From Olsenella sp. KGMB02461 (GTDB lineage: Bacteria; Actinomycetota; Coriobacteriia; Coriobacteriales; Atopobiaceae), in NCBI RefSeq assembly GCF_012584445.1, contig NZ_JABAHI010000008.1:186001-250000 (forward strand): a stretch of DNA of 64,000 bases. Reading direction: 5' to 3'. Positions within the stretch are counted from its first letter, which is position 1. Each line of letters opens with the position of its first letter. Both the position numbers and the translations under genes were made by a program. Below are positions 1 through 64,000 of this stretch, piece after piece. The notes below the pieces were generated by a model. The model did no database searches. It saw only the letters and a program-made list of their open reading frames with translations, and had not been told where the DNA came from.

Positions 1-1
1 T

Positions 2-208
2 CCCTCAAGCCTCACCAATGAGCAAGCTCTGGCTGGGGTCACCACAGAGCTGCTAGTTGTGGGTCGAGAGCTGCCCTTCGCAAGTTCTGAGCTGCCAAAA
101 ACCGGTGAAGACCCATTGATAACCCCACTGCATGTAGGCTTGCTTTGTTTTGGCGGTTCCTTGGCAGCACTCACAGGTTTAGTAGTGAGTGGAAGAAGAC
201 TGTTATGA
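2..208 (+). CDS. LPXTG-anchored surface protein, C-terminal end only (partial)
   Basis: This reading frame is open from the left edge and ends with a classical sortase signal: LPKTG (codons from position 92), a hydrophobic stretch of about 25 residues, and the positive tail GRRLL before a TGA at 206-208. Sortase A-type enzymes cleave between T and G of this motif and link the protein to the peptidoglycan. Only the last 68 residues are in the window, so the function of the exported part (adhesin, pilin or enzyme) cannot be told. The stop overlaps the ATG of the next gene in an ATGA arrangement, which suggests translational coupling. No sortase gene is in the window. Confidence 0.85.
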   Translation, partial: PSSLTNEQALAGVTTELLVVGRELPFASSELPKTGEDPLITPLHVGLLCFGGSLAALTGLVVSGRRLL

Positions 209-2010
209 AAGACTATTTGAACAAACAACATATACAGAGGTTTTCAGGTTGCGAATTGAACCATTTGAGTTTGGTCGTATATCTTGTAGGGATGTTGGCA
301 ATGCTTTTCTGGCCGCGCCTTGCGCTCGCTACAACCTTTACTTCAAAAATAGTAGACAGCTTTGACAGTGCTCCTATGACTGAGGGTTATCTGGATCATA
401 TGAAAGGCAGATCCCCTGATAGCGTTCAGTTAGCCCCGCAGATCATTACTAAAACTGATGGAGGAGAAACCGATTACCTGATAAACGATGCCTCCTATGT
501 CCCTCCAACAAGCCCTAAAACGATAAATAACGCTGTTATCTTGACATATAAAAACGCAGGAACAACCTTGCTTGGACGATCACTTGATTTAAACGTGGCC
601 ATGGATGTGAGTTGGTGCCACAATTCCCCGGATGATACAGGCTATTACCCTTGTTTCTTATCCACTCCTTATAAAGATTACTACCTGCACCTGAGAGCCT
701 CAGTTGGGTACGCAGATAGACCTGGAGGCCCAGGGGATGTGGCTCATCGCAATGGGATTAAGACGCATATTCGCTACTCCATTACCTATTCCGATACTCA
801 TGAGCCCTGCAAGGAAAAGATACTTATCTGGGTACAAGACCTTGACCAATCGACGATAGGCCCTTTTGCAAACGAGTCTCTTACCCTCCATTCGGGGTTT
901 GACGGTGAATTATATGTATTAAGAAATACAAAACTTAGCTTTGAGGATCTCAAGCAGGGATATCTGCACTCTGCTCAAGGACCCGATGACGGGCCTTTAA
1001 CCAGCTTTGTAGGCTATATCACAGGAGGGTCTTGTGAGTTTACCTGGCAGGGAGAGAGCTGCAGCACGGCCATTGGAGCCATCTATCCGGCTACGTATCC
1101 ACAGCTCAAAGACGATCCAGTCTATGCCCCTACAAAGGCTATTGAAACAATAGATGGCGAATCTCCCTCAGGCAATGCCCCCTATATACTCCAAGGACAA
1201 TTTGTCACATTTCTAGTGCACCAAAAGCTGCCCTACGTGGTGGAGGACAATAAACCAGTAATGACTCAACTGGTTGATGATTTAGATTCTTGTTTAGATG
1301 CGAGTGCTGCCAAAGTCCAAGTGATAAGGCAGGGACAGGACGTGACTGGCAATTGGAAAGTGTCTATAGCGGGGCAAAGAATTACGCTTATGGCACTCGA
1401 TACCGGCCTTGCGACCTTGGATCTTGAATTTAGGATCACTGTCCCTGTGAAGCCTGATGCGGCTGCTGGACATTACAGCAATCTCTCGCGCACCCTAGTT
1501 TCTACAAGAACGAAAAGAAACATTGAGCTAGAGAGCAACTCTGTGCAATGGAATGTGGGAGTGGTGCCAAAAACGCTTCGAGTCACGAAGCGTTTGAGCG
1601 TCTGTGATCTCAACGACTTCCATGGTGTTGCAGCATTTCCAATCGAGCTAAAGGTGTTGGGAAAAGAGGGGGAGGGTTGTATGTTGAGAAAGATGATTGT
1701 GTTTAGTGGAGAAGAACCGGTGTCTGATGACGGGACAGTTTTTCGGCAGTGCATCTTTAACCTTGCGGATGCATCTATCGCTTACCCTTCTGAGCTGCAA
1801 TTACGAGAAGTGCCCACTTCTAGATTCTGGCTCGAAGACTGTACAAGCGGTGATGACGGATCGTCCAAAAGTGACGGCACTCTGATTTGGGACTTGAGTC
1901 CAGGCAATGTGACAAGCGAGCAGCTATCTTGTGAATTGAAGAACTGTAAGACAGAGCACCGTTGGCTCAGCCATAGTGCGATGGCGACTAATACCGTCCA
2001 ATCGCATTGA
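205..2010 (+). CDS. secreted cysteine-rich surface-like protein, function unknown
   Basis: A 601-residue protein beginning MKDYLNKQH, with a signal peptide (hydrophobic segment about residues 25-42, ending LALA) and an otherwise hydrophilic body. I chose the ATG at 205 because it overlaps the stop of the upstream LPXTG gene (ATGA) and follows a GGAAGAAG sequence. An earlier in-frame ATG at 145 lies inside the LPXTG-encoding codons. The C-terminal 150 residues, starting near KTLRVTKRL, look like the beta-rich repeat domains common in Gram-positive pilin and adhesin proteins, but I cannot assign a family with certainty. About 14 cysteines are scattered through the protein. There is no LPXTG motif or terminal membrane segment, so it may be released or held by the upstream partner. 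Confidence 0.7.
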   Translation: MKDYLNKQHIQRFSGCELNHLSLVVYLVGMLAMLFWPRLALATTFTSKIVDSFDSAPMTEGYLDHMKGRSPDSVQLAPQIITKTDGGETDYLINDASYVPPTSPKTINNAVILTYKNAGTTLLGRSLDLNVAMDVSWCHNSPDDTGYYPCFLSTPYKDYYLHLRASVGYADRPGGPGDVAHRNGIKTHIRYSITYSDTHEPCKEKILIWVQDLDQSTIGPFANESLTLHSGFDGELYVLRNTKLSFEDLKQGYLHSAQGPDDGPLTSFVGYITGGSCEFTWQGESCSTAIGAIYPATYPQLKDDPVYAPTKAIETIDGESPSGNAPYILQGQFVTFLVHQKLPYVVEDNKPVMTQLVDDLDSCLDASAAKVQVIRQGQDVTGNWKVSIAGQRITLMALDTGLATLDLEFRITVPVKPDAAAGHYSNLSRTLVSTRTKRNIELESNSVQWNVGVVPKTLRVTKRLSVCDLNDFHGVAAFPIELKVLGKEGEGCMLRKMIVFSGEEPVSDDGTVFRQCIFNLADASIAYPSELQLREVPTSRFWLEDCTSGDDGSSKSDGTLIWDLSPGNVTSEQLSCELKNCKTEHRWLSHSAMATNTVQSH

Positions 2011-2061
2011 TAGTGCCTGCAAGGCCTTGAATGATAATTAGCACCTTGATAAAAGGATATC

Positions 2062-2100
2062 ATTGGGCTCCCAACCGATGAGAATGATTGGGAGCCCAAT
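2062..2100. terminator. convergent-gene hairpin
   Basis: A perfect 12-bp inverted repeat (ATTGGGCTCCCA / TGGGAGCCCAAT) with a 15-nt loop lies between two convergent genes. No long T tract follows on either strand, so it may act as a weak bidirectional terminator or a 3' end stabiliser. Confidence 0.6.
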
Positions 2101-2130
2101 GGATGAGGATCGAACGAGATTTGTGAATGA

Positions 2131-3708
2131 CTAGTTATGCACTACCACCACCGTGCCCACATTAATCAAACCTGCAAGTTCAGCCGCCTTGTCGGGAGGT
2201 AGATTCACGCATCCGTGACTCCCGTTGTATTCATAGATGTTAGAACCAAAGTTGCTGCGCCAACCAGCATCATGAAGACCTACAGAGTTGCCTACAAAAG
2301 GCATCCAATAGGCGACAGGGGTCTCGTATTCAGGCTTTTTTGTCTCAGGGTCGATTTTTCCGCGAAGCACAGACGCGGGTGCGCTCTTATTAAAATTGCT
2401 GTTGATGAAATAGACGCCGGTGGGAGTCTGGTAATTTTTGGCTGCATCGCCAGAGACGCAATCGGTTTCCCAGACAAGGCTGCCGTTGTCGTCGTAATAG
2501 CGGACATGCTGCTCGGAAAGATCGACGTCGACGTAAGAATTGCCCCAATCACGTCCACCCTCACCGGGAAGAATTTCTGCAGTTTGATAGGTAGGAACCT
2601 TGATAGTGGTGGTTTCGCCTGCAACCACTGCTTCAGTAATCAGCGCGGCCAAAGATTTGGAATCCACATTCCAACCGTATGTGCCACCAACTACTGTGAC
2701 CTGCTTTCCATCAGGGCGAGTATAGGAACGCTCTGAACCCACAGTGTCTAGCTCTTTGGAAAGCACATCGCGGCCCCAAGCAGTCACTGCCTCAGCATCG
2801 AGAGTGGCCTCAAGGCTATCGTTGAGAGTTACCCAATCGATAATCTTGGAAGAATCGATGGTGCCTGCGTTTTTGCCATCGAGATCCAGAGTGATTTTTG
2901 CAGAAAGAAAACCATTGGCCGCTTTGGCAGCTTGGGCGAGACTCTCGTCGTCTTGGGTGACAGATGCTTGTACTAGAACGTCATCTCCAAGTTCTACAGA
3001 GGTTTCCAGAGTGGAGAGAGCATCGTTAACCTGCTGTATGACTTTATCGGTATCGACCTTTGTTCCTGCTTGCTCTGCTACTACGGCAAACATTGAAGAG
3101 CCTTTGTCAAAGGCGATGGTGGCGTTTACTGGGTCTTTGGCATCTTTGTTGTGGGCCTCGCACGCCTCGTTAACCAAGGCGGCGACCTTATCCACGCTAT
3201 AAGAAGAGCCGCGGGCATGATCGATGGCATGAGGAATGAACACCTCAAATGGCCAGCCCCAAGGATGCGTCTCTTGAATGGCACTTTCGACATAGCTGGA
3301 GGCATCGAACGACAAGTCAATCTCATTGCCAGGAATGGAAAAATCCATGCCATCGCCAGAGACTTTGAGCACATAGGCGTCAGTTCTGTCGGAAAGACTG
3401 CCGGCTACCTCATTCGCGCTTTTGAGAGAAACGTTGCGTCCCTGAATAGACGTGTTAGGCATGAAGAAGTAAGAGAAGAAGAGGCCCCCTGCCACATATA
3501 TAGCAGCAAGGGCTAAGACAGTAGCAAGTAAAGGTTTGAGGAAGGGAGGGAGCTTGCTAGGTGTTTTATGAGAAGATCCTGCCTTGTTGATCTTATTGGC
3601 AGAAAGGGTTCCAAACTTATTTTGGTCTACCGATGTCTTGACTGCCAAGGTGCTTGCAGGAAAACCTTGGCCAAGATGAGCAGCATGGCCTTTAGGACTC
3701 AAGGGCAT
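2131..3708 (-). CDS. L,D-transpeptidase (YkuD family) with PG-binding-like N-terminal domains
   Basis: This 525-residue protein should form or remodel 3-3 peptidoglycan cross-links outside the cell. It has a basic cytoplasmic N-terminus, one membrane anchor at about residues 56-80, and a long extracellular region that resembles the tandem putative peptidoglycan-binding domains often found before YkuD domains. The C-terminal YkuD domain carries the expected signature: H479, the SHGC motif with catalytic Cys500, and NLPP following. The gene stands alone, convergent with the surface protein gene and divergent from the methyltransferase gene. The start is the ATG at 3708, preceded on its strand by GAAAGAGAG. 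The same domain order is known from actinobacterial and firmicute enzymes, including some linked to carbapenem tolerance. Substrate details are inference. Confidence 0.9.
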   Translation of the reverse strand: MPLSPKGHAAHLGQGFPASTLAVKTSVDQNKFGTLSANKINKAGSSHKTPSKLPPFLKPLLATVLALAAIYVAGGLFFSYFFMPNTSIQGRNVSLKSANEVAGSLSDRTDAYVLKVSGDGMDFSIPGNEIDLSFDASSYVESAIQETHPWGWPFEVFIPHAIDHARGSSYSVDKVAALVNEACEAHNKDAKDPVNATIAFDKGSSMFAVVAEQAGTKVDTDKVIQQVNDALSTLETSVELGDDVLVQASVTQDDESLAQAAKAANGFLSAKITLDLDGKNAGTIDSSKIIDWVTLNDSLEATLDAEAVTAWGRDVLSKELDTVGSERSYTRPDGKQVTVVGGTYGWNVDSKSLAALITEAVVAGETTTIKVPTYQTAEILPGEGGRDWGNSYVDVDLSEQHVRYYDDNGSLVWETDCVSGDAAKNYQTPTGVYFINSNFNKSAPASVLRGKIDPETKKPEYETPVAYWMPFVGNSVGLHDAGWRSNFGSNIYEYNGSHGCVNLPPDKAAELAGLINVGTVVVVHN

Positions 3709-3731
3709 GAAAACTCTCTTTCATTGGTATA

Positions 3732-3801
3732 GCTTGCCGTGCATCGCAAGCGGAGGGTTACCTAATCAGTGCCCCATATCGTAACCTATACCGGTAGGTA
3801 A
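3732..3801. promoter_or_regulatory. divergent intergenic region with operator-like dyads
   Basis: The 149-bp gap between divergent genes holds a 6-bp stem (GCTTGC 3732-3737, GCAAGC 3746-3751) and three related half-sites: TTACCTA at 3758, AACCTA at 3784 and the inverted TAGGTAA at 3795, the last two around the palindrome TACCGGTA. Such repeated inverted half-sites suggest a regulator binding site. For the rightward gene TTGGTC (3802-3807) and TATTTA (3824-3829), 16 bp apart, are a possible promoter. Confidence 0.35.
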
Positions 3802-3857
3802 TTGGTCTGGTTAGTATATGTAATATTTATTTATAAGGGATAGGGAAGCGGGCATTC

Positions 3858-4682
3858 ATGATCATTGAGGCATCGCAGGCTGCTCATGCTCCAGAACTGG
3901 ATTATTTTCTCTCTCTCACAGATCACGAGTTGCGCAGGAGGAGAGAAGCAGAGAACGGTATCTTCATTGCAGAGAGTGCAAAAGTGGTGAAGTCTGCTTT
4001 AGATGCAGGCATAACGCCTTTGGCGTTTCTTGTAGAAGATCAAAGATTGGAATCTATCGCTTTTCTTTTGGCACAAATTGAAGATGAAGTGCCAGTGTTT
4101 TCTATGCCTCGTGATCAGATAAGTCAGCTGGTTGGCTATCCCCATAATCGCGGGGTGCTTTGCGCTATGGAAAGGCCTGCTCCCCAGGATCCTCGTGAAA
4201 TCTTAAGTGACTCTTCCTTGGTGGCGGTTATTGAGGACGTGACTGATACCACCAATGTGGGGGCGATTTTTAGGTCAGCTGCTGCATTGGGTGTAGATGC
4301 AGTCTTCATCACACCGCATTGTGCCGATCCGCTTTCTAGGCGTTGTGTGCGAGTGTCGATGGGTACAGTATTTGATATTCCCTGGGCCCGTCTTGAAGAT
4401 TGGCCCATACAAGGCATAGAGCTCTTTCATGAGACTGGTTTTAAAGTGCTTGCCTGTGCGCTTTCAGAGGACTCTTGGAGTCTCGACGATCCTCGCGTGC
4501 ACGAGATTGAACGGACGGCCTTGTTGTTTGGAACCGAAGGTGATGGGCTGAAAGAGGCTACTATTGCCCAGGCGGATCACGTAGTACGAATTCCTATGGC
4601 TCATGGGGTGGATTCTCTTAATGTGGCTGCTGCTTCTGCAGTGTTCTTTTGGGAATTGGGTCCAAAAAGGAGTCACAAATGA
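3858..4682 (+). CDS. SpoU/TrmH-family RNA 2'-O-methyltransferase
   Basis: A 274-residue enzyme expected to methylate the 2'-hydroxyl of a ribose in rRNA or tRNA using S-adenosylmethionine. The N-terminal substrate-binding part covers about residues 10-95. The C-terminal SPOUT knot has all three family motifs: NVGAIFRSAAALG, LLFGTEGDG and IPM..GVDSLNVAAA. The RNA target cannot be read from the sequence; close relatives are usually annotated as 23S rRNA methyltransferases. It is preceded by AGGGAAGCGGG before the ATG. A small hairpin and a short tandem duplication separate it from ftsH downstream. Confidence 0.9.
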   Translation: MIIEASQAAHAPELDYFLSLTDHELRRRREAENGIFIAESAKVVKSALDAGITPLAFLVEDQRLESIAFLLAQIEDEVPVFSMPRDQISQLVGYPHNRGVLCAMERPAPQDPREILSDSSLVAVIEDVTDTTNVGAIFRSAAALGVDAVFITPHCADPLSRRCVRVSMGTVFDIPWARLEDWPIQGIELFHETGFKVLACALSEDSWSLDDPRVHEIERTALLFGTEGDGLKEATIAQADHVVRIPMAHGVDSLNVAAASAVFFWELGPKRSHK

Positions 4683-4739
4683 TTGTTCGATTGTGGGCGT
4701 TTTCAACAGTCGCTCGTCGATTGAGCGATGCTCTCTAAT

Positions 4740-4775
4740 AAATGTGGTTATATAGGCAAATGTGGTTATATAGGC
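4740..4775. repeat. 18-bp tandem duplication
   Basis: Two exact, adjacent copies of an 18-bp unit (AAATGTGGTTATATAGGC, 4740-4757 and 4758-4775), followed by a further AAA, lie about 80 bp upstream of the ftsH start. Each copy contains TTATAT, so a possible -10 element is duplicated, but no good -35 sits at the right distance. Confidence 0.8.
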
Positions 4776-4853
4776 AAACGCCTGTTCCACAGAGAAGGAA
4801 CCTCGAGGCGGTATTTTCTGTAGCCTGCGTCCTTGAAGGAGGCAACATCAGGC

Positions 4854-6731
4854 ATGGATAATAAGAAGAAACGTCAATCGATGATGCTCTATGTCATTAT
4901 CGCGCTTATTGTCTTCGCGATATTGCGAGCCTTTGTGTATCCGTCAGTGATACCTAACACGGTCAAAGAGACTGACTATTCCACTTTTATCTCGATGGTG
5001 GATGATGACAAAGTAAATAAAGTACAGCTTAATACAGAGACAGGGTCCATCGTCTTTGTAAGCGGCGAAGGCGATAACGCGCAAACCTACCGCACCAACC
5101 GATTCCCCGGTGACGATACCCTGGTCGAGCGCTTGGAAAAGCACAATGTTGAGTTTGCTGCAGAGATTCCGGACGGCAATGACAACTTCTGGCTTGCTCT
5201 GCTGCTTTACGGCTTCCCCTTCATTCTTATCATTTTGGGTGGCTGGGCCCTTAACCGTCAAATGAAAAAAGCTATGGGCGACGATGGTCCCTCTATGTCT
5301 TTTGGCGGCGGTGGTCTTGGAAATTTTGGTAAGTCTGGCGCAAAGGTGATTGCCGAGAAAGAGACGGGGGTCACCTTTAAGGATGTTGCAGGGCAAGATG
5401 AAGCTAAAGAATCATTGGCTGAGTTGGTGAGCTTTCTTGAGAAGCCTCAGCGTTACGAGGCTATTGGAGCAAAGCTTCCGCGTGGCGCTTTGCTCGTAGG
5501 CCCTCCGGGCACAGGTAAAACCCTTTTGGCTAAAGCTGTGGCTGGAGAGGCAAAGGTGCCCTTCTTCTCCATCTCTGGTTCTGAATTTGTCGAGATGTTT
5601 GTTGGTCGCGGCGCTGCCAAGGTACGCGACCTCTTCAAGCAGGCAAATGAGAAGGCGCCTTGTATCGTCTTCATCGACGAGATCGATACAGTGGGCAAAC
5701 GCCGTGATGCCGGCTTGTCCACCAATGATGAGCGCGAGCAGACGCTCAATCAGCTGCTCACCGAGATGGATGGCTTCGACAATCACAAGGGCATTGTGGT
5801 TATTGGCGCCACTAACCGTCCAGATACCCTGGATCCAGCCCTTTTGCGTCCTGGTCGTTTTGACCGCCGCGTGCCGGTGGAGCTTCCTGATCTTGCTGGC
5901 CGTAAGGCGATTTTGGCTCTTCATGCCAATGACGTGAAGATGACTGGCGATATCGATCTTGATGTAATTGCGAGGGCCACCCCTGGCGCATCTGGCGCAG
6001 ATCTTTCGAACATCATCAACGAAGCAGCTCTTCGTGCGGTTCGTATGGGGCGCAACCGTGTGACCCAAGAAGACATTCAAGAGTCTGTCGAAGTTGTCAT
6101 TGCAGGCGAAAAGCGCAAGTCTACCGTGCTTTCCGAGCGTGAGAAAAAGATCGTGGCGTACCACGAGATTGGCCATGCAATGGTGGCAGCGGCTCAAAAG
6201 GGATCGGCTCCTGTTTCGAAGATCACTATCGTTCCGCGCACTTCCGGCGCATTGGGCTACACCATGCAAGTGGAAGACGACGAACATTATTTGGTCACCA
6301 AAGAAGAGGCAATGGAGCAGATTGCGGTAATGTGCGGTGGTCGTTCTGCAGAAGAGCTGATCTTCAAACAAATTACTACCGGCGCTTCAAACGATATCGA
6401 GCGTGCTACTAAGCTGGCGCGCAACATGGTTACGCAATATGGCATGAGCGATAAGTTTGGCATGGTAGCGTTGGGGCAGGTGCAAAATCGCTATCTATCT
6501 GGAGACGCTTCGCTTACATGCTCAGAGGGCACTGCCCAAGAAATTGACGAGGAGGTCATGCGCATTGTTGAGGAGTCTCACCAAAACGCCCTCAAGATTC
6601 TGCGCGAGAATCTCTTCAAGCTCCATGAGCTCGCACGCTATCTGCAGGTCAAGGAGACCATCACTGGTGAGGAGTTTATGAACATCTTTACCCGTGATAA
6701 TGACTATCTGCCTAAACCTGACGCTCAATAA
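4854..6731 (+). CDS. ftsH: ATP-dependent zinc metalloprotease FtsH
   Basis: FtsH is a membrane-anchored AAA+ protease that extracts and degrades misfolded membrane proteins and some regulators. This 625-residue protein has two membrane segments (about residues 10-30 and 115-135) flanking the extracytoplasmic domain, the AAA module with Walker A GPPGTGKT at residues 216-223 and Walker B FIDEID, the second region of homology ending in RPGRFDR, and the zinc site HEIGH at 437-441. The start is the ATG at 4854 because AAGGAGG (4836-4842) precedes it by 11 nt; the earlier in-frame TTG overlaps this ribosome binding site. It appears to be a single-gene unit, ended by the hairpin at 6761. The C-terminus is of ordinary length with no extension. 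Confidence 0.97.
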
Positions 6732-6760
6732 GAACGCCGTAATAATCTAAGGCAAAGCAA

Positions 6761-6802
6761 GGCGCCAGTACCATTTCCCCTAAAGGAATTGGTACTGGCG
6801 CC
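6761..6802. terminator. bidirectional hairpin between ftsH and fbp
   Basis: A 13-bp perfect inverted repeat (GGCGCCAGTACCA 6761-6773, TGGTACTGGCGCC 6790-6802) lies between convergent ftsH and fbp. On the minus strand it is followed by TTGCTTTGCCTT, which is T-rich; on the plus strand the following sequence is AT-rich without a clear T tract. Confidence 0.7.
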
Positions 6803-6854
6803 ATTCTGATAATAATTGAGTATTCGATAACTCTAAGTTAGCAATGCTGGCGAG

Positions 6855-8759
6855 TTAGCGCTTGGCTCGCTCTTTAAGAAGGCCGTGATTGTAAGAGTCT
6901 AGGAGTGCACGCAACTCGAGAATGCGCTGGCGGATGGTCTCTCCCGTATCAGAGTCTTCTACAAGCAGGGGATGTTCTGCGACTTCAAATCGATCGGTGT
7001 CGCTCATGATGTCAGCATTGAGGTCAAGCACATTGCCAATGGAGGTAAAGGCACGATGTGCCTTGATGCGAAGGCCGCTTTTATCGGCAATGAGGGTATA
7101 GCCTGCGATGCCGGTAGTTTTGTGGTAAGCCTTGCAAAAGCCGCCATCGATCACAATGTGATAGCCACCCGAACGAACAGGGTTTTCACCGCTAGAGGCC
7201 TTCACTGGGGTATGGCCATTGATAATATGGCCCTGTCTGGGATCGGCACCAAATTCCCGCAGCACTTGCTTGCATACGGTGGGAGAAGAGATGAGATTCC
7301 AATATTCATCCCTAGGCTCATGCCAACACGATTTATCGGCTACAAGACTGCGCTCAAAGGTTTTGGTTATGCGACCGCAGAGCGGGGAGTGAAAGCCGCA
7401 GTACAGATAGTACATAAGATCGAGCGACTCTTGGGAGGGATCCATCCAGGCCTGGCGCGCTTCGCGGTCAAGCCAGTCAAATAGGTCTCGGCCGGCGAGG
7501 CCATGGCCTCGGAGTACAAATCGAGGGAACAAGTCATCTTCTGTCATGGGGACGCACCCATGGAAAAGCACGTTATTGTTGCAGACCTTATACATGCCAC
7601 CATGCTCGTAGAGAAAGCCTATGTGAGCATGGAGCCTATCGCTGGCTTCAAAGGCACTCGCCAGAGATTCGACTACCGCTTCTTCTTCTAATGTGAGCTG
7701 GCAAACATCCTCGCCTTGGAGTGTGGGAAGGTCGCAAGTGACTAATGGCACATCGCCTTCGGGGAGATGGACGCAGTCTTCCTCGATATCCACCAAAGGT
7801 AAAAGCAGGCGGTCGCCCATCTCAAAATCGGGATTTCGCCTAATGAGTTGGGCTTCGAGCTTGAACAAAATGATGTCGATGGCTTTTTCCATAGGGGAGA
7901 GCACATCGCCGTCTAAGTAGGTACGTTCTGCGAAAAGCGCCAGCTCGCGAAGGGAGATGCCATAGGCACTCTCAAGAATCTCTAGATTGCCATAGCGAAG
8001 ATTGTTTCTTACCACGGCAGCCTGGCAGACACGGGATCCACAGGCAGCCCCCATCCATACGATGTCGTGATTTCCCCATTGAATATCGACGCCGGCATAG
8101 TCCATGAGGCGGTCGAGGATTTTATCGGCATGAGGGCCACGATCAAAGAGGTCTCCCACAATATGGAGTCGGTCGACTGCGAGACGTTTGATGAGAGAAG
8201 CCAGCGACTCCACGAAGTCAGGTCCGCTTCCTGTATCAACAATGGTGTCGATGATGCGCTCATGGTAATGGGTCCGGGCATCGGGTTGGTCGATTTGGTC
8301 GCGGAGAAGCTCGTCGATGATATAGGCATAGGATACCGGCATGGCTTTGCGCACCTTGGACTGCGTATAGGCAGAAGCAAAGTGCTTTGCGACGCGCAAA
8401 AGACGCATGAGATGGGTGCGCCACCAGCTAAGATCGATGATTCCAGCCTCGAACTCTTTCATCATCTTTTTGTCAGGATAATAAATGAGTGTGCAAAGGT
8501 CGTCTTGCTCGGCTTGGCTCAGCTCACCTGCAAACTCATGGCGAACTCCTTCGCGAATGACGCCGGAGCAGTTGTTGAGGATATGCTCAAAAGCGGCGTA
8601 TTCGCCATGAACATCGCTCATGAAATGCTCGGTGGCTTTGGGGAGACCTAAAATGGCTTCGAGGTTGATGATCTCAGTAAACACCGCTTGGCGTGTAGGG
8701 AACTGCTCTGAAAGAAGCTCGAGACATCTGATTTCTGGGTCTGTGGGAGTTACGCGCAT
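6855..8759 (-). CDS. fbp: fructose-1,6-bisphosphatase class III
   Basis: This 634-residue enzyme removes the 1-phosphate of fructose 1,6-bisphosphate in gluconeogenesis. It belongs to the large class III family first known from Bacillus, unrelated in sequence to classes I and II. The metallophosphatase signatures are visible: SDVHGEYAAFEHIL near residue 50, GDLFDRGPHADKI near 210, WGNHDIVWMG near 235 and NGHTPVK in the C-terminal half. I chose the third candidate ATG (8759) because GGAG lies 6 nt upstream; ATGs at 8765 and 8777 are also possible. It is transcribed alone, divergent from ileS. On its strand, upstream of the start, a dyad of TTCCT.../...AGGAA halves may be a promoter or operator. 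Confidence 0.95.
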   Translation of the reverse strand: MRVTPTDPEIRCLELLSEQFPTRQAVFTEIINLEAILGLPKATEHFMSDVHGEYAAFEHILNNCSGVIREGVRHEFAGELSQAEQDDLCTLIYYPDKKMMKEFEAGIIDLSWWRTHLMRLLRVAKHFASAYTQSKVRKAMPVSYAYIIDELLRDQIDQPDARTHYHERIIDTIVDTGSGPDFVESLASLIKRLAVDRLHIVGDLFDRGPHADKILDRLMDYAGVDIQWGNHDIVWMGAACGSRVCQAAVVRNNLRYGNLEILESAYGISLRELALFAERTYLDGDVLSPMEKAIDIILFKLEAQLIRRNPDFEMGDRLLLPLVDIEEDCVHLPEGDVPLVTCDLPTLQGEDVCQLTLEEEAVVESLASAFEASDRLHAHIGFLYEHGGMYKVCNNNVLFHGCVPMTEDDLFPRFVLRGHGLAGRDLFDWLDREARQAWMDPSQESLDLMYYLYCGFHSPLCGRITKTFERSLVADKSCWHEPRDEYWNLISSPTVCKQVLREFGADPRQGHIINGHTPVKASSGENPVRSGGYHIVIDGGFCKAYHKTTGIAGYTLIADKSGLRIKAHRAFTSIGNVLDLNADIMSDTDRFEVAEHPLLVEDSDTGETIRQRILELRALLDSYNHGLLKERAKR

Positions 8760-8927
8760 AACCATCTCCAAAAGCACCAGCTTAAAGCATTCCTGTATAT
8801 CAATATACTCTAGGAAAGAAGCATCGGAAAAAGCCCCCTAGGTCTCTCCACATCTTGAGTCGCCGTGGGATAAAGGCGAAATTCGAGTGGGTCGTAGACT
8901 GCCTGAAACACTTGTTTTATGACTGGG

Positions 8928-8936
8928 TGCTATCAT
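8928..8936 (+). promoter_or_regulatory. candidate extended -10 promoter of ileS
   Basis: TGCTATCAT matches an extended -10 element (TGnTATAAT) 44 nt before the ileS start. No convincing -35 is placed 17 bp upstream. The leader also contains GGGA-GCC-TCCC (8968-8978), a small hairpin that would cover the ileS Shine-Dalgarno sequence. I saw no T-box sequence. Confidence 0.3.
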
Positions 8937-8979
8937 CTTCTGCGCCTATGCATATCTAATAAAGCAAGGGAGCCTCCCA

Positions 8980-11793
8980 ATGGCCAACCAATACAAGAAG
9001 ACCACCAATCTGCCCAAGACCGGCTTTCCCATGCGTGCAGGCCTCGCTTCTTCGGAGCCTCGCCGCTTGGCGAAGTGGGAAGACAATGATGTCTACGAGC
9101 TTGCACGCTCGCAAAACGAAGGCCATGAGACGTTTGTTTTGCACGATGGCCCTCCCTATGCAAACGGCCCTATTCACCTTGGCCATGCATTAAATAAAAT
9201 AATAAAGGACTTCATCAATCGCTACCAAATCATGCAAGGCCGCCAGATTGCCTATGTGCCTGGCTGGGACTGCCATGGCCAGCCTATCGAGCACAAGGTA
9301 GAAGAGCATCTGGGCACAAAAAAATTCAATGAAACCGACCCCTACGATATCCGCCAACTCTGCCGTCGATTTGCGGTAGAGAACATCGACCTGCAAAAAG
9401 CCGGGTTCCGTCGCTTGGGCGTGCTTGGCGATTGGGCTCATCCCTATCTCACGCTTTCCAATACTCACGACGCAGCAGACATCGAGGTGTTCAAAAAGAT
9501 CTGGGACAGCGGCGCTATCTATCGAGGACGCAAGCCTGTTCATTGGTGCACCCATTGTCATACTGCGCTTGCCGAGGCAGAGATCGAGTATGCCGATGTA
9601 ACTGGTCCCTCCATTTATGTGGGCTATGCCATGAAGGAGCGCCCCGCTGGGCTCGAGTCTATTGAAGAGCCCCTTTATGTCATGATCTGGACCACCACTC
9701 CTTGGACTCTTCCTGCAAATGCTGCCGTGGCCATGAAGCCTGAAGCAACCTATACCGCCATCAAGCATGACGGCAAGGCCTATATTGTCCTTGCAGATCT
9801 TGCTCAGAAGGTCTGCGAGGTTGCAGGCTGGGACCTCGATTATGTAGAGGTGGACGGCAAGCCCTGGCAGGCAGTCTCTAATGAGCTTGAAGGTCTTACC
9901 TATACTCAGCCCATCTTTGACGACATCACCTGCAAAGTGATCTTGGCAGACTACGTGGGCACCGAGGACGGTACAGGTATAGTCCATATCGCCCCCGGTC
10001 ACGGTGCTGATGACTTTTATGTAGGTGTCGAGAACGACGTGCCCATCATCATGCCGGTAGACGATGACGGTCGTTTTTATCGGGGCGACACCTATGGCAC
10101 TGGCGGTCCTTGGGGCGGCATGGAAGTCACCGAGGCCAATCCCAAAATCATCCAATGGCTCGATGAGCGCGGAGTGCTTGTGCATGCAGGCAGGATCGCT
10201 CACAGCTACCCCCATTGCTGGCGCTGCAAGAACCCCGTGATCTTCCGTGCTACCGAGCAGTGGTTCGTCTCCATGGATGACACCCATCTGCGCGACAACG
10301 CCTTGGATGCCATCGAGCATGATGTACGTTGGTACCCCGCTCATTCAGCCAAGCGCATCTATTCGATGATCGAAGGCCGCCCTGATTGGTGCATCTCCCG
10401 CCAACGTGTCTGGGGTGTGCCTATCCCTGCGTTCACCTGCGCAGACTGCGGCGCCACTGTAATGAATGACGCCACCTTGGATGCCGTGATCAAGCTCTTT
10501 AAAGAAAAGGGCTCAGATGCCTGGTTCGTGGAGGACCCCCAGGAGTATTTGGGCAATGCCGACGTGTGCCCTGAGTGCGGGGGCCACCACCTCAAGCCCA
10601 ACAAGGACATCTTGGATGTCTGGTGGGACTCGGGCGTCTCGCATACTGCCGTGCTTCAAAGCCGTCCTGAGCTGCGCTTCCCCGCGGATCTCTACGTTGA
10701 GGGATCTGACCAGCATCGAGGCTGGTTCCAAAGCTCACTGCTCACCTCTATAGGTGCCTATGGATGCCCTCCGTTCAAGGGCGTGCTCACCAATGGCTTT
10801 ACTTTGGATGGCCAAGGACGCAAGATGAGCAAGTCGCTGGGCAACACCATCGATCCCGGCGAGGTATGCGACTCTCTGGGCGCAGAGATTGTGCGCCTAT
10901 GGGTGGCTTCAATCGACGCTACTACCGACATGCCTTGCGACAAGCAGATCCTTGAGCGCGTCTCCGATGCCTACCGTCGATTCCGCAATACCTTCCGCTT
11001 CCTGTTAGGCGAGTTGGAAGGCCAATTCGATCCAACTGTTGATGGAATTCCATTCAACGATCTCACTGCCTATGACCGCATGACCCTAGCCCGCTTGGCC
11101 CAAGTGCACCAAAAGGTGAGCGATGCCTATGCAGACTACCGCTTCAACCTGGTGTATCGCACGCTCTATGACTACGTGATCACCGAGCTCTCCAATGGCT
11201 ACCTCAACGCCACCAAGGATCGCATGTACTGTGACGCTGCAGATTCTGTCACCCGTCGCAGCTGTCAGACTGTCTGGTATGAGATTCTCTCCATGCTCCT
11301 GCGCGATTTGCAGCCAATTTTGGCCTACACTACCGACGAAGTACTCGAATATGTCCCTGTGGCCATGCGTGAGGACAAGGATTTTGCAGCGCTGCTGTCA
11401 TGGTATGAGGCGCCCATGCTCGACCAAGACGAGGCGTTGCTTGCCGCCTATAGCGCCCTGCTCGAGGTGCGCTCCGCCTATACCAAGGCCTATGAGGAGG
11501 CGTTGGCCTCTGAATTAGTTGTCGAGAAGACCACCCAAGCCACCAAGGCCCACGTGGTGCTCCCCCAAGGTGATCCGGCAATGAAGGCGCTCTACGAGGT
11601 CATGGGTGGCGATCTTGCCGAGCCTCTGGTGTGCTCTCAGGTAGAGGTGGCCTTTGGTCCCGAGCTTAGCGTGACCGTTGAGCCTGCGGCTGGCGAAAAA
11701 TGCCCTCGTTGCTGGAACTGGCGTGAGCTTGGCCAGGACGGCCTATGCGGTCGTTGCCATGAAGCCCTCAATGCTGAGCAGGGAGAAGAATAG
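8980..11793 (+). CDS. ileS: isoleucyl-tRNA synthetase
   Basis: IleRS charges tRNA-Ile and edits mischarged valine. The 937-residue protein shows the class I HIGH signature as HLGH (residues 66-69), the KMSKS loop at 615-619, an editing domain between them (TTTPWTLPANAA near 240), and a C-terminal zinc-binding tail with CPRCW...CGRC. The length matches the bacterial type 1 form, which lacks the mupirocin-resistance features of the longer eukaryote-like type. AAGGGA lies just upstream of the ATG. lspA begins at the base after the stop codon, so ileS, lspA and rluD form one transcription unit, an order common in bacteria. Confidence 0.98.
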   Translation: MANQYKKTTNLPKTGFPMRAGLASSEPRRLAKWEDNDVYELARSQNEGHETFVLHDGPPYANGPIHLGHALNKIIKDFINRYQIMQGRQIAYVPGWDCHGQPIEHKVEEHLGTKKFNETDPYDIRQLCRRFAVENIDLQKAGFRRLGVLGDWAHPYLTLSNTHDAADIEVFKKIWDSGAIYRGRKPVHWCTHCHTALAEAEIEYADVTGPSIYVGYAMKERPAGLESIEEPLYVMIWTTTPWTLPANAAVAMKPEATYTAIKHDGKAYIVLADLAQKVCEVAGWDLDYVEVDGKPWQAVSNELEGLTYTQPIFDDITCKVILADYVGTEDGTGIVHIAPGHGADDFYVGVENDVPIIMPVDDDGRFYRGDTYGTGGPWGGMEVTEANPKIIQWLDERGVLVHAGRIAHSYPHCWRCKNPVIFRATEQWFVSMDDTHLRDNALDAIEHDVRWYPAHSAKRIYSMIEGRPDWCISRQRVWGVPIPAFTCADCGATVMNDATLDAVIKLFKEKGSDAWFVEDPQEYLGNADVCPECGGHHLKPNKDILDVWWDSGVSHTAVLQSRPELRFPADLYVEGSDQHRGWFQSSLLTSIGAYGCPPFKGVLTNGFTLDGQGRKMSKSLGNTIDPGEVCDSLGAEIVRLWVASIDATTDMPCDKQILERVSDAYRRFRNTFRFLLGELEGQFDPTVDGIPFNDLTAYDRMTLARLAQVHQKVSDAYADYRFNLVYRTLYDYVITELSNGYLNATKDRMYCDAADSVTRRSCQTVWYEILSMLLRDLQPILAYTTDEVLEYVPVAMREDKDFAALLSWYEAPMLDQDEALLAAYSALLEVRSAYTKAYEEALASELVVEKTTQATKAHVVLPQGDPAMKALYEVMGGDLAEPLVCSQVEVAFGPELSVTVEPAAGEKCPRCWNWRELGQDGLCGRCHEALNAEQGEE

Positions 11794-12369
11794 GTGAAAC
11801 ATGCTCGCTCCATGGCCATCTGGTCTATTACTGCACTGCTCTGTGTGGTGGTAGATCAGGTGGTCAAGGCCTGGGCCTTGGCTAATCTTATCCCCGGAAA
11901 ACCTGTGACCTTCATCCCTCATGTAATGGACCTCCTGCTGGTGAAAAACACAGGGGCTGCCTTCTCTTTGGGGGAGGGAGCAGGCTGGCTCTTTATTGCT
12001 ATAGCCCTTGCGGTGGTAGTTGGCATTGGCTATGAGATCTGGAAGCATCCTTCAACTCCCATTTACCTCCTTGTCATCGGCGGCGTGGTAGCCGGTGGCG
12101 GCCTTGGCAACCTCATCGATCGCGTGGTTCATGGCTGGGTATGCGACTTTTTTGCTACCACTTTTATGGACTTCGCAATATTCAACGTGGCAGACATCTT
12201 TGTATGCTGCGGCATTGGCGCTGGGCTTATCGCGCTTTGGCATTGGGACTCTCAGCAAGAGAGATCGGCCAGGGCCAAAGACGCAGCTGCTGCACGCTCT
12301 GTCAAATTGGGAGATACGTCCGTAGATGCTGCTGATAGGCTGCGGAACCCCTCTAAGAAAGGCCGCTAG
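11794..12369 (+). CDS. lspA: lipoprotein signal peptidase
   Basis: LspA is a membrane aspartyl protease that removes signal peptides from diacylglyceryl-modified prolipoproteins. The 191-residue protein has four membrane segments and the conserved blocks VKNTGAAFSL, GNLIDR (first catalytic Asp) and FNVADIFVCCG (second catalytic Asp). It starts with GTG directly after the ileS stop; AGGGAG at the end of ileS provides the ribosome binding site. The family is usually about 150-170 residues; here a charged C-terminal tail of roughly 30 residues after the last helix extends it. A substrate in this window is the solute-binding lipoprotein at 36689. Confidence 0.95.
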   Translation: MKHARSMAIWSITALLCVVVDQVVKAWALANLIPGKPVTFIPHVMDLLLVKNTGAAFSLGEGAGWLFIAIALAVVVGIGYEIWKHPSTPIYLLVIGGVVAGGGLGNLIDRVVHGWVCDFFATTFMDFAIFNVADIFVCCGIGAGLIALWHWDSQQERSARAKDAAAARSVKLGDTSVDAADRLRNPSKKGR

Positions 12370-12371
12370 CC

Positions 12372-13400
12372 ATGGCGGTGCTTACAGAGCTGGTCGACGA
12401 TAAAGCCCATAACATGCGTCTTGATACATTCCTTGCAAGTCTTGAGGGGGCTCCGAGTCGCTCAGCCTGCACCAAAATCATCGAAGAAGGGCATGTGACC
12501 ATTAACGGCACTCCTGCCTTCTCAAAGTCTGAGCGTGTGCAAATGGGGGACTATGTGCAGGCTGAGATCCCCGACCCTCAAAGAGCAAATCCAATGCTTG
12601 CGCCAAACCCCATTCCTTTAGATATACGCTTTGAGGATGACCGTTTAATTGTGCTTTCCAAACAGGCCGGCCTTGTATGCCATCCCAGCCCGGGCCACAT
12701 CGATGACACTTTGGCAAATGCGCTTGTGGCGCACTGCGGCCCTGAGCATGTAGGGCTTTTGCAGGGAGAGGATCGTCCCGGCATTGTGCACCGGTTGGAC
12801 AGGGATACCTCTGGTCTCATGGTGGCTGCTCAAGATGATGAGATTCAAAAGGAATTGCAAGACCTTATCCGCATGCGCACGCTTGACAGGCGTTATGTCG
12901 CTTTGGTCCAAGGCTATATAGCCCCTGATAACGGCATCATTGATGCAAATATTGCCCGGTCGACGAGGGATCGCACGCGTCAAATGGCTACTGACGACCC
13001 TGCCGCTCGTGGCGCCATCACCACCTTCGCCACTCTCGAGCGCTTTGAAGCCGGCCCAAAAGACGACGGCTATACCTTGGTGGAATGCCATCTCTATACA
13101 GGCCGCACGCATCAGATACGCGTGCATATGGCTCATATACATCACCCAGTAGTGGGTGATCCTCTCTATGGTTTGGGTGATCTTAAAAAGAACCTAGGTC
13201 TTACTCGACAATTCCTTCACTCTTGGCATATAGAGTTCGAGCATCCGGCGACCCATCAGTTGATTTCTTTGGCAGACACCCTTCCGGAAGATCTCTCACA
13301 GGCACTGGAATCTCTCGAAGATAGGTCAATGGGAAGAACAGAGGCAGGGGAGCGCATAGTTCCCCAACTATTCGACCAAACCCCTCATCGGACTTCTTGA
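12372..13400 (+). CDS. rluD: RluA/RluD-family 23S rRNA pseudouridine synthase
   Basis: This 342-residue enzyme isomerises uridines in 23S rRNA. It has an N-terminal S4 RNA-binding domain (about residues 14-70) and the catalytic domain with the family signature HRLDRDTSGLMV, in which the aspartate of RLDRDTSG is the catalytic residue. The later block GRTHQIRVHMA is also present. The start lies 2 nt after the lspA stop, in keeping with the frequent ileS/lspA/rluD grouping. Whether it corresponds to RluD itself or another family member with a different target cannot be decided from sequence. The C-terminal 25 residues look disordered. Confidence 0.85.
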   Translation: MAVLTELVDDKAHNMRLDTFLASLEGAPSRSACTKIIEEGHVTINGTPAFSKSERVQMGDYVQAEIPDPQRANPMLAPNPIPLDIRFEDDRLIVLSKQAGLVCHPSPGHIDDTLANALVAHCGPEHVGLLQGEDRPGIVHRLDRDTSGLMVAAQDDEIQKELQDLIRMRTLDRRYVALVQGYIAPDNGIIDANIARSTRDRTRQMATDDPAARGAITTFATLERFEAGPKDDGYTLVECHLYTGRTHQIRVHMAHIHHPVVGDPLYGLGDLKKNLGLTRQFLHSWHIEFEHPATHQLISLADTLPEDLSQALESLEDRSMGRTEAGERIVPQLFDQTPHRTS

Positions 13401-13463
13401 GGCAATGAGGTGTGAGAACTTCATTCTTTGAAGTCAGCTGCGTCAGCTAGGAAAGAGGTAATC

Positions 13464-14753
13464 GTGGATTTTGCCCGCATAGGATTCACTCCCATAGTGA
13501 TCTTTAACTTCATTACCTTGGTATTCTTCAGCGTGGCTTTCTTCTATCAGATCATCTACTTTTTTGTGGGCTTAAAGCAGGGAGAGGTAAAGCTTCCTGA
13601 GGCAAAAAAGAACCATCGCTTTGCATTCATGATCGCTGCCCACAATGAGGAAGTGGTCATAGGACAGCTGATCAAATCCATTCAAGACCAAAACTATCCT
13701 TCTGAGCTCATCGATATCTATGTGGTAGCGGATGCCTGTACCGATGAAACGGCGCGGGTGGCAAGAGAAGCCGGTGCTTTTGTCTACGAAAGAAACGATC
13801 TGGCACGCCGTGGAAAAAGCTGGGCGCTGGATTTGGGCTTTAACAACGTGCTAGACGAGAAAGGCGACGATTATTATGACGCCTTCATCATCTTCGATGC
13901 AGACAACCTCCTGTCTCGCGACTACGTGCGCATCATGAACAAAGTAGTAGACATGGGCTATTTGGCAGCCACGAGCTACCGCAATTCCAAAAACTTCGAT
14001 TCATCTTGGGTCAGCTCAGCCTACGGCATCTGGTTCATCCGCGAGGCGCGCTTCTTGAACAACGCTCGCATGATTTGCGGTGTGAGCTGCGCCATCTCTG
14101 GATCGGGTTGGATGGTGTCGAACAAGATCATCCGCTCTATGCGCGGTTGGGCATTCCATACCCTTACAGAAGATATCCAGTTCTCTACCTTTTGCGCTGC
14201 CAATGGCATCCGCATTGGCTATGCCCCTGCAGAGTTTTATGACGAGCAACCCGTGACCTTCGCTGCATCTTGGACGCAGCGTCTTCGCTGGTCAAAGGGC
14301 TTCTATCAGGTATTTTTCTCCTACTGCAAAGAGCTGCTCCACGGTATAGGTAGGGGGCGGTTCTCAAGCTACGACATGTTCATGACGGTAGCCCCGGCAA
14401 CGATCCTCACAGTCCTTTCCGTCATGATCAATGGCACTTATCTTATTGCAGGGTCATTAAGCCATGGCTTTTTGGCCACAGACGTCGAGATATCTATGTG
14501 CCTAGGATCCATTGCGATGGCGTTTATCTCTGCCTATTTCACCTTCTTTGTGGCAGTGTTGCTCACAACAATCTTTGAGCGCTCACACATCCATTCCACC
14601 AAGCGCTGGCGCATCATTGCAAATATCTTCACCTTCCCGCTCTTTATGCTCACCTATATCCCCATCAACTTGGTGGCTCTCTTCAAAAAAGTGGAGTGGG
14701 TGCCCACCAAGCACGAGTTTGCGATGTCGGTGGATCAAATTACCAGCGAGTAG
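13464..14753 (+). CDS. processive membrane glycosyltransferase, family 2
   Basis: A 429-residue membrane protein with one N-terminal membrane segment, a cytoplasmic GT-A catalytic domain and three C-terminal membrane segments. The catalytic domain carries AHNEE near the N-terminus, the DAD metal-binding motif (FDADN), an ED pair (TEDIQF) and QRLRW, the Q-x-x-RW signature of processive enzymes such as cellulose, hyaluronan and poly-N-acetylglucosamine synthases. It therefore probably builds or extends an exopolysaccharide or cell-wall glycan from a nucleotide sugar; the sugar is unknown. I prefer the GTG at 13464, which follows AGGAAAGAGG; a TTG at 13428 is the alternative. It stands alone between rluD and guaB. 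Confidence 0.85.
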   Translation: MDFARIGFTPIVIFNFITLVFFSVAFFYQIIYFFVGLKQGEVKLPEAKKNHRFAFMIAAHNEEVVIGQLIKSIQDQNYPSELIDIYVVADACTDETARVAREAGAFVYERNDLARRGKSWALDLGFNNVLDEKGDDYYDAFIIFDADNLLSRDYVRIMNKVVDMGYLAATSYRNSKNFDSSWVSSAYGIWFIREARFLNNARMICGVSCAISGSGWMVSNKIIRSMRGWAFHTLTEDIQFSTFCAANGIRIGYAPAEFYDEQPVTFAASWTQRLRWSKGFYQVFFSYCKELLHGIGRGRFSSYDMFMTVAPATILTVLSVMINGTYLIAGSLSHGFLATDVEISMCLGSIAMAFISAYFTFFVAVLLTTIFERSHIHSTKRWRIIANIFTFPLFMLTYIPINLVALFKKVEWVPTKHEFAMSVDQITSE

Positions 14754-14860
14754 CTGGCTTTATCGCAGGTGCCAATCGTTGGCTTTGCGTTATCATTGCG
14801 AAGACTTGTGGCTACATCCAGTGGGCATAGCGATTGTCCTCAGCAGACCAAGGAGCATGC

Positions 14861-16375
14861 ATGGCAACTTTCTTCCCTGGCGTATCTCACACCTTCTCCG
14901 AGTACTTGTTGGTGCCCGGCTACTCATCGTCGGAGTGCATTCCGGCCAATGTCGATCTAAAGGCGCCTCTGGTTAAGTTCCGCCGTGGCGAAGAGCCTGC
15001 GATTACCCTTAACACCCCTATGGTTTCTGCCATTATGCAGGCCGTGTCTGGCCCCCGTCTGGCCATCGCCTTGGCGCAAGAGGGCGGCATGAGCTTTATT
15101 TATGGATCTCAGACCGCTGAGGATGAAGCCCGCATGATCCGCGAGGTGAAGTCCTACAAGGCCGGCGTCGTGGTCTCAGACTCCAACCTCACGCCCGATA
15201 TGACGCTGGCAGAAGTCATGCGCTTGAAAGAGAAAACCCATCATTCTGCCATGCCTGTGACAGAGAACGGCGCTCCCCACGGCAAGCTTTTGGGTATCGT
15301 GACCTCCCGTGATTATCGTCCTAGTCGCGATCCTCAAGACAAGCTGGTTCGTGAATTCATGACTCCTGTAGAGAAGGTCATCGTTGCCCCTGCCACCGTC
15401 AACCTCTCTGAGGCCAATGACATCATCTGGGAGAACAAGCTTAACCAGCTGCCCATTGTCGAGGAAGACGGCTCTTTGGTAGGACTTGTCTTTCGCAAGG
15501 ACTATGACTCCCACAAGTCCAATCCCAATGAGCTTTTGGATGCTTCCAAGCGCTATGTGGTAGGCGCGGGCATCAATACCCGCGATTATGCAGAGCGTGT
15601 GCCGCTTCTGGTGGAGGCCGGGGCAGATGCTTTGTGCATCGACTCTTCCGAGGGATATTCTGAATGGCAGGCTCGCACCTTGGCCTGGATCCGTGAGAAC
15701 TATGGCGATAGCGTCAAAGTTGGCGCGGGCAATGTGGTGGATGCTGAGGGCTTCCGCTTTTTGGCAGACGCCGGTGCCGACTTTGTCAAGGTGGGCATTG
15801 GCGGCGGCTCCATTTGCATCACCCGTGAGCAGAAGGGCATTGGTCGCGGCCAGGCCTCCGCGCTCATCGATGTGTGCGAGGCTCGCGACCAATACTTCGA
15901 GGAGACCGGCGTCTATGTGCCCGTATGCTCTGACGGCGGCATCGTCTATGACTATCACATGACCTTGGCATTGGCTATGGGTGCAGACTTCCTTATGCTT
16001 GGCCGCTACTTCGCCCGCTTCGACGAGAGCCCTTCTGAGCGTGTGACGGTGAACGGGTCCTACATGAAGGAATACTGGGGCGAAGGTTCTGCTCGCGCTC
16101 GCAACTGGGCCCGCTATGACCTGGGTGGCGACAAGAAGCTCTCCTTTGTGGAGGGCGTCGATTCCTATGTGCCCTACGCTGGTCCTTTGCGCGATGGCGT
16201 TCAGAGCTCTCTGCTCAAGATCCGCTCTACCATGTGCAATTGCGGCGCGTTGACACTCAACGAGCTCAAAGAGAAAGCGCGTCTCACGCTGGTCAGCGCG
16301 ACCTCGCTGGTTGAAGGCGGAGCCCACGACGTGGTACTAAAAGAAACCAACCAACAGGTTCTTTTCAATAATTGA
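14861..16375 (+). CDS. guaB: IMP dehydrogenase, Tritrichomonas-like subtype
   Basis: This 504-residue enzyme oxidises IMP to XMP with NAD+, the committing step of GMP synthesis. The TIM barrel is interrupted by a CBS pair (about residues 100-220). The active-site loop is [10 protein letters not shown] with catalytic Cys at residue 319, and the flap holds Arg418-Tyr419. These numbers equal those of the Tritrichomonas foetus enzyme, and long stretches such as [10 protein letters not shown] and [12 protein letters not shown] match it as I remember it; the usual bacterial loop is GPGSICTTR. The start is the ATG at 14861, with AAGGAG 5 nt upstream. It is probably transcribed alone; the next gene, leuS, appears to have its own promoter overlapping this stop codon. 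Confidence 0.96.
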
Positions 16376-16376
16376 C

Positions 16377-16382
16377 TATAAT
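16377..16382 (+). promoter_or_regulatory. candidate leuS promoter (-10 TATAAT)
   Basis: A perfect TATAAT overlaps the region just after the guaB stop codon, 72 bp before the leuS start. The -35 region is weak. If used, transcription would begin near 16389 and the leader would contain the hairpin at 16412. Confidence 0.45.
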
Positions 16383-16411
16383 CGATACGTGCAAGCTTAA
16401 ACGCGCATGAG

Positions 16412-16440
16412 CTGCCACCCATACTCTGGGTGGCAGTTGT
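16412..16440 (+). terminator. hairpin in the guaB-leuS gap, terminator or leuS attenuator
   Basis: A 10-bp perfect stem (CTGCCACCCA / TGGGTGGCAG) with a 5-nt loop is followed by TTGTTAT and, 7 nt later, by the AGGAGG of leuS. It could end guaB transcripts or, if leuS starts at the TATAAT element, regulate leuS. Confidence 0.6.
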
Positions 16441-16453
16441 TATAGGAGGAATA

Positions 16454-19057
16454 GTGTCCGATAGTACCAACCACAGCTCTGAGCCTTCGATTCCTGAATA
16501 CAACGCCACTCAAATCGAGGAGAAGTGGCAAAGGATCTGGGATGAAGAGGAGCTCTATAAGACAGAGGAAAATCCCGATAAGCCCAAAAAATACGTGCTC
16601 GAGATGTTTCCCTATCCCTCGGGCGACCTTCACATGGGCCATGCGCGCAATTACACCATTGGCGATGCCATGGCACGCCAAGCTCGCATGCGTGGCTTTG
16701 ACGTGCTGCACCCCATTGGATTCGACGCCTTTGGCTTGCCCGCAGAAAATGCCGCAATCAAGCATCGCACCCAACCTGGCACTTGGACCTATGACAATAT
16801 GGATCGTGCCGTAGCCACCATGAAGCGCATGGGCTTCTCCTATGACTATGACCGCCTGGTGCGCACCTGCGATCCAGGCTACTACCGCTGGGGTCAGTAC
16901 CTTTTCCTCAAGATGTGGGAGAAAGGCCTGGTAGACAGGCGCAAGTCTCCGGTGAACTGGTGTCCTCAGTGCAATACCGTGCTGGCAAACGAGCAGGTGA
17001 CCGAAGGCCGTTGCTGGCGTTGTGGCACCGTGCCTGAGCGCCGCGAGCTTACCCAGTGGTATCTCAAGATCACCGATTATGCAGAAGAGCTGCTGGATGA
17101 TATCGACAAGCTCGACCATTGGCCTGAGCGCGTCAAGCAAATGCAGCGCAACTGGATTGGCAAGTCGGAGGGCGCAGAGATCGACTTTGCCTTGGCCGAT
17201 GCCAACGGCGAGCCCACCTCCCAGCTCATGACAGTGTTCACCACTCGCCCTGACACCCTTTTTGGCGCCAGCTTCTTCCTTCTGGCTCCTGAGTACCCCC
17301 TTCTTCACGAGCTGGTAGATGGCACTCCTTACGAGGCGGCAGTGCAAGAGGTCATCGACATCGCCGAGGCTACCAGTGCAGTGGATCGTGCTTCCGGAGA
17401 TACCGAGAAGCACGGAGCCTTCACGGGCCGTTATATGGTCAACCCTGTAAACGGTCGTTTGCTGCCTATCTGGGTAGCCGACTACGTGCTTACTGACTAC
17501 GGTACCGGCGCTGTCATGGGCGTCCCTTGCGGCGACGAGCGCGACTTCCAGTTTGCCCGCAAATACGATCTGCCCGTTCCCCCCATCATCCTCGAGCCAA
17601 CCGACCCCCTCTATCCTGAGCTGGCTCAGGAAAAAGACCTGATAGTGACCAATGTGCCCTGGGATCATGCCATGGCTGCCGAGGGCATATTGGTGCAATC
17701 CGGCCCCTTCACCGGCATGAAGGGCGGCAAGCACTCCGAGGGTGCTCAGGCCATCATCAAGTTCTTGGAGGAGAAGGGCGTAGGTCGGCCTGCGGTCAAC
17801 TTCCGCCTACGCGATTGGCTCATTTCTCGGCAACGCTATTGGGGAAATCCCATCCCTGCCATTCATTGCCCGCATTGCGGCATCGTGCCCGTGCCGGAGA
17901 GCGACCTGCCGGTAATGCTGCCGGATAACCTGGATCTTTCGGCAGGGGAGACGTTGGCTGAGTGTCCCGAGTTTTATGAGACCACCTGCCCTGTGTGTGG
18001 CGGCCCTGCTCGGCGCGAGACCGACACCATGGACACCTTTACGGATTCCAGTTGGTATTACCTGCGCTATTGTGATCCCCACAATGATCAGGAACCCATC
18101 AGCCACAAGGCGGCGGACCGTTGGATGCCGGTGGATAACTACATCGGCGGCATAGAGCATGCCATTCTGCACCTGCTCTATTCGCGCTTCTGGACCAAAG
18201 CCATGCGCGACATGGGCATGATCGACGTGGATGAACCCTTCTTGGATCTGCTGTGCCAGGGCATGGTCAAAGATGAGAACGGCGACGTCATGTCCAAGTC
18301 CAAGGGCAACGTGGTGCCTCCCTCGAGCGTCATCGACCCCTATGGCGCAGACACCATGCGCTTGGCGATCCTCTTCATCGCCCCTCCCGAGAAAGACTTC
18401 GACTGGGATCCCAAAGCGGTAGCCGGCTGCAACCGCTTCTTGAAGCGCGCGTGGAAGAGCCTCTGGGAGGCTTCGCTTTCGGCTGCACAAAACGCCGGAT
18501 CCATCCAGCAGGCCAAGGCAGGCGCGCATGCCGGCATCGATCCTCGCGAGCTGGATGAGGCTGGCCAGGAGCTTCTGCGCGAGATCCACAGGCTTGGCAT
18601 CAAATGCACCGATGACTATGAGCGCAGGCAGTACAACACTGCCATCTCGGCGCTCATGGAGCTCATGAATGCCGGCAACACCTATCTCGCCAAGACGCAG
18701 CCGGCAGACCGTCATGCCGCCTTGCTCTATCTCTATGCCCACGATCTGGCCACTATGCTCTCGCCGGTATGCCCCCATTGGGCCGACGAGTTAGGTCACG
18801 AAGCTTTGGCTATGAGCAACTCCATGTTCGATGAGCCTTGGCCTACCTTTGACCCTGCTCTGGCAGCCGCCGACACCGTGGAGATCGTGGTGCAAATCAA
18901 GGGCAAGATCCGTGCCCGTCTCAACGTCTCTGCCTCTGCCACCAAAGAGGAGTTGGAGGCTGCCGCCCTGGAAGCCGTAGCTTCTGAGCTGTCCGGCAAG
19001 CAGGTGATGAAAGTCATCGTAGTGCCCGGAAAGCTCGTGAATATCGTCGCCAAATAA
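16454..19057 (+). CDS. leuS: leucyl-tRNA synthetase
   Basis: LeuRS charges tRNA-Leu and edits norvaline and isoleucine. The 867-residue protein has the HIGH motif as HMGH (in [10 protein letters not shown]), a CPxC zinc knuckle (WCPQCNTV...CWRCG), an editing domain, and the second signature written VMSKSKGN, so the first lysine of KMSKS is valine, a variation seen in other bacterial LeuRS. The C-terminal domain ends IVAK. The start is GTG at 16454, since AGGAGG (16444-16449) lies 4 nt upstream; an earlier GTG at 16430 would put the first codons inside the leader hairpin. The PASTA-protein gene follows after only a few bases, so the two are likely cotranscribed. Confidence 0.97.
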
Positions 19058-19068
19058 GGAACATGCCT

Positions 19069-20352
19069 ATGAAATGCCCCCATTGCGACACCGATCTAGG
19101 CGACGGGCTCCTTCCTGCCCGTTGTCCTGCCTGCGGCGCCAATCTGAGCCCCGGTCGTGGGGGGCATGCGGCGGCTGCTCAACACTCGCGCCTTTCTGTG
19201 GAAGGGCTAACGGGCGTGGGCAAAGGCAACAAGAAGGACCGTCCGCGCTATATTGGACGGTCCATCATCGCCTTCCTGCTAGTCGCGCTCTTTTGTGCAG
19301 GTCTCTATTTTGTGGTGACTCGCTTCGTCGACCTCAACAGCGGTCTGCCGGATGTGGTGGGCTGGCGCGTCGAGCGCGCCCAAGACAAGCTCGAAGAAGC
19401 CGGGTACTCGGTCAAAGTGGTCGAGGTGGCAGATCCCACCTCCCACTCTGGCCTGGTGACTGCCCAAGATCCCCCTGCGGGCGCGAAAGCCGAGAAAGGC
19501 GACCTTATCACGCTCACGGTGGCCAAGGCTCGCACCATGCCCGATTTGGCAGGGCAGACAGAGGCCGATGCCATCGCAGCCTTGGATGATCTTGGCATTG
19601 CCCATGAGAGCGTCTATGAGCCGAGCGACGAGGCAGACGGCACGGTGCTCTCCACATCTTTGGTGGCTGGAGTCGAAGTTCCCAACGACATGGTCTGCGA
19701 GCTTACGATAGCAAAGACCCCGCTGGTGCCAGATCTTTCCAAGATGTCAAAAGACGAGGCTATGGATGCTCTGCAAAAAGCTGGCCTGGTAGGGCAGTTT
19801 GAGCCCTCCAAGCCCAAGGACGGCCAGGCTATGAACACCGTGGTCTCCCAGGAACCTGCAGCAGGCACTCAACTCAAAGTAGGCGGCCTTGTCAAGGTGA
19901 CCATCACCTCACCTAAGAGCAACTTGGCCAAAGACACCGCTGAGCAGATAATCTCCATCGTCTATAACACTGATCCTTCGGGAGATGCCATTGGGGCCAA
20001 GCTAATACCGCTGTTGTCACCCAGCTCTCCCTACTACGGCAAGTCTGCTCACGAAGTGTGGTACGGCTTGGTGAAAGACGGCGGCAAGCACCAAGACATC
20101 GATGAGAAGATTCAAAGCCTCCAACGCTCCGTAGCTTCTATGGCCGTGGAGATGGCCGATGATGGGCTCTCGGCCACCGCCAAGGTGCATGTGAACTGGG
20201 ATTGGTCGCGGTTCGGTCCCGAATATGCGGGAGTCACCTCATCGGACACCCATTACGTCACAATGACCTTTGATGACGAGGGAAGGTTGGTGGGTTTCTC
20301 GGATCCTCAAACCGACGTGCCTGCCTATGAGGTGCAGACTACTGTCAGTTAG
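19069..20352 (+). CDS. zinc-ribbon membrane protein with PASTA domains
   Basis: A 427-residue protein of unusual architecture. The N-terminus has a zinc-ribbon (CPHC at residues 3-6 and CPAC about 17 residues later), followed by a basic linker, one membrane segment at about residues 65-87, three extracytoplasmic PASTA repeats (starting near LPDVVGW, MPDLAGQ and VPDLSKM, to about residue 285) and a C-terminal domain of about 130 residues that I do not recognise. PASTA domains bind muropeptides or beta-lactams in Ser/Thr kinases and penicillin-binding proteins, but no kinase domain is present. The start at 19069 is preferred because AAGGA lies 8 nt upstream; the ATG at 19063 is too close. The gene follows leuS by 11 nt and precedes the rimP promoter. 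Confidence 0.8.
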   Translation: MKCPHCDTDLGDGLLPARCPACGANLSPGRGGHAAAAQHSRLSVEGLTGVGKGNKKDRPRYIGRSIIAFLLVALFCAGLYFVVTRFVDLNSGLPDVVGWRVERAQDKLEEAGYSVKVVEVADPTSHSGLVTAQDPPAGAKAEKGDLITLTVAKARTMPDLAGQTEADAIAALDDLGIAHESVYEPSDEADGTVLSTSLVAGVEVPNDMVCELTIAKTPLVPDLSKMSKDEAMDALQKAGLVGQFEPSKPKDGQAMNTVVSQEPAAGTQLKVGGLVKVTITSPKSNLAKDTAEQIISIVYNTDPSGDAIGAKLIPLLSPSSPYYGKSAHEVWYGLVKDGGKHQDIDEKIQSLQRSVASMAVEMADDGLSATAKVHVNWDWSRFGPEYAGVTSSDTHYVTMTFDDEGRLVGFSDPQTDVPAYEVQTTVS

Positions 20353-20404
20353 GCTTGGGAGCCGTGTGGGTCCTGTGCAGCAATTATCCCAACGTGCGTG
20401 TCCC

Positions 20405-20433
20405 TTGACGCGTTTAGTTGAGGCTGGCATACT
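20405..20433 (+). promoter_or_regulatory. promoter of the rimP-nusA-infB operon
   Basis: TTGACG (20405-20410) and CATACT (20428-20433) are separated by exactly 17 bp. Transcription would begin near 20440, about 20 bp before the leader terminator and 80 bp before rimP. Confidence 0.55.
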
Positions 20434-20460
20434 AGGCTACGTTCACATGATGTTCAAACG

Positions 20461-20500
20461 AGGAAGTGGGAGCGATTTTTCGCCCCGCTTCCTTCTTTTT
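20461..20500 (+). terminator. leader terminator/attenuator before rimP
   Basis: Inverted arms AGGAAGTGGGAGCG and CGCCCCGCTTCCT (one bulge, one G-U pair) with a 6-nt loop are followed by TCTTTTT. This is a good intrinsic terminator. It lies between the candidate promoter and the rimP ribosome binding site, so it would both end the upstream PASTA-gene transcript and attenuate the operon. Confidence 0.8.
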
Positions 20501-20521
20501 GGAAACGAAAGGGGGAAGGCT

Positions 20522-20995
20522 ATGGCCAAGACCAGCGAGATTAGAGATCGTCTTATCGAGGCTTTAGAAGCTTCTGCCCCGTCTTATGGCATCGATATTG
20601 TAGATGTGGAGGTCTCGGGTTCTGCGAAGGCTTCCATTGTGCGCGTGCGCATCGATTGGCTCGATCTTGCCAAAGACCCCATCACCTTGGAGGACGTGGC
20701 GGCCCAAAATGCCTGGATCGACGAGATTATCGAGGCAGAGGACCCCTTCCCCGGCTCCTATATTTTGGAAGTGTCCAGCCCGGGCCTCGACAGGCCTCTG
20801 CGCAGGCCTCAAGACTTTGAGCGCTATGCGGGCGAGACCGTTCAGGTGAAGCTACGGGGCCATGAGGGGCGCCGCACCTTCACCGGCGAGCTGACGGGTT
20901 TTGAAGGCGGCCAGATCCTTTTGGAGTGCGACGGAGTCCAAGAGTCTCTGCCTCTGGACGAAGTGCAGTCGGCTCGCATCAAGCCCCGCTTCTAA
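20522..20995 (+). CDS. rimP: ribosome maturation factor RimP
   Basis: RimP is a small cytoplasmic protein needed for late assembly of the 30S subunit. The 157-residue product has the usual two-domain layout: an N-terminal alpha/beta domain with the conserved ILEVSSPGLDRPLR segment (about residues 77-90) and a C-terminal SH3-like domain. The start at 20522 follows GGGGGAAGG. It is the first gene of the rimP-nusA-infB operon, an order conserved across bacteria. Upstream sits an intrinsic terminator, so expression depends on readthrough. Confidence 0.93.
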   Translation: MAKTSEIRDRLIEALEASAPSYGIDIVDVEVSGSAKASIVRVRIDWLDLAKDPITLEDVAAQNAWIDEIIEAEDPFPGSYILEVSSPGLDRPLRRPQDFERYAGETVQVKLRGHEGRRTFTGELTGFEGGQILLECDGVQESLPLDEVQSARIKPRF

Positions 20996-21100
20996 CCAGC
21001 AGGGCAACCACCAGTCAGTTTCTACCTTCGAGGCGCGGGTTTCTCGGCAACAGGAGGCCTGCGCAGACAATAAACGCTGCTAAGAAAGGATGTTGGCCAC

Positions 21101-22315
21101 ATGGCACAGACCAAAGGATCTGAACACAACAATGAGATGATGGAGGCCCTCATGGCTCTCTGCCATGAGCGACACATCGACGAGCTATATCTTTTGGATC
21201 GTCTGGAGCAATCGCTGGCCAAAAGCTATAGCGAGCTGGATCCGCAGAAGTTTCCCTATGGCGCCAAGGTCACCATCGACCGCACGTCTGGCAAGTTCTT
21301 TCTCTATCGCCTGGAACCGGTGGGGGAGGAAAACCCCGAGACTGGCGAGTATGACGAGTTTGAAGAGGTGGCAGTAGACGATCCCGGCATCAGCCGCATT
21401 GCCGCCCTTCATGCCAAGAGCGAGATCGCAGCCATTAGCCGCAATGCTGCCCGCCAACTCATCTACGAGGAATTCTCCCAGCGTATCGGCGATATCATCA
21501 CCGGCACGGTCATCCAGTCTGTTCCTGACTTCACCATCATCAAGATCCGCGAGGGCATCGAGGCTGAGCTGCCTCACTTCCGCGGCGTCGAGGGCCATGA
21601 CGAGGCGCGTCCCGACGAGCTCAACGAAAGCCCAGCCAACGAGCACTACCAGGTGGGTCAGCGCATCAAGGCCCTGATCATCCAGGTGCGCGATCCCCAG
21701 ACCCGCATGCAGTCGGTCCGTGGCGAGATGTCCCGCCCCTCCATTGTGGTGTCTCGCAACCATCCCGACCTGCTGCGTCGCCTCTTCGAGCTTGAGGTGC
21801 CCGAGATCTATGACGGCGTGGTGGAGATCAACTCCATAGCTCGCGAGCCCGGCCGCCGCTCAAAGATTGCCGTGAGCACTCTGGACGATCATCTGGATCC
21901 CGTAGGTGCCTGCGTGGGCCCCAAGGGCACTCGCGTGCGCAACGTGGTGGCAGAGCTCCGCGGCGAGCGTGTGGATGTGGTGCGTTGGAGCGATGACCCC
22001 GCTCAGCGCGTGGCCAACGCCCTCTCTCCTGCGCGCGTCTCCCGCGTCATTGTGGATCCCGACCCTGAGCGCACCTACGCCACCGTCATCGTGCCCGACG
22101 ACCAGCTTTCGTTGGCCATTGGCAAGAAGGGTCAAAACGCCCGTCTGGCAGCCCGCCTCACCGGCTACCACATAGACATCAAAAACGAGAGCCTGGCCCA
22201 GAGCCTCATTGCCAAATACCAGCAGAAGGCCAATGAGGTTCCCGACTTAGTCGATGCTGAGCCCGAGATGCCTTTGGGCATGGACGACTCCGACGACACT
22301 GTTTCTCTCATCTGA
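21101..22315 (+). CDS. nusA: transcription elongation and termination factor NusA
   Basis: NusA binds RNA polymerase and nascent RNA and modulates pausing, termination and antitermination. The 404-residue protein shows the N-terminal polymerase-binding domain (about 1-125), an S1 domain (RIGDIITGTV, about 130-200) and two KH domains with GPKGTRVRNVV and IGKKGQNARLAARL. It lacks the C-terminal acidic repeats found in Escherichia coli, as in most Gram-positive bacteria. AAGGA precedes the ATG by 10 nt. The RNA-binding protein gene ylxR, often next in the operon, is absent: infB starts 52 nt after the nusA stop. Confidence 0.97.
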   Translation: MAQTKGSEHNNEMMEALMALCHERHIDELYLLDRLEQSLAKSYSELDPQKFPYGAKVTIDRTSGKFFLYRLEPVGEENPETGEYDEFEEVAVDDPGISRIAALHAKSEIAAISRNAARQLIYEEFSQRIGDIITGTVIQSVPDFTIIKIREGIEAELPHFRGVEGHDEARPDELNESPANEHYQVGQRIKALIIQVRDPQTRMQSVRGEMSRPSIVVSRNHPDLLRRLFELEVPEIYDGVVEINSIAREPGRRSKIAVSTLDDHLDPVGACVGPKGTRVRNVVAELRGERVDVVRWSDDPAQRVANALSPARVSRVIVDPDPERTYATVIVPDDQLSLAIGKKGQNARLAARLTGYHIDIKNESLAQSLIAKYQQKANEVPDLVDAEPEMPLGMDDSDDTVSLI

Positions 22316-22367
22316 TCGGCCTTCTTAAGGCCCGTAATTCTCAACACGCCTAAGGAAGGTTGATTGC

Positions 22368-25049
22368 ATGGCAAAAACCCGTGTAAGCGAACTTGCGAAA
22401 GAGTTTGGCATTCCCAGCAAAGAGATGCTCGAGCATCTCCGCGACATGAAGATCCCGGCAAAGTCTGCCTCCTCTGCCCTGGAAGACGCCTACGTCTCCA
22501 TGGTGCGCAAGAAGCTGGCTCCCGTGCTCAAGGCTCGCGAAGAAGAGATCCGCCGCGCCCAAGAAGCCGAGGAGGCCGCCCGCAAAGAGGAAGAGGAGGC
22601 TCGCCGCGCCGCTGAGGAAGCGGAACGCCGTGCCGCTGAGGAGCGCCGCGCCAAGGAGCGCGCCGAAGAAGAGGCTCGCCGCGCCGCCGAGGAGGCCGCC
22701 CGCAAAGCTGAGGAAGAGCGCCGTGCCGCCGAGGAGGCCGCCCGCAAAGCTGAGGAAGAGAAGAATCGCGTAAAGGACACCGCTCCCACTTCCATGCCAA
22801 AATTCACCAGCCTGCTCGAGCAGATCGCTCAGCAAGAAGAGGTGCTCAAGCAGCAGAAAGAGGCTGCCAAAGAGGCTAAGGAAGCCCAAAAGGCCGAGAA
22901 GGCCGAGAAGGCCAAGCAGCGCGACAATTCCGGCGAGCGCCGTGGCCGCCCCAATAAAAACGCCGGCCGAGAAGCCCGCGGAGCCGCCACCGCATCTCGT
23001 CCCATGCCTGCCGACATGGCTCCTTCGCCAGAGAAGGCTGCCGCTGCTTCCAACCGCCGCAACAACAAGAAGCATCGTCACGACAATCCCGACGAGGATC
23101 GTTTTGATCGCAGCACTCGCTCCCAAGAGGAATACAACCGCGAGCGTATCTTGGAAGATGCTCGAGCCTCGGTAGAGGAAGCGAACCGGGAGTCCACCGG
23201 TCGTCGCAAGAAGCGCAAGGAGCATCGTCAGAAGCAGGCCGAGGAGGCCGCTAAGAAGCAAGCCATCCAAGAGGCTTTGGCCAACGACCAAGACATCACC
23301 AAGCTCGATGTGGTGAAGGTGCCCCAGGGCTCTACCGTGGCCGAGGTGGCGGACCTTCTGGAGATCCCCGCCAACGACATCGTCAAGCGCCTCTTCCTTC
23401 TGGGCGTGTCTTTGACCATGACCCAGACTATGTCTGACGACCTCATCGAGCTCATTGCCGACGATCTGGGCCGCAAGGTCAAGGTCATGACCAAGGAGGA
23501 GGAGAACTCCTTCACCTTCTATGACGATCCCAAAGACCTGGTAAGCCGTCCTCCAGTGGTCACCGTCATGGGCCATGTCGACCATGGCAAAACCTCCACT
23601 TTGGACGCCATCCGTCATACCGGTGTGGCAGCAGGCGAAGCCGGCGGCATCACCCAGCATATCGGTGCTTCTCAGGTAAAGATCAACGGCCGCATCATCA
23701 CCTTTGTCGATACCCCTGGCCACGAGACCTTCACCGCCATGCGTGCCCGTGGCGCCAAGGTCACCGACATCGTTGTTCTGGTTGTGGCTGCAGACGACGG
23801 CGTGATGCCCCAGACCATCGAGTCCATCAACCATGCCAAGGCGGCCGGCGTGCCCATTGTGGTGGCGGTCAACAAGATCGATCGCGATGACGCCAACCCT
23901 GACCGCGTGCGTCAAGAACTCACCGAGTATGGCGTCATACCTGAGGAGTGGGGCGGCGAGAACATGTTCGTCAATATCTCTGCCAAGAAGGGCATTGGTA
24001 TAGACGAGCTGCTCGAGACGATCCTGCTTCAGGCAGATGTGCTCGAGCTTAAGGCCAACCCCAACACCTTTGCCTCTGGCTATGTGCTCGAGGCCAAGCT
24101 GGACCGCGGTCGTGGCTCGGTAGCCACCCTGCTGGTAAACCGCGGCACCCTCCACGTGGGCGACTCGCTGGTGGCGGGTATGAGCTATGGCCGCGTGCGC
24201 GCCATGCTCGACCAGCACGGCAATCCCGTTGAGGCCGCAGGTCCCTCTGATCCTGTTGAGATCCTGGGCCTTTCCTCGGTACCTGCCGCCGGCGACGAGT
24301 TCCGCGTCTTCCAAGACGAGCGCGATGCGCGCGACCTGGCTGAATCCCGCGCCCTCAAAGCCCGCATCGAGGAACAGAACAAGGTCAAGCACATCACCCT
24401 GGAGAACCTCTTTGACACCATGCAGGACGCTGAGGTCAAGGAGCTCAACTTGGTGGTCAAGGCAGACGTGCAAGGTTCTATCGAGGCTCTCTCCGACGCC
24501 CTGGGCAAGATGGATCAATCCGAGGTGCGCATCAACATCATCCACAGCGCGGTAGGTGCCATCTCCGAGACCGACGTCATCCTGGCAGACGCCTCCAACG
24601 CCATCATCATCGGCTTTGGCGTGCGTCCTGAGGCCAAAGCCCGCACTGCCGCAGAGCGCGACAACGTGCAGATCAAGTGCTATCAGGTCATCTACAAGGC
24701 CATCGAGGACATCGATGCCGCTCGTATCGGCATGCTCCAACCCACTGAGGAAGAGGTTCAGACCGGTGTGGCCGAGGTGCGCGACACCTTCAAGGTTCCC
24801 AAGGTGGGCATCGCTGCCGGCTGTATGGTCACCGAGGGCGAGATATCCCGTGATGACTCAGTGCGCCTGACCCGCAACGGCATCGTCATCTACGATGGCA
24901 AGATCGCTTCCTTGCGCCGCTATAAAGATGACGTCAAGAGCGTGAAGAGTGGGTATGAATGTGGCATTGGCCTGGAAAACTACCAGGACATTCACCCCGG
25001 CGACCTCATTGAGGGCTACAAGATCGTTCAGGTGGCCCGCACCGAGTAG
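22368..25049 (+). CDS. infB: translation initiation factor IF-2
   Basis: IF-2 is the GTPase that brings initiator tRNA to the ribosome and promotes subunit joining. The 893-residue protein begins with a small IF2-N module ([16 protein letters not shown]), then a highly charged, low-complexity linker rich in Glu, Ala and Arg (about residues 60-310), a second IF2-N-like segment, and the G domain with [13 protein letters not shown] and NKID. Domains II to IV follow. The linker has tandem 14-residue repeats. Its GC-rich coding sequence produces a long antisense open frame that I consider spurious. AGGAAGG precedes the ATG. The gene ends at a strong intrinsic terminator before rbfA. Confidence 0.98.
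22683..22760 (+). repeat. 42-bp period tandem repeat within infB
   Basis: An identical 36-bp block occurs at 22683-22718 and 22725-22760, giving a 42-bp period that encodes a 14-residue alanine/glutamate/arginine repeat ([14 protein letters not shown]). It lies in the flexible linker, so copy number may vary between strains. Confidence 0.85.
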
Positions 25050-25082
25050 ATCGCCTCTTAGGTGGCACCGCACAAATCTAGG

Positions 25083-25113
25083 GGGCGCCCGGCTGTCGGG
25101 CGCCCTTCTTTTT
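25083..25113 (+). terminator. intrinsic terminator between infB and rbfA
   Basis: A perfect 9-bp GC stem (GGGCGCCCG / CGGGCGCCC) with a 5-nt loop is followed by TTCTTTTT. The rbfA ribosome binding site starts only 4 nt after the T tract, so rbfA is expressed by readthrough or from another promoter. Confidence 0.85.
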
Positions 25114-25127
25114 CAGAAGAAGGACCT

Positions 25128-25541
25128 ATGAAGCAAAACAAGAACTCTCGGCGCATCAATGAGCAGGCTCGCGAAAAGCTGGCCTATATCCTGATGTTTG
25201 ATGTGAGCGACCCTGCGCTTCAATTCGTGACGCTCACCGGCTGCGAAGTCTCTATCGATAAGAGCTTCCTCAAAGCCTACGTCTCCTGCGATGCGGATCG
25301 CTATGAGGAAGTGCTGCAGGCGCTAAACCGGGCAAAAGGCCGCATTCGCAGCCTTTTGGGACGCGCTTTGGGATGGCGCGTGACCCCAGAGATCGCCTTT
25401 GCCATCGATGAGTCTACTGACGAGGCAGACCGCATTAGCCGTGCGTTGGAAAACGTGCCGCCCACGCTGTCTCAAGAAAAAGACGAGAACGGCTATCCTG
25501 TTGCCAGCGAGCCTTTGGTACAGGAACCAAAAGAGTCTTAA
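25128..25541 (+). CDS. rbfA: ribosome-binding factor A
   Basis: RbfA binds the 30S subunit and helps process the 5' end of 16S rRNA, especially in the cold. The 137-residue protein has the expected single KH-like domain with the start MKQNKNSRRINEQ and the conserved VSIDKSFLKAYVS and LGRALGWRVTPEI segments. The ATG at 25128 is supported by AAGAAGGA 3 nt upstream; the longer in-frame version starts inside the terminator. The C-terminal tail is acidic. It is followed 60 bp later by the DHH phosphoesterase gene, the usual order in Gram-positive bacteria. Confidence 0.9.
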   Translation: MKQNKNSRRINEQAREKLAYILMFDVSDPALQFVTLTGCEVSIDKSFLKAYVSCDADRYEEVLQALNRAKGRIRSLLGRALGWRVTPEIAFAIDESTDEADRISRALENVPPTLSQEKDENGYPVASEPLVQEPKES

Positions 25542-25600
25542 AAGATGCGTCCACTTGTCCTAGACTCTGTGACTAGCTCGACCACTTACTAAAGGATTTT

Positions 25601-26653
25601 GTGTCCATGCGTATCACCGGCAACCCTAGCCATGTCAAACAATTAGAAGCTTTTGAGCTGCTCACCCGTATGATAGAGGGGGCCCAAAAGATAGTGCTCT
25701 GTGCCCATACTCGTCCCGATGGCGATGCCCTTGGCTCGGTGTTGGCCATGGGCGCCATCATTCGCGAGGCCTTTGATGAGGACAAAGACGTGGTATGCCT
25801 TTTGGCAGACGAAGCAGCCATTCCTGCGACATACGAGTTTCTACCAGAGGCAAAGAGCTTCGTGCGCCCCAGCCAGTATGAAGAAGATCCAGACCTCTTC
25901 ATCGCGCTAGACTTGCCGTGCGCTTCACGTCTGGCGGCGGCCAGGCCAATTATGGAGCGCTCGGCTGCAGTGGCAGTGGTAGACCACCATCCTGCTGACG
26001 GCTCTTTTGGCGAACCTCATATAGAGCGCACAGACGCGGCGGCCACCGGTGTGGTGGTGGCGGAATACGCCCTGTTCTTAGGAACTCCCATAACCCCGGA
26101 GATCGCTACGGATCTCTTCTGTGCCATCCAGACCGACACTGGCCGGTTCATGTACCAAAACGCCAACCCCGAAGCCTTTAAAATCGCTTCGTTGCTGGTA
26201 GATTCAGGAGCTGATCCCAGTGAGATCTCCCTCCATGTCTACCAAAGCTTCCGTCTGCCATATTTGCATTTGGAATCCATCGTCATGGGCCGCATTGTGA
26301 CGCTAGACCATGGACGCATCGCCTATAGCTATGCCACTCGGCGCGATCTGGAGCGCACGGGCGCCAAAGATGACGAGTGCGACGGTCTCATCGATGTAGT
26401 GCGCTCTGTGCGCGGAAGCGAGGTGGCCCTCTTCCTCAAAGAAGGCAGCATCCCCGGCATCGTGCGCGGCAATCTTCGTGCAAAGGGCGATCTGGACGTC
26501 TCGGGTATCGCAAGGGCCATGGGGGGCGGCGGGCACAAGGCGGCTGCGGGTTTCTCGGTAGAAGGCACAGTGGACGATGTCTTTGCTCGGGTATTCCCGT
26601 TGCTGCGTGCGCTGGTGGCCAAGAGCTCCTTAAAGGATGAGGTTGCTTCATGA
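25601..26653 (+). CDS. nrnA: DHH-family nanoRNase/pAp phosphatase
   Basis: The 350-residue protein belongs to the NrnA type of DHH phosphoesterases, which degrade very short RNAs and in many bacteria also dephosphorylate 3'-phosphoadenosine 5'-phosphate. Motif I (HTRPDGDALGS, about residues 36-46), the DHH motif (VVDHHPADG, near 130) and the C-terminal DHHA1 signature GGGHKAAAGF are all present. The start may be GTG at 25601 or ATG at 25607; AAAGGA (25591-25596) fits either. The stop overlaps the truB start by ATGA, so translation is coupled. The position between rbfA and truB is typical. Confidence 0.92.
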   Translation: MSMRITGNPSHVKQLEAFELLTRMIEGAQKIVLCAHTRPDGDALGSVLAMGAIIREAFDEDKDVVCLLADEAAIPATYEFLPEAKSFVRPSQYEEDPDLFIALDLPCASRLAAARPIMERSAAVAVVDHHPADGSFGEPHIERTDAAATGVVVAEYALFLGTPITPEIATDLFCAIQTDTGRFMYQNANPEAFKIASLLVDSGADPSEISLHVYQSFRLPYLHLESIVMGRIVTLDHGRIAYSYATRRDLERTGAKDDECDGLIDVVRSVRGSEVALFLKEGSIPGIVRGNLRAKGDLDVSGIARAMGGGGHKAAAGFSVEGTVDDVFARVFPLLRALVAKSSLKDEVAS

Positions 26654-27600
26654 AGCGCCGTCCAAGCGCTATAAACGCTCTGTTTGCCGTGGACAAGCCT
26701 TGCGGTATGACCAGCCATGATGTGGTGGGCGTGGCCCGCAGGGCGTTAGGCGAGCGTGCGGTGGGCCATGCGGGGACGCTGGATCCTGATGCGTCGGGCG
26801 TATTGGTGTTGGGCGTAGGTCAAGCCACCAAGCTGTTGGGGCTCCTTACTCTGGAGACCAAGGCCTACGAGGCTTCCATCCGCTTTGGGTGCCGTACCAC
26901 CACTGACGACGCTGAAGGGGCGCCTGTGGCCATAGCTCCAGTGCCCTCTGCTCTGGCAGACCATGAGGCAGCCTCCACCTTGGTCGGATCTCTTCCTGGC
27001 GACGTCGATCAAGTGCCTCCGGCCTACAGCGCAATTTCTGTGGCAGGAAAGCGAGCCTATGATATGGCTCGTCAGGGCGAAGAAGTAATGCTTGCCCCGA
27101 GGAAAGTCTCCATCTTAAGGGCGGAGCTTTTATCGGTTGCCTCCTACGACGCCATCGTCACCTGGCGCGTCTTTTTGGAGGTATCCAAGGGCTGCTATAT
27201 TCGCTCCATTGCACGAGATCTGGGAGAAGACATTGGCTGCCATGCTCACATATGCGGGCTTAGAAGGGTGGCTTCGGGATCTATCAACCAGGATCTGTGC
27301 TTAAGCTTGGAGGAGCTCCAAGCCGGCGGCGTCCAGGCAGTGCGCGATGCCATGATCGATCCGGTGGCGGCATTGGGGCTTCCGGTGCGCGAGCTTTCCG
27401 CCCAAGAGCAGGCAGCAGCTGCTCAGGGCAAGCATTTGGCGCGAGGTCCTGAGCCGCTTGGCCAAGGAGATAAAGTGTGTTTAGTGCGCCAAGGGCAGCT
27501 CTATGGCGTCTGGGAAGCGCGCGGGCGCCATTTGGTGTGTGCAACCAATTTGGTGCGAGGCGTCGAGGGGGTGCGGAGTGGAGGCGCTCGGAAGTCCTAG
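26650..27600 (+). CDS. truB: tRNA pseudouridine-55 synthase
   Basis: TruB makes pseudouridine 55 in the T loop of elongator tRNAs. The 316-residue protein opens with AVDKPCGMTSHDVV, has the catalytic block GHAGTLDPDASGVL with its essential aspartate, and the later motif GCYIRSIARDLG. A C-terminal RNA-binding domain of about 75 residues follows. The start overlaps the nrnA stop by 4 nt and the end overlaps the likely ribF start by 23 nt, so three genes are tightly coupled. The TruB C-terminus is arginine-rich. Confidence 0.95.
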   Translation: MKRRPSAINALFAVDKPCGMTSHDVVGVARRALGERAVGHAGTLDPDASGVLVLGVGQATKLLGLLTLETKAYEASIRFGCRTTTDDAEGAPVAIAPVPSALADHEAASTLVGSLPGDVDQVPPAYSAISVAGKRAYDMARQGEEVMLAPRKVSILRAELLSVASYDAIVTWRVFLEVSKGCYIRSIARDLGEDIGCHAHICGLRRVASGSINQDLCLSLEELQAGGVQAVRDAMIDPVAALGLPVRELSAQEQAAAAQGKHLARGPEPLGQGDKVCLVRQGQLYGVWEARGRHLVCATNLVRGVEGVRSGGARKS

Positions 27601-28621
27601 GGATGCCTTAGTGCGCAGTCTGGGCCTCGACTGCACGCTTCCTGCTCCCAAACCTTGTCAGTGGGGATGGCGCTATGGCCAGATAGATCCCCATGAGCAC
27701 TGCGTGCTTGTCATCGGTGCGTTCGACGGCGTGCATCGAGGCCATCAAGACCTCATAAGACTGGGGGCTCTCCAAGCCCGGGAGCTGGGCGTGCCCCTGG
27801 TCATTTTGACCTTCGATCCTGACCCTTCAGTGGTGCTTGGCGCCCCTGAGCCTCAGCTCCTGCTCACCCAGGATCGCTTTTTGCAGCTTTGGGATTTGGG
27901 CCCCCAAGAGCTGAGAGTGTGTGCGTTCACGGAGAAGCTTGCCGCCCTGAGCCCTGAGGAGTTCTTGGACCGCGCTGTGTTTGGCGACGGGCTGTCCCCC
28001 TGCCTAGTGTGCGTAGGGGAGGGCTTTGCCCTAGGCGCCCAGGGCAAAGGGACGGTGCCCTATCTTTCCTCTTTGGGGAAGGCTCGGGGGTTTCGCCTGT
28101 TAGCACAACCCTTGCTATCATTGGAGGGCGCGCCTGTGAGCGCTACGCGCATTCGCCAGGAGATTGCCTCAGGAGATACCCTAAAGGCCGCTCGGCTTTT
28201 AGGCCGCCGTCCCTTTGTGCGAGGCACCGTCATGCGAGGGCGCGGTCAGGGAACCTCCTTTGGGTTTCCCACGGCAAACCTCATGTGCGCGCCGGATACG
28301 GCACTCCCTGCTTCAGGGGTCTTTGCAGGTTTTGGCGTGTTGAACGAAAATGCCTGGCCGGCTGCCATCAATGTGGGAGAACCTCCCACTTTTAAAAGCC
28401 AGGGCTCCCAGAGTCCTCAGGGGTTTTTGGAGGCTACGCTCTTGGGGTTCTCCCAAGACATCTACGGGGATTCGATGGCCATAGTGCTCTATGAGAGGCT
28501 GCGTCCTTCTCGGCCTTTCGACTCCTTCGAAGAGCTTGCGGCCACGGTTCGCACTAACATGGAACAGGTGCGCGAGCGTTATGGAGAGGGTCCTTTGGCG
28601 CTTGTCCCGCCTGTGCGCTGA
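27578..28621 (+). CDS. ribF: bifunctional riboflavin kinase/FAD synthetase
   Basis: The 347-residue enzyme phosphorylates riboflavin to FMN and adenylates FMN to FAD. The N-terminal nucleotidyltransferase domain has GAFDGVHRGHQ (about residues 47-57) and the ISATR-like segment SATRIRQEI; the C-terminal kinase domain starts near RPFVRGTVMRGRGQG and has FGFPTANL. I prefer GTG at 27578, which follows GAGGGGG within the end of truB. The earliest in-frame start would lie well inside truB. The truB-ribF pairing is frequent in Gram-positive bacteria. The protein is slightly longer than the usual 310 residues owing to a non-conserved N-terminal 40 residues. Confidence 0.93.
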   Translation: MEALGSPRDALVRSLGLDCTLPAPKPCQWGWRYGQIDPHEHCVLVIGAFDGVHRGHQDLIRLGALQARELGVPLVILTFDPDPSVVLGAPEPQLLLTQDRFLQLWDLGPQELRVCAFTEKLAALSPEEFLDRAVFGDGLSPCLVCVGEGFALGAQGKGTVPYLSSLGKARGFRLLAQPLLSLEGAPVSATRIRQEIASGDTLKAARLLGRRPFVRGTVMRGRGQGTSFGFPTANLMCAPDTALPASGVFAGFGVLNENAWPAAINVGEPPTFKSQGSQSPQGFLEATLLGFSQDIYGDSMAIVLYERLRPSRPFDSFEELAATVRTNMEQVRERYGEGPLALVPPVR

Positions 28622-28662
28622 AGCGAGGCGCACAGATCACCACAACCTGGCAGGGAGGTGCC

Positions 28663-30516
28663 ATGATCTCCGATGAAGAGCGCGAGCAGATACGCGACGC
28701 CATCGATTTTGTCTCGTTGGTGGGAGAGACTGTGCAGCTGCGCGAGCGGGGGAGTGGCGATTTTTGGGGGTGCTGCCCCTTCCATCATGAGAAATCCCCG
28801 TCGTTCCACGTTCGAGCCGATACTGGCTTTTGGTACTGCTTTGGCTGCGGAGAAGGCGGCGACGTCTTCGACTACATCAAGAAGAGAGAGAACCTCACAT
28901 TTTATGAGGCCATGCAGTATCTGGCAGATCGAGCGGGCATCGAGCTCCATGAGACCTCGGCTCCCACGGGCCCCTCGAGGGCGCGCCTGATGGATTGCTT
29001 GGCTGCTGCCGAGAAGTTCTACACCCAGCAGCTGCTGCGCACCGCTGGTCCCGGGCCCGATGCCGCTCGTTCCTATCTGTCCCAGCGGGGCTTTTCATCT
29101 GTGCTCTGCCGCTCGTGGGGGCTAGGGTATGCTCCTGGTCGCAATCAGCTGGTGAACACCTTGTTTGCCCAGGGCTTCACCCGCGACGAGATGCTGGCTG
29201 CAGACGTGGCGGTGCCTCGGGGTTCTGGCCTGGCCGATCGCCTCTATGAGCGGGTGATCTTTCCCATCCATGACGGCTCCGGGCGCACCATCGGCCTGGG
29301 CGGCCGCGTGATGGACAACGCAAAGCCCAAGTACATAAATTCAAAAGATTCGCTGGTGTGGCATAAGTCGCGCAATCTCTTCGCCTTCGACCGCGCCAAG
29401 GAGGCTATTCAAGAGACTGGCCAAGCCATCGTGGTAGAGGGCTATACCGACGCCATCTCACTCCATGCCGCCGGCATAACCAATGTGTGCGCCGTGCTTG
29501 GCACTGCGCTTACAGGCGAACACATCAAGTTGCTCTCGCGCCTCAAGCCCCACTCCATCGTCATCATGCTCGATGGCGACGAGGCGGGACAACGCGCTGC
29601 CGAGAAGACCGTGCGCTTCCTGGACAAAACCTCGGCGGAGCTGCTCTCGGTGGTGCTGCCCAACAATCAGGACCCGGCAGAGTATGTGGCATCCCAAGGC
29701 GCAGAAGCGCTGCGGCAGCGACTGGCAGAGGCGCGCCCGCTCATTGACTTTGTGATGGAAAAGCATCTGGCAGGCGCCGCCTCGATGTCTCCCGGTGCAC
29801 GTGTGCGGGCAATGGATGAGCTGGCGTCGCTTTTGGCGCCGCTCAAGGACTCGATCCTTGTCGAGGGTTACGCCCGCCGCGTGGCCGATGCGCTGGGCAC
29901 CTCTTCCGAGGAGACCTTGCGACGCATCAAGGCAGCTCCTATAGAGGATCCAGATCGTCCGACCACACGCTCGACTGAGCCCGTTTATGCAGCTCAGCCA
30001 GCCCCGGTATCTGAGCCGACTGCCTATAGGGCGCCTGCGCCCGCGCAAACCCAGACCCTGACGGCTGACGAGCGCATGCAAATCAAGATGGAGCGCGAGC
30101 TTCTATGCCTTATGGCCGAATGCCCCGATGCCTTCAGGGAGTCCGCCGAGCGCATTGCGGGGTTCTCTTGGACCGATCCACGACATGAAGCCATGGCGTG
30201 GGCGCTGTTGGCGACTCCTGTGGGAACTACGCCCAAAGAGGCTGCTCGAGCTGCTGAAGCCGTGGAGCCTGCTGCCCGCACCCTTCTGGCTGGAGGCTCG
30301 CTGGATGTGCTTTCTTCGGGATCTCGGGAGCAAAAAGCTCAGTTCTTGCTAGATAACCTCGACCTCTTCTCCAGCAAGCGGCGCATTCGCACCATCCGCG
30401 CCAAGCTGGACAGCGCCGGGCAGGGAGAGGATGTCGCCGCGTTGCTTCAGGAGGCCACACAGCTCCAGGAGCGAGTCAACCAACTTCAGGCATCCCTTGT
30501 GTCCAAATACACTTAG
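28663..30516 (+). CDS. dnaG: DNA primase
   Basis: DnaG makes RNA primers at the replication fork. The 617-residue protein begins with a CHC2 zinc finger (CPFHHEKSPSF...CFGCGEGGD, about residues 38-66), followed by the RNA polymerase core with a TOPRIM fold (VVEGYTDAISLH and MLDGDEAGQRAAEK), and a C-terminal domain that should bind the DnaB helicase. GGGAGG precedes the ATG. The next gene is rpoD, so dnaG and rpoD keep their common order, but a promoter candidate at 30634 suggests rpoD can be transcribed separately. Confidence 0.97.
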   Translation: MISDEEREQIRDAIDFVSLVGETVQLRERGSGDFWGCCPFHHEKSPSFHVRADTGFWYCFGCGEGGDVFDYIKKRENLTFYEAMQYLADRAGIELHETSAPTGPSRARLMDCLAAAEKFYTQQLLRTAGPGPDAARSYLSQRGFSSVLCRSWGLGYAPGRNQLVNTLFAQGFTRDEMLAADVAVPRGSGLADRLYERVIFPIHDGSGRTIGLGGRVMDNAKPKYINSKDSLVWHKSRNLFAFDRAKEAIQETGQAIVVEGYTDAISLHAAGITNVCAVLGTALTGEHIKLLSRLKPHSIVIMLDGDEAGQRAAEKTVRFLDKTSAELLSVVLPNNQDPAEYVASQGAEALRQRLAEARPLIDFVMEKHLAGAASMSPGARVRAMDELASLLAPLKDSILVEGYARRVADALGTSSEETLRRIKAAPIEDPDRPTTRSTEPVYAAQPAPVSEPTAYRAPAPAQTQTLTADERMQIKMERELLCLMAECPDAFRESAERIAGFSWTDPRHEAMAWALLATPVGTTPKEAARAAEAVEPAARTLLAGGSLDVLSSGSREQKAQFLLDNLDLFSSKRRIRTIRAKLDSAGQGEDVAALLQEATQLQERVNQLQASLVSKYT

Positions 30517-30633
30517 GGAAGTCCTGAGGCCAACGAGCTTTCTAGGCTCCATTGCTGCATTGTAGGTTGATCGCTCAGATTTTTGTCTTTTGTGCACTTA
30601 GCGCATATACCCCTATAAATCCCAATGGTCCCA

Positions 30634-30662
30634 TTCAAAGGACCAGCCGAGCAGGGTATGAT
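30634..30662 (+). promoter_or_regulatory. rpoD promoter candidate
   Basis: TTCAAA (30634-30639) and TATGAT (30657-30662) are spaced by 17 bp. The start of transcription would be near 30669, about 25 nt before the rpoD start. Confidence 0.5.
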
Positions 30663-30694
30663 ATTGGGCAGTATGCACATTGAAGGGAGACTTT

Positions 30695-32038
<1,344 letters not shown>

Positions 32039-32072
32039 TGACCTTCAGGTCAAAAAAAGTTTTCATCGGGGC

Positions 32073-32101
32073 TTGCAATGAGTGAGTAGGCAAGCTATAG
32101 T
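32073..32101 (+). promoter_or_regulatory. tRNA-Asn promoter
   Basis: TTGCAA (32073-32078) and TATAGT (32096-32101) are 17 bp apart, close to the sigma-70 consensus, 27 bp before the tRNA. An inverted repeat GCTTGC/GCAAGC spans the spacer. Confidence 0.6.
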
Positions 32102-32128
32102 TTCTTCTCGTGCCCACGAGCACCAAAT

Positions 32129-32203
32129 TCCTCGGTAGCTCAATGGTAGAGCACGCGGCTGTTAACCGCGCTGTTGTAGGTTCGAGCCCTACCCGAGGAG
32201 CCA
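32129..32203 (+). tRNA. tRNA-Asn (anticodon GTT)
   Basis: The cloverleaf is complete: acceptor stem TCCTCGG/CCGAGGA, D arm GCTC/GAGC, anticodon stem CGCGG/CCGCG with loop CTGTTAA (anticodon GTT), a 5-nt variable loop, T arm GTAGG-TTCGAGC-CCTAC, discriminator G and an encoded CCA end. Confidence 0.97.
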
Positions 32204-32213
32204 GTACGCAATG

Positions 32214-32240
32214 AGTCCCCGCCTCTGCGGGGGCTTTTTT
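32214..32240 (+). terminator. intrinsic terminator of tRNA-Asn
   Basis: A 9-bp stem (AGTCCCCGC / GCGGGGGCT, one G-U pair) with a CTCT loop is followed by a run of six T. It starts 10 nt after the tRNA CCA end. Confidence 0.9.
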
Positions 32241-32529
32241 CGTATGTCGATCCATTTTCGCGATTGCCTGAGGGGAGCTTCCAAAGGCCCGGCCCAGGAG
32301 TGCGAGATCTTATCGGCAGGAATAGATGGCGGCCAGAGATGCCGGCGCTAAACCCGCAGCGCAGCTTTACTACAAATAGGGCGCTCTAGCTGGGAAAACA
32401 AGAGCCCTTGGGCCTCTGGGGGTTTCGTGGCCTCGGCTATCCTATGCTAGAGTGATTGGATGCTCGGATGCTGCAGCAAAAGGCGTTGGCTCTGAGCGTT
32501 ATAGATGCATAGTGCCAACCGGAGGTCTC
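32241..32529. other. intergenic region before the polysaccharide exporter
   Basis: This 289-bp stretch holds no credible gene. It begins after the tRNA terminator and ends at the ribosome binding site of the exporter permease. TATGCT at 32443-32448 is a possible -10 element, but I see no matching -35. Confidence 0.5.
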
Positions 32530-33408
32530 GTGGCTTCATCACATAAAGATCCGTCGTCCATCCAAGAGCCTGTTCAACAGGCGGTGCCTGTTTCTTCGGG
32601 AGAGCTGGCTGCGCAAGGATCCATCAAAACCTGGAACACCGGCGTCAAGCGTGATGCTGCAATCCTGCAAGAGCTGGTGCGCAAGGACTTCAAGCTCAAA
32701 TACCGCAGGAGCGTGCTGGGCGTAGCGTGGTCAGTGCTCAACCCGCTGCTCATGATGATCGTCATGGCCGTGGTCTTCACCCATTTCATGCGCGGAGCCA
32801 ATATGCCGGCCAATGAGTACCCGCTCTACCTCATCTTGGGAAACATCACCTTTGGCCTCATGAGCACAGCCACCAACGACGGCATGATGTCTATCATCAA
32901 CGCCGCCCCTTTGCTTAAAAAGGTCAAGATCAACCGCATTGTCTTCCCAGTGCAAAAGGTGCTCTTCGCCCTGGTGAACTTCGCGCTCTCATTGGTGGCA
33001 GTGGTGTTGGTCATGCTCTGGAGCGGCATCGGCATCACCTGGAACATCATCTTTATCGTGCCTTTCTTGATCTACCTGGTGGTGTTCTGCTGCGGCCTGG
33101 CCCTTTTGCTCTCCACTCTGGCGGTGTTCTTCCGTGATGTGGTCCATCTTTGGAGCGTCGTGCTCACCGCCTGGACCTACCTCACGCCCATCTTCTACAC
33201 CATGGACATCCTGCCGGAGACCCTGCAGTCTCTCATGAGGTTCAACCCCATGTACCAGCTCATCAATTATTTCCGCACCATCGTGCTCTGGCAATCCACG
33301 CCCAGCCTCACCTCCAACCTCATCTGCCTGGCTATGGCTCTGGTCATGCTGGGCCTGGGCTATTGGGTATTCCGCCGTCATGAGCACAAGTTCATCCTCT
33401 ACATCTAG
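32530..33408 (+). CDS. ABC-2 type polysaccharide exporter permease (Wzm/TagG-like)
   Basis: A 292-residue permease that should form the channel exporting a lipid-linked cell-wall polysaccharide or teichoic acid. The N-terminal cytoplasmic segment contains RKDFKLKYRRSVLGVAWSV, typical of this family, followed by about six membrane segments and the conserved YLTPIFY...MRFNPMYQLINYFR block. The GTG at 32530 is preferred because GGAGG (32521-32525) lies 4 nt upstream. The ATPase gene follows by 8 nt and glycosyltransferases after it, so the four form an export and assembly cluster. Which polymer is moved cannot be told. Confidence 0.88.
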   Translation: MASSHKDPSSIQEPVQQAVPVSSGELAAQGSIKTWNTGVKRDAAILQELVRKDFKLKYRRSVLGVAWSVLNPLLMMIVMAVVFTHFMRGANMPANEYPLYLILGNITFGLMSTATNDGMMSIINAAPLLKKVKINRIVFPVQKVLFALVNFALSLVAVVLVMLWSGIGITWNIIFIVPFLIYLVVFCCGLALLLSTLAVFFRDVVHLWSVVLTAWTYLTPIFYTMDILPETLQSLMRFNPMYQLINYFRTIVLWQSTPSLTSNLICLAMALVMLGLGYWVFRRHEHKFILYI

Positions 33409-33416
33409 GAGTTGCG

Positions 33417-34229
33417 GTGAATCCTGTCACTGAAGCTGCGTTTCAAGAGTCGCTCTTTCCAGAAGGCCATGCCCAAGAAGTGGCCGAGGCCCCAGTGTGC
33501 ATTGAGGTAGACGACGTTTCGGTCATTTTCAACATGGCCTCGGAGCAGCTCAATTCCTTGAAGGAGTACTTCATCTCCCTCATGCATCATCAGCTCTTCT
33601 TCAAAGAGTTTCGCGCGCTCAACCACATCTCCTTCAAGGTGCACAAAGGCGAGGCCTTCGGCCTGGTAGGCACCAACGGTTCCGGCAAATCCACCATGCT
33701 CAAGTGCATCGCGGGCGTGCTGGAAGCCTCTGAAGGCACCGTGCGCGTGGCAGGTTCCATCGCGCCGCTCATCGAGCTGGGCGCAGGCTTTGATATGGAG
33801 CTCACCGCCCGCGAGAACATCTACTTGAACGGCGCGCTTTTGGGCTACACCCGCGAGTTCATCGACAGCCATTTTGATGAGATCATCGACTTTGCCGAGC
33901 TCCGCGATTTCATGGACATGCCCCTCAAGAACTATTCCAGCGGTATGGTGGCCCGCATCGCCTTTGCCATCGCCACCATCACCGAGCCAGACATCCTCAT
34001 CGTGGACGAGACCCTCTCGGTGGGAGACTTCCTCTTCCAGCAAAAGTGCGAGCGCCGTATTCAAGAACTGGTGGAGTCCAACAACGTCACCGTGCTTTTG
34101 GTGAGCCACTCCATCGATCTGGTGGAGCGCATCTGCGACCGCGTCTGTTGGATCGAGAAGGGCCAGCAGCGCATGATAGGCCCCACCCAGGAGGTGTGCG
34201 ATGCCTACAAAGCCCTCCAGCAAGGCTGA
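33417..34229 (+). CDS. polysaccharide exporter ATPase (Wzt/TagH-like)
   Basis: The 270-residue ATPase partner of the upstream permease. It has Walker A GTNGSGKST, an ABC signature NYSSGMVAR (a common variant of LSGGQ in this family), Walker B ILIVDETLSVGD, and the H-loop SHS. The N-terminal region (about residues 25-60) is longer than in simple ABC ATPases, as in TagH/Wzt. There is no C-terminal carbohydrate-binding extension of the kind some Wzt proteins use to recognise O-antigen ends. The start is GTG with TAGGAG upstream. Its end overlaps the next glycosyltransferase gene by 29 nt. Confidence 0.9.
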   Translation: MNPVTEAAFQESLFPEGHAQEVAEAPVCIEVDDVSVIFNMASEQLNSLKEYFISLMHHQLFFKEFRALNHISFKVHKGEAFGLVGTNGSGKSTMLKCIAGVLEASEGTVRVAGSIAPLIELGAGFDMELTARENIYLNGALLGYTREFIDSHFDEIIDFAELRDFMDMPLKNYSSGMVARIAFAIATITEPDILIVDETLSVGDFLFQQKCERRIQELVESNNVTVLLVSHSIDLVERICDRVCWIEKGQQRMIGPTQEVCDAYKALQQG

Positions 34230-35310
34230 TAGCTCTGTGGACACCCCTCACACCCCGCTCTTCTCGCTCATCATGCCGGTCTATGGTGCCGAGAAACACA
34301 TCCACGAAGCTGTAAGCGCGCTCTTGTCCCAAAGCTTCCGCGACTTCGAACTCATTTTGGTAGACGACGCCTCCCCAGATGCTTCGATAGCCATAGCCCA
34401 AGAAGCCGCATCAGGCGACTCGCGGGTGCGCCTGCTTAAAAACCCTGCCAACCTGGGAGCCTCTGCGGCAAGAAATCGAGGTCTTGAGGAGGCTCGGGGC
34501 GCCTATGTGACCTTTCCCGATGCCGACGATGTGACAGATCCTCGCTACCTTGAGCTGGCAGCAGAGGCTATCGACGCTACCTCGGCAGACCTCATCATTG
34601 AGGGCGTGATCGAAGACCATTACACACCCCAGGGCACATTGGATTACAGCCTTACCTATGCGCCTCCCAAAGCCTACCTTGCAAGCGCTCAAGAGCTGGC
34701 AGGGCAGGTGCTGCCCTTAGAGCAGCTCACATTGCTTGGCTATCCCTACAACAAGTTCATCAAGCGCTCGGTCATTGGCCCGACGCGCTTTGATGAGGGG
34801 ACTGCGCTCTCTGAGGACTTCTTCTTCTTCATGGACGTGTTGCCGCGCATACACAGCGCTATGCTCATAGATCAGGCGGCCTACCACTATGCTCGTCGCG
34901 AAAGCGGCAATCTCACAGCTCGCTTTCATCGCAATTACTGGGACGCGCTTTCCCGCCGCATGGAACTGTTGCAGGCATTCCAAGAAGCCTCCGGTCTGGA
35001 CACTTCTGAGTCCCGGGGAGCATTAGGGGCCATGTATGCACGCTATCTTCTCTCGGCAATTATGCAAAGCCAAGATCCCCGAGCTCACATGAGCCTCAAA
35101 GAGCGTTCACGCTGGCTTGAACAGGTATTCTCCTCTGAGCTCGCCTGCAAGCTTTTGCCTCAAGCCCAAAGCAGTTCCGCGGTAACCCAGGTGGCTGCCA
35201 AGGTCTTGTCCTGCCGCATTGTGCCGCTCGGTTTGGGACTGGGTAGGGGAGCGTCGCTGGTGCAAAAAGCTGCCCCCTCGCTGTTTTCCAAAGCCCGCTA
35301 TCGCCGCTAG
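34201..35310 (+). CDS. family 2 glycosyltransferase
   Basis: A 369-residue cytoplasmic or membrane-peripheral glycosyltransferase. The GT-A fold is marked by SLIMPVYG, LILVDDASPD, NLGASAARNRG and the metal-binding PDADD. Residues after about 230 form a helical region without membrane segments. AGGAGG lies 7 nt before the ATG, inside the end of the ATPase gene. It is clearly related to the glycosyltransferase at 41015: the same order of motifs and matching segments such as LDTSESRGALG and LDTPESRSELG. It probably adds a sugar to the polymer exported by the adjacent ABC transporter. The sugar donor and acceptor are unknown. Confidence 0.85.
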   Translation: MPTKPSSKADSSVDTPHTPLFSLIMPVYGAEKHIHEAVSALLSQSFRDFELILVDDASPDASIAIAQEAASGDSRVRLLKNPANLGASAARNRGLEEARGAYVTFPDADDVTDPRYLELAAEAIDATSADLIIEGVIEDHYTPQGTLDYSLTYAPPKAYLASAQELAGQVLPLEQLTLLGYPYNKFIKRSVIGPTRFDEGTALSEDFFFFMDVLPRIHSAMLIDQAAYHYARRESGNLTARFHRNYWDALSRRMELLQAFQEASGLDTSESRGALGAMYARYLLSAIMQSQDPRAHMSLKERSRWLEQVFSSELACKLLPQAQSSSAVTQVAAKVLSCRIVPLGLGLGRGASLVQKAAPSLFSKARYRR

Positions 35311-35318
35311 GAGCTCTC

Positions 35319-36377
35319 ATGGAACCGCTGCTTACCATCTGTGTGCCTGCCTACAACGTCGAGGCCTATCTAGAGCACGGACTCTCCACCTACAACGAGG
35401 ATCGCTTTGAGGGGCGCCTGGAAGTGCTGGTGGTAAACGACGGCTCTACTGACTCCACCGCTGCCATCGCGCGCACTTTTGTGGATAGGCGCCCTAAGGT
35501 ATTCCGGCTCATCTCCAAAGAAAACGGCGGTCATGGCTCGGTGATCAACAGGGGTATTCGAGAGGCGTCTGGCCGCTACTTCCGAGTGGTGGATGGTGAT
35601 GACTGGGTAGATCCCAACGGCTTGGATGAATTTCTGGATGTGTTGGCGGCCACCTCGGCAGATATCCTCATCGACGAGCGCGTGGACGTCACCTATGGTT
35701 CCGGTCAAACCCATCCTCGCCCGCTGCCTCAAGACCTTCCCTTCGGCCAAGATATGCCCTATAGCCAAATGGCTCAGCGGGTGGTGGCCGATGCCCTCAT
35801 CTCCATCCACACCTTGTGCGCCAGGACTAGCTACCTGCGCCAAGAGAGGGTCTCAGTGCTCGAGAAGACCTTCCATGAGGATGCAGAGTTTTGCGTCAAG
35901 ACTATAAGCGGCGCAGACACCATCCGCTTTGTGCCTACCTTCGTCTACCAGTACCTCGTTGGCAACGCATCCCAATCCATGGCAGCAGATAACATGGTGC
36001 GCCGCTATAAAGATCACGAGCGCGTGGTGTTCTCCATCGCCGCCTATGCCGACTCCCTACGCACCGCCTCGCTGCTCAAGACTGCAAGCGGGCTCGATGA
36101 CCCAGAGGCCTGGCGTGCTCAGGCTGCCGAGAAGAGCGCCCAACTCATTGTGAACTCCCACTACAACTTGCTGCTCATCTTCGATACTCAGCGAGCTCGG
36201 GGGCGCTCTAGGGCCAAGTCTTTCAGGTCACGGCTGTCCAAAGACTATCCTTGGCTTAAAGCGTCCACCGATAAGCGCTACTGGATGGCGTTGGCTGCCG
36301 GCGCCGTGGGTGTGGACGCCCTTAAGTTGGACAAGCTCCAAGGCCGCGCCTCTGTGCAAGCAGACCAAGAGTCCTAG
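35319..36377 (+). CDS. family 2 glycosyltransferase
   Basis: A 352-residue glycosyltransferase with CVPAYNVEAYL, VLVVNDGSTDST, GHGSVINRGI and DGDDWVDPNG, the last being the metal-binding motif. These features are shared with enzymes of capsule and teichoic acid side-chain assembly. The rest of the protein is helical and soluble. The ATG follows TAGGAG, 8 nt after the previous gene. It is less similar to the other two glycosyltransferases of the cluster than they are to one another. It ends the exporter operon as far as seen; an importer operon begins 311 bp later. Confidence 0.85.
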   Translation: MEPLLTICVPAYNVEAYLEHGLSTYNEDRFEGRLEVLVVNDGSTDSTAAIARTFVDRRPKVFRLISKENGGHGSVINRGIREASGRYFRVVDGDDWVDPNGLDEFLDVLAATSADILIDERVDVTYGSGQTHPRPLPQDLPFGQDMPYSQMAQRVVADALISIHTLCARTSYLRQERVSVLEKTFHEDAEFCVKTISGADTIRFVPTFVYQYLVGNASQSMAADNMVRRYKDHERVVFSIAAYADSLRTASLLKTASGLDDPEAWRAQAAEKSAQLIVNSHYNLLLIFDTQRARGRSRAKSFRSRLSKDYPWLKASTDKRYWMALAAGAVGVDALKLDKLQGRASVQADQES

Positions 36378-36688
36378 GCATGGAGTGTCCCTCCAATTAC
36401 CACATATAGCCCTAATTGTCCACTGAGAGGTGTTGGTTGCCTTTCAGAGAGCGATTGACGCCTTTCAAACAGAATTTGCGCCCGGTGGCCCTTTTTTGTC
36501 TTTTCAGATTGCACAAGAGTCAGAGAATATGACTGAAATGTCACTTGGCCGATTTCTGGGCTTCTTCCCTTAAGGAGATATTTACAGAGAAAAGGGAAGC
36601 CCTGGATATTCTTTGGGTCCAAAGGAGCGCTGCAGGCAGTGGCGTTCGGCCAAATGTGAGCCACAAGGGATTCAGGGAAGGACGCACC
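36378..36688. other. 311-bp region before the importer genes
   Basis: No gene is visible here. TTGACG at 36455 is a perfect-looking -35 but has no good -10 at 16-18 bp. An inverted repeat GGGCTTCTTCCCTT (36558-36571) / AAGGGAAGCCC (36592-36602), with a 2-nt bulge and a 20-nt loop containing AAGGAG, lies in the probable leader. Confidence 0.5.
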
Positions 36689-37819
36689 ATGAACGTTTCT
36701 CGCAAGGGCTTCATTGAGGGTAGTGCACTTGCCATGGCTGGCTTGGGTTTGACAGCCTGCTCCGGTGGCGACAAGGGCGCCGAGGCTGAGGCCGAGGCTT
36801 CCCAAAACACCGTCAATGCTCCTCAAGAACTCATCGATGCCGCGAAAGAAGAGGGAACCCTGGTAGTTTACGGTTCCTGCGAAGAAGAGCATGTGCAGGG
36901 TTGCGTGGATCACTTCAAAGAGCTTTTTGGCCTTGAGGTTGAGTCTCAGCGCCTTTCCACTGGCGAGGTCCAAGCCAAAATCGAGGAAGAGAATGGCAAT
37001 CCTTCCGGCGACGTTTGGTTTGGCGGCACTACCGACCCTTACAATGTGGCCGTGACCGAGGGCCTGCTAGAGCCCTACGACGCTCAGAACGCCTCTCATC
37101 TGATCTCTGACACTTATCGCGACGCCGATGGCCAGTGGTATGGCATCTACAAGGGCATCCTAGGCTTCATGGTGAACAAGGACGAGCTGGCTCGCCTGAA
37201 CCTCGATGAGCCCAAGGACTGGCCTGACCTGTTGGACCCCAAGTATCAGGGTCTCATTTGGCTGTCCAACTACAACACCGCCGGCACTGCCAAGCTCGTC
37301 ATCAACACAGTCATCCAAAAGTACGGTCACGACGAGGGCATTCAGTACCTCAAGGATCTCGACAAGAACATCGCCGTCTACACCAAGTCTGGCTCCGGTC
37401 CTTCCAAGAACGTAGGCACCGGCGAGTGCGTCATCGGCATCGGCTTTTTGCACGACGGCATCATGCAGATCGAGGACAACGGCTACAAGAATATCGGCCT
37501 TATCATTCCTTCCTCAGGCGCATCCTACGAGGTGGGTGCTACCGCAATCTTCAAGGGCTGCAAGCATCCCAACGCTGCCAAGCTCTGGATCGAGTACGCC
37601 CTGTCTCCTGACTGCGTCGAGCGCGCTGCAGAGAACAAGGCTTATCAGTTCCTGGTACTGGACAACGCCAAGCAACCTGAGGTGGCCACCGAGTACGGCC
37701 TGGATCCCGACAACGTCATGGAGTACGACTTCGAGGACGCCAAGAACAACACCAAGCAGTACGTGGAAGAGGTCATGAATGCTCTAGGCGGTGGCGACGA
37801 CCGCTTCCAGACCGAGTAG
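36689..37819 (+). CDS. FbpA-like ABC transporter solute-binding lipoprotein
   Basis: A 376-residue lipoprotein of the type II periplasmic-binding fold that includes ferric iron, phosphonate and thiamine binders. The signal peptide ends with the lipobox LTAC-S (cysteine about residue 25), so it would be lipidated and then cleaved by LspA. An acidic linker (GAEAEAEAS) follows. The mature part begins near LVVYGSCEEEHVQG. The two nearby cysteines could form a disulfide. The ligand cannot be assigned: related proteins bind Fe3+ through tyrosines, but I cannot place those residues surely. The ATG at 36689 follows AGGGAAGGA by about 7 nt. Permease and ATPase genes follow on the same strand. Confidence 0.88.
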   Translation: MNVSRKGFIEGSALAMAGLGLTACSGGDKGAEAEAEASQNTVNAPQELIDAAKEEGTLVVYGSCEEEHVQGCVDHFKELFGLEVESQRLSTGEVQAKIEEENGNPSGDVWFGGTTDPYNVAVTEGLLEPYDAQNASHLISDTYRDADGQWYGIYKGILGFMVNKDELARLNLDEPKDWPDLLDPKYQGLIWLSNYNTAGTAKLVINTVIQKYGHDEGIQYLKDLDKNIAVYTKSGSGPSKNVGTGECVIGIGFLHDGIMQIEDNGYKNIGLIIPSSGASYEVGATAIFKGCKHPNAAKLWIEYALSPDCVERAAENKAYQFLVLDNAKQPEVATEYGLDPDNVMEYDFEDAKNNTKQYVEEVMNALGGGDDRFQTE

Positions 37820-37887
37820 GCCTAGAAACGTTCACTCGTCTTCTGTTACCTGTCAATCCGCGGTGACTTCTAAGGATTGATCCTGAG

Positions 37888-37919
37888 ACCGGGAGGGCCG
37901 CTTTGGTGGTCCTCCCGGT
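37888..37919 (+). terminator. intercistronic hairpin after the binding-protein gene
   Basis: A 12-bp stem (ACCGGGAGGGCC / GGTCCTCCCGGT, one G-U pair) with an 8-nt loop, with no T tract. This position suggests a 3' stabiliser or partial terminator that raises binding-protein mRNA over permease mRNA. Confidence 0.65.
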
Positions 37920-37977
37920 GCCGTGAGGTTCAAATTATTAAGGTAGTCAGCGTGTTTTAATCTTTAGGTAGGGTTCT

Positions 37978-39753
37978 ATGGCAAAGGACCAAGGCTCAGC
38001 ACTGGATCGCAAAAAGCTCCATGGCGATCCCATTCTCATGACCACTATCGTGGTGCTTATCGCGTTTCTCACCCTGTTTATTCTCTATCCCTTAGCCATC
38101 CTTATGGTGGACTCCTTCATCTCGGAAGATGGGTTCACCTTGGCGGTATTCGATCGCATCTTCCAGATGCCCTCTTTTACCACGGCCATTACCAATACGC
38201 TCTCGGTAGGCTTTTTGGTGGGCATTAGCAGTGCGCTGGTGGGCCTGCTCTTTGCCTATGTCGAGGTCTATGTGCAGCTCAAGACTCGCGTGATGAGAGG
38301 GCTCTTCAGCCTCGTCTCCATGCTGCCTGTGGTAAGCCCTCCCTTCGTGCTGTCGCTTTCCATCATCATGCTCTTTGGCAAGTCGGGCATTATCACTCGC
38401 TACCTTTTGGGCATCTATGACAACAGTGTCTATGGCTTCTGGGGCATCTTCACCGTGCAGACGCTCACCTTCTTCCCTGTGTGCTACATGATGCTCAAGG
38501 GTTTGCTCATGAACATCGACCCCTCCCTAGAAGAGGCGGCCCGCGATATGGGCGCATCTCGGTGGAAGGTCTTTACCTCGGTCACCATGCCCCTCATCCT
38601 GCCGGGTCTGGGCAACGCCTTCTTGGTAACCTTCATCGAGTCCATCGCTGACTTTGCGAACCCCATGATCATCGGCGGCTCCTACGATACGTTGGCTACC
38701 ACCATCTACCTTCAGATCACCGGCGCCTACGACAAACAAGGAGCAGCAGCCATGGCTGTGGTGCTTCTCTGCATCACCTTGATCATGTTTGCTGTGCAAA
38801 AGTACGTGCTTGAGGCTAAGTCCACCGCAACGCTGTCTGGCAAAGCCAGCCGTGCGCGCATGCTTATCACCGATACTTCGGTAACTCGCCCGCTTTCGAT
38901 CCTTTGCTCCATCTTGGCGATCTTTGTGGTAGCCATGTATCTCTGCGTGCCTTTCGGCGCCCTCTTCAACACCTGGGGCTATGACTTCACCCTCACCACC
39001 AAGTGGTTCCAGCAGCTCTTCACGCACTATCACGGCCTTGAGGCCTTCACCGATTCCTTCGTGCTTTCGCTCATCGCCGCCCCCATTACCGCAATCTTGT
39101 CCATGATCATCTCTTACCTGGTGGTCAAGCGTAACTTCAGAAGCCGCGGCTTCATCGAGGCGGTCTCTATGCTCGCCATGGCAGTGCCCGGCACGGTATT
39201 GGGCGTAGGCTATATCCGCGGCTTTGCGGGCGGCCTTTTTGGCACTGGCATACTTCAGGGACTCTATGGCACTGCGGCCATTTTGGTGATCGTATTTATC
39301 GTGCGCTCGCTGCCCACAGGTACGCGATCGGGCATCTCTGCACTCAGGCAAATCGATAAATCCATCGAGGAGTCCGCCTATGACATGGGAGCAGACTCAT
39401 TCACCGTCTTTCGCACGGTGACTCTGCCGCTCATCCGCGAGTCGTTCCTCTCGGGCTTGGTGACAGCTTTCGTGCGCTCCATCACCGCCATCTCCGCCAT
39501 CATTTTGCTGGTCACCCCGTCGGTACTGCTCATTACCGTGCAGATCAACGAGTTTGCCGAGAAGGGCGCCTACGGCATTGCCTGCGCTTATGCGACCATC
39601 CTTATCGTGATCACCTACGGCTCGGTGTTGTTGATGAACTTTGCCATCAGGCGTTTTGGCACCAGCCGCAAGAATCAGGGCTTTGATGATGACCTGCCTG
39701 CTCAGATCGAGCACGACTATGTAGAAGACAGCCGCCAAGTCGAGGAGCTTTAA
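37978..39753 (+). CDS. FbpB-like ABC transporter permease, two-domain
   Basis: A 591-residue inner-membrane permease made of two homologous permease halves, as in FbpB/SfuB-type importers. Each half has about six membrane segments and an EAA loop that contacts the ATPase: LEEAARDMGASRWKVFTSVTMPL (split here for length: EEAARDMGAS then RWKVF) near residue 183 and EESAYDMGADSFTVFRTV near 465. It follows the solute-binding gene after 158 bp that include the hairpin, and is followed 3 nt later by the ATPase gene. The ATG follows TAGGTAGGG. The substrate is inferred to be iron or another small ion or phosphonate. Confidence 0.9.
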   Translation: MAKDQGSALDRKKLHGDPILMTTIVVLIAFLTLFILYPLAILMVDSFISEDGFTLAVFDRIFQMPSFTTAITNTLSVGFLVGISSALVGLLFAYVEVYVQLKTRVMRGLFSLVSMLPVVSPPFVLSLSIIMLFGKSGIITRYLLGIYDNSVYGFWGIFTVQTLTFFPVCYMMLKGLLMNIDPSLEEAARDMGASRWKVFTSVTMPLILPGLGNAFLVTFIESIADFANPMIIGGSYDTLATTIYLQITGAYDKQGAAAMAVVLLCITLIMFAVQKYVLEAKSTATLSGKASRARMLITDTSVTRPLSILCSILAIFVVAMYLCVPFGALFNTWGYDFTLTTKWFQQLFTHYHGLEAFTDSFVLSLIAAPITAILSMIISYLVVKRNFRSRGFIEAVSMLAMAVPGTVLGVGYIRGFAGGLFGTGILQGLYGTAAILVIVFIVRSLPTGTRSGISALRQIDKSIEESAYDMGADSFTVFRTVTLPLIRESFLSGLVTAFVRSITAISAIILLVTPSVLLITVQINEFAEKGAYGIACAYATILIVITYGSVLLMNFAIRRFGTSRKNQGFDDDLPAQIEHDYVEDSRQVEEL

Positions 39754-39756
39754 ATC

Positions 39757-40833
39757 ATGGCTAAAGAGAAGAAGGGCGTTCGCCTAGATCACATTTCCAA
39801 GATCTATCAGGATCCTAAAACCGGCAAAGATTTCTACGCCGTCCACGATGTGAGCCTGGATATCGCCCCTGGCGAGTTCGTGACGCTTCTGGGTCCCTCT
39901 GGCTGCGGCAAGACCACCATCTTGCGCATGATCGCCGGTTTCGAATCCCCTGATGAGGGTGAGATCTATTTGGGTGACGAGCCCATCAACGAGCTCACGC
40001 CCAACAAGCGCGACACGGCTATGGTGTTCCAGAGCTACGCGCTGCTGCCGCATTACAACATCTTTGACAATGTGGCCTATGGCCTAAAGCTTCGCAAGGT
40101 GCCTAAGGAGGAGATCCGCGAGAAGGTCAAGCATATCTTGGGCTTGGTGGGCCTTCAGGGCATGGAAGAGCGCATGACCAACCAGCTCTCAGGCGGCCAA
40201 CAGCAGCGTGTGGCTTTGGCTCGTGCTCTGGTGCTGGAACCCGGCGTGCTGCTCTTTGACGAGCCTCTTTCTAATCTGGATGCCAAACTGCGCGTGGATA
40301 TGCGCAATGAGATTCGCCGCATCCAGCAGGAGGCAGGCATCACCGCCATCTACGTCACCCATGACCAGTCTGAGGCCATGGCGCTGTCCGACAACATCAT
40401 CGTCATGAAGCGAGGCGTGGTAGAGCAGGTGGGCGATCCTCAGACTATCTATCATCGCCCGGTAAACGAGTTTGTTGCAGACTTCATTGGCGAATCGAAC
40501 TTCCTCCATGGCACTCTTACCACCTCTGATGGCTCACAGGGAATTGCCGCCATCGAAGGCTACGATGTCCCTCTGGACAACGTAGAGCACCTGAGCGAGG
40601 GAGATGCCTGCACATTGGTGCTTCGTCCCGAAGCCGCCAAACTAGCAGACCAAGGCGTGCTCCCCTGCGAGGTTATCCTTTCGCGCTTTATGGGCAACTA
40701 CCATAACTACCACGTCAAAGTGGGCGACACCCTGGTCAAGATCACCGACTTCAACCCCAAGACCCACAAGGTCTATGAGGTGGGAGACAAGGCATTCGTC
40801 GCATTCACCCCAGCAGACGTCCACGTGCTCTAG
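39757..40833 (+). CDS. FbpC-like ABC transporter ATPase
   Basis: A 358-residue ATPase that energises the upstream importer. Walker A GPSGCGKTT, Q-loop, signature LSGGQQQRVALARAL, Walker B VLLFDEPLSNLDAKLR and the H-loop THDQSEAMAL are all intact. A C-terminal TOBE domain (about residues 275-355) is typical of the MalK/PotA/FbpC group. GAGGAG at the end of the permease gene serves as ribosome binding site. Two hairpins follow the stop codon, so it ends the importer operon. Confidence 0.93.
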   Translation: MAKEKKGVRLDHISKIYQDPKTGKDFYAVHDVSLDIAPGEFVTLLGPSGCGKTTILRMIAGFESPDEGEIYLGDEPINELTPNKRDTAMVFQSYALLPHYNIFDNVAYGLKLRKVPKEEIREKVKHILGLVGLQGMEERMTNQLSGGQQQRVALARALVLEPGVLLFDEPLSNLDAKLRVDMRNEIRRIQQEAGITAIYVTHDQSEAMALSDNIIVMKRGVVEQVGDPQTIYHRPVNEFVADFIGESNFLHGTLTTSDGSQGIAAIEGYDVPLDNVEHLSEGDACTLVLRPEAAKLADQGVLPCEVILSRFMGNYHNYHVKVGDTLVKITDFNPKTHKVYEVGDKAFVAFTPADVHVL

Positions 40834-40887
40834 GCCACCTGTCTTAAGGAAAGGTTGCAGCGGCCTTTTCTGAGAAGACTTTGTGCA

Positions 40888-40969
40888 CTTCATCCAAGGC
40901 GCTCGGATGAAGCCTTGCAAACCCTGACCCGCCTGGAAACAATGAGTGTTTTCAGGCGGGTCATCCTTT
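40888..40969 (+). terminator. double hairpin terminator of the importer operon
   Basis: A first 8-bp hairpin (CTTCATCC 40888-40895, GGATGAAG 40905-40912) is followed by a 15-bp one (GACCCGCCTGGAAAC 40926-40940, GTTTTCAGGCGGGTC 40948-40962, one G-U pair), then ATCCTTT. Strong stems but a weak T tract. Confidence 0.75.
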
Positions 40970-41014
40970 ACCATACTGCCCGCAGGCATGCCTGGAACAT
41001 GAAGGGGGTTGTTC

Positions 41015-42157
41015 ATGGAACCTGATAAGGTACGCGCATTGCGCGAGGCGTCGCCAGATCCCAAAGAGCTAGGTCAAGAGGCGCCTAAGACGCCTGAGCC
41101 TCCCATGTTTTCGTTGATCATGTGCCTCTTTGGCGTAGAGGAATATGTGCGAGATGCCATTGCGGCCATCCGTGCGCAAGACTTTGATAACTGGGAGCTC
41201 ATCTTGGTAGATGATGCCTCTAAAGACCACACCATGCTGAGGGCCCTGCGAGGCATCAAGGGAGACAGCCGTATCCGCGTCATCCATAACGATGCCAACA
41301 TTGGCCTTGCCGCCTCTCGCAATCGCGGCCTCGATGCAGCGCACGGCCGCTATATATGCTTCCCAGACGCTGAGGACCTGCCAAAGCCCAACTACCTCTC
41401 TTTGGCAGCGGCGGTCATCAAGGAGCAGGACCCCGACATCATTGTGAGCGGTGTCGTGCAAGATTTTTATAACCATAAAGGAGAGGTGGCCTTCTCTGAA
41501 GAGCAAAATCTAGAACCGGTCGTCGCCACTGGCAAAGAAGAGGTGGCAAAGGTCTTACTGCCCCTGGAAAGTCAAAACGCCTTGAGCTTCATCTATACCA
41601 AGTACTTCAGGCGGTCTCTTATCGGCGGCTTGCGCTTCGAGACCAGTGGGGTGCACTTCTCGGAAGACTTCTTCTGGGAGCTGGAGCTTTTCGAGCGTGC
41701 CCAAAAAGTTGTGGTAGTGGGGCAGAGCGCCTATCGGTTTGAGAAGCATCTGCGCAAAGAGCGTCAAATTTCTTATACCAAAGGTACTTTTTTGCAGCGC
41801 CATAGGCGCATTGCGGCCATTCAGGCCCATCAAGAGACCTATGGACTGGATACACCGGAGAGCCGCAGCGAGTTGGGCCATCTGTACGCAAATCACATTT
41901 TGGCAGAGATTGCGCGCATCACAGACCCCGAGTCTCCCGTGCCTCTTGAGGAGCGCATCGGTTGGGTGAAGTTTCTCCATGAAGACCCGCTCTTTCAAAA
42001 ACTCATCGAGGGCACCCAGCCTCTCAAGGGCTTCATCAATCAGCGCGTCCATAAGGCGCTGGTAAGCAAGAATCCCAAATCGGCGCTGAGGCTGGGCCAT
42101 TTGGCGGGGTATCTGTGGTCCTTTGGGCCCGAGACCTGGTCGCGCACGCAACCCTAA
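41015..42157 (+). CDS. family 2 glycosyltransferase, paralog of the 34201 gene
   Basis: A 380-residue glycosyltransferase with SLIMCLFGVEEY, LILVDDASKDH, NIGLAASRNRG and a metal-site segment FPDAEDLPKP. The third acidic position is Glu where the paralog at 34201 has Asp (FPDADD); GT-A enzymes tolerate some variation here, but activity is not assured. AAGGGGG lies 6 nt before the ATG at 41015; a TTG at 41009 is less likely. It lies 8 kb downstream of the related genes, after the importer operon, and is probably transcribed alone. No membrane segment is seen. Confidence 0.82.
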   Translation: MEPDKVRALREASPDPKELGQEAPKTPEPPMFSLIMCLFGVEEYVRDAIAAIRAQDFDNWELILVDDASKDHTMLRALRGIKGDSRIRVIHNDANIGLAASRNRGLDAAHGRYICFPDAEDLPKPNYLSLAAAVIKEQDPDIIVSGVVQDFYNHKGEVAFSEEQNLEPVVATGKEEVAKVLLPLESQNALSFIYTKYFRRSLIGGLRFETSGVHFSEDFFWELELFERAQKVVVVGQSAYRFEKHLRKERQISYTKGTFLQRHRRIAAIQAHQETYGLDTPESRSELGHLYANHILAEIARITDPESPVPLEERIGWVKFLHEDPLFQKLIEGTQPLKGFINQRVHKALVSKNPKSALRLGHLAGYLWSFGPETWSRTQP

Positions 42158-42227
42158 AAACAGTCCTTTGCCGAGAAACCCGCGCCTTCCTGCTAGAAAG
42201 CTATCTGAAATACCCTTTATTTGTTGG

Positions 42228-42255
42228 TTGCACGTAGCCCGGTGAGGTGTATAGT
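42228..42255 (+). promoter_or_regulatory. pyr operon promoter
   Basis: TTGCAC (42228-42233) and TATAGT (42250-42255) are 16 bp apart. Transcription should begin near 42262, leaving a leader of about 124 nt before pyrR. Confidence 0.6.
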
Positions 42256-42256
42256 C

Positions 42257-42370
42257 AAGGTCGACCTTTAAAGCGGTACGGGATACCGTCAAGGCGAAAC
42301 TCACATAGCTCCTCTTAAAGAGACTTTTCGCAGACGCCTGTGCCGCTCAACGGCAAAGGCGTTTTTTCTT
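42257..42370 (+). promoter_or_regulatory. pyr leader with attenuator
   Basis: The leader starts with the palindrome AAGGTCGACCTT, then a small hairpin CGGTA-CGGGA-TACCG, then CTCTTAAAGAG, and ends with an intrinsic terminator: ACGCCTGTGCCG (42334-42345) / CGGCAAAGGCGT (42351-42362), 11 of 12 pairs, followed by TTTTTTC. In Bacillus and relatives PyrR with UMP binds such leaders to favour the terminator. I do not see an exact copy of the Bacillus PyrR-binding loop, but the position before pyrR supports this mechanism. Confidence 0.75.
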
Positions 42371-42373
42371 TAG

Positions 42374-42957
<584 letters not shown>

Positions 42958-42958
<1 letters not shown>

Positions 42959-43890
42959 TGCTTTCGGTCCGCAACCTTATTGATACCACCTCGCTTACCG
43001 CCGACGATATCACCCAGATCTTGGATACCGCCCGCTCCTTCGCCGAGGTCAACAGCCGTTCCATCAAAAAGGTGCCCGCTCTGCGCGGCCGCACCATCGT
43101 GAACCTCTTCCTCGAGCCCTCTACCCGCACCCGTAGCTCCTTCGAGCTTGCCGAGAAGCGCCTCTCTGCAGACTCCCTCAATATGGGCGGCTCCACTTCT
43201 TCTGTAGTCAAGGGTGAGAGTTTGGCAGACACCATCCAAACTATCGACGCCATGAACGTAGATATGTTCATCTGCCGCGCCAAGTTTGCAGGCACCCCTC
43301 ATCTCATTACCGAGAATACCGACGCCAAGGTGATCAATGCCGGTGACGGCAAGCACCAGCATCCCACCCAGGCCATGCTGGACCTCTATACCATCCGTGA
43401 GCATTTTGGGCATCTTGACGGCCTCAAGGTGGCTATCGTGGGCGACCTTCTCCACAGCCGCGTATGCGGATCTCTAGTGCCTGCACTAAAGACCATGGGT
43501 GCCGAGGTCACCCTGGTGGGACCCCCCACCTTCCAGGTGATAGATCCTTCCTACTATGGCGTCGAGCAGACTGCCTCCTTGGATGAGGTGCTGCCAGAGA
43601 TGGACGTCATCTATATGTTGCGCGTCCAGCTGGAGCGCATGGGCGGAGCCGCCATCCCCAGTCGTCGCGAGTACAACCGTCTCTACGGCCTCGACGCCGC
43701 TCGCCACGCACGCATGAAGCCCGGCGCCATCGTGTGCCACCCGGGCCCCATGAACCGCGGCATGGAGATCATGCCCGAGGTGGCCGATGCTCCTAACTCT
43801 GTGATTCTTGACCAGGTCAACGCCGGTGTGTGCACCCGCATGGCCGCCATGTACCTGCTTTTGGGAGGAGAAGACAATGGTATTGCTTAA
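42958..43890 (+). CDS. pyrB: aspartate carbamoyltransferase, catalytic chain
   Basis: The 310-residue enzyme joins carbamoyl phosphate and aspartate to give carbamoyl aspartate. The carbamoyl phosphate motif STRTRSSFE (about residues 55-63) and HPTQAMLDLYTI are present, as is the aspartate-binding end of the protein. The start at 42958 overlaps the pyrR stop by one base and follows GGAGGT. No pyrI regulatory chain is next to it, as usual in Gram-positive bacteria. The end overlaps pyrC by 14 nt. Confidence 0.97.
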
Positions 43891-45169
43891 GGGCGCACGC
43901 GTAGTAGATCCCCAGGTGGGCCTGGATGCCGTTAAAGACGTGCTCATTGATGGCACGACTGTCGCAGCACTGGATGATGTGATCGAGGCTTCTGACGGCG
44001 TTGAGGTCATCGACTGTGCCGGTAAGGTGCTTATGCCTGGCTTTGTGGATATGCACGTGCATTTCCGCGATCCTGGCTTCGAGTACAAAGAGGACATTCA
44101 GACCGGCGTCACTGCTGCTACCCATGGCGGCTATACCGACGTGGCCACCATGCCCAACACAAACCCCATCACCGATACTGGCACCAGCGTGCGCTACCAA
44201 ATCGACCGTGGCATTGAGTTCGGTCTTGCCCGCGTCCACCCCATCGGCGCGCTTACCCACGGCGAGGAGGGCGAATCGCTGGCAGAGATCGGCGACATGA
44301 CCATGGAGGGCGCGTGCGGCTTCTCCGATGACGGCCATGGCGTGCAATCGGCCGGCATGATGCGCACCTGCATGGAGTATGTGAGCCAGTTTGACCGCCC
44401 GGTCATCGCCCACTGCGAAGACGAGTCCCTGACTGCCAACGGCGTCATCAACGAAGGCCGTGCAAGCACCCGCCTGGGTATGTTCGGTTGGCCGGCGCTG
44501 GGCGAGGAGATCGAGGTCATCCGCGATATCGAGCTTTGCCGTCTCACTGGGTGCCCGCTGCATGTGGCTCACATCTCCACGGCGCGCTCCCTGGATCTCG
44601 TGCGCCAGGCAAAGGCTGACGGCCTGCCTGTGACCTGCGAGGTCACCCCTCACCATCTCTTCCTTACCGAGGAAAACATCACCGACTCTTACAACACCAA
44701 CCTCAAGGTGAACCCACCTCTGCGCACCCGCAACGACGTGGAGGCCCTTATCGACGGTCTCATTGATGGCTCCATCGATTGTGTGGTGTCCGATCATGCT
44801 CCTCACGCAGCCCATGAGAAGGACTGTGAGTTTGAGATCGCCTACTTTGGCACCATTGGCCTCGAGACCACTGTGCCTCTGCTGGTATCCAATCTTGTGA
44901 ACCGCGGTCTTCTGCCCTGGAGCCGCCTGGTTGAGACCTGCGCAGTGAAACCTCGCGAGATCTTGCGTCTGGATCCGGTGAAAGTAGAGGTAGGCGGCGA
45001 GGCCACCTTTACTATTGTCGATCCTTGCGCCGAGGTCACCGTGACTCAGGATTACTTCGACTCCAAATCCAAGAACTCGGCGTTCTTGGGAATGCGTCTC
45101 ACCGGCGCCGCTTCCGATGTTTTTGTTGATGGCAAACAGACCTTGGTCAATGGCGTAGTGGCGGAGTAG
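43877..45169 (+). CDS. pyrC: dihydroorotase, type I
   Basis: The 430-residue zinc enzyme cyclises carbamoyl aspartate to dihydroorotate. The metal-binding HVHFRDPG motif sits near residue 57, the type I class feature being the overall length and a substrate-binding GYTDVATMPNT segment. Other metal ligands (HCEDES and VAHIST) are seen in order. The ATG at 43877 is preceded by GGGAGGAG, inside the pyrB end. A terminator-like hairpin follows at 45178, so distal genes may be expressed less. Confidence 0.96.
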   Translation: MVLLKGARVVDPQVGLDAVKDVLIDGTTVAALDDVIEASDGVEVIDCAGKVLMPGFVDMHVHFRDPGFEYKEDIQTGVTAATHGGYTDVATMPNTNPITDTGTSVRYQIDRGIEFGLARVHPIGALTHGEEGESLAEIGDMTMEGACGFSDDGHGVQSAGMMRTCMEYVSQFDRPVIAHCEDESLTANGVINEGRASTRLGMFGWPALGEEIEVIRDIELCRLTGCPLHVAHISTARSLDLVRQAKADGLPVTCEVTPHHLFLTEENITDSYNTNLKVNPPLRTRNDVEALIDGLIDGSIDCVVSDHAPHAAHEKDCEFEIAYFGTIGLETTVPLLVSNLVNRGLLPWSRLVETCAVKPREILRLDPVKVEVGGEATFTIVDPCAEVTVTQDYFDSKSKNSAFLGMRLTGAASDVFVDGKQTLVNGVVAE

Positions 45170-45177
45170 CTACACTG

Positions 45178-45211
45178 AAATGGCGTCTCTCGGATGGGGG
45201 ACGCCATTTTT
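45178..45211 (+). terminator. intra-operon terminator between pyrC and pyrK
   Basis: A 10-bp perfect stem (AAATGGCGTC / GACGCCATTT) with a 12-nt loop ends in a T run (ATTTTT). The pyrK ribosome binding site follows 17 nt later. It would lower transcription of pyrKDFE. Confidence 0.8.
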
Positions 45212-45239
45212 GCGTGTGTTTCAAAAGAAAGGAGGACCC

Positions 45240-46031
45240 ATGCCGACACCCTCTGCCGCACGGGTTCACACTGCCACTGTTGTGGACAACGTGCAGGTGG
45301 CCGAAGGCCTCTGGCGCCTGGTGTTTAGGGCGCCCAAGCTTGCTGCAAACATCTCATCTGGCCAGTTCTTCAGCATCGCGGTTCCAGGAGCCCCCAAGCA
45401 GCTGGCTCGAATCCCTCTGTCCTTCTCCATCGCGGATTTTGACGCCGGCACCATCGAGACGGTCTACGCCGTCGTTGGCCCAGGAACCCAGGCGCTCTCC
45501 CAGATGGCTCCAGGTGCCACCACTACGGTGCTTGGCCCCGGCGGGCATGGATGGAAGCTGGACACCTTCACCAAACGTTGCCTTCTGGTGGCCGGCGGCA
45601 TAGGTGTCACCCCTATCATCTCTGCAGCTAACACCTTGGGTCTTGAGGGTTTGGAATACGACGTCATCATGGGCGCGCGCACCGCTTCCATGCTCTGGGG
45701 CGCAGACCGCCTGCTTACCTATGGCGCAGGCTCAGTGGTGGTGGTCACAGATGACGGCACTGCTGGAGCCAAAGGCACTACGGTGGATGCCCTTGAGGCG
45801 GCCCTTCCTACCGAGAAGTACGATCTCGTGCTCACCTGCGGCCCTGAACCCATGATGAGGCGTGTGGCAGAGCTTTGCCAGAAGGCCGATGTGGCCTGCC
45901 AGGTCTCCATGGAGCGTATGATGACCTGCGGCTTTGGCGCCTGCGCTACCTGCGTGGTGGACACCAAGGGCGGCAAGGTAGGCGCTTGCATGGGCGGTCC
46001 GGTCTTTGATGCAAATGAGGTGGTCTGGTGA
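45240..46031 (+). CDS. pyrK: dihydroorotate dehydrogenase electron-transfer subunit
   Basis: PyrK is the FAD and 2Fe-2S partner that passes electrons from PyrD to NAD+. The 263-residue protein starts with an oxidoreductase FAD-binding barrel, followed by an NAD-binding domain (LLVAGGIGVTPI), and ends with a cysteine cluster CGFGACATC...GACMGG that should hold the [2Fe-2S] centre. The start at 45240 is supported by AAAGGAGGA. GTGA overlaps join it to pyrD, so the subunits are translated together. This heterodimer is the NAD-linked form suited to anaerobes. Confidence 0.95.
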   Translation: MPTPSAARVHTATVVDNVQVAEGLWRLVFRAPKLAANISSGQFFSIAVPGAPKQLARIPLSFSIADFDAGTIETVYAVVGPGTQALSQMAPGATTTVLGPGGHGWKLDTFTKRCLLVAGGIGVTPIISAANTLGLEGLEYDVIMGARTASMLWGADRLLTYGAGSVVVVTDDGTAGAKGTTVDALEAALPTEKYDLVLTCGPEPMMRRVAELCQKADVACQVSMERMMTCGFGACATCVVDTKGGKVGACMGGPVFDANEVVW

Positions 46032-46951
46032 GCACTCCCAATATGGCCGTAAATCTTGGCGGCGTAGAACTTAAGAACCCTGTGACCACCGCAGCGGGCA
46101 CCTATGGTTTTGGTTGGCAGTTCGAGGGCTTCTATGATGTCTCTTGCCTTGGCGCCATCACCACCAAGGGCTGTGCCAACAAGCCCTGGCCTGGCAATGC
46201 TGCTCCCCGTATGTGCGATGTCACCTCTGGCGTCATGAATTCTGTGGGCTTGCAAAACCCCGGCGTGCGCGGTCTGGTAGATCAGGCAGGGGAGTACTTG
46301 GCTCAGCTCTCTGAGCGCGGCTGCAAGGTTATCTGTCAGGTAGCCGGGCACTCTCCCGAGGAGTACGTGGAGGCCGTCGAGCTCTTCGAGGAGCTGGCTC
46401 CTTGGGCCGCTGCCCTAGAGATCAACATCTCTTGCCCCAACATCTCCGCTGGCGGAGCTGCCATTGGATCCACTCCCGAGGGCGCGGCCTCTGTCATCTC
46501 TGCAGTGCGCGATCGCACCAAGCGTCCACTTTTGGTCAAGCTGGCTCCTGCCAATGTGGTGGAAGTCTCCCGCGCTCTTGAGGCGGCCGGCGCCGATGCG
46601 CTCTCGGTCATCAATTCCATCCCGGCCATGGCCATCGATGTGAACACCCGCCGCTCCAAGCTCTCCCGTCCTACCGGCGGCCTTTCCGGCCCCTGCTTGC
46701 ACAATATCGCCGTGCGCATGGTCTGGGAGGTGGCCCAAGCGGTCAAGCTTCCCATCAATGGCGTAGGAGGCATCATGACCTGGGAAGATGCGGCGGAGTT
46801 CATCTTAGCTGGCGCTACCTCTGTCTCGGTGGGCGTCGCAAACCTCATCAACCCCGATACTGCTCCCAAGGTGCTTGAGGGCCTTGCCCAATGGGTGAGC
46901 GACCAGGGCGCAGATGACATCAATGACCTCATTGGAGCCTTCGAATGCTAA
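46028..46951 (+). CDS. pyrD: dihydroorotate dehydrogenase, catalytic subunit (class 1B)
   Basis: The 307-residue FMN enzyme oxidises dihydroorotate to orotate and works with PyrK. It has the class 1 features: a TIM-barrel start TTAAGTYGFG, the active-site loop with NISCPN whose cysteine is the base, and the FMN-binding glycine motifs GVGGIMTWEDA near the C-terminus. The start is GTG at 46028, overlapping the pyrK stop by 4 nt. Its end overlaps pyrF by 7 nt. Confidence 0.96.
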   Translation: MSTPNMAVNLGGVELKNPVTTAAGTYGFGWQFEGFYDVSCLGAITTKGCANKPWPGNAAPRMCDVTSGVMNSVGLQNPGVRGLVDQAGEYLAQLSERGCKVICQVAGHSPEEYVEAVELFEELAPWAAALEINISCPNISAGGAAIGSTPEGAASVISAVRDRTKRPLLVKLAPANVVEVSRALEAAGADALSVINSIPAMAIDVNTRRSKLSRPTGGLSGPCLHNIAVRMVWEVAQAVKLPINGVGGIMTWEDAAEFILAGATSVSVGVANLINPDTAPKVLEGLAQWVSDQGADDINDLIGAFEC

Positions 46952-47667
46952 CAGACGACCAAGCTCGCGACGCCATAATCGTGGCGCTTGACTGCTCTGC
47001 CCAAAAAGCCTTGGAGACCGCCCGCCTATTGAGCGGCCACGCCCGTTGGCTCAAGGTGGGCATGACGCTGTTCTACGCCGCCGGCCCCTCCATCGTCGAG
47101 ACCTTTAAATCTCAGGGATACCAGGTATTTTTAGACCTCAAGCTCTTTGACATTCCCCATCAAATCGAGGGCGCTGCAGCCTCAGCAGCCGCCTGTGGAG
47201 CTGACCTTCTCTCCATCCATGGTTTGGGCGGTGCCACCATGGCCCAGGCTGCTCGTCGTGGTGTGGAGTCTCAGGCTGCCGAGAAACCCGCCCGCTGCAA
47301 CTTGGTGGCCATCACGGTGCTCACTTCCATGAGCGAAGAGGACGCTAGCTCTGTGGGCATTGAGACACCCATCGCCAAGGAGGTCTCTCGATTGGCGTCT
47401 CTGGCGTGCTCCAATGGCGCTGACGGCATCGTATGCTCGCCTCAGGAAGCTCAGGCCATGCGACAGCTATTGGGATCCCAGGCACGCATTGTGTGCCCAG
47501 GAGTGCGCCCTCAGGGCGCCCAGATGGGTGACCAGAGCCGAGTAGCCACGCCTCTGGTCACCCTTAAGGCCGGTGCGAGCCAGATCGTGGTGGGCCGCCC
47601 CATCATGAACGCTCCTGATCCCCTTAAAGCCTTCGAGGACATCGTCTTAGAGCTTCAGGGACAATAG
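46945..47667 (+). CDS. pyrF: orotidine 5'-phosphate decarboxylase
   Basis: The 240-residue enzyme decarboxylates OMP to UMP, the last step of the pathway. The catalytic array is visible as D-x-K-x-x-D: FLDLKLFDIP, preceded by VALDC with an aspartate and KVGMTLFY with a lysine. The C-terminal phosphate-binding loop QIVVGRPI is present. It starts inside the pyrD end with GGAG upstream. pyrE follows after 56 bp. Confidence 0.96.
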   Translation: MLTDDQARDAIIVALDCSAQKALETARLLSGHARWLKVGMTLFYAAGPSIVETFKSQGYQVFLDLKLFDIPHQIEGAAASAAACGADLLSIHGLGGATMAQAARRGVESQAAEKPARCNLVAITVLTSMSEEDASSVGIETPIAKEVSRLASLACSNGADGIVCSPQEAQAMRQLLGSQARIVCPGVRPQGAQMGDQSRVATPLVTLKAGASQIVVGRPIMNAPDPLKAFEDIVLELQGQ

Positions 47668-47723
47668 GGTTTACTTCTGGTTTTCATTTTTCTGTCCATT
47701 TTCTAGCCAAGGAGCACCATTTC

Positions 47724-48326
47724 ATGGAGACATCTGCGCGTTTGGATGATCAGGCGATCCTTCAGATCCTCAGAGATACCGGAGCCATTCGCCATGGTCA
47801 TTTTGTTCTCACTAGCGGACGTCATTCAGACACCTATGTGCAATGTGCCCGCGTTATGGAGAGCCCCCGCACCACAGTGGACCTCGCCAGAGAGGCTGCC
47901 CTGCGCTTACCCGAAGACGTGCGCTCCTCAATAGATCTGGTCATCTCTCCTGCAGTGGGTGGCATCACCTTCGGCTTTGCCATGGGCTACGTGCTGGGCG
48001 TCGATTTTATCTTTGCCGAGCGTCAGGCAGGTGTTATGACTCTTCGCCGCTCCTTTGAGATCCCCCAGGGTGCCAAAGCGCTGGTATGCGAAGACGTGGT
48101 TACCACCGGAGGGTCTGTCAAGGAGGTCTGTGACCTTGTTGAGGATGCTGGCGCCACTGTAGCGGGCGTGGTGTCCATTATCGATCGCAAGACCGATCGC
48201 AAGTTTGATGCCCCATTTTTCCCATTATTGGGTCTCGAAGTGGCTTCATGGACCCCTGAAGAATGCGAATTATGTGCCAAAGGCGGCAAAGCGGAGTCTC
48301 TTGGGTCCCGAAAACTTGCAAAATAG
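47724..48326 (+). CDS. pyrE: orotate phosphoribosyltransferase
   Basis: The 200-residue enzyme condenses orotate with PRPP to give OMP. It has the PRPP motif ALVCEDVVTTGGSV at about residues 122-135 and the conserved SGRHSDTYVQ segment near the N-terminus. AAGGAG is placed upstream of the ATG with a 9-nt gap. It is the last gene of the pyr operon. Similarity to the clostridial and actinobacterial form with a C-terminal extension is likely, but I cannot compare it fully. Confidence 0.95.
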   Translation: METSARLDDQAILQILRDTGAIRHGHFVLTSGRHSDTYVQCARVMESPRTTVDLAREAALRLPEDVRSSIDLVISPAVGGITFGFAMGYVLGVDFIFAERQAGVMTLRRSFEIPQGAKALVCEDVVTTGGSVKEVCDLVEDAGATVAGVVSIIDRKTDRKFDAPFFPLLGLEVASWTPEECELCAKGGKAESLGSRKLAK

Positions 48327-48429
48327 CCGCTAGATTGCCAAAATGCCTGTAGCGAACGCCGGCTCGATGGTATCATCCTGCCGGTGTTTCTATCTATGAG
48401 TTCGATTCATGTGGATTAGGAGTTCTTCT

Positions 48430-48738
48430 ATGGCACTTCCCCAGCTTTCCGAAGAGCAGCGTGCTGAGAACCTTAAAAAGGCTGCTGCTGCCCGTCACGC
48501 CCGCGCCGAGCTTCGCGAGAAGATCAAGAACGGCGAGGTTTCCCTCGAGGAGGTTTTGAACTCTGAGGATCCTGCAGCCGCTCGCATGCCTGTCCGCGCT
48601 CTTATCGAGTCGCTGCCTGGCTATGGCAAGGCCAAGGCCACCAAGATCATGGAAGAGCTCGATATCTCCCAGAAGCGTCGCGTCCAGGGCCTGGGTGCCC
48701 GTCAGCGCGAGCGTCTGCTCGAGATCCTCTCCCGCTAA
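48430..48738 (+). CDS. mihF: actinobacterial integration host factor (mIHF/sIHF)
   Basis: A 102-residue nucleoid protein of the actinobacterial IHF family, unrelated to the HU-like IHF of proteobacteria. The sequence ALPQLSEEQRAENLKKAA at the start and the helix-hairpin-helix region LIESLPGYGKAKATKIME are hallmarks. It binds DNA without strong sequence specificity and supports phage integration and nucleoid compaction in mycobacteria and streptomycetes. The ATG at 48430 follows TAGGAG by 7 nt. The TATCAT at 48371, preceded by TG, is a possible extended -10 promoter. Neighbours gmk and rpoZ occur beside it in other actinobacteria too. Confidence 0.93.
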   Translation: MALPQLSEEQRAENLKKAAAARHARAELREKIKNGEVSLEEVLNSEDPAAARMPVRALIESLPGYGKAKATKIMEELDISQKRRVQGLGARQRERLLEILSR

Positions 48739-48742
48739 CATC

Positions 48743-49303
48743 ATGGCACCGCGCCTGTTCGTTGTATCAGGTCCTTCTGGGGCTGGGAAGGGTACGTTGG
48801 TCTCTCGCGTGCGAGAGGCTCGTCCCGATCTGGGCCTCTCGGTGTCTGCCACTACCCGCGATCCTCGTCCCGGTGAGGAAGATGGCGTCGCCTATCACTT
48901 CCTCACCGACGAGGCCTTTGACCAAGCAATTCAAGAGGGCCGTTTCCTTGAGTGGGCACACGTGGCCGGCCACCGCAGCGGCACGCTTTTGAGCGAAGTA
49001 GACAAAAACTTGTCTCAAGGCCGCTCCCTCATCCTAGAGATCGACGTACAGGGTGCCTTGCAGGTCAAAGAGATTTATCCAGACGCAGTGTTGGTCTTTA
49101 TCGAGCCTCCTTCAAAAGAAGAGCTTGAACGTCGCCTTCGCGGTCGCGGCACAGAGACCGAGAAAGACGTGCAACTGCGTCTGGGAATCGCTGCTCAAGA
49201 GATGGAGCTGGCTAGCTCCTATGATGCACGGGTACTAAATGACGATCTAGAAGTTGCCACGCACGAGTTGCTGGACGTTTTGTCGTCCTTTGAATCTGAA
49301 TAG
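48743..49303 (+). CDS. gmk: guanylate kinase
   Basis: The 186-residue enzyme phosphorylates GMP to GDP, linking guaB's product to nucleotide pools. Walker A GPSGAGKGT lies at about residues 10-18, followed by TTRDPRPGE, the GMP-binding region, and EIDVQGALQV. The start at 48743, four bases after the mihF stop, has no clear ribosome binding site, so translation is probably coupled to mihF. It is followed by rpoZ, the common order gmk-rpoZ. Confidence 0.95.
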   Translation: MAPRLFVVSGPSGAGKGTLVSRVREARPDLGLSVSATTRDPRPGEEDGVAYHFLTDEAFDQAIQEGRFLEWAHVAGHRSGTLLSEVDKNLSQGRSLILEIDVQGALQVKEIYPDAVLVFIEPPSKEELERRLRGRGTETEKDVQLRLGIAAQEMELASSYDARVLNDDLEVATHELLDVLSSFESE

Positions 49304-49310
49304 AGGTTGC

Positions 49311-49592
49311 ATGTCCATCATTAATCCTCCTATCGACGGTCTGCTGGCTAAGGCAGAGGAGAACCCCTTCCTTTTGTGCTCCATTGCCTCCAAGCGCGCC
49401 TGCGATATCAACAATATGCTGCGTGGTCAGCATATGCGCGTGACAGCTGTTCAGGATGTAGATGACATCACCACCGTTGTGAGCGGTAAGGATCCCATCT
49501 CCATTGCCATGGATGAGATCGAAGATGGCGTTCTGAGCTATAACCAGGGCCATTTTGATGTAGAGATCGCCGACGGCGATACCAATAACTAG
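49311..49592 (+). CDS. rpoZ: RNA polymerase omega subunit
   Basis: The 93-residue omega subunit stabilises the beta' subunit of RNA polymerase. It has the typical N-terminal core IDGLLAKAEENPFLLCSIASKRA, shown here only to locate residues 8-30, and a short acidic tail. AGAGG is about 5 nt before the ATG, 7 nt after the gmk stop. Although small, it is well placed between gmk and thiI. Confidence 0.85.
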   Translation: MSIINPPIDGLLAKAEENPFLLCSIASKRACDINNMLRGQHMRVTAVQDVDDITTVVSGKDPISIAMDEIEDGVLSYNQGHFDVEIADGDTNN

Positions 49593-49593
49593 C

Positions 49594-50832
49594 ATGGCTT
49601 CACGCTGCTGTCTAATTCACTATCATGAGATTGGCCTCAAAGGAAAGAATCGTTCTACCTTTGAGCGCCAACTCATGACCAACCTCGCTCATGGTCTTAG
49701 AGGGTTACCTGTAGCTTCTATCTCGCGGGTTTCCGGCCACCTTTTGGCCACCTTCTCCAGTCCAGAGGCGCCTGAGCAAGCCATGCCGCTCATCGCTCAG
49801 ATTCCTGGAGTGGCGAGGGTGTCTTTGGCGTTTCGCACCGCTCAAGATCCTGCTGAATATCTTCCGGCTGCCGTTTCTGCTCTTGGAGAGGTAGAGCATT
49901 TCTCTACCTTCAAGGTGCAGGCCAAGCGAGCAAACACCAGCTATCATCTGCATACCCTTGAGCTCAATCGTGAGGTGGGGGCAGCGCTTTGCGAAGCTTT
50001 CCCCGCAAAAGGTGTGGATGTACACAATCCAGAGGCGACAGTGCACGTGCTCTTTAACGAGGGCGATGTGTTTATCTATGCGCGTTCTGAGCGTGGCGTA
50101 GGAGGCTTGCCTGTAGGCACTGCGGGAAAATGCGTGTCGCTGTTCTCCAGCGGCTTTGATTCTCCTGTAGCTACCTGGATGATGGGTCGCAGAGGCGCCA
50201 CAATGGTGCCTGTTCATTTTTCTGGCAGACCCCAGACCTCTGATGCCTCAGAATGGCTCTGCCAAGATCTGGTAGAAGCTATGGCGCCAGAAGGAGCTGT
50301 GGGGCGTCTTTATGTAGTGCCCTTCGGTGATTGTCAGCGAGAGATTGCCTTGTCGGTGCCTCAGGCGCTTCGTATCATCATGTATCGACGCTTGATGTAT
50401 GCGGTGGCAGAGCAGATAGCGCATATAGAGGGTGCCAAAGCTCTTGTGACCGGAGAATCGTTGGGTCAAGTTGCCTCTCAAACTCTAGAGAACATCACCG
50501 CCACCTCAGAAGTAGTGACCACTATGCCTATCTTGCGGCCCCTTATTGGCTCAGACAAGCAGGAGATCATTGCGAGAGCCAAAGCCATTGGAACTTATGG
50601 GGTAAGCGAGCAGACGGCTCCAGATTGTTGCACGCTTTTCATGCCTCGTCGCCCTGAAACCCATGCGAAGCCAAAGGCAGTGGCAGAGGCCTGGGCAAGT
50701 TTTGATCATGAGGCCATGATAGAGACCCTTTTGGGGTCCCTCGAGTATGTTGACTATGATTTCTGTCCTTCCTACAAGCCAGCTAAGCGTTGGGCAGAAC
50801 TTCATCCTACGCTGGCACCTGCGTCACTCTAA
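49594..50832 (+). CDS. thiI: tRNA 4-thiouridine synthetase
   Basis: ThiI adenylates uridine 8 of tRNAs for later sulfur transfer. The 412-residue protein has the N-terminal ferredoxin-like and THUMP domains (about residues 5-165) and an adenylyl-transferase domain with the PP-loop SSGFDSPVATWMM. It lacks the C-terminal rhodanese domain of the Escherichia coli enzyme, as in most Gram-positive bacteria, so sulfur should come directly from a cysteine desulfurase (not in this window). The start is one base after the rpoZ stop. A strong terminator follows. Confidence 0.93.
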   Translation: MASRCCLIHYHEIGLKGKNRSTFERQLMTNLAHGLRGLPVASISRVSGHLLATFSSPEAPEQAMPLIAQIPGVARVSLAFRTAQDPAEYLPAAVSALGEVEHFSTFKVQAKRANTSYHLHTLELNREVGAALCEAFPAKGVDVHNPEATVHVLFNEGDVFIYARSERGVGGLPVGTAGKCVSLFSSGFDSPVATWMMGRRGATMVPVHFSGRPQTSDASEWLCQDLVEAMAPEGAVGRLYVVPFGDCQREIALSVPQALRIIMYRRLMYAVAEQIAHIEGAKALVTGESLGQVASQTLENITATSEVVTTMPILRPLIGSDKQEIIARAKAIGTYGVSEQTAPDCCTLFMPRRPETHAKPKAVAEAWASFDHEAMIETLLGSLEYVDYDFCPSYKPAKRWAELHPTLAPASL

Positions 50833-50859
50833 CAAGCATCACGCCTTTCTAATATGCAT

Positions 50860-50900
50860 AAAGGTTCCCAGCACCTCCAATGCTGGGAACCTTTTTCTTT
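50860..50900 (+). terminator. intrinsic terminator after thiI
   Basis: A 14-bp perfect stem (AAAGGTTCCCAGCA / TGCTGGGAACCTTT) with a 7-nt loop leads into TTCTTT. It ends the mihF-gmk-rpoZ-thiI unit. Confidence 0.92.
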
Positions 50901-50923
50901 AGTCAGGACCCTAATATATGGGG

Positions 50924-50974
50924 AAGCTATGTAGCTTAACTATCGTGAACCGTTCAATAGTTGAAAGATAGCTT
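50924..50974. repeat. nested inverted repeat before comEA
   Basis: The outer arms AAGCTAT (50924-50930) and ATAGCTT (50968-50974) enclose inner arms AACTAT and ATAGTT, which enclose TGAA-CCG-TTCA. The three nested palindromes form a potential cruciform or RNA hairpin 51 bp long. Nothing similar is seen elsewhere in the window. Confidence 0.7.
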
Positions 50975-51012
50975 TATGGCTGGCCTGCTGATTTGGAGCA
51001 TCTTCCATTTAC

Positions 51013-51029
51013 TTGACAAATAAGTGTCA
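51013..51029. promoter_or_regulatory. operator-like dyad before comEA
   Basis: TTGACAAATAAGTGTCA contains the inverted repeat TGACA-N6-TGTCA. TTGACA would also be a perfect -35, but no -10 lies 17 bp downstream. The comEA start is at 51108. Confidence 0.35.
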
Positions 51030-51107
51030 GAAATTGGTCAAAGGCCTTCATTACTCTGAGCCACCTAAATGACCTTCTGGTCCTGTCGATCTAGAAAGGG
51101 AAGGGCG

Positions 51108-51914
51108 ATGGCTCAAAAAATGGCTAAGAGAAGCGCGCTTGGTAATTGGGGAAGGGTGGTAAAGCGTCTCGTTCCTCAACCACAGAAGCCGCTCGTTGCA
51201 GTAGTGGTGGTTGTACTGGGGCTCTGCACCCTCAGTGGGATTGTTTTGTCTCAAGGCCAAGGGTTAGAAATTGAAAGACCGTTAAACCCTCAAGTAGATT
51301 CAACCAACACTCAAGTAGATGGCGAAGATGCTATTAAAACACAAGCTCAACTAGAGGGTGAGGGTAGTTCAGGTGTTCAGGTGCCAAGTGAGAAATCTAC
51401 GAACAATATAGAAGAACAAGAAATAAATCATTACAGAGTACACGTGGATGGAGCAGTGGCGAGCCCTGGCGTCTATACGCTTGACACTTCTGATGCTCGA
51501 GTTTCTGACGCAGTGGAATGCGCCGGAGGATTGATAGAAAGCGCAGATACTAGCGCGATAAATCTTGCCGAGGTGCTCGTTGATGGAGCAAAGGTGCACA
51601 TTCCTTCAATGGGTGAGGAGTCTAAACCTCAAGGATCGGCTCAGGTTATAGAAGGTTCTAGTTCAACTGCAAGTTCTGGTAGCAGCGGGACGTCTTTATC
51701 GGTATCGGGGAATCCAGAGAATGCACTGATAAATCTCAACACTGCAACCGTAGAAGAGCTGCAGACGTTACCTGGTGTGGGGGAGGCTACCGCGAAGGCC
51801 ATTGTGGAGGACAGAGACGCTCACGGGCCCTATGCATCCCCGGAGGACCTCATGCGAGTGTCGGGGATAGGCGAGAAGAAGTTTGCCAAGTTGCAAGACA
51901 AGGTTTGCGTGTAG
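51108..51914 (+). CDS. comEA: competence DNA receptor ComEA
   Basis: ComEA binds double-stranded DNA outside the membrane during transformation. The 268-residue protein has a basic cytoplasmic start, one membrane segment (about residues 25-47), a variable linker, an SLBB domain (VHVDGAVASPGVYTL, about residues 112-170) and a C-terminal helix-hairpin-helix pair (LINLNTATVEELQTLPGVG, and VSGIGEKKF). The start at 51108 follows AAAGGGAAGGG. It lies one base upstream of comEC, as in Bacillus. No comEB is present between them. Confidence 0.93.
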   Translation: MAQKMAKRSALGNWGRVVKRLVPQPQKPLVAVVVVVLGLCTLSGIVLSQGQGLEIERPLNPQVDSTNTQVDGEDAIKTQAQLEGEGSSGVQVPSEKSTNNIEEQEINHYRVHVDGAVASPGVYTLDTSDARVSDAVECAGGLIESADTSAINLAEVLVDGAKVHIPSMGEESKPQGSAQVIEGSSSTASSGSSGTSLSVSGNPENALINLNTATVEELQTLPGVGEATAKAIVEDRDAHGPYASPEDLMRVSGIGEKKFAKLQDKVCV

Positions 51915-51915
51915 C

Positions 51916-54282
51916 ATGCAGCCATCTCCTTATCCAGAACGTCCGGTGTTGCCGCCTATGCTCTGGGCGTTTGTGGTGTCGGCGTTCATTTGCGCTTTGA
52001 CTCTTAGGGCAGACAGTTGCTGGCTGCCCTGGATCTATCTTGGCTGCGGCCTGGGATTTGCGGGGATTCTCTTATGCGGGCTGTGCGTTGAGAAGGCTAA
52101 AGGCATTTGCATGCTGTTGATGGCAGTGGGACTGTTGGCGCTTACTGCCTCAGCTCTCAAACGCCAACAGGTGGAAGCGTGCAAAAACGAATTCATCGAA
52201 GCGCCTATTTCTGCCATGGCTTTTGAAACCACTTCTGAATCCGTGCCTTCGACGCAAGGCTATAGAACCACTGCCAAAGCCTATCTGCCCAGCGGGGCTC
52301 AGGCAGTCTGCTGGCTTACCAGCGATGAGCCCCTAAACGCAGGGTGCCTTCTCAAAGGTGTCGGTAGGTTTACCGCGCCTCAAGATGAGTTCTCAGCGTT
52401 TTGCAAGGCCAGAGGACTAGTGGGCACAGTCAAATTGGTAGCCATTGGGAGCAGTGAGCCAGCCTCGGGTCTCCAAGCCGCACTTTTAAGATGGCGTGCT
52501 CGACAGTTGAAAGCCTTCGACGATCAGGCCAGCGATGAGCATGCGCTGCTTGCGGCCATGGTGACAGGGTCTCGGTCTGCTGCCCAGCAGCGAGGCATCA
52601 TGGATTTATGTTCCCAGGTGGGCATCTCTCATTTGGCGGCAGTGTCAGGAGCTCATCTGGCTATCCTGGCAGCCCTTATGGCTGGCGCTATCCAAAGGCT
52701 GCCGCTGGGCCATAACGCCTCCTTGGCCTTGCAGGGGCTGATAGGCCTTGTCTATGTGTGTTATTGCGGCTCTCCACCCTCTGCGCTACGAGCTTGGTCC
52801 ATGTCCCAGCTTTCTTTAGGAGCCCAGTGGCGAGGGAGAAAAGCTTCTTCTTTGAACGCACTTGGTTGTACAGGTTGCATTTATTGCCTAATTAATCCTG
52901 CTGTCACAGGAGAGCTGGGCTTCATGCTCTCTGTCTTGAGCGTAGGGGCAATGGTGCTTTTTGGACCTTGGTTAAGAGCGGCGACAAAACAATTGATGCT
53001 GCGGCGCCCAAAAGCCCCAGCTCATTCTCGGTGCCTACGAGTGCTTGCCCAGCAGGTGGGGCAATCTTCCCAAGCAGGGATTCTATGTTTTTGTGCCACT
53101 TCGCTGTTGGTGGCAGCCACCTTTTCGAGGATCTCGCTCTTGGGGCCTCTTGTATCGGCGCTTTTGGCACCTTTGTTCAGTCCTCTCATGATGATGGGGC
53201 TCGCTTCCATAGCCACCTCATCGATACCGCTAGTGGGTCTCCTCACCAATCACGCAGCCTCTGGGCTGGCAGCCCTCTTTTTGGGCGGCGCAAGGCTGGC
53301 GGCCACAATACCTGGAACAAGCTTTTCCGTTGAGCTAGAGGAGTCGGTTGCGTTCTTGGGAATGGCGCTTATGGCGGTGGCGTTTTTATCGGTGTGGCCC
53401 ACGCCGTCGTCACGAGCTCTTAAGGCAGTCCTAGGTGGGCTTTGCTGCCTTTTGGTGGCGATGGCATTTGGCCCGATGACCATCCCGGCCCAGCTTGGTG
53501 TGCTCAATGTGGGCCAGGGAGACGCCATCTTGCTGCGAGAAGGCGCCAAAGCCATCCTTGTGGATTGTGGGCCCGATGACTCTGTGGCTCAAGCTTTGCA
53601 GCGCCAGAGCGTGCACTCGTTGGACGCAGTCATTTTGACCCATCAACATGATGATCATTACGGAGGTCTTAAAGCGCTTGTGTCCACCGCGCGGCCAAAA
53701 GTGATCTTTGTAGCCAGGGGAGTGGTTTCTTCGCTGAGCCCAGAGGTATCGACTTTAATAAATCAGATAGGCTGTCCCGTAAAAGAGCTTTCCCAAGGCG
53801 ATCGGCTCGAAGCTGGCTCTTGGACCTTGGAGGTGCTCTGGCCTCAAGAATGTGTGGATGGCACAGAAAACGAGCATTCCCTGTGTCTCAAAGTCTCGTG
53901 CGAGAAAGGGCTTGTGGCCCTGCTTACCGGTGACGCAGAGCAAGAGGAGTTGGCTCATATCGCACGCGAGGTGGGGCAGATAGACTTACTCAAAGTGGGA
54001 CATCATGGATCTGCAGTCTCCATCTCACCTGAGGAAGCTCGTCTTTTGAAGCCTGTGCTTGCAGTGGCTTCTGCGGGGGCTCACAACCGCTACGGGCACC
54101 CCTCTGAGGAATGTCGGCAGGTGCTGGCTGAGGCCCATATTCGGTTCTTGTGCACAAAGGATACGGGAGACATTGTGATAGAAGGCCAGAAGACAAAGGG
54201 AGGCGCTCTTTCCGTGCACTGTGAGCATGCCGGGGTTCTCAAGGGGCCCTCTGGGCGAGAGTCATTGGATGCGGTAGCCTAA
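51916..54282 (+). CDS. comEC: competence channel protein ComEC
   Basis: ComEC forms the membrane channel that brings single-stranded DNA into the cell. The 788-residue protein has an N-terminal region with membrane helices and an extracellular domain, the competence domain (about residues 195-480, SHLAAVSGAHLAIL), and a C-terminal metallo-beta-lactamase domain (LTHQHDDHYGG, GHHGS) whose nuclease site looks intact. The ATG at 51916 lies one base after the comEA stop. holA follows after 49 bp, a common order (comEC-holA); rpsT, often next, is absent here. Confidence 0.95.
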   Translation: MQPSPYPERPVLPPMLWAFVVSAFICALTLRADSCWLPWIYLGCGLGFAGILLCGLCVEKAKGICMLLMAVGLLALTASALKRQQVEACKNEFIEAPISAMAFETTSESVPSTQGYRTTAKAYLPSGAQAVCWLTSDEPLNAGCLLKGVGRFTAPQDEFSAFCKARGLVGTVKLVAIGSSEPASGLQAALLRWRARQLKAFDDQASDEHALLAAMVTGSRSAAQQRGIMDLCSQVGISHLAAVSGAHLAILAALMAGAIQRLPLGHNASLALQGLIGLVYVCYCGSPPSALRAWSMSQLSLGAQWRGRKASSLNALGCTGCIYCLINPAVTGELGFMLSVLSVGAMVLFGPWLRAATKQLMLRRPKAPAHSRCLRVLAQQVGQSSQAGILCFCATSLLVAATFSRISLLGPLVSALLAPLFSPLMMMGLASIATSSIPLVGLLTNHAASGLAALFLGGARLAATIPGTSFSVELEESVAFLGMALMAVAFLSVWPTPSSRALKAVLGGLCCLLVAMAFGPMTIPAQLGVLNVGQGDAILLREGAKAILVDCGPDDSVAQALQRQSVHSLDAVILTHQHDDHYGGLKALVSTARPKVIFVARGVVSSLSPEVSTLINQIGCPVKELSQGDRLEAGSWTLEVLWPQECVDGTENEHSLCLKVSCEKGLVALLTGDAEQEELAHIAREVGQIDLLKVGHHGSAVSISPEEARLLKPVLAVASAGAHNRYGHPSEECRQVLAEAHIRFLCTKDTGDIVIEGQKTKGGALSVHCEHAGVLKGPSGRESLDAVA

Positions 54283-54331
54283 CTAAGGTGAGAGAGCAGG
54301 AAATCTAGGCCTAGGAGAGAAGGACCGCGAG

Positions 54332-55285
54332 GTGTATCCAGCATATGCTGCCATTGGAGGCAACAAGCCCAAGCGTGATCGGGCGGTGGCAAAGCTCAAA
54401 AGCCATGTGGATCCCGCGTTTGAGAGCTTCAATCTGGCTGAGTTTCCAGAGGGTCCCTCTCTAGAAGCTGCAGATCTTATGGCTTCTTTGGAGCAGCTGC
54501 CTTTTGGCGCAGAGCAGCGCATCGTGATCGTGCATGAGGCCGACAAGCTTCCCAAAGAGACCTCCGATGCCATTGTGGGCTACCTCAAAGACCCTAATTT
54601 GGCGTGTGTGCTGCTTTTGGAGGCAGAGAAGCTTGCCAAAAACACCAGGCTCTACAAAGCTGTGGCTTCCAGCGGCCCACAGGCAATCATTGCATGCGAG
54701 TCTCTCAAGGCCTACGAGATTCCAGGCTATATCCGGCAAGAAGGCTCTCGCTTGGGTCTTACTGTGCTTCCGGATGCAGCCGATGAAATGGCCTGTCGTC
54801 TAGGGGAGACCTTAGAGCTTATCGACACTACCTTGGAGTCCATCGCGCAGGTCCACGGGCCGCGCACGTTGGTAGACAAAGCCTTGGTCAAAGCAGAGGT
54901 TCCACGAGTAGTGGAGCCAAAACCCTGGGACTTTTGCGATGCGATTTGTAGGAGAAATCTCAAAGAGGCTTTAGAGATCTACGGCCGGTTCGACGACAAC
55001 ACCGAGGTGCTCCTTCATAAAATGCTGGTAGACAGGTTGCGGGAACTTCTGGTTATGAAGTCGCTGGTAGCTCAGGGGAAGCCAGGGGATTTCAAGCGCC
55101 ATTTTGCCAATAAGGCATGGATGGCCAACAAGCTCGCTGGATGGAGCAGGAACTTCTCGGCAGCTGAGCTTCGCCAAGCCCTTGCAGCCGCCATACCCTG
55201 CGAGCAGGCCATCAAAGGATCAAAGGATGCCAAGACGGCCATGATCGCCTGGTGTGCCTCCATTTGCGCCAAAAAACCAAGCTGA
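54332..55285 (+). CDS. holA: DNA polymerase III subunit delta
   Basis: The delta subunit opens the sliding clamp within the clamp loader. The 317-residue protein has the expected three-part layout, although its sequence is variable. Conserved elements include the early FNLAEFPEG, LEQLPFGAEQRIVIVHEADKLP, and the C-terminal collar region with MLVDRLRELLVM. It starts with GTG at 54332, about 7 nt after AGGAGAGAAGGA. Its neighbour comEC is a frequent companion. The Walker-like P-loop is degenerate, as normal for delta. Confidence 0.85.
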   Translation: MYPAYAAIGGNKPKRDRAVAKLKSHVDPAFESFNLAEFPEGPSLEAADLMASLEQLPFGAEQRIVIVHEADKLPKETSDAIVGYLKDPNLACVLLLEAEKLAKNTRLYKAVASSGPQAIIACESLKAYEIPGYIRQEGSRLGLTVLPDAADEMACRLGETLELIDTTLESIAQVHGPRTLVDKALVKAEVPRVVEPKPWDFCDAICRRNLKEALEIYGRFDDNTEVLLHKMLVDRLRELLVMKSLVAQGKPGDFKRHFANKAWMANKLAGWSRNFSAAELRQALAAAIPCEQAIKGSKDAKTAMIAWCASICAKKPS

Positions 55286-55380
55286 CGTAATTGTTAGGTT
55301 GCAGAAAGGCAGGACGGAGGGCTACAGCCTAAGGGTTGGGGTAGACTTCCTGACAGGAAAACAGGTATCAGGAGGTATCA

Positions 55381-56067
55381 GTGAAGCTCAAGTTCTTGGA
55401 GGACAAAATTCATGCCGCGGACCCATCCGCGCCCGTGGGGACCTCCAACAATCCCAGCTCGCAGATTCTCACTGTCGCCAATTGCATAACAGTTGCGAGG
55501 ATACTACTCACCATCGTCTTCCTAGTGCTGTTTGTGCAGCACTTCAATAGGTTTGCATGCCTGATCATCTATGCCGTCGCAGCTCTTACTGACTTCGTGG
55601 ACGGCCAGGTAGCCAGACGCACCCAAACGGTAAGCTGGTTTGGCAAGCTATTGGACCCTGCGGTAGACCGTTTCCTTATATTCACTGGCGTCATCGGGCT
55701 GTGCGTGGTAGGCGACCTTCCGCTTTGGATCCCTGTGATACTGATTGGCCGCGACGCGGTGTTGGCCTGTGGCATGGCCCTTTTGCAGCGTTATCGCAAG
55801 CGTCCCGTGGACGTGCTTTTTATAGGCAAGGTAGCCACTGCGGTTTTGCTTGCAGGATTCAGCTGGCTGCTATTGGACGTGCCTATTGTGGATGGCTTCG
55901 GCTGGGTTGATGCAAGCTGGCTTCCTTTGCTCAATTCTCAGCCTGGCTGTCCTGCACTTTTGGTCGTCTATGCAGGGGTTATCGTCTCTCTTACCACCGG
56001 TATACTTTATATTCTTGAAGGTTTACAGATTCGCGACGAGGCCATCGAAGAGGGCGGTGAGAAGTGA
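55381..56067 (+). CDS. pgsA: CDP-diacylglycerol-glycerol-3-phosphate 3-phosphatidyltransferase-like
   Basis: A 228-residue CDP-alcohol phosphatidyltransferase that should make phosphatidylglycerol phosphate or a related phospholipid. The signature D-G-x2-A-R-x8-G-x3-D-x3-D is seen as DGQVARRTQTVSWFGKLLDPAVD near residue 77 (split: DGQVARR, then GKLLDPAVD). Five or six membrane segments are expected. It starts with GTG after GGAGG with a 6-nt spacer. Its stop overlaps the next start (GTGA). The exact alcohol substrate is inferred from family resemblance. Confidence 0.85.
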   Translation: MKLKFLEDKIHAADPSAPVGTSNNPSSQILTVANCITVARILLTIVFLVLFVQHFNRFACLIIYAVAALTDFVDGQVARRTQTVSWFGKLLDPAVDRFLIFTGVIGLCVVGDLPLWIPVILIGRDAVLACGMALLQRYRKRPVDVLFIGKVATAVLLAGFSWLLLDVPIVDGFGWVDASWLPLLNSQPGCPALLVVYAGVIVSLTTGILYILEGLQIRDEAIEEGGEK

Positions 56068-57308
56068 CATCCTCTTTTGTCAGCGTGTTTGCTCCTAGAG
56101 CTGCCGAGGAACCCATTCATTCCACTCTGCAGCCTTTATGCCCTCGAATCCTCGTTTGCCTCGGTCGCTCTACCGCCTGTCTGCTGCTTGCAGCCCTTTT
56201 TGCCGCTCTCCTGTGTCCTACTGCTGCTTGGGCGCTTTCTGATCAACCCACCGTCAACGAGGCGCAAGCCTGGTGCGTCACCGATGAGACCGGCGCCATT
56301 CTGGCCTCAGCCTCTGAAGACGAGCTATTTGCGCCGGCATCCATCACCAAAGTCCTTACTGCCTGCGTGGCGCTGGACAAAGGGGTGTCTCCAGACACAG
56401 TGATAACCATTCCTCAAATGCCTGAGGAGGGTTGGGAGGCGGCTCAAAGAGCCGGTTATGCGCCAGGAACCACGGCAACTTTCAAGGATCTCTTGGCTGT
56501 GATGTTGGTCTATTCGGCCAATGACGCTGCCTATGCCATCGCCGAGTATGTGGGTGGCAGCCAAGCCGGCTTTGCTCAAATGATGAACGAGAAGGCGCAG
56601 CAAATAGGTATGACCAATTCCACATTCAAGAATCCCCATGGGCTGGAAGAGGAAGGACATCTCACCTGCGCTCGTGATCTCTGCCTTTTAGGCCGTTACG
56701 CCCTGACGCGCTACCCGCTCATAGCTAAATGGGTGCATACGCCTCAGGTGACTGTGCCTGTGAATGGACAAGATCTGACGTTTTCCAGTACGGATGAGCT
56801 CATGGGAACATACAAGCCGCTCATTGGTATCAAAACGGGCAAAGTGGAAGCGGGGTGCACCTTCTTGGGAGCAGCTCGCAAGAACAATGTGACCTTATAT
56901 ACCTGCGTCTTGGGCTGTGCTACCAGTGACGGCCGCTTTAGGGATACCCGCAATCTCATGGAATGGGCATTCGCCACCTATAAGAACATGGCAGTCACCC
57001 GTGCAGGTCAGACGATACAGACCAATCCCTTTGCCTTCAGGTTTGGCTATGAAGTGCCGGTGAGCTCTCCGATGACAACCCGGGCTATGATCTGGCCAGA
57101 CGACGTGGCGTGCTCCTATACGCGCACGCTTACTTCATCAAGCCAGCTCCTATCCAGCCAGGCAACCTGCGGAGTCGAGCAGTGGCGTCAAGGCGATCGC
57201 ATTGTCGCCGCCACCTCTTTTGAGACCGACTGGCCAAGACCTTCTTTTAGGCCCTATAGATGGACTTTCGATTGGGCAGCTCACGCAGTTGCCCGAAAGG
57301 CGGCATGA
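56064..57308 (+). CDS. D-alanyl-D-alanine carboxypeptidase (S11 family)
   Basis: A 414-residue penicillin-binding enzyme that trims the terminal D-Ala of peptidoglycan stem peptides, which also supplies the tetrapeptides used by L,D-transpeptidases. It has an N-terminal membrane or signal segment (about residues 30-57, ending AWALS), the nucleophile motif SITK in PASITKVLTA, SAN in VYSANDA, and KTG in GIKTGKVEAG. A C-terminal beta-rich domain follows, without a clear membrane anchor. It starts with GTG and is coupled to pgsA. The next gene overlaps the stop by ATGA. Confidence 0.92.
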   Translation: MTSSFVSVFAPRAAEEPIHSTLQPLCPRILVCLGRSTACLLLAALFAALLCPTAAWALSDQPTVNEAQAWCVTDETGAILASASEDELFAPASITKVLTACVALDKGVSPDTVITIPQMPEEGWEAAQRAGYAPGTTATFKDLLAVMLVYSANDAAYAIAEYVGGSQAGFAQMMNEKAQQIGMTNSTFKNPHGLEEEGHLTCARDLCLLGRYALTRYPLIAKWVHTPQVTVPVNGQDLTFSSTDELMGTYKPLIGIKTGKVEAGCTFLGAARKNNVTLYTCVLGCATSDGRFRDTRNLMEWAFATYKNMAVTRAGQTIQTNPFAFRFGYEVPVSSPMTTRAMIWPDDVACSYTRTLTSSSQLLSSQATCGVEQWRQGDRIVAATSFETDWPRPSFRPYRWTFDWAAHAVARKAA

Positions 57309-58207
57309 CTCCTATGAGCGACAAGTCTGATTCTCAGGGTAAAAGCGGCGTTCTCTCTCAAGAGCATGCCTTGTTAGGTGCGACCCTTGAGCCTGCAGCC
57401 AACGGCTATCTCGAGGCCTCCTACTATGGCGACGGTTCTCAAGAACCTGAGGTCTTCAATCAGGGAGCAGCCCTTTGCGATGTGGGTAGCCTGGTTTCCA
57501 CTTGCATTTCTGGCAAGGAGGCTGCGGCTTTTGTATCGGCGGTCTTCACAGGCCCCGTACCCTTTGCAGGGCAACTGGTCTGCTCGCTCGCGCTCACCGG
57601 AACGGGCACTGTGGTGTCTCCTGCGTTGGTAGCAGGCATCGGCCCTCAAGACTTTTGTATCTGGGCGCCCGCAGAGACCGCAGAGGGCTTGGACTCTTGG
57701 CTTCATGGCATTGCCGCCATTGAGCAAGATGGGAAAGCCCCTTTTGCATCGGTCGCCTTTGAGCCTGGAGCGCCGTTTTCTACCATGTTGGCCATGGTGG
57801 GACCACAGGCACCTCAAGTCTTAGAAGATTATCTGGCAGAGGGCGTAAAGCTTCCTGCTCCTGGTACGTTGGGCAACATCTCCCTCGATGCCATCGACAC
57901 CGTCATGCTCCATCCGAAGGTTCCCGGCGCCTCCCAGAAAGACCCACACAATCACGCCTACCTTATGGTGATCCCCAATCAAAAAGTTACGGTACTTTGG
58001 CGCAGCTTCTTGTCCTTTGATAGCGTGACACCGGTAGGCACCTCGGCGTTCTGGGGATGGATCCAAGAAAAGTGCCCAGGTATCGTAGACCTTCTGGATG
58101 AGCCCACCAAGCCCCAGACTCCTCAAGGCCTGCATTTGAAAGATTGGCTCAGGCCCACAGACGATTTCATAGGGGCTCGCGCGCTGGCCAAGGGACAAAC
58201 CCCATAG
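57305..58207 (+). CDS. GcvT/YgfZ-like folate-binding fold protein
   Basis: A 300-residue protein related in pattern to aminomethyltransferases and YgfZ: ALCDVGSLVSTCISGKEAAAF resembles the start of the GcvT fold (where DVSHMG is usual), and the C-terminal third ends with a globular region. There is no other glycine-cleavage gene nearby, so a YgfZ-type iron-sulfur or other role is as likely as glycine cleavage. I prefer the ATG at 57305, which overlaps the preceding stop (ATGA); an ATG at 57314 is possible. The usual GcvT catalytic aspartate cannot be placed. Function uncertain. Confidence 0.5.
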   Translation: MTPMSDKSDSQGKSGVLSQEHALLGATLEPAANGYLEASYYGDGSQEPEVFNQGAALCDVGSLVSTCISGKEAAAFVSAVFTGPVPFAGQLVCSLALTGTGTVVSPALVAGIGPQDFCIWAPAETAEGLDSWLHGIAAIEQDGKAPFASVAFEPGAPFSTMLAMVGPQAPQVLEDYLAEGVKLPAPGTLGNISLDAIDTVMLHPKVPGASQKDPHNHAYLMVIPNQKVTVLWRSFLSFDSVTPVGTSAFWGWIQEKCPGIVDLLDEPTKPQTPQGLHLKDWLRPTDDFIGARALAKGQTP

Positions 58208-58249
58208 GCCAAACCTGAGGTTCGCGTAAGAGATAGGGGAGACTTTGCT

Positions 58250-59452
58250 ATGACCTACGATTTCACCACGGTGCAAAACAGGCGAGGACAGGGTTCTTCC
58301 AAATGGCAGGCGATGGACGAGGCTGCACCTCATCACGGCCCTGAGGCGGTACCCTTCTCGGTAGCAGATATGGAATTTGCTACGGCGCCAGAGATTGTGG
58401 CGGCCCTGCATGAGCTCTGCGATTCGGCAATCTTGGGATATACGATGCCTACCTCCAGCTACCTGGATGCCGTATGTGAATGGCAGCGCCAGCGCCACAG
58501 CTGGGATGTGGACCCTTCTTGGATCGTCACTTCACCAGGCGTGGTGCCTGCTTTGGGTTATGGCATCGAGGCCGCAACGGCCCCGGGCGATCAGGTGGTC
58601 ATCCAGCCGCCGGTCTACTATCCCTTTAGCGAGGTCATCGAGCAAACTGACAGAAAGATTGCGCGAAATCCTCTGCGTCTCACTCAGGCTGGTTATCAGC
58701 TGGATCTGGAAGGATTTGAAGCTCTCTGCAAAGATCCGGCCACTACGGCATTCATCCTCTGCAACCCCCACAATCCTGTGGGTCGCGTATGGAGCCGAGA
58801 AGAACTTGCCTCCATGGCAGATATCTGCGCGGCTCACGGGGTGACTGTCATTGCTGATGAGATCCATGGCGACCTTATACTCGAAGGCTACGAGCATTTT
58901 TGTTTTGGCAGGCTGTTGGAGAAGCGGCCTGCCCTAAAAGCCATCGTGTGCACGGCACCTTCTAAAACCTTCAACCTCGCAGGGCTTCAATGCTCCAATA
59001 TCTTTCTCCCGGATCAAGAGCTTAGAGAGCGCTTTGCGGCAGCTGCTAAGAATGCTGGTGTGTGGAATCTCAACTGCTTTGCCTATCGGGCCTGCGAGGC
59101 AGCCTATAGACAAGGATCTCCTTGGCTCCACGAGCTTCTTCAGGTGATTCAGCGCAACTATGAGCTGGTAAAAGGGCATATGACCAGTTCTTGGCCAAAA
59201 AGCTGGGTGGCGCCCCTGGAAGGTACCTATCTTGCATGGATAGACCTTAGGTTTACAGACGCTACTGCCCAAGAGCTCGAACAAGCCATGGAGGCGCACG
59301 ACCTCTTCTTTGATGAAGGTGCTATCTTTGGCCGCGAGGGAGAGGGGTTCGAGCGCTGGAATCTTGCATGTCCCACTTCGCTTATTCAAGAGGCGCTTCC
59401 TCGATTGGACGCAGCCCTTCGCGATCTTTGCGCTTGTGGCACTCTCTCTTAA
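58250..59452 (+). CDS. MalY/PatB-family PLP-dependent C-S lyase
   Basis: The 400-residue enzyme is a fold-type I aminotransferase relative of the MalY/PatB group, which split cystathionine or cysteine conjugates to give homocysteine or sulfide with pyruvate and ammonia. FTTVQNRRGQGSSKW at the N-terminus is characteristic, PVYYPF and NPHNPVGRVW follow, and the PLP lysine is in SKTFNLAGLQ (about residue 240). RidA-encoding sequence follows after 68 bp, which is functionally sensible because RidA clears the enamine products of PLP lyases. The start ATG follows AGGGGAG. Confidence 0.9.
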   Translation: MTYDFTTVQNRRGQGSSKWQAMDEAAPHHGPEAVPFSVADMEFATAPEIVAALHELCDSAILGYTMPTSSYLDAVCEWQRQRHSWDVDPSWIVTSPGVVPALGYGIEAATAPGDQVVIQPPVYYPFSEVIEQTDRKIARNPLRLTQAGYQLDLEGFEALCKDPATTAFILCNPHNPVGRVWSREELASMADICAAHGVTVIADEIHGDLILEGYEHFCFGRLLEKRPALKAIVCTAPSKTFNLAGLQCSNIFLPDQELRERFAAAAKNAGVWNLNCFAYRACEAAYRQGSPWLHELLQVIQRNYELVKGHMTSSWPKSWVAPLEGTYLAWIDLRFTDATAQELEQAMEAHDLFFDEGAIFGREGEGFERWNLACPTSLIQEALPRLDAALRDLCACGTLS

Positions 59453-59520
59453 GCTGTGAGCTGCGTTTCAAATCCTCGCCGAGTTCTTAAGAGGATCATT
59501 ATATTTTAAGGAGTTGATCT

Positions 59521-59895
59521 ATGTACTCGTTGAGCAGTCCAAACGCGCCTCAGCCCTCGGGCCCCTTCTCTCAAGGCTCTTCGGCAGCGCGCTATGTCTT
59601 TATCTCTGGTCAGCTTCCTATCACCGCAGAGGGCCAAAAGCTCACAGAGGCTTCCATTGGCTCGCAAACGGTGCAGGTGATCAAGAACATCGAGGCCATT
59701 CTGGCAGACGTCGGCCTCACCATCTCTGACGTGTGCAAAACCACCGTTTACCTGGCAGATCTCTCAGATTTAGCCGCAGTGGACGAGGTCTATTCCGAGC
59801 GCTTTGAAAAGCCTTATCCAGCCCGTTCGGTGCTTGAGGTGTCCCGATTGCCCCATGGAGCGCGCATTCAGATGGAAGCTGTGGCCTGTAGATAA
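59521..59895 (+). CDS. ridA: RidA/YjgF-type enamine deaminase
   Basis: The 124-residue protein hydrolyses reactive 2-aminoacrylate and related enamines produced by PLP enzymes. The conserved regions SSPNAPQPSGPFSQG (start), FISGQLPI, CKTTVYLADL and PARSVLEVSRLPHGA with its arginine are present, along with the C-terminal IQMEAVAC. AAGGAG lies 9 nt upstream. The gene is directly downstream of the PLP C-S lyase gene, which is a likely source of its substrate. Confidence 0.93.
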   Translation: MYSLSSPNAPQPSGPFSQGSSAARYVFISGQLPITAEGQKLTEASIGSQTVQVIKNIEAILADVGLTISDVCKTTVYLADLSDLAAVDEVYSERFEKPYPARSVLEVSRLPHGARIQMEAVACR

Positions 59896-59912
59896 ACTAT
59901 ATATACATACAT

Positions 59913-59952
59913 AGAGCCAATGTCTGATGAGAGATACCAGGCATGGGGCTCT
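59913..59952 (+). terminator. weak imperfect hairpin after ridA
   Basis: Arms AGAGCC (59913-59918) and GGCTCT (59947-59952) with shorter inner pairs lie between ridA and the FHA gene. TACAAT at 59961-59966 right after it is a possible -10 for the FHA gene. Confidence 0.3.
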
Positions 59953-59999
59953 TGGTGCGTTACAATGGAGATTCACAAGGTCACAGCTAGGAGGCTTCG

Positions 60000-60416
60000 A
60001 TGTCAGACACCCCCCAATCTAACGACGCCACCAGCATCTTTCGTATGCCCTCTACAGATGCCACGGTTCCTGATCTCATGGGCTCCCAGCGTCTGTCTAA
60101 CCCTACGCTCTCCATCGTAAAGGGGCCTCATACCGGCACTACGTTTGTGCTTGACACGCCAGAGATCACCATTGGCCGCGATCCTTCCAACAGCGTCTTT
60201 TTAAACGACATGACGGTATCTCGCCACCATGCCAAGATGCATCTTGTTCCGGGAGCCAACTCCATCGAGGATCTAGGCTCTCTTAACGGCACCTGGGTCG
60301 ACGGCGCCATTATCAATCGCGCCATGTTGGAAGATGGCTCCACCATTCAGGTGGGCACATTCCGCATGATCTTCCATACCACTCAAAACACCAGCCGTAT
60401 CCCTGTGGAAGCCTAA
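60000..60416 (+). CDS. FHA-domain protein, GarA/OdhI-like
   Basis: A 138-residue cytoplasmic protein with one FHA domain (about residues 40-130: ITIGRDPSNSVFL, TVSRHHA, GSLNGTWV), which binds phosphothreonine. The N-terminal tail includes ATSIFR at residues 10-15, resembling the ETTSVFR phospho-switch of GarA and OdhI, in which a phosphorylated Thr folds back onto the FHA domain. GarA and OdhI control 2-oxoglutarate metabolism after phosphorylation by PknB or PknG; no kinase gene is seen here. A MerR regulator gene begins 4 nt after the stop, as in mycobacteria and corynebacteria. The start follows AGGAGG. Confidence 0.85.
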   Translation: MSDTPQSNDATSIFRMPSTDATVPDLMGSQRLSNPTLSIVKGPHTGTTFVLDTPEITIGRDPSNSVFLNDMTVSRHHAKMHLVPGANSIEDLGSLNGTWVDGAIINRAMLEDGSTIQVGTFRMIFHTTQNTSRIPVEA

Positions 60417-60420
60417 GTCT

Positions 60421-61146
60421 ATGGCAGATGCCGGATACCTCACCATAGGCAAGGTGGTCAAGCGCCTGCAGGCAGAATACCCGGATCTCTCGGTTTCCAA
60501 GGTGCGCTACCTGGAAGACGAGGGCTTGCTCACACCCTCTCGCACCCCTGGTGGCTATAGGCTCTACAGCTCTAAAGACATTAAGCGTCTAGAGACCATC
60601 CTCTACCTGCAAAAACACAGGTTTTTGCCCCTCTCCGTGATTCGCGAGGAGCTGGATGGCAATGGCGAGGACTCTGCGGCAGCCTTGGCCAACGACTATC
60701 CTGAAGCCACTGTGGACGATGAGGAAGTGCGCAACTCGCTGCACCCTCTCGAGAATATGCCAGAGCTTTTGGGTGTTTCCATCGCTTTCGTGCGCGATCT
60801 GGCAAACATCGGCATCGTGGATCTCAAACGCAGCCCTCGTGGCCGCGAGTTGGTGGACGGGCGCGATTTCCCGCTCATCCGCACTGCAGATTCCCTAAAG
60901 CGTTTTGGCATCGAACCTCGCAACCTGCGCCAGTATGTCAATGCTGCAAACCGCGAGACTACCATGTTCGAGCAGGCTCTCTCTGTCATGGGACCACGTC
61001 AAGGCGAGTTCACCGCCGAGCAACGCGCCTCCTACAAACAGGCCTTTGAACAGCTGCTTTCCCTTACCAATGCCATAAGGGACGATCTCATCCGCAGGAA
61101 TTTTCGCCAGGAGCTCGCAGCCATCTCAGACACCCAGGAATCCTAG
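60421..61146 (+). CDS. MerR-family transcriptional regulator (FtsR-like by context)
   Basis: A 241-residue MerR-type regulator. The winged helix-turn-helix occupies about residues 5-75 (YLTIGKVV, VRYLEDEGLLTPSRTPGGYRLYS), followed by a second similar DNA-binding-like segment and a helical C-terminal region with no cysteine cluster typical of metal-sensing MerR. Its position beside an FHA gene resembles the pair of a GarA/OdhI-type gene and a MerR regulator that, in Corynebacterium, acts on ftsZ (FtsR). That functional transfer is inference. Start ATG at 60421, 4 nt after the FHA stop, so the genes are cotranscribed. Confidence 0.88.
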   Translation: MADAGYLTIGKVVKRLQAEYPDLSVSKVRYLEDEGLLTPSRTPGGYRLYSSKDIKRLETILYLQKHRFLPLSVIREELDGNGEDSAAALANDYPEATVDDEEVRNSLHPLENMPELLGVSIAFVRDLANIGIVDLKRSPRGRELVDGRDFPLIRTADSLKRFGIEPRNLRQYVNAANRETTMFEQALSVMGPRQGEFTAEQRASYKQAFEQLLSLTNAIRDDLIRRNFRQELAAISDTQES

Positions 61147-61191
61147 TGCTTCTTGGTTGTCCCATGGAAGGTATACCGCCCTCTAATCCCA

Positions 61192-61221
61192 AGGACAAAG
61201 CCCGGTTCTAAGGCGTACTAT
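61192..61221 (+). promoter_or_regulatory. candidate apt promoter
   Basis: AGGACA (61192-61197) and TACTAT (61216-61221) are 18 bp apart, about 110 bp before apt. Weak but the best pair in this gap. Confidence 0.3.
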
Positions 61222-61333
61222 TTTATGGGCACTCACTCGTAAGCGCCTTTTGAGAGCGCGCCCCAGTGCTCGTTTTGTCCTCTGCAACAGTCCCTGCCCG
61301 GCCTGCTGCCCTTTACAAGGAGAAGCCACTGCC

Positions 61334-61867
61334 ATGAGCAATTTCGCCTACACCGACCTTGTGGTCGACATTCCCGATTACCCGGAGCCTGGCGTCATCT
61401 TCAAAGACATTACCCCTCTGATCGCAGACCCCCAGGGCTTCTCCGCTGTCATCGATGGGCTGGCCGAGCACTTCATGGGCCTAGGCATCACCAAAGTGGT
61501 GGGTGCTGAGGCTCGCGGCTTTTTGGTTGGCGCTCCTGTGGCCTATCGTCTGGCCGCAGGCTTCGTCCCTGCCCGCAAGCCTGGAAAACTCCCCCGCGAC
61601 GTTATCTCTCAGGCTTACGCGCTGGAGTACGGCACCGATGAGATCCAGATCCACGCAGACGCCCTCTCTCCAGATGATCGCGTCCTCATCATCGACGACC
61701 TGGTAGCCACTGGTGGCACCGCCGTTGCCTGCGCCCAGCTGGTGGAGAAGGCCGGCGCCAAGGTCATTGGCTTTGGTTTTGCTCTCGAGCTGGCCTATCT
61801 CAATCCTCGCGACGTCATCTCCCAGCACTTTGACCAGGAAGTCTACTCCCTCATCACCGTGGAGTAG
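61334..61867 (+). CDS. apt: adenine phosphoribosyltransferase
   Basis: Apt salvages adenine to AMP with PRPP. The 177-residue protein has the expected IPDYPEPGVIFKDITPL start, the GAEARGFLVGAPVAY segment and the PRPP loop VLIIDDLVATGGTAVA. The ATG at 61334 is supported by AAGGAGAAG about 12 nt upstream; an in-frame start at 61250 would be longer than the family. It stands alone, with two hairpins downstream. Confidence 0.95.
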   Translation: MSNFAYTDLVVDIPDYPEPGVIFKDITPLIADPQGFSAVIDGLAEHFMGLGITKVVGAEARGFLVGAPVAYRLAAGFVPARKPGKLPRDVISQAYALEYGTDEIQIHADALSPDDRVLIIDDLVATGGTAVACAQLVEKAGAKVIGFGFALELAYLNPRDVISQHFDQEVYSLITVE

Positions 61868-61901
61868 TTCAACTCGCTGCAACCTTCCGCATCACGCAAG
61901 G

Positions 61902-61953
61902 CCCCCCCACATGCTACGGCTCTTGAGCCTAAGGTGTGGAGGGGGTCTCTTTG
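61902..61953 (+). terminator. apt terminator with nested hairpins
   Basis: The outer stem pairs CCCC-C-CACA (from 61902) with TGTGG-A-GGGG (to 61944), with one mismatch. It encloses GGCTC-TT-GAGCC. TCTCTTTG follows. Confidence 0.7.
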
Positions 61954-61986
61954 TTACCCGTGAAACAAAGGGAGTGAGAGGGGAAG

Positions 61987-62015
61987 AGTTTCTCGGCATC
62001 AAATGCCGAGAAACT
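61987..62015. terminator. perfect 13-bp hairpin between apt and the AI-2E gene
   Basis: AGTTTCTCGGCAT (61987-61999) and ATGCCGAGAAACT (62003-62015) leave a 3-nt loop (CAA). It is well placed as a terminator for the minus-strand gene ending at 62051, though without a strong T tract. Confidence 0.6.
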
Positions 62016-62050
62016 CGGCCGCCCAAGGTCTGAGCCTGTGGCTCAATGGA

Positions 62051-63148
62051 TCACTGGGGTGAGGTGGTGGCGCAGGGTGGGCGTCGGAGCTCTTGGCGTA
62101 CAAGTCGGTACACCACGGCGGTAAGCGGTACAGCAAAGATCATGCCTAGCACGCCGCCAACTCCGCCACCCAAGATCACTGCGGCTAAAACCCAGATGCC
62201 GGGAAGATCGATGGAAGTGCCCACCACACGGGGGTAGATGAGGTTGCCTTCCACCTGCTGCAAAACCACTAGGTACGCCAAGAAGAAAAGAGCCTGGAGA
62301 GGGCTTTGGGTGAGGATGAGCAAGAATCCCACCAAACCGCCGATGAAGGCGCCAAAGACGGGGATGAGCGCAGTAAAGCCCACTACTACACCGGTCATTC
62401 CCGCATAGGGAAGGCCAAGGATGGCCATGCCAAGAGCGCAGAGGACTCCTAAGATGACGGCCTCGGTGCACTGGCCTACCACAAAGCCGCGAAAGCAGGA
62501 ATTGGCCACAGAGCAGATCTCAAGGAAGCGCACATCTGCTTTAGCGGGGAGCCAGTGGGCCAGGAGCCGCTTGGATTGCTCCAGGAGTTGCTCTTTGGAA
62601 AGCAGCAGATAGATGGCGAAGAAGAGTCCAATGATCCAATTGAGCGTGGTGTTCACTACCGTGCTTAGGAAAGTTGCGGTAAAGCCAAGGAGGGCATCGG
62701 CGCTCTGGGGCGTGAAGGAGTTAAAAAGACGATCCATCTGATTGGAGAGGTCGTTCATAGAGCCAAGATTGATGAAGCCTGTGCTGTTAATTTGGGCGAT
62801 CAGCGACTCCAAGGTGGAAGGCAGTTGGGTCACAAGCATCTGGATGCACCTGATGAGCTCGGGAAACACCAGCTGACCAAGGAATACAAAGAGGGCAATG
62901 ACAGTGAGGATAGAGGCTGCAAGGCAGAGGCCTCGTTTGCCGCGGCGATGCCCTTTGGGCCAAAGCCCTTCATAGAAAGCCATGAGGATATTGAGTACGT
63001 AGGCAATGGCGCATCCCAAGAAGAGCGGGATGGCCGCAGCGAGCACCATGCCCAGCCAGCCCACCAAAAGGTCCAAATAGTGAATAGCAAGGTAGAGCAA
63101 GAAGCAGGCGATGCCCACCCTGCGTAAGGTCTTCCAGCTCAGATCCAC
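62051..63148 (-). CDS. AI-2E family (YdiK/PerM-type) transporter
   Basis: A 365-residue membrane protein with about eight hydrophobic segments and the family pattern: an N-terminal helix pair, a hydrophilic stretch after about residue 100, then FRGFVVGQCTEAVILGVLCALGM and the C-terminal GFTALIPVFGAFIGG and YPRVVGTSIDLPGIWV. Although named after autoinducer export, members more often seem to be antiporters or efflux proteins, so substrate is unknown. It starts with GTG at 63148, 6 nt after AGAGGA on its strand. It is monocistronic, convergent with apt. Confidence 0.88.
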   Translation of the reverse strand: MDLSWKTLRRVGIACFLLYLAIHYLDLLVGWLGMVLAAAIPLFLGCAIAYVLNILMAFYEGLWPKGHRRGKRGLCLAASILTVIALFVFLGQLVFPELIRCIQMLVTQLPSTLESLIAQINSTGFINLGSMNDLSNQMDRLFNSFTPQSADALLGFTATFLSTVVNTTLNWIIGLFFAIYLLLSKEQLLEQSKRLLAHWLPAKADVRFLEICSVANSCFRGFVVGQCTEAVILGVLCALGMAILGLPYAGMTGVVVGFTALIPVFGAFIGGLVGFLLILTQSPLQALFFLAYLVVLQQVEGNLIYPRVVGTSIDLPGIWVLAAVILGGGVGGVLGMIFAVPLTAVVYRLVRQELRRPPCATTSPQ

Positions 63149-63262
63149 AGAAGTCCTCTTTCAATGAGCGCTGCCCGCAAGGCGGCAGCTAAAGGTCGAA
63201 ATGCACGTGGCGCAAAGAGCGCGCAAGCATAAAGACTACCCGACCCCTTTGCTCTTCATGAG

Positions 63263-63289
63263 AAATCCCCCAGCTGGGCCAGGGGATTT
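63263..63289. terminator. hairpin downstream of the gldA-like gene
   Basis: AAATCCCC (63263-63270) and GGGGATTT (63282-63289) pair over 8 bp. It lies after the end of the minus-strand gldA-like gene. Confidence 0.5.
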
Positions 63290-63350
63290 AGGGTAGGGGA
63301 GAGTCGATGTGAAAGCGCAAAGCCTACTTTAGGAGGCAACCTTTAGGCGA

Positions 63351-64000
63351 TTAGTCCTCTAGGAAAGCGTGGCCTAGGGCGTCGGCTTGGAACATGGCAG
63401 CGGTGAGCTGCTCGGGGGTCACGTCGCCTGCAAAATTGTGGATGGACTCGCCAGGGACGCAGGCCTTCTGGGCAGCGACGGCTACATGGCTAGGATCGGC
63501 GATGTTGATGGCCTCAAGGGTCAGAGGCAGATCCACAGAGTCCATGAACTCCATGACCTCGGCAAGCTCCTCGTCGGGAGCATCCTCTAGCACCAGCTGC
63601 ACCAGGGTGCCAAAGGCCACGATGTTGCCGTGGGGGATAGACTCGCACTCCTCCAGAGCAGTGGTGCCGTTGTAGACGGAGTGCGCGACGCAGAGGCCGG
63701 CATTGTCGGCGCCTACGCCAGAGAGGTAGATGTTTGCCTCGATGCAGGACTCCAGGGCCGGAACCATCACACCCTTCTCGGCAGCCACCTTGGCGCGGAA
63801 CCCGTCCTTGAACAGGGTGTCGCGGCAGAGGGTGCAAAGGGCCATGGCAGAGAGGGTGACCTCGGTGTTTTCCAGAGAAAGGCTCTTGGTGCGCTGGCAG
63901 GCGCGGGCCTCGTAGTAGGTGCCCAGGGCATCGCCCATACCGGCCACCAGGAACTTCACGGGGGCGCCCATGATGATGGTGCTGTCAACAATCACCACGT
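63351..64000 (-). CDS. gldA: glycerol dehydrogenase, C-terminal part (partial)
   Basis: An iron/zinc alcohol dehydrogenase-like enzyme that oxidises glycerol to dihydroxyacetone with NAD+. The right window edge cuts off the N-terminus, leaving about 216 residues. The retained part carries VIVDSTIIMGAP, GMGDALGTYYEARAC with its metal-binding aspartate, HSVYNGTTALEE and HGNIVAFGTLVQLVLED, in which the histidines are metal ligands. The usual family length is near 365 residues, so about 150 are missing. Confidence 0.9.
   Translation of the reverse strand, partial: VVIVDSTIIMGAPVKFLVAGMGDALGTYYEARACQRTKSLSLENTEVTLSAMALCTLCRDTLFKDGFRAKVAAEKGVMVPALESCIEANIYLSGVGADNAGLCVAHSVYNGTTALEECESIPHGNIVAFGTLVQLVLEDAPDEELAEVMEFMDSVDLPLTLEAINIADPSHVAVAAQKACVPGESIHNFAGDVTPEQLTAAMFQADALGHAFLED

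Follow-up and report, generated by a model that had tools for sequence, protein, structure and literature searches.

A GarA/OdhI-type switch protein kept in Coriobacteriia genomes that lack 2-oxoglutarate dehydrogenase

What does a GarA-type switch do in a bacterium without 2-oxoglutarate dehydrogenase (ODH)? GarA has been described as apparently co-evolved with the rearranged actinobacterial ODH (PMC12321487). The question is raised by a short ORF in the window, a 64,000-nucleotide stretch of DNA from an Atopobiaceae bacterium of the class Coriobacteriia, which by its sequence is the garA orthologue of this organism.

60000 to 60416, + strand: garA orthologue, an ORF of 138 aa with an ATG start; tail 1-35, FHA domain 36-126
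59989 to 59994, + strand: perfect ribosome-binding site AGGAGG, 5 bases 5′ of the ATG, read from the sequence
60105 to 60377, + strand: FHA domain, with pocket R60, S74, R75, H77, S94, N96 and ODH-contact positions K41, T120, R122
60421 to 61146, + strand: ftsR, a MerR-type regulator of the Rv1828/cg1631 family (NF050798, 195 bits, cut-off 150), 4 bp past the garA stop

The two genes are probably co-transcribed; a consensus search from 59400 to 61400 gave no sigma-70-like promoter. The first-pass annotation had called the downstream gene a MerR regulator, which its FtsR family match confirms. The FHA-MerR pair corresponds to garA-ftsR, which is present across the phylum in the same order as garA-Rv1828 and odhI-cg1631, and is not particular to this genome.

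The protein begins with MSDTPQSNDATSIFRMPSTDATVPDLM, followed by the FHA domain (Pfam FHA, 60.2 bits). Its closest solved relatives by sequence are OdhI (2kb3, E=4e-23) and GarA (8p5r, E=2e-22). An AlphaFold model built from a 20-sequence alignment has pLDDT >90 across most of the FHA core, and the structures closest to it in fold are all GarA/OdhI chains (rmsd 0.9-1.1 Å), so the earlier description of a compact GarA/OdhI-like protein holds for both sequence and fold. The modelled tail is disordered (pLDDT ~50) and speaks neither for nor against a closed form. The NCBIfam model for OdhI (NF041660) scores 86.4 bits, under its curated equivalog cut-off of 200 bits, and the genome has no ODH gene; by these two measures the protein is not an "oxoglutarate dehydrogenase inhibitor". 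Judged from sequence, it is an authentic GarA-type switch and a GarA/OdhI orthologue in the broad sense. We found a homologue in all 149 Coriobacteriia genomes searched. As a family member the protein is ordinary; its interest lies in a switch that is kept without its best-known target, in a gene context that points elsewhere.

The switch itself lies in the N-terminal tail, together with a second conserved block.

60030 to 60044, + strand: switch motif T11-S-I-F14-R15, equivalent to T22-S-V-F-R of GarA
60057 to 60080, + strand: second tail block D20-A-T22-V-P24-D-L26-M, particular to the compact form of Atopobiaceae/Coriobacteriaceae

We observe Thr11 and Phe14 (TxxF) in all 70 Coriobacteriia orthologues that were collected with their neighbourhood and in 79 of 80 named loci (Atopobiaceae, Olsenella, Collinsella, and others), the remaining one having TEIL. 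Variation of Thr11 among orthologues had been named in advance as an observation that would count against the proposed ATSIFR phospho-switch; the residue is conserved and the pocket intact, and on this point the proposal stands. The looser Txx-hydrophobic pattern was found in 140/140 orthologues, which is weak evidence alone because the pattern is likely to occur by chance, and we therefore counted only TxxF within Coriobacteriia. In the last 30 residues ahead of the FHA domain, TxxF is present in 100% of Coriobacteriia orthologues versus 10% of shuffled tails. All four codons are used for the invariant Thr (ACC 52, ACG 25, ACA 7, ACT 4), so conservation is at the residue and not at the DNA.

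The switch Thr is residue 22 in GarA and 15 in OdhI (PMC5448819, PMC2784874) and 11 in the window protein, and the linker from Thr to the FHA domain is 25 residues in every compact orthologue versus 33 in OdhI; the tail is therefore shorter than that of GarA, as had been stated. An adjacent "glutamate pair" was also said to be reduced to one site. The single site is real, since the first residue of the pair is Ala10 here, but the pair consists of threonines (T21/T22 in GarA, T14/T15 in OdhI). In mycobacteria, T21 is the threonine used by PknG. Only 1 of 31 compact orthologues has a Thr at the Ala10-equivalent position. No PknG rubredoxin domain was found in any Coriobacteriia among the matches listed. 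The adjacent Thr pair does not clearly track PknG: the pair is present in 51 of 70 orthologues outside the class, and the PknG rubredoxin model, which misses the C. glutamicum control, was over its cut-off in only 13 of 197 genomes.

In the second block, D20, T22, P24, and L26 are invariant in 31/31 compact orthologues, and the combined pattern TxxF..P..D.T.P is matched by 69 of the 80 named genomes. Thr22 (60063-60065), with Asp at +3 (TVPD), is thus a second invariant threonine in the compact tail; it is new here, having been missed by the first-pass annotation, and it could be a second phosphosite or part of a docking segment.

No substitution was seen in the phosphothreonine pocket of the orthologues compared from across the phylum (140/140). 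Four OdhI residues contact ODH, namely R53, S86, K132, and R134 (PMC10415282), and these correspond to K41, S74, T120, and R122, with one conservative change, two residues kept, and one lost. At the position of K132, 30/30 ODH-positive genomes have K/R and 31/31 compact Coriobacteriia have T. However, ODH-negative genomes outside Coriobacteriia also retain K/R at this position, so the change to Thr marks the lineage and not ODH loss as such; as a marker of ODH loss, the loss of ODH-contact residues is unsupported.

Genome content was assessed by family searches. ODH (PF16078) was found in 0 of 59 Coriobacteriia, including the window genome, with a positive C. glutamicum control, and the large NAD-glutamate dehydrogenase (PF05088) was likewise found in none of the same 59. 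That a whole anaerobic gut class without ODH keeps every switch residue suggests that the switch has another job. With both enzymes absent, the candidates left among the known partners are glutamate synthase, which is activated by GarA in mycobacteria (PMC5448819), and possibly the small NADP-glutamate dehydrogenase. Glutamate synthase (PF01645) is encoded in 42 of 50 good Coriobacteriia genomes and an ELFV-type glutamate dehydrogenase (PF00208) in 32 of 50. The window genome has a complete gltB-gltD pair (1525 and 481 bits) and an NADP-type gdhA (770 bits), whose products would be the candidate partners here. Glutamate synthase cannot be the sole partner, since three relatives (G042, G054, G039) have an intact switch and no glutamate synthase.

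The genes for setting and resetting a switch are also present. The window genome has two Pkinase matches and encodes a PknB kinase with four PASTA domains, whose operon also includes fhaA, fhaB, and the gene of a PstP-type phosphatase, in the order fhaA-fhaB-pstP-SEDS/PBP-pknB (NF033483, 632 bits; NF033484, 248 bits). In C. glutamicum, OdhI is phosphorylated by PknA, PknB, PknL, and PknG, with Thr14 and Thr15 phosphorylated in vivo; once phosphorylated, the tail docks on the protein's own FHA domain, and the phosphatase Ppp removes the phosphate (PMC2784874). By analogy, the PASTA-type PknB and the PstP-type phosphatase would act on Thr11. We therefore favor, with a probability of about 0.62, a phosphorylation-gated adaptor on the glutamate/2-oxoglutarate node that is switched at Thr11. 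The FHA surface of unphosphorylated GarA would bind and tune enzymes of this node; phosphorylation of Thr11 by PknB would fold the tail back, docking pThr11 in the protein's own FHA pocket and releasing the partner; and the PstP-type phosphatase would reset the switch. The lost ODH contact (K132 to T120) and the relatives with an intact switch but no glutamate synthase weigh against this reading.

The pknB operon has two further features. Between pstP and pknB is a natural SEDS-bPBP fusion, a 966-aa ORF outside the window (L145:12452-15352; genome C12, ~1328451-1331351) that joins FtsW/RodA (SEDS) to a penicillin-binding transpeptidase with a PBPA dimerisation domain. Directly 5′ of fhaA in the PknB cluster is a second Ser/Thr kinase of 727 aa (L145:7243-9426; genome C12, ~1323242-1325425), with an apparent N-lobe insertion and a hydrophobic C-terminal half.

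The neighbourhood of garA elsewhere in the phylum would fit a different first role. Outside Coriobacteriia, 42 of 70 loci have gcvH as the gene immediately 5′ of garA, and gcvT and gcvP are often close by. Within the class, 30 of 36 GcvP-positive genomes have gcvPA 2.2-4.6 kb 5′ of garA and on its strand; in five of the other six the two genes are on separate contigs, and the sixth lacks a garA coordinate. Of 33 genomes with a strong match to iorA, the gene for indolepyruvate:ferredoxin oxidoreductase alpha, 29 have it 3′ of garA and in the same orientation. Deep Coriobacteriia (L228-L238) carry all of these on one strand as gcvT-gcvH-gcvPA-gcvPB-lplA-garA-ftsR-vrr-hprt-apt-iorA-iorB, a run that joins glycine cleavage, purine salvage, and ferredoxin-dependent 2-oxoacid oxidation. 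That garA sits within a glycine-cleavage cluster across the phylum, with indolepyruvate:ferredoxin oxidoreductase genes 3′ in many Coriobacteriia, is new here. The arrangement suggests that the older context of garA is glycine and nitrogen metabolism and not ODH. On this evidence GarA may ancestrally regulate glycine cleavage and ferredoxin-linked 2-oxoacid oxidation, with ODH recruited later as an extra partner and the switch re-used for other partners in Coriobacteriales, where the glycine-cleavage genes are gone. We consider this unlikely, because gene neighbours can be inherited without functional coupling, and because Coriobacteriales, the order of the window genome, have kept GarA although GcvP and GcvH had a clear match in 0 of 23 genomes and were not found in the window genome. 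What is left is a diverged gene 5′ of garA:

57260 to 58207, + strand: GcvT-like protein of 315 aa (Pfam GCV_T, 58 bits; 26% identity and E=4e-12 to gcvT of L228)

This gene is probably what remains of the glycine-cleavage cluster found around garA in other Coriobacteriia, and such a GcvT-like gene is kept 5′ of garA in ~29 of 40 Atopobiaceae-range loci. In this lineage garA has thus outlasted glycine cleavage and stands without ODH.

The orthologues also differ in their N-termini. Those of other Coriobacteriia families and of many other classes have CxxC...CxxC first, then the Thr motif, and then the FHA domain; by its pattern and by sub-threshold Pfam matches, the CxxC...CxxC segment is a putative zinc ribbon. 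Within the class, the compact form is confined to Atopobiaceae (f1) and Coriobacteriaceae (f3), families assigned from named loci, and mycobacteria likewise have no ribbon. L035, one of the loci called compact, does have a zinc ribbon, whose spacing differs. It is also new here that an N-terminal zinc ribbon is present in most actinobacterial orthologues and missing from the window lineage; a literature search, which covered few papers of subscription journals, found no description of a zinc-ribbon GarA or of a gcv-garA link. On a garA+ftsR tree with weakly supported deep nodes and an arbitrary root, parsimony places four zinc-ribbon changes. The distribution suggests separate losses, for which the tree is too weak to be proof, and on the same grounds an "ancestral" zinc ribbon is deduced from distribution.

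Is the switch older than its link to ODH, as the first-pass annotation proposed? The FtsR model exceeds its cut-off in 269 of 296 genomes from the phylum and ODH (PF16078) is present in 90 of 197, so the garA-ftsR module is not tied to ODH. The far wider spread of the pair and the tie of garA to glycine-cleavage genes make the greater age of the module plausible but do not prove it, since anaerobic lineages could instead have lost ODH. A more ambitious scheme, which we rate as rather improbable, is that regulating ODH is not the main role of GarA. Its ancestral form would be a zinc-ribbon/TxxF/FHA switch in a glycine-cleavage cluster (in Coriobacteriia beside a 2-oxoacid:ferredoxin oxidoreductase) that gates glycine and 2-oxoacid decarboxylation on PknB input; ODH, the large GDH, and the PknG site would be later additions in some lineages, and the two-Thr compact form of Atopobiaceae/Coriobacteriaceae an independent simplification. 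The conserved gcv and iorA neighbourhood provides concrete candidates for GarA partners, and the question of what GarA regulated first would become testable.

The immediate neighbours of garA are themselves conserved.

59521 to 59895, + strand: ridA, enamine/imine deaminase (TIGR00004, 128 bits), directly 5′ of garA in Atopobiaceae
61334 to 61867, + strand: apt, adenine phosphoribosyltransferase (NF002636, 214 bits), a conserved downstream neighbour
55381 to 56067, + strand: CDP-alcohol phosphatidyltransferase, pgsA/clsA-like (NF053678/TIGR00560)

Among named loci, ridA is retained in 38 of 40, and apt in 38 of 40 of Atopobiaceae range and 28 of 30 of Collinsella range; pgsA is 5′ of garA in other classes of the phylum as well (L240, L242-L247). 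The ftsR gene is 3′ of garA in the compact loci and in most other orthologous loci. Conservation of the garA-ftsR pair has been described for a set of Actinobacteria, in a text that leaves Coriobacteriia unmentioned, and in C. glutamicum ftsR controls ftsZ and a functional link to OdhI has been proposed (PMC6683498). In Eggerthellaceae-like genomes (L045-L060; f2, an inferred label), ftsR has been lost and the zinc-ribbon garA kept, and iorA is the next gene after garA in 11 of 12. The ftsZ link, together with the absence of the known partners ODH and large GDH, would fit an adaptor that serves PknB signalling to cell-wall growth and division, is read out together with FtsR, and in this lineage partners no metabolic enzyme. 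This seems to us quite unlikely, as the Eggerthellaceae-like genomes keep garA and its switch without ftsR, and the window genome already has fhaA and fhaB as dedicated FHA proteins of the PknB cluster. FHA proteins are common, with three matches in the window genome, but it is scarcely credible that an unrelated FHA protein carries TxxF by coincidence, given the garA-ftsR order, a best match to OdhI and not FhaB (86 versus 70 bits), and the shuffle and codon-variety test, which refutes a chance origin of the motif.

The window protein can be compared with four known systems. FhaA and FhaB/FipA of the PknB operon share only the FHA domain with the window protein, and their genes are beside pknB/pstP; the genome's FhaB scores 83 bits with its own model versus 38 bits with the OdhI model, and FhaA has an FhaA_N domain. 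With this separate fhaB and the scores above, an FhaB identity for the window protein was rejected. The zinc-ribbon orthologues of other Actinomycetota (e.g. L034, L046, L240) share the FHA domain with its conserved pocket, a TxxF/Txx-hydrophobic site, and, except in Eggerthellaceae-like genomes, the position 5′ of ftsR, whereas their CxxC...CxxC ahead of the switch site is absent from the window protein. Mycobacterial GarA (Rv1827; 2kfu, 6i2p, 8p5r) has the same fold, switch motif, and position 5′ of ftsR, with the order gcvH-garA-ftsR in L247, a genome that we infer to be Mycobacterium-like, and the PknB-PASTA kinase is found in the window genome too; the PknG site T21, the large NAD-GDH, and KGD are absent there. 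OdhI of C. glutamicum (2kb3, 4qcj, 8p5x) shares the FHA fold (~41% identity, rmsd 0.9 Å), a Thr15-type site with Phe three residues on, an intact phosphothreonine pocket, and a gene 5′ of ftsR. In contrast to OdhI, the window protein is found in a genome without ODH, has Thr120 in place of Lys132 and Ala10 in place of Thr14, and carries a linker of 25 and not 33 residues with the extra invariant Thr22 in its tail.
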